From a virus: DNA of 22,567 bases. Below the pieces are notes generated by a model. It was given only the letters and a program-made list of their open reading frames with translations. It was not told the DNA's origin and searched no databases. The translations under genes and the position numbers were made by a program. The DNA lies in the IMG/VR virus record IMGVR_UViG_3300032006_000094, positions 1 through 22,567 of that record; one strand, written 5' to 3'. Shown in pieces: positions 1 to 22,567 of the stretch (position 1 is the stretch's first letter; each line of letters starts with the position of its first letter).

Positions 1-11
1 TCCACATAGTT

Positions 12-230
12 TTAGATTAATTCTGGTTTACCTTTGAAATACTTATTTAACACATCAATTTGATCTTGATACTTGGCAATCATATTTAATTCTTCTTCTA
101 TTGCTTCAACAATATTAGAATGTTCACCAATACCTACTGGTGAAGTAAGATATACCTCAACATTTGCTCTGTGCTTTGCAATATCTCCCTGTGCATGAGC
201 GAGGAGTGCTTTAATTAATTGTTCTCTCAT
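12..230 (-). CDS. Conserved small cyanophage protein, function unknown (72 aa)
   Basis: No function recognised. The protein starts MREQLIKALLAHAQG and is a soluble, mostly helical acidic protein (helices around 1-25 and 38-65, with a VGIGEH turn between) lacking Cys and transmembrane segments. I chose the ATG at 230; the frame can be extended upstream to a TTG at 254, but neither start has a clear Shine-Dalgarno and the upstream extension (IVVSFVT) looks like translated leader. It is the first gene leftwards after the divergent region at 231-397 and is read away from the plus-strand gene at 398-574. From memory the N-terminal helix resembles small conserved T4-like cyanophage proteins; this was not checked by a search. 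Confidence 0.75.
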   Translation of the reverse strand: MREQLIKALLAHAQGDIAKHRANVEVYLTSPVGIGEHSNIVEAIEEELNMIAKYQDQIDVLNKYFKGKPELI

Positions 231-277
231 AGTTACAAATGATACAACTATCAATATATAGGATGTTAATTTTAGTG

Positions 278-309
278 ATGATATTGTGTTAAATTGATGA
301 CAATATCAT
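278..309. repeat. Perfect 10-bp inverted repeat in divergent intergenic region
   Basis: The arms ATGATATTGT (278-287) and ACAATATCAT (300-309) are perfect reverse complements separated by 12 nt. The right arm shares its last three bases with the late-promoter-like octamer at 307-314. No U-run follows either arm, so it does not look like an intrinsic terminator. Placement between two divergent genes suggests an operator or protein-binding site; that role is inferred. Confidence 0.6.
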
Positions 310-314
310 AAATA
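307..314 (+). promoter_or_regulatory. T4-like late promoter octamer (CATAAATA)
   Basis: CATAAATA matches the NATAAATA late promoter consensus reported for T4-like cyanophages (T4: TATAAATA). It lies upstream of the only plus-strand gene (398-574) and its possible leader ORF (340-390). Orientation and spacing fit; activity is inferred. Confidence 0.6.
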
Positions 315-339
315 GTGGTAGAATTTGAGAGGTAGTAAA

Positions 340-390
340 ATGAATCCAAAATCTATTCATTATGTTGTCCACCGTATCAATTCAAGGTAA
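340..390 (+). CDS. Possible 16-aa leader peptide ORF
   Basis: ATG at 340 is preceded by GAGAGG with about 6-7 nt spacing and opens a 16-codon frame (MNPKSIHYVVHRINSR) ending in TAA at 388-390. This is eight nucleotides before the ATG of the 58-aa gene and in another frame. It has a better ribosome site than the gene it precedes. It may be a translated leader coupling or tuning the downstream gene, or chance. Confidence 0.35.
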   Translation: MNPKSIHYVVHRINSR

Positions 391-397
391 CAAAACA

Positions 398-574
398 ATG
401 CACAATATCTTATCACATAATCAAATGACTTCGTGGAGTCATAGTTATAGCACTTTTGCTATTAGTCAAGATGACGAAAAACTGGATGACTATTACGAAT
501 GTCTGATAGAATGTGAAGACGATCAGAGTGCATGTAAACGTGTATGTAGAGAGATTCTAACTGAATCTGTCTAA
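398..574 (+). CDS. Small cysteine-containing cyanophage protein (58 aa), only plus-strand gene
   Basis: Function not recognised. Chosen start is ATG 398 (MHNILSHNQMTSW), with AAGG about 10 nt upstream; an in-frame ATG at 362 would add 12 residues of poor-looking sequence. The C-terminal half, from about DDEKLDDYYECLIECEDDQS to CKRVCREIL, is acidic with four cysteines in a paired C-x3-5-C pattern (Cys 35, 39, 46 and 50, approximately), suggesting a small disulfide or metal-binding helical hairpin. It is a self-contained unit: its own late-type promoter upstream and a strong intrinsic terminator 21 nt after the stop. The pattern resembles a small protein I recall from other T4-like cyanophages; unchecked. 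Confidence 0.75.
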   Translation: MHNILSHNQMTSWSHSYSTFAISQDDEKLDDYYECLIECEDDQSACKRVCREILTESV

Positions 575-594
575 GACAATTAAATAACTGTCAC

Positions 595-626
595 AAGACC
601 TCTGGGCAATCGCTCAGGGGTCTTTT
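595..626 (+). terminator. Strong Rho-independent terminator
   Basis: An 11-bp core stem, 597-607 with 612-622 (two G-U wobbles), extends by two A-T pairs to 595-624 and has a 4-nt AATC loop. It is followed by TTTT at 623-626. It ends plus-strand transcription from the 398-574 gene. The minus-strand gene at 614-835 has its TGA stop inside the right arm, so the hairpin may also slow convergent transcripts, but on that strand the trailing bases are not U-rich. Confidence 0.88.
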
Positions 627-835
627 ATATTGTCCATGAACTTATATTCAGGACGATCAGTATTAATTTCTACAGCAATAGCATCAAATATCCTATGCAA
701 TGCTCTTGCATAAGATCTGTATCCACTACCAACATAGAATTGACCTGCCACAACGCTGACAGTAGCAATGCCCCAGAATAGATAATAAAATCTACTTTTG
801 ACTTGTGCCTTCAGTTTTTCTTTGTTTTTGGTCAT
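614..835 (-). CDS. Small single-pass membrane protein, unknown (73 aa)
   Basis: Function not recognised. A basic N-terminus (K3, K5, K7, K9, K13, R15) precedes one hydrophobic segment at about residues 17-36 (YYLFWGIATVSVVAGQFYVG), followed by a basic/aromatic stretch and an acidic tail. This predicts one transmembrane helix with the N-terminus inside by the positive-inside rule. The start ATG at 835 lies 44 nt inside the preceding gene, with no clear Shine-Dalgarno, so translation is probably coupled. It is the last gene of the six-gene overlapping unit, and its stop is inside the terminator hairpin of the convergent gene. Size and topology would allow a small holin-like or membrane-remodelling protein; nothing seen proves that. 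Confidence 0.75.
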   Translation of the reverse strand: MTKNKEKLKAQVKSRFYYLFWGIATVSVVAGQFYVGSGYRSYARALHRIFDAIAVEINTDRPEYKFMDNIKDP

Positions 836-1109
836 AGTATTTAAGGAGTCTAAATTCAGACTCTTTCAATTTGAGTCTTTCAAGATGTTTTCGTGCATCT
901 ATTATATCCCTGAACCATGCACGATTAAAAGCATCTTTGGTTGTTGGTTCAAGGTAGATCGGGAAAGTATTGATGTGAGGAAAATTGTCCTTCTTTCTAC
1001 TATACTTTGCTTCAATCTTATCGTAATCGAGTTTTGCTTTGCGTTTACGTTTAGGTGATGACGTTAGTTTCTTAGCATTACTATCGAAACTATTTTGTGT
1101 CTTTGCCAT
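792..1109 (-). CDS. Basic protein of unknown function (105 aa)
   Basis: Not recognised. The N-terminal 35 residues are strongly basic (the segment SSPKRKRKAK near 17-26) and probably disordered; the rest is mixed helix with many Lys, Arg and Glu and the segment FNRAWFRDIIDARKHLERLKLKE's characteristic amphipathic helix around 61-83. Such basic tails often contact nucleic acid, which is only an inference. ATG 1109 overlaps the end of the 51-aa gene upstream by 20 nt and its own 3' end overlaps the membrane-protein gene by 44 nt, so it sits in a translationally coupled chain. Confidence 0.75.
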   Translation of the reverse strand: MAKTQNSFDSNAKKLTSSPKRKRKAKLDYDKIEAKYSRKKDNFPHINTFPIYLEPTTKDAFNRAWFRDIIDARKHLERLKLKESEFRLLKYYDQKQRKTEGTSQK

Positions 1110-1245
1110 GTGCTTTGTCTAATAATAAACGAAGTTGGTCTATTCTTTGAAGCAGTTCTTCTGCCTTAGCGTGATCTGATTTGTTGAAAGCGGTCATGTA
1201 GTCTAAAATTAATTCTTTCAACTCGCTATTCTCGAACTTGCTCAT
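1090..1245 (-). CDS. Small helical protein, unknown (51 aa)
   Basis: A short frame read from ATG 1245 to TAG 1090, beginning MSKFENSELKELILDYM and ending HGKDTK. It is predicted to be almost entirely helical, with a heptad-like leucine/isoleucine pattern in LLQRIDQLRLLLDK. A Shine-Dalgarno AAAGGA lies about 5 nt before the ATG, inside the end of the previous gene. It overlaps the genes on both sides by 20 nt. Composition, ribosome site and the uninterrupted overlapping chain support a real gene. Confidence 0.75.
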   Translation of the reverse strand: MSKFENSELKELILDYMTAFNKSDHAKAEELLQRIDQLRLLLDKAHGKDTK

Positions 1246-1429
1246 ATAATCCTTTGAGTTCATCTTCATTGAAATAAAGAGTTGCTTCAGTATTTACACT
1301 ATCTGGATCTAACCACTCGAACCATTCATCCGCAAATGCCAACGCGGAATCTGCGGAATCGGTTGATAACAATAGACTAAAGCGATCACATACCCAGTCA
1401 TGCAAAGAGGTGCGTTGTGCGGAAATCAT
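1226..1429 (-). CDS. Acidic small protein, unknown (67 aa)
   Basis: Not recognised. A strongly acidic protein with several aromatics (WFEWLD around 37-42) and no Lys-rich region; a single Cys near residue 14. ATG 1429 forms an ATGA overlap with the stop of the 56-aa gene upstream, giving translational coupling; its 3' end overlaps the next gene by 20 nt. High acidity and small size recall phage anti-host or DNA-mimic proteins, but this is speculation. Confidence 0.7.
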   Translation of the reverse strand: MISAQRTSLHDWVCDRFSLLLSTDSADSALAFADEWFEWLDPDSVNTEATLYFNEDELKGLYEQVRE

Positions 1430-1596
1430 AGATCGTTAGTAAACTCTACATTCAATTTGGCATCTGCTAATGCACCTACCATATTCCATGCAGTTTCACC
1501 TGATACCATGTTCTCATCACAAAAATACTCTACAGTATCCTCAAGTATTTCCTTGAGTTGTACGAGTTGTGATGCTCTTTCATCACTAATATTCAT
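1426..1596 (-). CDS. Small acidic cyanophage protein, unknown (56 aa)
   Basis: A short frame from ATG 1596 to TGA 1426, beginning MNISDERASQLVQLKEILED and containing the segment FCDENMVSGETAWNMVGALAD. Mostly helical. It has ATGA overlaps at both ends (1593-1596 with the upstream gene, 1426-1429 with the downstream gene), which is strong positional support. The 'ENMVSGETAWN' segment resembles a small conserved cyanophage family as I recall it; no function known to me. Confidence 0.78.
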   Translation of the reverse strand: MNISDERASQLVQLKEILEDTVEYFCDENMVSGETAWNMVGALADAKLNVEFTNDL

Positions 1597-1883
1597 CTTC
1601 TTACTATCGTAAGATCATTAGTCAAGTGATTGTAAGATAGAAATGCTAACTCACTTGGTAACACTTGCTCTAGTGCTTTACAAAACTCTAAAGTAAAACG
1701 TGACTGATACCTCCAAAACTTCTTCTCTTCATCAGAGTAGGGTTCTGCATTAGTCTTTACTTTAACAGTAAATTGCTTTGTGTTCTCAACATCTATATCA
1801 GCAAGTAATTCTTTAACGTGCTGAACAATCATAGGTGCTGCCTTCTGTACCTTGAGTTTGGTTAGTTTAGGAAGATTTGTCAT
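1593..1883 (-). CDS. Unknown protein heading a six-gene overlapping unit (96 aa)
   Basis: Function not recognised. Mixed alpha/beta protein with a basic N-terminus (KLTKLKVQK), a beta-like stretch (KQFTVKVKT near 37-45), a helix FWRYQSRFTLEFCKALEQV near 56-74 and a C-terminal beta hairpin. The ATG at 1883 follows an extended -10 promoter with a leader of only about 14 nt and no Shine-Dalgarno, so it may be translated from a very short leader. It is the first gene of the chain 1883 to 614 in which each gene overlaps the next. Confidence 0.75.
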   Translation of the reverse strand: MTNLPKLTKLKVQKAAPMIVQHVKELLADIDVENTKQFTVKVKTNAEPYSDEEKKFWRYQSRFTLEFCKALEQVLPSELAFLSYNHLTNDLTIVRR

Positions 1884-1903
1884 TAAAATGATGCAATGGA
1901 ATT

Positions 1904-1932
1904 AGTATAGCATGAAAAATGGGTGAAGTCAA
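1904..1932 (-). promoter_or_regulatory. Near-consensus sigma-70 (early-type) promoter
   Basis: On the minus strand: TTGACT (1927-1932), exactly 17 bp spacer, TATACT (1904-1909), with a TGC extended -10 directly before it. Five of six bases match in each hexamer. The predicted start near 1897 leaves about 14 nt before ATG 1883. It would be read by the host sigma-70 holoenzyme early in infection and drive the six-gene unit. Confidence 0.82.
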
Positions 1933-1945
1933 CCGACAACACCCA
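1915..1945 (-). terminator. Intrinsic terminator overlapping the next promoter
   Basis: On the minus strand TGGGTG (1940-1945) pairs with CACCCA (1920-1925). Inside, GTC and GAC pair around a GGTT loop after a TT/TT internal bulge, and five Ts follow (1915-1919). It lies 6 nt past the stop of the 1952-2410 gene. Its loop side contains the -35 box and its U-tract lies in the spacer of the promoter at 1904-1932. Confidence 0.75.
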
Positions 1946-1951
1946 CTCAAA

Positions 1952-2410
1952 TTATCTCATATATAAGTATCCTCCTGCCCAGTCTGCTCTTAATAAGCAA
2001 TCTTCTCTTGACGATCTTTCAAGTAAGTTGTATCTTACATGTTGTGCTGGTTTTGCCCAACCTGCTGGTTTGTAAACATCACCAGTCTCTTTATCAACAA
2101 ATGCGTGAACACTACCATCACGATACTCATTACGATCTTGAAATGTATCGTAATCTTGTTGGATGATCTTGAAATACTTTCTACCTGACTGTACTCTAAA
2201 CCTCATAAGTTTAGCAGTTCCATCCTCTAGTTCTTTTAACTGTTGTGTAGCATAGTCTGAAAGATCTCTTCTACCATCAGCAAAATACCTAGCATTGCCT
2301 TCAATCATTCTCTTATGATATTCTCTATATTGTAATGCGAGTGCATCACATAGTTGGTCAACATACTTGCTGACTTGTTCAGTTTGAGAAACGAATAATG
2401 TTTTAGGCAT
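1952..2410 (-). CDS. Widespread marine-phage hypothetical protein (152 aa)
   Basis: Function unknown, but the C-terminal half (VHAFVDKETGDVYKPAGWAK near residues 101-120, then a V-R-Y-N-L segment and a R-A-D-W-A-G-G-Y-L-Y end) resembles a protein I recall in many marine cyanophages and other aquatic phages; this is from memory, not a search. The N-terminal half is helical (SQTEQVSKYVDQLCDALALQ). I start at ATG 2410 (MPKTLFVSQ); a TTG at 2440 would add ten residues, FPPPYYKVQ, with no ribosome site. It ends a transcription unit, with an intrinsic terminator right after the stop. Confidence 0.8.
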   Translation of the reverse strand: MPKTLFVSQTEQVSKYVDQLCDALALQYREYHKRMIEGNARYFADGRRDLSDYATQQLKELEDGTAKLMRFRVQSGRKYFKIIQQDYDTFQDRNEYRDGSVHAFVDKETGDVYKPAGWAKPAQHVRYNLLERSSREDCLLRADWAGGYLYMR

Positions 2411-2465
2411 TTGGACTTTGTAATATGGTGGGGGAAACAAATAGAGGACGATTCCTTGTGTATGA

Positions 2466-2582
2466 TTACCCTAACATCATGTCTCTGCTTCTTACTTGCT
2501 CAAGAGGTGCTTCACCTTTCAAAGAAGGTACTAAGTCAAGTGTGTCAGAGTAGTTAGGAACCTCATTTGTTTCCCATACCAT
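2466..2582 (-). CDS. Possible 38-aa small protein
   Basis: An open frame from ATG 2582 (MVWETNEVPNYSD...) to TAA 2466, filling the 174-nt gap between two well-supported genes, starting 2 nt after the upstream stop. Codons and composition look protein-like (acidic, no stop-rich shadow), but there is no Shine-Dalgarno and no homolog I recognise. The 55 nt from 2411 to 2465 hold no clear promoter or hairpin. Confidence 0.42.
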   Translation of the reverse strand: MVWETNEVPNYSDTLDLVPSLKGEAPLEQVRSRDMMLG

Positions 2583-2584
2583 TA

Positions 2585-2887
2585 TTATACATCAGTTGGT
2601 GGTGTTGTCTGGGATGACTGTGCCACTTTATCAACTGGTTTTGAACTGTTCTTTTCTTGTGCCTTTGCCTTTATACTATCAATGGTCTGTAATGACCATG
2701 AATATACGTTCTTAGCAGTTGGTACAATTACATCAGTAGTAAATTCATCCCACTCATATAAATGGATCTGCCAACGTACCTTAGCATCTTCAATGTATTC
2801 ACCTAGACTAATGTGAGTTTCATCAGGTCTATCGGTTGGTGGTTTGTAGAGACTGCCTTTAACTTTTCGTGATGGTGCTTCAGTCAT
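2585..2887 (-). CDS. Unknown protein with disordered polar tail (100 aa)
   Basis: Not recognised. The N-terminus is basic/proline-rich (SRKVKGSLYKPPTDRPDE), the middle is helical and aromatic (VRWQIHLYEWDEF near 38-50), and the last 28 residues are Lys/Ser/Thr/Pro/Gln-rich and probably disordered. ATG 2887 lies 18 nt after the stop of the gene upstream. A late-promoter-like octamer at 2914-2921 lies about 27 nt before the start, so it may be transcribed late as well as from upstream. Confidence 0.72.
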   Translation of the reverse strand: MTEAPSRKVKGSLYKPPTDRPDETHISLGEYIEDAKVRWQIHLYEWDEFTTDVIVPTAKNVYSWSLQTIDSIKAKAQEKNSSKPVDKVAQSSQTTPPTDV

Positions 2888-2905
2888 AGCATTGTATAAT
2901 ATGTA

Positions 2906-3307
2906 CTAATTTTTATTTATTCTGACAGGGACATCTATCGTCCAACTTGGTGACGATAACTTAACTATTTTAAACTCTTTCCTTGCCTTTTCTCTTTGCT
3001 TTGCTGCCTTCTCTAGTTTGTTTAACTCATCTTCACGACCTGCTTCAGGTTGTATCTCACCATAATGTGGGTCCCAAATCTCAGGATGTTCGTGATTATC
3101 AAAGAACTCTAGTATAGTTTGATCTATCATACTATACAAAGTATCCCAAGTTAATGTTCTACGAAGAGTATCAGCAAGATATTCTGCTTGATTAACAGAC
3201 ATTTCTTGCTTAAGATGTTCACCTCTTGCCCATACTAACTCATTGAGATCTATTGTGATCTGTACGTTAGTATGGACACCAGTATCATTATATGGTTCAA
3301 TAGTCAT
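2906..3307 (-). CDS. Unknown protein, helical with basic C-terminal third (133 aa)
   Basis: Function not recognised. Beta-like N-terminus (VHTNVQITIDL), then helices with a conserved-looking Trp-rich core (LVWARGEHL, RTLTWDTLYSMI), then a long charged helix near 92-112 (LNKLEKAAKQREKARKEF) and a short C-terminal strand pair. ATG 3307 has a very strong Shine-Dalgarno, GAGGAGG, encoded by the Glu codons ending the previous gene, and shares one base with that gene's TAA (TAATG), so start and coupling are well supported. Confidence 0.78.
   Translation of the reverse strand: MTIEPYNDTGVHTNVQITIDLNELVWARGEHLKQEMSVNQAEYLADTLRRTLTWDTLYSMIDQTILEFFDNHEHPEIWDPHYGEIQPEAGREDELNKLEKAAKQREKARKEFKIVKLSSPSWTIDVPVRINKN
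2914..2921 (-). promoter_or_regulatory. Candidate late promoter octamer (AATAAATA)
   Basis: AATAAATA on the minus strand fits NATAAATA and lies 27 nt upstream of ATG 2887, a good distance. However, it is inside the last codons of the preceding gene (R-I-N-K-N) in AT-rich DNA, so chance is a real alternative. Confidence 0.35.
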
Positions 3308-3531
3308 TATTCCTCCTCAAAGTAGATACCATGAACAGTATTAAATGTATCTAATGATATGTAATCATCATCATGTACTCTTGGGTTCTCAAATACAAAA
3401 AACTCTTCAATGAAATAGTTTATGCTAACACCTAATTCATCTGCTGCATTAACCATTTCACCAATTTGCTTGTCGTTCATCTCACAGTCTTCAATGAGTA
3501 ACTGTAGATCAGATAGGAATGAATCAATCAT
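3307..3531 (-). CDS. Acidic small protein, unknown (74 aa)
   Basis: Not recognised. Very acidic (ends FEEE), helical N-terminal two thirds (SDLQLLIEDCEMNDKQIGEM), then an aromatic stretch IEEFFVFENP and an acidic HDDDY segment. Its terminal Glu codons double as the ribosome-binding site of the next gene. ATG 3531 lies 8 nt inside the upstream gene. No clear relation to a known family; an acidic host-interacting protein is possible but unproven. Confidence 0.72.
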   Translation of the reverse strand: MIDSFLSDLQLLIEDCEMNDKQIGEMVNAADELGVSINYFIEEFFVFENPRVHDDDYISLDTFNTVHGIYFEEE

Positions 3532-3727
3532 TTAATAGTACCGAGTTGAATAGTTTAACAATGGATTTGATTTTTTCTTCGTTAGGTTTCCTAAACGAAT
3601 AAGTTGTTCTCTCTTTGTCTAGTGCATCAATAATAATATTGATGTCACTACGTTCTAGTTCAAATTTAAATAATTTCACTGGTTCCTCTGTAATAACAAC
3701 AGGCATACGTTTGTACTTTGCTGACAT
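3524..3727 (-). CDS. Small protein, unknown (67 aa)
   Basis: Not recognised. Begins MSAKYKRMPVVITEEPVKLF, has alternating strand and helix character with a helix near 27-41 (SDINIIIDALDKE). The start ATG 3727 is chosen because GGAGGT (3735-3740) lies 7 nt before it and because it overlaps the upstream stop as TAATG; a further in-frame ATG at 3742 would place this Shine-Dalgarno inside the gene. It overlaps the next gene by 8 nt. Confidence 0.75.
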   Translation of the reverse strand: MSAKYKRMPVVITEEPVKLFKFELERSDINIIIDALDKERTTYSFRKPNEEKIKSIVKLFNSVLLND

Positions 3728-3963
3728 TATAACAACCTCCATTCATTCTTCTCGATCATATCACCACAATGCTGACAACCTAATGCTGACCATGCAAAGT
3801 GATAAACTGTCTCTCCACAATTACATTCTGGGCATATTATAAACTTACCATGCTTTCCTGCTCTAGTTCTTGAATTAACATTCTTAGAATGATTAACCCA
3901 ATGTGAATGTGAATTGATAGTTTTATTTAAAACACTATCAGTCCACTCTTGATAAGTTGCCAT
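3727..3963 (-). CDS. Zinc-ribbon-like small protein (78 aa)
   Basis: The C-terminal half has two paired cysteine knuckles, CPEC (Cys44, Cys47) and CQHC (Cys63, Cys66), separated by 15 residues, plus Cys49; this is the layout of a small zinc ribbon. The N-terminus is polar with several His and Asn (SHSHWVNHSKN) and a basic RTRAGKHGK stretch before the ribbon, which could contact nucleic acid. Zinc ribbons of this size occur in phage transcription factors and accessory proteins; target unknown. ATG 3963 follows a sigma-70-like promoter at 3985-4012 by about 15 nt. It is the first gene after the methyltransferase and overlaps the next by one base. Confidence 0.78.
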   Translation of the reverse strand: MATYQEWTDSVLNKTINSHSHWVNHSKNVNSRTRAGKHGKFIICPECNCGETVYHFAWSALGCQHCGDMIEKNEWRLL

Positions 3964-3984
3964 AGAAAATGTTGTAACTTAGGT

Positions 3985-4012
3985 ATCATACATCAACAAA
4001 GTGATCTTTCAA
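3985..4012 (-). promoter_or_regulatory. Sigma-70-like promoter on the methyltransferase stop codon
   Basis: TTGAAA (4007-4012), 16 bp spacer, TATGAT (3985-3990) on the minus strand; five of six bases match in each hexamer. The TGA stop of the methyltransferase (3986-3988) is inside the -10 box. The predicted start near 3978 gives a leader of about 15 nt to ATG 3963. Confidence 0.6.
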
Positions 4013-4975
4013 TGAGGAGTGTGACAGTTTATTTTCTGGAACACCATCCTTGATCCTTTGCTTCATTAGTGTACCATAGTCTTCATGTAACTCACAACCT
4101 ATGTAATATCTCTTAAGATTCTTGGCAACCATAGCAGTAGTGCCTGATCCCATAAACGGATCAAGTATAATATCACCCTCTTCTGACCCTGCCTTAATAC
4201 AAGGTTCGATCAACTCAGGTGGATATACTGCGAAATGACTGCCTTTATACGGTTTGCAAGTTACTTTCCATACTGACCTTTTATTTCTCTTATCATAAAC
4301 CATCTTACGAGGTCTTGTGAGTCCTGAGAATTGATTGCCAGTATCCTTAGTGTTATTCATATTGATAGGAGTATTTCCACCCCATCTTTCACCTACTGCT
4401 TTCTCTTTGATCGCTTCGTGATTGTAATAGTATTTCTTATTCTTACTCAATAGAAAGATATACTCATGTGATTTGGTACACCTATCTTTAACTGACTCTG
4501 GCATTGGATTTGGTTTATGCCAAATAATATCTTGTCTTAGATACCAACCATCTGCCCTCAATGCAAATGCTAACATCCAAGGGATACCAATGAGATCCTT
4601 CTCTTTATATCCTTCTAGTTTGTTACCTCTTCTTGCACATTTATCTGGTAGATCTTGTTTAGTCTTTGATACAGATTGTTTAACTAATCCCTGTCCTTTT
4701 CCTGGTCTATAGTTATAATAACTGTCACCAATATTGACCCATAATGTACCATCATCAGATAGCACATTCCTTACTTCTCGGAATACTTTTACTAGGTTTT
4801 GAATATACTCTTCTGGAGATGATTCTTGACCTATTTGGTCACCCTCCCCTCCATAGTCTCTTAGACCATAATAAGGTGGAGAAGTGACGCACATTCTAGG
4901 AGTAACACCAAATTCTTTGATAGTCTCACGACAATCACCAAACAATATGGTATCAGTTAAATCACTTCTGTTCAT
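3986..4975 (-). CDS. Orphan beta-class DNA methyltransferase (N4-cytosine or N6-adenine, 329 aa)
   Basis: Transfers a methyl group from S-adenosylmethionine to an exocyclic amino group of a DNA base. Catalytic motif IV is TSPPY at residues 31-35, and the SAM-binding motif I is DPFMGSGTT at 272-280, followed by the acidic residue in IGCE (292-295). Motif IV before motif I with the target-recognition region between (about 160-240) is the beta-class order. The KDLIGIPW and DIIWHKPNPMPES segments (126-161) are typical of this COG0863-type family. The S rather than D in SPPY favours N4-cytosine but does not prove it; the recognition site cannot be read. No endonuclease gene is adjacent, so it is probably an orphan protecting phage DNA or marking it. 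It overlaps the upstream gene by 14 nt. Confidence 0.93.
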   Translation of the reverse strand: MNRSDLTDTILFGDCRETIKEFGVTPRMCVTSPPYYGLRDYGGEGDQIGQESSPEEYIQNLVKVFREVRNVLSDDGTLWVNIGDSYYNYRPGKGQGLVKQSVSKTKQDLPDKCARRGNKLEGYKEKDLIGIPWMLAFALRADGWYLRQDIIWHKPNPMPESVKDRCTKSHEYIFLLSKNKKYYYNHEAIKEKAVGERWGGNTPINMNNTKDTGNQFSGLTRPRKMVYDKRNKRSVWKVTCKPYKGSHFAVYPPELIEPCIKAGSEEGDIILDPFMGSGTTAMVAKNLKRYYIGCELHEDYGTLMKQRIKDGVPENKLSHSSLKDHFVDV

Positions 4976-5243
4976 TACGTCTGTTTTTAATGTATTTTAA
5001 TTGAGACCAATACTGTTCATAACATAATAATAATGTATGAATCATTTTGTGTTGTTCATTTTTGGTGTAACGACATTCAGGTTTAGGACGTACACCAGTT
5101 TCTATGGTAATATATCTGGCATGTTCAATGCCTTTTAAATTAAATGATGGTTCTTTATCACATTTAAAATAGACCCAACCTTCGTCTTTACCATACTCAC
5201 CACGATCCCAGATAACATAGTCACCGACTTCAGGTTCATACAT
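4962..5243 (-). CDS. Conserved small protein upstream of the methyltransferase (93 aa)
   Basis: Function not recognised. The first half, beginning MYEPEVGDYVIWDRGEYG and continuing through DEGWVYFKCDKE, reads as a small beta-barrel (SH3-like) with several aromatic residues; the second half has GVRPKPECRYTKNEQHK followed by a helix HTLLLCYEQYW and a basic tail. Three Cys, one in the P-E-C-R-Y segment. I recall similar proteins in cyanophages, unchecked. It overlaps the methyltransferase start by 14 nt, so the two are likely translated together; a role in methylation is possible but not shown. Confidence 0.78.
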   Translation of the reverse strand: MYEPEVGDYVIWDRGEYGKDEGWVYFKCDKEPSFNLKGIEHARYITIETGVRPKPECRYTKNEQHKMIHTLLLCYEQYWSQLKYIKNRRNEQK

Positions 5244-5244
5244 G

Positions 5245-5472
5245 TTAATCTTCGGATTTCTTTATACCAGTAATTTCATCATAGAACTCAAATGGTTCAC
5301 GATCTTTGTTACCTTCTTTAGGTATTTTGAAGATGTTTCTAAACTCTTTCATTTGATCTAATTGATCTTGCAATTTATCAATTTGACGTTGCAATATCTC
5401 GAAGTTTGCTTCATTATTATTTTGCATCATCAAGAAATTCTTGATTGCTGCTTTGAAATCTTCTTCTTTCAA
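5245..5472 (-). CDS. Coiled-coil small protein with TTG start (75 aa)
   Basis: Not recognised. Residues about 18-45 form a probable coiled coil (FEILQRQIDKLQDQLDQM), followed by a basic/Gly linker and an acidic C-terminal stretch. The start is TTG 5472: a strong Shine-Dalgarno GGGAGG (5482-5487) sits 9 nt before it, whereas the next in-frame ATG (residue 15) has none. It ends one nucleotide before ATG 5243 of the next gene. Upstream lies a small palindrome with flanking direct repeats (5471-5513). Confidence 0.75.
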   Translation of the reverse strand: MKEEDFKAAIKNFLMMQNNNEANFEILQRQIDKLQDQLDQMKEFRNIFKIPKEGNKDREPFEFYDEITGIKKSED

Positions 5473-5513
5473 TGTTAATTACCTCCCAGATTTAATGTAT
5501 TAAATGTTAATTA
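5471..5513. repeat. Palindrome flanked by 11-nt direct repeats
   Basis: AATGTTAATTA occurs at 5471-5481 and 5503-5513, on either side of the Shine-Dalgarno and of a perfect dyad ATTTAAT-GT-ATTAAAT at 5490-5505. It lies between the 41-aa gene stop (5517) and the TTG start at 5472. It may be an operator or an mRNA element controlling the coiled-coil gene; AT richness makes chance possible. Confidence 0.4.
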
Positions 5514-5516
5514 GTG

Positions 5517-5642
5517 TCAGTATCTTGATGGTATTTCATCATACCTATCAGTCGAATCTTCTTTTGATTCTTTACATTTAGTATCAGAATCTTCTTTTGA
5601 TTCTTTATACTTTGGATCTGAATCTTTAGGTCTAAGTTTCAT
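5517..5642 (-). CDS. 41-aa charged repeat peptide coupled to heme oxygenase
   Basis: A short frame from ATG 5642 to TGA 5517. The ATG overlaps the heme oxygenase stop as ATGA (5639-5642), the coupling signature seen across the window. The peptide is almost wholly Lys, Asp, Glu and Ser and holds an 11-residue repeat of the form (K/E)DSD-x-K-(Y/C)-KESK: KDSDPKYKESK, then EDSDTKCKESK, then a degenerate third copy. One Cys (about residue 23), no hydrophobic core, so probably disordered. The function is unknown to me. The perfect ATGA overlap supports a real gene; the repeat could also be an expanding low-complexity region. Confidence 0.6.
   Translation of the reverse strand: MKLRPKDSDPKYKESKEDSDTKCKESKEDSTDRYDEIPSRY
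5554..5628. repeat. 33-bp-period tandem repeat inside the 41-aa gene
   Basis: A 21-nt unit (GAATCTTCTTTTGATTCTTTA) is present identically at 5554-5574 and 5587-5607, a 33-bp period. A third, degenerate copy starts at 5620 (GAATCTTTA). The period is 11 codons and keeps the reading frame. Confidence 0.8.
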
Positions 5643-6337
5643 TTTTCTAAACCTAATTTAGATTTAACAAAATTACATAACAATTTAACAAAAGATTTAG
5701 AAGCACTACCTTCTAACTCTTCAAACATATACATATTCAACTTGAAAGCATAGTTTGCTTCGCGTATAATAAGGTCTACGTCATCTTGTGCTACGTCAAG
5801 TTCATCTAAAAGTTGGCGGTAACTTTTTTTGTAATTTTTAGAATCTGAGATTTCTGAAAAATCATAAAAACTCAATCCTTTGCCTTTTTCAGGTTTAAGA
5901 GAGTTCTCAGCAATACCTCTAAGTATTTGACCTCCAGAGAGGTCACCCAAATATCTGGTGTAATGATGACCAACCAATAGGTTGGGATCATCTTTTGCAA
6001 TTTCACGAATCCTGTTAACATACTTCACACATGCCTCTGATTGTTTAATCTCGGTCTCCCAAGATGGACCATAATAATATGACAGATCCTCCTTGAGTGA
6101 CTCTTTACGAGGTAACTCTGGTAGGTTGATCTTACCAACTACAGGATGATCCTTTAATGCTTCTACCTCTTCCTCCATTGCAGAGTAAACAAAGTAGAAG
6201 TTAGCAATTAATTTACGATACTCTTGTGGATCTAAGACACCACGAAGAAATGAAGCAACGAACTTAGTGTTCTCTGCTGCTGAGTGAGACTCTTTAGTCC
6301 CTTGTTTAATTTGTGCTGCAAAATCTGCGACTGCCAT
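5639..6337 (-). CDS. ho1: Heme oxygenase (biliverdin-forming, 232 aa)
   Basis: Opens heme b to biliverdin IX-alpha, CO and Fe2+ using ferredoxin electrons, the first step of phycobilin synthesis. Length is normal for cyanobacterial/cyanophage HO1 (about 230-240 aa). The proximal heme ligand is His18 in T-K-E-S-H-S-A-A-E, and the distal-helix signature GDLSGGQ is complete at 131-137, preceded by HHYTRYLG; these essential residues argue for an active enzyme. No bilin reductase gene (pebS, pcyA) lies in this window, although T4-like cyanophages often carry one elsewhere. ATG 6337 follows the 65-aa gene by 2 nt, without a clear Shine-Dalgarno; the stop overlaps the start of a 41-aa gene. The C-terminal 20 residues (SFVKLLCNFVKSKLGLE) form a probable amphipathic helix. 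Confidence 0.96.
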   Translation of the reverse strand: MAVADFAAQIKQGTKESHSAAENTKFVASFLRGVLDPQEYRKLIANFYFVYSAMEEEVEALKDHPVVGKINLPELPRKESLKEDLSYYYGPSWETEIKQSEACVKYVNRIREIAKDDPNLLVGHHYTRYLGDLSGGQILRGIAENSLKPEKGKGLSFYDFSEISDSKNYKKSYRQLLDELDVAQDDVDLIIREANYAFKLNMYMFEELEGSASKSFVKLLCNFVKSKLGLEK

Positions 6338-6339
6338 AA

Positions 6340-6537
6340 TTAATCATCAATATATTTTCTTGGGTTGGACATACCCTGAACATACTCAATTGCCTGATCT
6401 CTTAATAGTAATAGATCGTCATAACATTCTTGGTTATGAGCACATCCTCTTAATCTATCATCAGGTTTATATAATGACTCTAATAGCAGAGTCTTAGCAC
6501 GATCCCATGATTCATGTGATTTAGAAGGTTTGGTCAT
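6340..6537 (-). CDS. Small protein preceding heme oxygenase (65 aa)
   Basis: Function not recognised. Mostly helical, with SWDRAKTLLLESLYKPDDRL, then CAHNQEC (two Cys near 32 and 38) and LLLLRDQAIEYVQGMSNPRKYIDD. The stop is 2 nt before the ho1 ATG, so it is probably co-transcribed and possibly coupled with ho1. The ATG at 6537 follows a perfect TATAAT hexamer (6560-6565) with a 16-nt leader. The close link to ho1 suggests, but does not show, a shared role. Confidence 0.75.
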   Translation of the reverse strand: MTKPSKSHESWDRAKTLLLESLYKPDDRLRGCAHNQECYDDLLLLRDQAIEYVQGMSNPRKYIDD

Positions 6538-6559
6538 GTGCTTTTAATAGTGTAAGTAT

Positions 6560-6565
6560 ATTATA
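6560..6565 (-). promoter_or_regulatory. Perfect -10 hexamer (TATAAT) before the ho1 unit
   Basis: TATAAT on the minus strand, containing the TAA stop of the preceding gene (6561-6563). No good -35 stands 16-18 bp upstream (best is CCATTG), so it may need an activator, be a middle-type promoter, or be weak. It would drive 6340-6537, ho1 and the 41-aa gene. Confidence 0.45.
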
Positions 6566-6809
6566 GGTGTTCTTGCAATTCAATGGGGTTGCCTTGTGAC
6601 ACTTCTTTTGGTGTCTGACCAAACCCTCCTCTTTCTTCTCTTCGTGTATCATCCAATGTAGATTGGAGACTACGCAATTCTGATTTCATCTTATGCAATT
6701 CATCATCAGTATAGAGAAAGCCATTGGCTTCTCCCGCCTTAACGCATTGCTTAAGAAGCTTGGCTTGTGCTTTCAAGCCACTGGATTCTTCCCAAAAGTA
6801 ACTACTCAT
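6561..6809 (-). CDS. Helical small protein, unknown (82 aa)
   Basis: Not recognised. Predicted helices at about 9-27 and 36-60, the second with a coiled-coil-like pattern (ELHKMKSELRSLQSTLDDT), then a glycine-rich RGGFGQTPKE segment. Start ATG 6809 overlaps the stop of the 59-aa gene as ATGA. The stop TAA lies in the -10 box of the promoter of the ho1 unit. Confidence 0.72.
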   Translation of the reverse strand: MSSYFWEESSGLKAQAKLLKQCVKAGEANGFLYTDDELHKMKSELRSLQSTLDDTRREERGGFGQTPKEVSQGNPIELQEHL

Positions 6810-6985
6810 TGGTCTACCATCTCGAACTCATCTATGTTTTGTGAAGGAAGTAAATGTCCTTCTATCTCATATATATGTTCTCCGTTAAGACAACCTTTGT
6901 ACTCAATGCCAGTAAGACCGCCATACTCACGCATAGCTGCCTGAATCTTTAAGTGCATCAGTTGTCCTTTATCAGGTACTTTCAT
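6806..6985 (-). CDS. Small protein, unknown (59 aa)
   Basis: A short frame from ATG 6985 to TGA 6806, beginning MKVPDKGQLMHLKIQAAMRE and continuing YGGLTGIEYKGCLNGEHIYEI. It looks like a short alpha/beta protein. The 3' end overlaps the next gene as ATGA. It is the first gene after the tail operon and follows a promoter-like element at 7008-7036. No similarity I can name. Confidence 0.75.
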   Translation of the reverse strand: MKVPDKGQLMHLKIQAAMREYGGLTGIEYKGCLNGEHIYEIEGHLLPSQNIDEFEMVDQ

Positions 6986-7007
6986 ATTATAATGCTGCTG
7001 TGTCTAT

Positions 7008-7036
7008 ATGCTATCGCATCAAATTGGATTTGTCAA
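7008..7036 (-). promoter_or_regulatory. Candidate sigma-70 promoter on the stop codon of the tail operon
   Basis: TTGACA (7031-7036, perfect -35) includes the TGA stop of the 126-aa gene (7033-7035). With 17 bp spacing the -10 is TAGCAT (7008-7013, four of six); an alternative TATAGA at 7003-7008 has 22 bp spacing. It would start the ho1/methyltransferase region independently of late tail transcription. Confidence 0.5.
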
Positions 7037-7413
7037 GCTGGATCATCATTTACATATGGGATCGTACCATCTGGTTTCACCACGTATGCATAGATCCTAT
7101 GGTTGACATCTGGTAAATTCTTTGGTTGAGGAAACCATTCGTGACAAACATCAACTGCCTGTTGTTCTGTATTAAAGATATAAAATATATCTTCAGAAGC
7201 AAATATCTCATCTATCTCTGCCTCTGGTATAATCCATTGTGGATTGCCTTCAGCATCATTATCAGTATAATATGCTTTAACTGCTGTCTTCTGATCAGCA
7301 GTCAGGTCTGAATACTTACTGTTATCAATAACTAAGATATATTTCTGTTGTTCTTTAGCGAGTAAAGCAACAATATCATATATGTTCTTTGGGTTTAATG
7401 ATATTAATGCCAT
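7033..7413 (-). CDS. Cyanophage tail-region protein, unknown (126 aa)
   Basis: Function not recognised. A compact alpha/beta protein beginning MALISLNPKNIYDIVALLAK with a strand YILVIDNS, an Ala/Asp-rich helical middle and an aromatic/acidic second half (EDIFYIFNTEQQAVDVCHEW). One Cys. ATG 7413 shares a base with the upstream stop (TAATG) and has GGAGG 7 nt before it. As the last gene of the tail operon it may be a structural or assembly partner of the protein encoded at 7413-8534; inferred from position only. Confidence 0.75.
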   Translation of the reverse strand: MALISLNPKNIYDIVALLAKEQQKYILVIDNSKYSDLTADQKTAVKAYYTDNDAEGNPQWIIPEAEIDEIFASEDIFYIFNTEQQAVDVCHEWFPQPKNLPDVNHRIYAYVVKPDGTIPYVNDDPA

Positions 7414-8534
7414 TATGATCCTCCGTTCTCAAGTTGTTCTAGTATAGTATCTAAGTTTGTGCTTGCATTAGAATCATATATTCTTGATACAGGCATTGAA
7501 TCAATAGTCTCTGTACTGATAGCAATAGAGAGATATGTTAATATTCTGTCAGAATACTTTCTATAAACACTCTGATTTAAAGTAAAGAAATGATTGATTG
7601 TGTCTTCCAAGTAATCATAACTATCACCAGCAGTAAATGTAGCACCAGTTAGAGTAGCATTTAAGTTTCCTGTTACTCTGTTATTCAATGTAACTGATGT
7701 ACCATCAATTTTAGTAACACATGTGTAGTCTGGTAATACTATCACTCCATCACTTTGTGTTCCTTGAGCAGTTATTGTTACCCCAACACCAGCAGCAAGT
7801 TTTGTAACATCACTTGCATTTGTAATAACTGTGCCACCATCAGTAGAACCAGGATCATTCTCTGCCTGATTACCATCAAGTACTTGTACATTACCAGTGA
7901 ATGTACCTGCAACTGATTTTCTCTGCTTATATTTGGATGGTGTTATTGGGAACCTAACTTCAACAGCAGTAACACCTTTCTGTCCTGTTGGTGTATCTTC
8001 AGTAAGATCTCTTAATTTCTGACGATAGGTGACCCACTGTGCTTTCTCTTCAGCAGTAATTGGTGCATCAGCAGTTTGTGTCCAATCACTATCAAGTAAC
8101 AGGAACTTCCTAATCATTACAAGTTTGTTCCAGTTAATATAGTTATCCTTGGCATATAATGATGTTAATGCTGCTTCTAAGTTATAATCCTCAACCTCAC
8201 GATAGTCAGTGTATTTTCTATCTAACTTTTCCCACAACTCATCTAATTCAGCACTTGTAAACTGATTAGTATCTAACTGATAGGATGACCATGAATATAC
8301 ACCAGTCTTCTGGTTACGAATATTCTTATTCTTATTGATTACTGTAGCACCAGATTTATATCTGATATATGATTCTAATTTATCACGATCAGAGTCCCAA
8401 ACTGGATAAAGTATAGGAACAATATCACTAGTCCAGAAGTCATCATTAATGGCTTTAGTAACACCATTCTTTTGAATCGTTCTGTCTAGAGCATTAACAT
8501 ATAATGCTACTTCTTGTCCAGCCATGTTTGCCAT
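7413..8534 (-). CDS. Tail protein with a tail-fibre-assembly-chaperone-like segment (373 aa)
   Basis: Residues about 141-182, from IRKFLLLDSDWTQ through EEKAQWVTYRQKLRD, match the pattern of phage tail assembly chaperone proteins (Phage_tail_APC type: R-x3-L-L-x-x-S-D-W ... W-x-x-Y-R-x-x-L-R-D). Here it is one part of a longer protein: an N-terminal helical/aromatic region (1-140, many Tyr and Trp), this segment, a beta-rich Thr/Val/Gly region (about 205-305, with repeated GTxTG and V-T-x-T type strands), then a helical C-terminus. It lies between the 2OG oxygenase and the 126-aa gene. Likely a tail-associated structural or chaperone protein for the large fibres; the role is inferred. A late promoter-like octamer lies 36 nt upstream of ATG 8534. 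Confidence 0.8.
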   Translation of the reverse strand: MANMAGQEVALYVNALDRTIQKNGVTKAINDDFWTSDIVPILYPVWDSDRDKLESYIRYKSGATVINKNKNIRNQKTGVYSWSSYQLDTNQFTSAELDELWEKLDRKYTDYREVEDYNLEAALTSLYAKDNYINWNKLVMIRKFLLLDSDWTQTADAPITAEEKAQWVTYRQKLRDLTEDTPTGQKGVTAVEVRFPITPSKYKQRKSVAGTFTGNVQVLDGNQAENDPGSTDGGTVITNASDVTKLAAGVGVTITAQGTQSDGVIVLPDYTCVTKIDGTSVTLNNRVTGNLNATLTGATFTAGDSYDYLEDTINHFFTLNQSVYRKYSDRILTYLSIAISTETIDSMPVSRIYDSNASTNLDTILEQLENGGS

Positions 8535-8535
8535 A

Positions 8536-9150
8536 TTATTGTACCTTAAGAGCCCATCCTGTCAATATGTATTTATCTTGTGTAAAAACTGTATTGCCAC
8601 GATGAACGTGTGTCAAACCAGCAGGAAAGATACACATCATCCCTTGCTCTGGTTTAATTCTTCTCCTTTGATAGAGGAATTCTGTTTCAGCCTCACCATC
8701 AGGCATATCATTTAAGTATATAGTCCACACTAACTCACGTTGTGCAGTTTGATGTGAAGCATTTTCATAATGCCATTCATGGTATCCACCTGAAGGTGGA
8801 GTTTTTTGTCCTTTAACAGTGTATGACATCAACTTCACATTTAATAGTTGACTGTACTGCATACAATAATGTTTAAGACAACACTTCAAGTAACCATTGA
8901 ACTGATCTGTCAGTTGTTGGTCATAATCTTGTAGAAATACTTGATCATCACCTCTTCCCATTCTTCTATTAGGAAACTGCTCGTCTCCATCACCAATGCC
9001 ACTTGTATCAGTGGAATGATTTAATATATTATCAATTTTATCTATGGCATCTTTGCAAAGTTGTTTTGGTACAAAATTTCTCCAGATGCCAATAAAGTCA
9101 TCAAACTCTCCAACCATCTTGTCAATTGGAAAGATAAATTGTTCACTCAT
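8536..9150 (-). CDS. 2-oxoglutarate/Fe(II)-dependent oxygenase (204 aa)
   Basis: Predicted double-stranded beta-helix hydroxylase. The iron ligands are readable as H127-x-E129 in G-G-Y-H-E-W-H-Y-E-N and a distal His183 in HVHRGN (H181 is less typical), with Lys193 in the K-Y-I-L-T-G-W segment as the 2OG-carboxylate ligand. The H-x-E in place of H-x-D is tolerated in the family. The length fits the short form common in T4-like cyanophages. Location inside the tail-fibre operon, 2 nt from the adhesin gene, suggests it could hydroxylate tail-fibre or host proteins, but substrate is unknown. ATG 9150 lacks a strong ribosome site and would depend on coupling with the adhesin gene. Confidence 0.88.
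   Translation of the reverse strand: MSEQFIFPIDKMVGEFDDFIGIWRNFVPKQLCKDAIDKIDNILNHSTDTSGIGDGDEQFPNRRMGRGDDQVFLQDYDQQLTDQFNGYLKCCLKHYCMQYSQLLNVKLMSYTVKGQKTPPSGGYHEWHYENASHQTAQRELVWTIYLNDMPDGEAETEFLYQRRRIKPEQGMMCIFPAGLTHVHRGNTVFTQDKYILTGWALKVQ
8570..8577 (-). promoter_or_regulatory. Candidate late promoter octamer (GATAAATA)
   Basis: GATAAATA on the minus strand fits NATAAATA and lies 36 nt upstream of ATG 8534, near the end of the 2OG oxygenase gene. It would give the tail protein gene its own late start. It sits in coding sequence, so some doubt remains. Confidence 0.5.
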
Positions 9151-9152
9151 AA

Positions 9153-12100
9153 TTAAATCGCTTTTATCAAATATTTTACCCTATGGTATCTAGTAATCAA
9201 CGGAATGTTGTTTTCTGGAGACGCAATAACTGATGTTGTTATTGGAGTCGATGAACTCATTGTGAATTTACCATCACCTGCTAACATACTAGCATCAACT
9301 GGTGAGATTGTTGTATCTACAACATCAATACCACCAATTAAACTACCATCAGCAGGAGTAAAGACTTGATTAGTTTCTTCATCATAGAATAGATGAATAC
9401 CTGCTAATCCATAGTTATCTTCATCCTCATTAGTATTATCATCTTGGCCAGGAGGTCTTGTCTGCCTCAAATATAGATAGATGTCGCCTTGTCTGATGGA
9501 AGCACCTTCTGGTAATGCTATATTATAGAAGTCCCAGTCACTAGAAGTACTGCTTGCAGGAACAATAGTATTTAACAATGTAGTAGTATTACTGCTACCT
9601 GTCTTCCAGAATACCATAAGATCTTCTTCTGGTATAGCCCCTCCATTAGAACCATTACCTCTAATAACTGTGAATCTCAAATTATTTACATTGGTCAAAT
9701 TAAAGGGACCAACATAGTATTCTCTTAAATCATTCTCTGAACTATCTCCAATCCAAGGCAAATATTTTGTCCCAAGTCCACCATATGAAGGAGCACCAGC
9801 ACCAGCAGGAATAGCAAACTTATCACCAGCAGTAGATCCTGGTCCTGGGAGTATTTGTACCATATCATCATTAGTGGATGATTGCCATACATCACCATCA
9901 TATGCTGAACCAGATGGAATACCTGCTGGATCACATAAGAAATATTTACCTGCTGGAACCGAAGGATTACCTGGAGTTGTTCCACCTCCTTCACTACCAG
10001 CATATCTAACTTTTATATAACCATTAGCACCATCTTGTGCGTTACCACCACCGTTACCTGGAGATTGTAGACCAGCAGTTACAGCAATATTTTTTCCTAC
10101 TAATGTTACTGTCACTTGAGAACCCTGTCCACCTCCACCACCATTCAAACCAAACTGTGTTGCAGTTGCAGTAGTAGTAATATTTACATATCCATCTTGA
10201 CCTGGTGCTGAACCATTTGGTGACCATGTTGCAATACAAATATCTGATCTGTATGCAGAATCTCCACGTTGTCCACCGCCTCCACCACCATTACCATTAT
10301 GACCAACACCAGCAGTTCCACCTTCTCCACCAGAGGCATTTCCAGAAGGACCGACACCACCGCCTCCTCCTCCTCCACCACCAGCAGTACATCCACCTTG
10401 GGTTCCAGCATTACCATTAACAAAGTCCATCGCACTTGTCATAGAATGTAAGTTAGTTCCTGCTGCTACACCATCACCACCAGCGTAACAACCATCAGTA
10501 GTTCCACCACCGTTATAACCACCACCTGATCCACCGCCACCGCCTCCACCGCCAGCACCAGCAAATACGTTACCGCCGTTGAAGTAGACACCAGTAGCAC
10601 CACCACCTGCTCCACCAGTAGCACCATTACCCCACGCACCAAGACCAGAAGGACCACCTACAGCAGGTCCGTTACCACCTTGAGCTTCACTACCACCAGA
10701 TTCATTCTCCATTCCAGTACCATTAGCATAACCACCTCGAAGATTGGTTCCCTCTTCTCCTGCTCTACCAATTTGCATTGTGATAGTATTAGGAGTTGAT
10801 CCTAATGTTGCTACAAGTAATGCACCATTAGTTGCTGTTCCACCAATAGCACTACCATCACCAAATGGTGATTGAGTTGCTCCTGCTTCACAACCAGAGT
10901 TAGCATTGGGGTTACCATTACCTCCACCAGCACCAGAAAGTACAAGATTAATAGTTCTACCAGTCTCACCAGTTACTTGTGGTGGGTTACTCCAAGTAGA
11001 ATTAAATGCAGTGAATGTTTGAGTTCCTAAAGGAATTGTACCAGTGAAACCATTTGCTGCACCATCACCACCAGAACTTATTGGTTTAGGAGTTTGTCCA
11101 TTATCTCCTCCACCATTTGTCGAAGTTTGATCTGTACCTTGAGTACCACCAGTGTCTCCATCAAGTCCATTAGTATTCGTGTTGATAACAAACCAATCCT
11201 CACTATCTAATGATGGTGGATATGTAAATGCTCCTCCTGTTCCTCCAGCACCTCCACCAGTACCTGGTGCAACAAATGTAGTTAGTCCACCTGTACAATC
11301 TCCTCTAGAAGTAAATATGGTTGCACCATTATCAGCCCTTGTTGCAACAAATCCAACACCACCAGGATTTTGATCCCAAGTATTTTGTGCAGCAGAATCG
11401 TTTTTAACTTTAACTTTCAACTGATACCAGCCAGTAACTGGTAGATTACTAGCAGGAACAACCAATGTTGCACTACTGGTATAAGGTACACCAGGCCCTG
11501 AAGTATTTGGTGGTGTTGCGTTACCTTGTATGTAAGTACCATTAGGTTGCCAGAGATCCATTTCAGAACTACCATCAGCATGGAATTCAACATTAAAACC
11601 AGCAGCAGCAAGACCTGCATCTACATTGATACCAACACCACATTCCACCCAAGAATTTAAGTTAGGATCTGTTCCAGAAAGAGCTGGAACTGATGGATAA
11701 ATTCCATTGTTTAACAAGAAAGTAGACCATACAGCAGCAGCACCACCAGAGATATTTTGACCACCACTAACATTACCAACAGCGACCCAATCTCTTGTTT
11801 GTAATAATGCTTGTCCACCAATACTTCCTGCGGTTCCACCATCACCACCATTCGCTGTAATAGTATATGTTGTACCATCTACAGTAAATGTAGCGTAAGC
11901 ATATCCTGCATCTCCACCAGAGTTATCACTGTCTCCACCACCTCCACCTGGAGCAAACAAACTTATATCTATTAAGTTTACGTCTCCCTGACCAGCAGGA
12001 ATTGGATTCATTGTAATAGTTCCTGCATTATATGCTTCCTCCATTGCAAACTCAACACCTGTTCCTGGATTAACTATAACTGTTGCTTTACCACCTACTA

Positions 12101-13862
12101 TTGTCTGGTTATTAATAGCATAATATCTTGGTTGTGGAATAGAAGTAACATCATCAAATGTTCCAGATGCTAATTTAACTATTGGATTACCACCAGCAGG
12201 AGATACACCAGGAGGATTTGGTTGTGAATCTGATGTTGGATCATACTCAAATCCTTGAGTAGATAAACCAGAAGTTAATACTAGGAATGATCCATTATAT
12301 TCGATTGGAGTTGCACCTTGAATAGTAACCCAATCATTAGGAGAATAACCATGAGGTTCTGCTGTTGCAACAATACACTTATCATTAGGAGCATCATAAG
12401 TGATACTTGTTATATTAATAGTTGGAGCTGATGTGACATTCCATTTCTTTGGATTACCACCATCATCTAAACCAATGCCCTCAACATTACCGTAAGTTGC
12501 CATCTTACCATCATTTAATGCAGCAGCAGATAATCCATGAGAGTGACCCAATGCTACTCCACCACCTCCATTTGGTTCAAATGGTATAACATTTGCTCTT
12601 GTTTTAGAGTAAGTCACACCGTACTTATCAGAAGGTGATCCACCAAATTCAACAGCCAATGCCTCATCTGGTTCAGATGATAGTATATTATGAAAATGTT
12701 CTATTGGTCTTGAAAATATATGATCTTCAATTGGACCAAGAGTTGTTGAAACACTTCCAGTAATGTATGTAGATATATCTGCTTGAATACCAGTATAACC
12801 AGTTGTCTTAACGTTACCTATATCAAAAAATAATCCACCATTTAATAACTGGTTCTGTGCAATATACCAAGTACCACCAATCTGTCCAACTGTATTGTTT
12901 AAAGCATCTTCTATTGTAGCAGATCCTAAACCGTCTACTGAACCAAAACCTGCGACTATTTTTTCTCTATAATCTGGTAAGAAGAACGTTCCTATATTAA
13001 GTGGAAAATCTCTGAAAGTAAAACTCTTATATACCTGAATATTAGGATGAACAGTACCACCACCAGTGAAGTTAACCGTAGCTTGTGGTAATGTGGAAGG
13101 ATCTACTCCATCAGGAAATACTACCTCATAACAGAACTCATTAACAGGAACCTGTGCTGTAACAACTTCTGTTGGCTCTTTAGTTTGATAATAATTATTA
13201 AATTCAAATACACCTGGTCCTATTGATCCAAATCCTATGCCAATACCAAACTGAGCACCGACCTGAGAACCAGATCCACCAAAACTATTACTTAGACTAA
13301 CACTAAGTCCTACTGGATCCTTACTTAATACAGTAGTATTAACTGGAAGTGTTACTGTACCATTATTTCCCATCAATTCTACTACATCACCAACATTAAT
13401 CTTATTAATATCTGTTGATGGTATAGTAGTTATATCTGGTGAACCAGCAGAAATATTACCAGTAAATTGCGTTGTTTGTCCTATAATTCTTACAGATGCA
13501 CCATAAGGATATGGCATCTTGATTGAAGGAGTTACATTAGGATCTCTATAAAAATTTAAAAATGCTTTATCATTGATCCAAAATAATCTTCTTAATCCAC
13601 CAGGAGATGTTGGTTGTAATGGAGTATAACTTGTGTTACCACCGTAAGTATTACGAACTGCTTTGTATAATATAGGATAATCTCTAATATTTAATTCTCT
13701 TCCATCACAATAAAGATATCCTTCATGTGAATACTCTTCTATCTCATTCGCTGCACCAGAATTTACATCAACAAGAACAGGCAATATAGTGCCAGGTGGT
13801 TGATGTTGACCTCCCTTATCTTGGTAATAATTCTGAAATTTATCGCGATATGTAACGGTCAT
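9153..13862 (-). CDS. Giant Tail Collar plus glycine-rich adhesin-like tail protein (1569 aa)
   Basis: Probable receptor-binding or tail-tip fibre protein. The N-terminus is a Tail Collar domain: GTILPVL (24-30), then CDGRELNIRDYP (52-63) and NTYGG (71-75), with the LPDYREKIVAGFG segment (about 294-306). H-x-H pairs occur at 389/391 and 440/442, similar to metal-coordinating motifs in T4-like fibre tips. Then come beta-rich regions and glycine-rich blocks near 640-700, 865-900 and 975-1290. The last includes runs of up to nine Gly and resembles glycine-rich tail proteins whose strands pack as polyglycine-II bundles in T4-like adhesins. The final ~280 residues are beta-rich, without poly-Gly. 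It overlaps the upstream gene by one base (TAATG) and is followed 2 nt later by the 2OG oxygenase. Unusually long for this class. Confidence 0.88.
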   Translation of the reverse strand: MTVTYRDKFQNYYQDKGGQHQPPGTILPVLVDVNSGAANEIEEYSHEGYLYCDGRELNIRDYPILYKAVRNTYGGNTSYTPLQPTSPGGLRRLFWINDKAFLNFYRDPNVTPSIKMPYPYGASVRIIGQTTQFTGNISAGSPDITTIPSTDINKINVGDVVELMGNNGTVTLPVNTTVLSKDPVGLSVSLSNSFGGSGSQVGAQFGIGIGFGSIGPGVFEFNNYYQTKEPTEVVTAQVPVNEFCYEVVFPDGVDPSTLPQATVNFTGGGTVHPNIQVYKSFTFRDFPLNIGTFFLPDYREKIVAGFGSVDGLGSATIEDALNNTVGQIGGTWYIAQNQLLNGGLFFDIGNVKTTGYTGIQADISTYITGSVSTTLGPIEDHIFSRPIEHFHNILSSEPDEALAVEFGGSPSDKYGVTYSKTRANVIPFEPNGGGGVALGHSHGLSAAALNDGKMATYGNVEGIGLDDGGNPKKWNVTSAPTINITSITYDAPNDKCIVATAEPHGYSPNDWVTIQGATPIEYNGSFLVLTSGLSTQGFEYDPTSDSQPNPPGVSPAGGNPIVKLASGTFDDVTSIPQPRYYAINNQTIVGGKATVIVNPGTGVEFAMEEAYNAGTITMNPIPAGQGDVNLIDISLFAPGGGGGDSDNSGGDAGYAYATFTVDGTTYTITANGGDGGTAGSIGGQALLQTRDWVAVGNVSGGQNISGGAAAVWSTFLLNNGIYPSVPALSGTDPNLNSWVECGVGINVDAGLAAAGFNVEFHADGSSEMDLWQPNGTYIQGNATPPNTSGPGVPYTSSATLVVPASNLPVTGWYQLKVKVKNDSAAQNTWDQNPGGVGFVATRADNGATIFTSRGDCTGGLTTFVAPGTGGGAGGTGGAFTYPPSLDSEDWFVINTNTNGLDGDTGGTQGTDQTSTNGGGDNGQTPKPISSGGDGAANGFTGTIPLGTQTFTAFNSTWSNPPQVTGETGRTINLVLSGAGGGNGNPNANSGCEAGATQSPFGDGSAIGGTATNGALLVATLGSTPNTITMQIGRAGEEGTNLRGGYANGTGMENESGGSEAQGGNGPAVGGPSGLGAWGNGATGGAGGGATGVYFNGGNVFAGAGGGGGGGGSGGGYNGGGTTDGCYAGGDGVAAGTNLHSMTSAMDFVNGNAGTQGGCTAGGGGGGGGGVGPSGNASGGEGGTAGVGHNGNGGGGGGQRGDSAYRSDICIATWSPNGSAPGQDGYVNITTTATATQFGLNGGGGGQGSQVTVTLVGKNIAVTAGLQSPGNGGGNAQDGANGYIKVRYAGSEGGGTTPGNPSVPAGKYFLCDPAGIPSGSAYDGDVWQSSTNDDMVQILPGPGSTAGDKFAIPAGAGAPSYGGLGTKYLPWIGDSSENDLREYYVGPFNLTNVNNLRFTVIRGNGSNGGAIPEEDLMVFWKTGSSNTTTLLNTIVPASSTSSDWDFYNIALPEGASIRQGDIYLYLRQTRPPGQDDNTNEDEDNYGLAGIHLFYDEETNQVFTPADGSLIGGIDVVDTTISPVDASMLAGDGKFTMSSSTPITTSVIASPENNIPLITRYHRVKYLIKAI

Positions 13863-15181
13863 TAATATTTAATTAGAAATTCTTGGACGATATAAGGTTG
13901 AACAAATGAATCTGCTTTGTTCTCAGAATTAACAGCAATACTAATAGTTGATTTCACATCAATAGCAGGTATAAATGATGGATTTGTATTCACAACATAT
14001 GTATGATTGGTAGCACTGAAATTAACAAAATGTCTGTGTGATCCATCATTACCAGTAGCCTCAGTTTGAGTAACCGTGTTATTAATAGCACCATAATAAT
14101 CATTAGTTGTACTATCAGCAAATGAATCATAAGGTACGTTCAAATCTGTATAGTTAGGAGCTAAAGTTACAGGACCAGTTACTGGGTTAGCAAGGAAACC
14201 ACCTAACCAACAACCTGGCCAACCTATTCCTTCACATTTTACAGCCATAGTTCCTGTGTATGTAATAGTACCGTAGGTATATGATTCTGTAGAACCAGAA
14301 CTACCACCACAACCTGCATTCTGTCCACTCCAAACTGGCCACTGTCCAGCATATCCTGTTGGTATCAGACATTGGTTAGAAGCTAAAAATTCACAACCAC
14401 TAAAACATGCATTGTAATATGTTTTTCTACAACCACCAGCAGATTGTGATTGTACAACACTACTCGCTGCAATTTGTTGTCTAGTTGCATTCAAATAACA
14501 TAATTCTTGTCTAGTATTTTCTGACCATTCTTGAATACACAGTGTAGATTTCCTAGTGTATGAGTTTTTAGCAAACATTGCAAACTCATTACCAACAGCA
14601 GATGCTACTCTAGTTCTAGTTCCATCATGGAAGTGAGCATGTGGCATGATTGCAGTTTGCAATACATCTATGGTTTCTGTATAGTTACCAGTAGTTCTAG
14701 TAAAACCTGGTTGACCAGTTATTTCTATCTGTTGTCCTGGTAAGAAGAAGTTACCTTGATATAATATTTCATAAGATGTTCCTATATTACTCTGAACATC
14801 TAATCCTACACCAGATTTAACAATAGTATTTGGTGGATCATTATCATCCTCAAGATAAAGATCAATATAATCCCCTAAATTAGCACCACTAGATGCTCTA
14901 ATCTTCTTAGATCCTAGATCTGGTAATTGAAACTGATTATCTAATAATGTTTGAGTTGGTTTTCTATATCTAGATAATTGTCCAACTCCTAATATCTCTG
15001 CTAATTCTGGAAATATTTCAGCAGAATATATCCCACCATCACATCTTAAATATCCAGCAGGTAATTCATCTTGAGTATTCTGATCATCTGGATCATTTGA
15101 TGTTAATTGCTTTGACCAATTTAAGATTGTACCTGTACTAGTACCTATCTTTGATTTTTCTCTTTGATAGAATACTGCCAT
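13862..15181 (-). CDS. Tail Collar protein with cysteine-rich insert (439 aa)
   Basis: Tail-fibre-like protein with a Tail Collar signature: GTILNW (17-22), AGYLRCDGG (42-50), IFPELAEILG, and LPDLGSKKIRASSGA (86-100). H-x-H motifs lie at 181-185 (MPHAHFH) and 382/384 (SHRHF), with smaller histidine sites after. Unusually, nine cysteines fall between residues 215 and 324 (215, 228, 251, 259, 263, 271, 291, 316, 324), suggesting a disulfide- or metal-stabilised insert. The C-terminus (IVQEFLIKY) resembles the ends of the neighbouring collar proteins. ATG 15181 is coupled by TAATG with a GAGGG ribosome site; its stop forms TAATG with the giant adhesin gene. A paralogue of its two neighbours, probably all fibre/baseplate parts of one organelle. 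Confidence 0.85.
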   Translation of the reverse strand: MAVFYQREKSKIGTSTGTILNWSKQLTSNDPDDQNTQDELPAGYLRCDGGIYSAEIFPELAEILGVGQLSRYRKPTQTLLDNQFQLPDLGSKKIRASSGANLGDYIDLYLEDDNDPPNTIVKSGVGLDVQSNIGTSYEILYQGNFFLPGQQIEITGQPGFTRTTGNYTETIDVLQTAIMPHAHFHDGTRTRVASAVGNEFAMFAKNSYTRKSTLCIQEWSENTRQELCYLNATRQQIAASSVVQSQSAGGCRKTYYNACFSGCEFLASNQCLIPTGYAGQWPVWSGQNAGCGGSSGSTESYTYGTITYTGTMAVKCEGIGWPGCWLGGFLANPVTGPVTLAPNYTDLNVPYDSFADSTTNDYYGAINNTVTQTEATGNDGSHRHFVNFSATNHTYVVNTNPSFIPAIDVKSTISIAVNSENKADSFVQPYIVQEFLIKY

Positions 15182-16458
15182 TAATATGCCCTCATTATTA
15201 TCAGAGTTGTTAGTGACGGTGTATTAGGATTTACTTGCACACTTAATGCTTTGTCAACACTCGTTGGAGCTATAGTTCCTGTCGTCATATTATTTATGAG
15301 AATAGTGCTAGGAACTCTCATCTGACCCTTATTCATACTAACATCAATCGTGAAATGATTGTGTGATGCAAACGCATCTTGATTGTAAACATCTGCTTGA
15401 TGGTTCAATGTAACTGGATAAGGATATAATTCTCCATCACCAGCAGTACCACCAGTTCTTGCAGGATCTACATCAGAATCTGTTGTATAATGATTTTTTT
15501 GACCCATATATGATCCTGCTGGAGGAAATGGAGCTGATACTGCTGGCATCTGTTGGTTAATAATACAAGTATTTGGATCATTATAACTACCATTATTCAA
15601 AGGATCACCAGTATTACCATATCCTGCAACAACTCTATTACCAGGAGGAATTACAGGAAGATCAGTTGCAGCATTTGTAAAATCTCTCCATCCTGACATA
15701 TCTGGTAAAGATTGACCAGCTTCATCAAACCAAGTAACTCTTTGTGTACCTGAAAGAAATACATCTCCATTAGCTTCATTAGGATTAACTCCTATTGCAC
15801 TAGCAGTACTCCACTCACCATCCTGTGTATCATAATTTCCTGGTTCAAATAATCCTACATAACCACCTGAATTAATAGTAGACGGATACTTATCAATTTC
15901 TGGTTGTTTATGACTATGTGATGGAGTATGGTCAACACCTAGTTTTCTAGGAATGACTCTAACTGTATCAAAATAAACTGGATCTTGAACTGAAAGTCCT
16001 GTAATCTTACCTGCTAACTCACCATCTGTCTCAATAGAAAAATTAACATCAATATATGATACAATATTTGTCAATGGAGAAGCATCAGCACCATTCTCTG
16101 TAACATATGCACCTATAACTGCCATATCTTCTGGTGCAACTCTTGATGATTCAATATCAACAAGTGCAGTCTGATTTAAATTAGGTAATGTAAACAAATC
16201 AGTATCTTCAAAAGCAGGATAAGAATTTTGTATTCCTACTGGAGGTCCACCTGCTACCTGATATGGACCATATGTATTACCTAATAATTGTGCAAGCAAT
16301 GGATAATCAATTGCTCTGAGTGTTTGGCCACTACACACAATCCATCCTTTTGGAACAGCATCAATAGTTAATGCCGATGAACTGGAAGATCCAGTCCAAG
16401 GCATTATTGTTCCTATAGGAGAAACTTTTGATGATTTTATCCTGTTATAACTTGCCAT
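15181..16458 (-). CDS. Tail Collar-domain fibre protein (425 aa)
   Basis: A classical Tail Collar N-terminus: PIGTIMPWTGS (14-24), KGWIVCSGQTLRAIDYPLLA (37-56), NTYGPYQ (61-67) and the LPNLNQTALVDI segment (91-102). H-x-H motifs at 181/183 (PSHSHKQ) and 366/368 (ASHNHFT) recall the metal-binding histidine pairs of T4 long-tail-fibre tips. The C-terminus ends TTLIIMRAY. ATG 16458 has GGAGGT about 8 nt upstream and starts 3 nt after the stop of the giant structural gene. It is a paralogue of the two proteins encoded after it. Predicted trimeric fibre or short-tail-fibre-like component; the exact place in the virion is inferred. Confidence 0.87.
   Translation of the reverse strand: MASYNRIKSSKVSPIGTIMPWTGSSSSSALTIDAVPKGWIVCSGQTLRAIDYPLLAQLLGNTYGPYQVAGGPPVGIQNSYPAFEDTDLFTLPNLNQTALVDIESSRVAPEDMAVIGAYVTENGADASPLTNIVSYIDVNFSIETDGELAGKITGLSVQDPVYFDTVRVIPRKLGVDHTPSHSHKQPEIDKYPSTINSGGYVGLFEPGNYDTQDGEWSTASAIGVNPNEANGDVFLSGTQRVTWFDEAGQSLPDMSGWRDFTNAATDLPVIPPGNRVVAGYGNTGDPLNNGSYNDPNTCIINQQMPAVSAPFPPAGSYMGQKNHYTTDSDVDPARTGGTAGDGELYPYPVTLNHQADVYNQDAFASHNHFTIDVSMNKGQMRVPSTILINNMTTGTIAPTSVDKALSVQVNPNTPSLTTLIIMRAY
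15291..15298 (-). promoter_or_regulatory. Candidate late promoter octamer (CATAAATA)
   Basis: CATAAATA on the minus strand, 110 nt upstream of the cysteine-rich collar gene (ATG 15181) and inside the preceding coding sequence. Same octamer as at 307-314. The distance is long for a T4-type late leader, so this is tentative. Confidence 0.3.
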
Positions 16459-16461
16459 CTA

Positions 16462-19400
16462 TTAAACCTCCATTAACCACCAACCAAGAACAGAAGTTGG
16501 AATACCAACTTGAGCATTACTATCAGTAGGTCCGAGGAATATCAGAGCAAATGCAGCATTTGCAGTCTGGACAACCAGTTCACCTGAAGGATAAGGTGTA
16601 ATCCTATCACCAAATAGTGTTCCTGTATTATCTCCTTGTATTGGAGTTCCACTGGATTCAGGTGTTCTTAAGACCAAAGTTGTATTGTAATTTAGATTAC
16701 CACCAACTTCAACTATCCTTACCACATCTCCTGTTACAGGAGCATCTGGTAATGTTAGAATTAATGTAGAAGTAGATTGAACATTGACTGTGTATACAAT
16801 GTTAGCAATCAATTGTAAATCAGCTTCTAATGATGCAGATGATAAGTAACGTGTGTGTCTACCACCAGTTGCAGTGTAGAAGTTATCAACACCAAATGAA
16901 CTTATTGAGTTATCCTGTCTAATTGCGAACTTCTTAGTTCCACTAGGACCGAGGTTCTGAATGGAAAGTTGTTCAAATGATGTAGAAGGATTTGTTGCTG
17001 CTTCACCACTAACTGTAAATGATTTCTCAGAACCAGCATTACCTAAGTTATCAACAAAGAATGATGGTGTGTTATTATCTGGGTTGAGAAGAACGTTTTC
17101 TGGGTCACCACCCTTGAATAGATAGAAGTCACCTCGTGATACAACACCAGCGTGCCATGTCATCAATCCAGAGTGATCAGCGTGACCATCATCGTTGACG
17201 AATGAGAACATTCTAGTCTGATTAACAGAGTCAAAGATCTCAATACTACCACCAAGCAATCTTAGATCTTCAGAAACATGAAGACCACCAGTTCTGAATG
17301 GAATAGCACCATCTCTAACCTGCTCATTCATCACTGACTGATGAACTACTCCTTCTAATCTACCTCCAACAGCACACCAGAATACAGAGTTGCCAGTTGC
17401 ATCAGCGAACACAACCCAGTTGAGATAATCAAGTTTTTGCTGTACAATATATCCTCTATCAATAATAGTAGAGTTATATGTGGAAGCAGCACCAGATTTA
17501 ATTCTAGTTCTTTCCTCAGAATCAATTACGTTAGCAAACTCTTTATGCTTAATAAGTCTCTTAACAATGTTACCACTTGCGAATACTGCATTACCAGGAT
17601 CAAATGGTTTGTCAGTATATAATCCATCTCCTGCCTGTTCAATAACAAGTGTTGGGTTAGCACCTGTAATTACATTAGTAACCTTACCAACAATGAAGTC
17701 ACCGATACCAGTTGCAGAAGCAGTTGATGTACCAACAAATACTATATCATCAACTACGAATGCTCCAGAACCAACACCAAGACTATTAACTGGAACCTGA
17801 ACTGAACCACTTGAACCTGTGGCAGTACCATTGACTGTTGTGTTAGGACCACCAGCAGTATCGACCATTGGATCGAACCAGAAACTATACATTAATGGAA
17901 TAGCACCAGCATCAAATGCTGTCTCTATAGCAGCAGTATTAGTGTAAGTAGTTACTCCATCACCAAGAGAAGCAAATACTAAATCTAATCTACCATAATG
18001 ATTTCCGATATGAGTTGTACCAGTACATGTATCAGTCTCGAATGTAGTAACATCGTTACCGTTATTAAGTACGAACTTCTCATTTCTCTCTGCTTCATAT
18101 GTTGTGTTAGCAGCTTGTGCTCCACCAACAGGTTCACTCAACCAAATCTTATTATTAACAGTATCAACATATGTAATGTAAGTATCATGTATAACTGTCT
18201 GTGGAGACTCGTTAGTAATATTCTTAAGATAATCACCAACTGCTATGTCAGCAAGTGTCTTATTAGCAGTTGTAACAACAACGTTAGTAACGAAATTATT
18301 ACCAGCAGTAGAATCAGCAGTAAATACAATCTTATTAAGAGTACCACAACCACCATCTAGTGTTAAAGTACTGTTAAGTACAAGACCAGATCCAGGAATT
18401 GCAGGGTTACCAACCTGAACTGCACCAGTTACAGAGTTAACCTCAAATACTGTTAGATCAGGATCACCACAGTTAGTAACTTTAAGTGTTTGAACCTGTT
18501 GATCAAGTTGAGTAACAACCTTAATAACCTCACCTACACTTGGTGCAGCAGGGTCACGATCAATGATTACATAATCAGAAACTGTAAGTGATCCACCAAA
18601 CTCAGCAAGATATACATTATCTTGTGGTCCAGTATTGTCAAGTGCTTGCTCTGTCCATGTAGAATCAAACTGAACATTAACCTTAAAGATAGGTGTATTA
18701 TCAGGATGATTATCTAATTGAGCAGTAAATGTTCCAAATGGTTGACGCTTAACCTTCAAGTAGTAAGGAGCAACTGCTGTTCTTGTTAATTCTACAATCT
18801 GAACTATTTCAGGATGTCCACTACCAGATACACCACTATTGATAATGATGTAATCATTTTCACTGAAGTACTGATCACCATTAGCAAGAACAGGTTGTTG
18901 TGCTAAAGGTAGATAGAATTCATCAGTACCAGTTAGAGCAGGTAGATCCTGTGGTTCAACCACTGGGTTTCCACCAAGACCAACTTTTGCATTCTGGAAG
19001 AATGAACCACCCCAATTTCCTTGACCAGCAGTATCAACTTCGTTGTATCCAGGATCAGTGATACCTAGAACAATTACGTTAAGAATATCAATATTCTTAT
19101 TGAATACTGTAGAAGAAATTATTCCATCAGCATGATTATCAATAGCAGATCCTAACTGTCCTCTTTCACCAACGAATGAGAAGGAAGCAAGTCCACCACA
19201 TAACCACATATCACCAAGGAACTTAGCAGATGCCTTGACTTCAAGTTGGTTATTGATAGTTGTCTTACCACCTTGACCAGCAATATTGATCTCAGATGCA
19301 TTAGTAGCAAACTGAATAGTGGAAGGACCACCAGAGTTAGAGAAGAAACTAACCTCACCTGCATTACTGAATAGATTTACACTATCGCTAGTAATTCTTC

Positions 19401-22400
19401 TGTATCCTAACCATGCATCACCATCAATCTTAAGTGATTTAGATCTTACTCTAGTATATGATAAGGACTCTGAACTATCCCATGAACCACCAATATCAAC
19501 CTTAGTGATTGTCTGTGCTCCATCTGATATACGATTATCAGGAGTAACACCAATTAATGCATTGAAATGCTCAGATGCTGAACCAAGAACAAAGAACTGG
19601 TCAGCTGTTCCTTCATCCATGATTCTCATGTACTGAAGGTTCTTACCAATCTCTAGTCCTTTACTATTTGCCTTATCAAGAGCACCACCAGAAAGTGCTA
19701 AAGTACCAGTAAATGTACTATCATTAACAAAGTTAAATCCACCTGTTGTAATAGAGGTTCTAATTTCAGCAGTTTCTGCTCCTCCACCACCGTTAACATC
19801 TATATCACGCTCAAACTTAGCATCTTCAGTAAATCTGGAATCACCCTTGACTACCAATGCTCTGTCTAATTCAGCGTTAGTTGTGTTAATACCAACCTTA
19901 CCATCATTATTACCACGAGCAGCTTCTGTGATTGCTACTTCTTCAGTAGAAACACGTAGTGCTGCTGCCTCTGCATCAATCTCTACCTTAGTATCGAGAT
20001 TAGCATTGTCTTGATAACCAACTACAAGAGCATCAGAAATTCTATTCTTCTCTCTGTCGTTGTATGCAGTATGATCTAAGTAATCTGTTGTGCTGCGACC
20101 ACTGATATATGCATTACCAATTACATCTAAATTAGCACGAGGTGTTGTTGCATTAGATACAAATCCGTTAGCATAATCCGCATGTGCTGACCTTGTAATG
20201 GTGTTAATACCAAGTTTGTAATCACCAATAGCCTCAGATTCTGTTCTTAATGCCTGAGAACCAAGTACACCTACTTCCTTCCAATCAGAGTTAGAGAACT
20301 CAACAGTTGGAACTGGTTGACCACCTGGTGTACTGTCTACTATTCCACCTGCACCATTCCAAAGTTCGGTAGCATTAGTAATAGGATCAAATACTTGGAA
20401 CTCAACCCAGTTATTTGTAGGAACAAATGTTGATGGTAATACCTGCCAAGCACGATTAAGAACTGGTAGATAATAGAAGTCATTAAGTTTGATCTGAGAA
20501 CCAGATGTAATACCTCTTCCTGGAAGATCTTCGTTAGCAATATCTAATCCAGTGTTAGCATCTCTCCAAGTAAATCTAACCACGTTACCAACAAAGTTAA
20601 TGCTTTGTATGTTACTTGCAGGAACTGAAGTATAGTAGTTAGAGAAGATCCATCCAAGAGAACCAGACTGATTGACTGATGAACCCTTAAGTAGAATATC
20701 TCCTGGTGATGGAATAACACCATCATATGTGACAAACTGCTCAGAAGCGATTCTAGTACCACCACCAGAAATCAATACATCTTGATTAGGTGTTACATTA
20801 GATGCTAATCCAGCAGCAGTATGTGTCTGGATCATATATGGTTGACCATTGCCTCTGGCATTAAATCCAAATACAGCAGCTTGAACTCTGTTCTTACTTA
20901 ACCTAATATCACCATTAGTTGAAGGAACGAAAGAGTTTCTATCTAATTGTGCGTCCTGTTCTGTTAAAGTTACAGGATCAACAGAACTTACATTAGAACG
21001 TATGATTAAAGCATCTTTAACCTGAGTAAAGTCTTCATCCTGTACTGATATAACAAGAGGAGATTCAATAGTATTAACTAACTTACCATCTCCACCAACA
21101 ACTGTAATATTCTGATTGAATGTTACAGGAGTATCGAAGGTAGTAACTAGACTTCCGATTACATCATCCTCATCTCCATCATCTGCCAATACAGCAGCAT
21201 CTATGAATGTTTCTTCACCTGTGATAGCATTGATTCTTCTGTTACCAATGTACAAGTCACCTTGTGAGTTGATTCCAGTGTAGAATACTATACCAGCATC
21301 TTGCTTCTTACTCTGTGCGTAGAAGTCTTCTTCAGGTGTTAGTACAACTTCCTGTCTAGCTGGTAGACCAGTTGAATAGTTACCTGGTCCGAAACCAAGA
21401 TATTCAAACGTATGGTTACCTGCTCTTGCTATAGAAGGTCTTCGTAATTCAACATAGTATCTTTGATCTGAGAGAACTGTGCTGTTACCAGCGATAGGAA
21501 TTAATCTATCTTCTGACCCAGATGTTGCATTACCAGATTGTGCCTGAATCTTATTAACTCCAGTATATGAGTTAGAAACAAATGCAGGTTGTTTAATAAG
21601 ATCTTCGACACCTTCTCTTGTAGTAGAGTTCTTATAGTCGTTAACTGTAACTAAACCATGAGTATAGTTATCAGCAGCAGAATATGCTTGAGGTGGATCA
21701 ATTAAGTTAGCATAAACATTCTTCTCTTCTGGAGTTGTACCACTGTTCTTGAACCAGAGAGGATCATTTCTGTAGTTAAGAGGATATAATTTGCTAACTG
21801 GTTGAGAGAACTTAAAGTTCCTGAAGTTATTACCATTACCAGCTCCAAGAGGGAATGGTGAAATATTACCACGTAATGCAGTTAGATAGTAAATACCATC
21901 TTGCTGACCAGCAATACGTTTCTGTAGTGTCTCATATCCAAAGATGTAGAAGGTATCATCAATAATACCAGCATCAGTAGTAGACTCAACATAGTATTCA
22001 ATACCAGCATTATCCTGAACACGATCACCAGGAGTGATAGTGTAAACATTAGCACCACCTTGTGCATAGTAATACTCAGGATATCCCTTCTTAATTAGAG
22101 TCTTAAGTGGTAGTGACTTACCGAAGTCTTGGTCTTCTACCATATCAGCGAAGATAGCACCTTGAGTGAATCTAGTTTGAGTGAATTCTGAGAACTCTAA
22201 TTTTCCCCCGCGAATATTTTTCAGAATTACGTAATGGTCACTTCCAACTGAGTAGTACGCATGAATATTAGCGATACCAGAGGAATTACCAGTCCATTCA
22301 ATTCTGTTAGCAGTAATACTTTGTGTCTTATTGGTTATGAATGCACCACCTTGAGGTGATGTAATCTTAACTGTACGGAACTGCTCATTTCTAAGTCCAG

Positions 22401-22567
22401 GATAGTTCTGGATGTCAATAGCATGGTCATGTACTGTTATCTCAAGGTACTTAATAGATGGATCTAATGGATCTTCTACATAACGACCACCTTGAATTGT
22501 TGCTTGAATACCACTGCTAAACTTAGCAAATGCTCTGTATTCAATACCAGCACCAGTTAGATCCTTC
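16462..22567 (-). CDS. Giant cyanophage virion structural protein, 5' end beyond the window (>2034 aa)
   Basis: A very large beta-rich structural protein of tail-fibre or baseplate-appendage type. The frame stays open to the window edge: upstream of the Met at 22143 it continues in frame for 141 more codons (ending K-N-I-R-G-G-K-L-E-F ... G-A-I-F-A-D-M) with no stop or ATG, so that Met is internal and the true start lies outside. Contents from the visible end: a beta-rich region, GDLYIGNRRINAITGEETF-type segments (near codon 295 counted from Met 22143) of a kind recurring in cyanophage structural proteins, repeated F-x-V/D-x-x-T-G...G-N elements, and a C-terminal domain ending G-W-W-L-M-E-V. 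Few Cys; Asn, Thr, Ser, Val rich. First gene in the window of the tail operon, 3 nt before the next start. Confidence 0.87.
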   Translation of the reverse strand, partial: KDLTGAGIEYRAFAKFSSGIQATIQGGRYVEDPLDPSIKYLEITVHDHAIDIQNYPGLRNEQFRTVKITSPQGGAFITNKTQSITANRIEWTGNSSGIANIHAYYSVGSDHYVILKNIRGGKLEFSEFTQTRFTQGAIFADMVEDQDFGKSLPLKTLIKKGYPEYYYAQGGANVYTITPGDRVQDNAGIEYYVESTTDAGIIDDTFYIFGYETLQKRIAGQQDGIYYLTALRGNISPFPLGAGNGNNFRNFKFSQPVSKLYPLNYRNDPLWFKNSGTTPEEKNVYANLIDPPQAYSAADNYTHGLVTVNDYKNSTTREGVEDLIKQPAFVSNSYTGVNKIQAQSGNATSGSEDRLIPIAGNSTVLSDQRYYVELRRPSIARAGNHTFEYLGFGPGNYSTGLPARQEVVLTPEEDFYAQSKKQDAGIVFYTGINSQGDLYIGNRRINAITGEETFIDAAVLADDGDEDDVIGSLVTTFDTPVTFNQNITVVGGDGKLVNTIESPLVISVQDEDFTQVKDALIIRSNVSSVDPVTLTEQDAQLDRNSFVPSTNGDIRLSKNRVQAAVFGFNARGNGQPYMIQTHTAAGLASNVTPNQDVLISGGGTRIASEQFVTYDGVIPSPGDILLKGSSVNQSGSLGWIFSNYYTSVPASNIQSINFVGNVVRFTWRDANTGLDIANEDLPGRGITSGSQIKLNDFYYLPVLNRAWQVLPSTFVPTNNWVEFQVFDPITNATELWNGAGGIVDSTPGGQPVPTVEFSNSDWKEVGVLGSQALRTESEAIGDYKLGINTITRSAHADYANGFVSNATTPRANLDVIGNAYISGRSTTDYLDHTAYNDREKNRISDALVVGYQDNANLDTKVEIDAEAAALRVSTEEVAITEAARGNNDGKVGINTTNAELDRALVVKGDSRFTEDAKFERDIDVNGGGGAETAEIRTSITTGGFNFVNDSTFTGTLALSGGALDKANSKGLEIGKNLQYMRIMDEGTADQFFVLGSASEHFNALIGVTPDNRISDGAQTITKVDIGGSWDSSESLSYTRVRSKSLKIDGDAWLGYRRITSDSVNLFSNAGEVSFFSNSGGPSTIQFATNASEINIAGQGGKTTINNQLEVKASAKFLGDMWLCGGLASFSFVGERGQLGSAIDNHADGIISSTVFNKNIDILNVIVLGITDPGYNEVDTAGQGNWGGSFFQNAKVGLGGNPVVEPQDLPALTGTDEFYLPLAQQPVLANGDQYFSENDYIIINSGVSGSGHPEIVQIVELTRTAVAPYYLKVKRQPFGTFTAQLDNHPDNTPIFKVNVQFDSTWTEQALDNTGPQDNVYLAEFGGSLTVSDYVIIDRDPAAPSVGEVIKVVTQLDQQVQTLKVTNCGDPDLTVFEVNSVTGAVQVGNPAIPGSGLVLNSTLTLDGGCGTLNKIVFTADSTAGNNFVTNVVVTTANKTLADIAVGDYLKNITNESPQTVIHDTYITYVDTVNNKIWLSEPVGGAQAANTTYEAERNEKFVLNNGNDVTTFETDTCTGTTHIGNHYGRLDLVFASLGDGVTTYTNTAAIETAFDAGAIPLMYSFWFDPMVDTAGGPNTTVNGTATGSSGSVQVPVNSLGVGSGAFVVDDIVFVGTSTASATGIGDFIVGKVTNVITGANPTLVIEQAGDGLYTDKPFDPGNAVFASGNIVKRLIKHKEFANVIDSEERTRIKSGAASTYNSTIIDRGYIVQQKLDYLNWVVFADATGNSVFWCAVGGRLEGVVHQSVMNEQVRDGAIPFRTGGLHVSEDLRLLGGSIEIFDSVNQTRMFSFVNDDGHADHSGLMTWHAGVVSRGDFYLFKGGDPENVLLNPDNNTPSFFVDNLGNAGSEKSFTVSGEAATNPSTSFEQLSIQNLGPSGTKKFAIRQDNSISSFGVDNFYTATGGRHTRYLSSASLEADLQLIANIVYTVNVQSTSTLILTLPDAPVTGDVVRIVEVGGNLNYNTTLVLRTPESSGTPIQGDNTGTLFGDRITPYPSGELVVQTANAAFALIFLGPTDSNAQVGIPTSVLGWWLMEV

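Follow-up and report, generated by a model that had tools for sequence, protein, structure and literature searches.

A cysteine-rich insert as the candidate receptor-binding head of a tail-collar protein in a marine T4-like cyanophage

The cytoplasm in which phages assemble is reducing, and the question raised here is what nine cysteines are doing in a single segment of a phage tail protein. The protein, of 439 residues, is encoded on the minus strand (positions 13,862–15,181) of a 22.6-kb virus record, IMGVR_UViG_3300032006_000094, whose 22,567 nucleotides are the window that we analyzed. An initial annotation, made from the letters alone, had listed nine cysteines between residues 215 and 324, described the neighboring tail proteins as cysteine-poor, and offered three explanations: a metal cluster, a disulfide-stabilized receptor-binding insert, or a late-acquired domain. 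The list of cysteines is exact: the protein has them at positions 47, 215, 228, 251, 259, 263, 271, 291, 316, and 324, and the codons of the nine in the insert lie within 14,210–14,539. The description of the neighbors also holds, since cysteine accounts for 2.28% of the 439-residue protein versus 0.26%, 0.47%, and 0.64% of the neighboring tail proteins of 1893, 425, and 1569 residues. For one fixed stretch of 110 residues, the probability of finding at least nine cysteines is 1.8e-7 (background 49 of 6506 residues in the other 23 ORFs tested in the window), and it stays small once scanning is allowed for. The main features of the protein are as follows:

13,862–15,181, minus strand: tail-collar/virion structural protein of 439 residues, orthologue of T4-like GC 736, matched by phrog_31602
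14,987–15,064, minus strand: core of the phage tail collar domain, residues 40–65, with the invariant C47 (PF07484 below cut-off; phrog_4714)
14,138–14,563, minus strand: putative cysteine-rich tip domain, residues 207–348, about 142 residues with nine cysteines, delimited by alignments and predicted by AlphaFold2 to fold separately
14,537–14,539, minus strand: C215, left over without an evident partner and missing from the S-RSM4 and S-WAM2 groups

Judged by profile matches and gene order, the protein is a cyanomyophage tail-collar protein (T4-like GC 736, phrog_31602), as the initial annotation had surmised in calling it a phage tail protein. The virion structural protein family phrog_31602 matches it end to end (E 6.3e-70; residues 1–439 of 439, profile positions 1–472), and the tail collar family phrog_4714 matches it with an E-value of 1.7e-41. 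The Pfam tail collar domain PF07484 scores 20 bits (E 7e-4), below the gathering cut-off of 24 bits, and exceeds the cut-off in the collar proteins that flank the protein on both sides (39.3 and 35.6 bits). The gene lies between a gp12-like short tail fiber gene and the next large fiber gene, in the same order as in S-RSM4, S-PM2, and Syn1, and the window has the gene content of a T4-like cyanophage (heme oxygenase, 2OG-Fe(II) oxygenase, tail assembly chaperone, and collar/short-tail-fiber proteins). Cultured relatives of the protein belong to Synechococcus and Prochlorococcus phages. The S-PM2 orthologue is annotated as a virion structural protein, and some structural proteomics exists for cyanophages (PMC3037559).

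Three other genes in the window deserve mention. The collar-containing neighbor of 1569 residues (9153–13,862, minus strand) has 10 cysteines spread along its length and long glycine-rich runs (GGAGGGGGGG...), reminiscent of polyglycine adhesins such as gp38 of phage S16. Directly after the fiber genes, as in S-RSM4, S-H9-1, and ACG-2014h, lies the 2OG-Fe(II) oxygenase gene (8536–9150, minus strand), whose product might modify a virion protein. An ORF of 78 residues (3727–3963, minus strand) with the pattern CPECNC...CQHC, adjoining a DNA methyltransferase-like ORF (3986–4975), likely encodes a small zinc ribbon.

To speak of an insert implies relatives that lack it, and these exist. At the same locus, 10 isolates (S-PM2, Syn1, S-CAM3, ACG-2014e, ACG-2014h, ACG-2014i, S-H9-1, and three Sf phages) encode orthologues of 287–301 residues without the insert, several of which are named T4-like GC 736. 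Collar, stem, two HxH motifs, and C terminus are common to both forms, and the main difference is a stretch of about 140 residues between the HxH motifs. The GC 736 proteins S-PM2p220, Syn1_034, and S-MbCM7_028 resemble the window protein in gene order, collar, both motifs, and C-terminal segment but have only one to three cysteines and no cysteine-rich insert. In two full-length relatives, SRSM4_212 of S-RSM4 (about 31% identity) and P29B0810_029 of S-WAM2 (about 29%), an insert occurs at the same point. The N-terminal half of the S-RSM4 insert, including cysteines 228, 259, 263, and 271, is shared with that of the window (hhalign, 92%, E 6e-7), whereas C215 is absent from both relatives, their domains hold six and four cysteines, respectively, and the second half was left unaligned by hhalign. 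Comparison of the window group with the S-RSM4 group by HMMs gave E-values of about 1e-6 to 1e-5 for the first half; the match to S-WAM2 was weak. Because its first half is homologous to that of S-RSM4, and weakly to that of S-WAM2, the insert is old within these phages, and we rejected a late gain in the lineage of the window. The late-acquired domain of the initial annotation is only partly right.

Conservation was assessed in 120 nonredundant close relatives from IMG/VR, collected with related queries. Cysteines 228, 259, 263, and 271 are present in all of them, and C215 is present in 118. The insert has 11 cysteines in 107 relatives, nine in nine, 13 in two, and 12 in two. The cysteines are thus kept, whereas the other residues of the insert have a mean pairwise identity of 41%, compared with 67–73% for most of the stem and 51% for residues 349–380. 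In the two main clades, four of the eleven cysteines are differently placed (251, 279, 291, and 316 versus 248, 275, 314, and 331), and the total is still eleven. Neither the 11- nor the 9-cysteine form occurs in any isolate of the phage collection, tblastn with the window-type domain gave no match in phage records, a scan of genome contigs found no relative, and no description of the cysteine-rich domain was found in the literature searched.

Several of the less conserved cysteines change two at a time, and the sites concerned in the window are the following:

14,345–14,347, minus strand: G279, where the clade of the window has lost a cysteine, putative partner of 303; both sites lack cysteine in the same six sequences
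14,273–14,275, minus strand: Y303, site of the second cysteine lost in the clade of the window, in the same six sequences as 279
14,309–14,311, minus strand: C291, putative partner of C316, lost together with it in relatives L008 and L009 and replaced by 288 and 331
14,234–14,236, minus strand: C316, putative partner of C291, with paired loss and swap in L008 and L009

Neither 279 nor 303 is a cysteine in the window and the five distinct relatives nearest to it; every other close relative keeps C303. Cysteines 314 and 331 are both missing from relatives L266, L277, and L281 although the remainder of their clade has them, and L008 and L009 have lost 291 and 316 and gained 288 and 331. Each of these three groups is a single clade in a tree from which the insert was left out, with stem branches of 0.49% (window clade), 0.27% (L266/L277/L281), and 0.40% (L008/L009) of the total tree length. 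Because these branches are so short, two independent single changes on one of them are unlikely. By comparison, C70, outside the insert, underwent about six single changes; a C70–C380 disulfide was rejected, as C70 changes without C380. In the domain alignment, the S-RSM4- and S-WAM2-type inserts lack C215 and have six, eight, or four cysteines, all even numbers; among the larger S-RSM4-type relatives, which have an additional domain, not every total is even.

Conserved cysteines that are lost or swapped in pairs, here in three events, are what a disulfide-rich domain would be expected to show, and we infer disulfides. The best-supported pairs would be 279–303 and 291–316 (or 314–331). Covariation assigns no partners to the invariant cysteines, and the paired changes point to none for 228, 251, 259, 263, 271, and 324; with an odd total, C215 would be the odd one out. 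Relatives L032 and L033, and also L039 and L040, have gained a C204 near C215 (or C217), for which it could be a partner. Many S-RSM4-type relatives (among L122–L201) have about 140 further residues after the cysteine domain, and in one S-RSM4-type clade a cysteine near 314 and another near 480 (own numbering) co-occur, which may reflect a further disulfide.

The structure of the protein was predicted as a monomer with AlphaFold2. In the full-length model, pLDDT was below 50 for residues 90–217 and 348–439 and good in most of 222–345; a fold search with this model was uninformative because the stem was poorly predicted. Modeled alone from 86 sequences, the domain reached a pLDDT of 85.1 and a pTM of 0.73, with one helix followed by strands, and these predictions point with confidence to a separately folding domain. 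Searches with the domain model gave no significant match by Foldseek in the PDB (best E 0.94), no match in BFVD (best E 0.19), and no Z-score of 2 or more with VIA-align. Possibly, the predicted structure is a new fold, of which a missing match is no proof. A Pfam scan with the insert alone stayed at chance level, with the Furin-like cysteine-rich region as the best hit (E 0.05, in one of 86 sequences); on the whole protein, this family (PF00757) scored 15.3 bits against a cut-off of 26.8, which is not significant. Profiles of the insert alone found nothing significant among PDB sequences, and neither did tblastn in phage records, whereas PHROGs returned phrog_31602 only.

The position of the insert in the chain is marked by two histidine motifs:

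14,627–14,641, minus strand: first histidine motif, HAHFH, residues 181–185, in the stem before the insert; H181, H183, and H185 invariant, HxH aligned in insert-less orthologues
14,030–14,038, minus strand: second histidine motif, HRH, residues 382–384, in the stem after the insert; H382 and H384 invariant, HxH aligned in insert-less orthologues

Both are invariant in 30 aligned sequences. Each chain of T4 gp12 contributes His445 and His447 to a metal site on the threefold axis (PMC3004832), and the tip of gp37 holds seven irons with HxH motifs, which have been noted in cyanophages too (PMC11705849). The receptor-binding ends of these T4 proteins follow the same path as the window protein, from a collar through an HxH stem to a head and a return strand, with HxH metal sites on the axis (PMC11705849, PMC3004832). 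The cysteine-rich head, in contrast, could be matched to them neither by sequence nor by fold. By analogy with gp12- and gp37-type fibers, which bind Zn or Fe at this place, the motifs flanking the insert are probably trimer-axis metal sites and, because these invariant motifs lie on either side of it, the insert is most likely a head at the end of the stem, arranged as in a gp37- or gp12-like tip.

This head evolves faster than the stem that would carry it. Median dN/dS is 0.43 in the head versus 0.17 in the stem, and the length of the insert ranges from 139 to 229 residues versus 263–297 for the rest of the protein. Receptor-binding tips look like this, variable at the head and fixed in the stem, which suggests binding; relaxed constraint could also account for the faster evolution.

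Taken together, we consider it on balance probable that the insert forms the distal, receptor-binding head of a trimeric tail-collar fiber protein, a head that diversifies on a disulfide scaffold. The chain would run from the collar along a stem with the first HxH metal site into a globular head of about 142 residues before returning past the second HxH motif toward the collar end, which is the arrangement of the gp37 tip. Intramolecular disulfides, four here and five in most relatives, with C215 unpaired, would hold the head and allow its surface and loops to change fast while the fold is kept. The head would most likely touch the host surface and take part in host recognition, although the GC 736 protein might instead belong to the inner baseplate or the collar, in which case its tip would not reach the host. 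Of the three options in the initial annotation, the disulfide-stabilized receptor-binding insert is the best supported, by the paired loss and swapping of cysteines, the separate domain, and the variable tip; bonding and binding themselves are inferred.

A smaller but real possibility is that the module is disulfide-stabilized and yet purely structural or decorative, serving stability in seawater or contacts between fibers but not receptor binding. In many related cyanophages this locus lacks the insert, and the tail of the contractile Agrobacterium phage Milano is stabilized by disulfides (PMC10811340). In Milano, cysteine-rich structural proteins (2.1%), including short tail fibers, have proven disulfides, mainly between subunits of tube, sheath, and baseplate, whereas the bonds suggested here would lie within one tip domain (PMC10811340). 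That fast evolution and length change are concentrated at the tip is more in keeping with a surface turned toward the host than with a conserved structural contact.

If the cysteines are not bonded to one another, they could be metal ligands of a zinc or Fe–S domain, which could fold in the reducing cytoplasm, and C215, being unpaired, could occupy the trimer axis; the HxH motifs of the stem are of the metal-binding kind of gp12 and gp37. We regard this as improbable: inspection of the sequence of the window's insert revealed neither a CxxC knuckle nor a histidine, cysteines are lost in twos rather than fours, partners are swapped, and no domain scored above chance in the Pfam scan. The metal cluster thus finds no support in the insert. 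Still less probable is that most of the cysteines are buried free thiols whose paired losses coincide through shared ancestry. There are only three independent paired events, too few for sign tests on independent pairs to reach significance; however, both changes of each event fall on one branch of less than 0.5% of the tree length, and the count stays at 11 in two clades that place four cysteines differently.

Under the receptor-binding head that we favor, the disulfides would most likely close on or after exit of the particle from the reducing cytoplasm. In a more speculative version, which we consider rather unlikely, the tip has a new fold and represents a family of disulfide-scaffolded, fast-diversifying adhesin heads of ocean cyanophages, reduced during assembly and locked by oxidation upon release into oxygenated seawater. 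If so, host recognition would include a maturation step carried out by the disulfides. Marine T4-like cyanophages are abundant, yet their receptor-binding proteins are poorly known. The present analysis names a specific candidate tip module, which combines a conserved putative disulfide frame with a variable surface and lies at a set point of one gene. Such disulfides would be an unusual device for a virus that is put together under the reducing conditions of the cytoplasm, and the module would lend itself directly to adsorption and structural studies.
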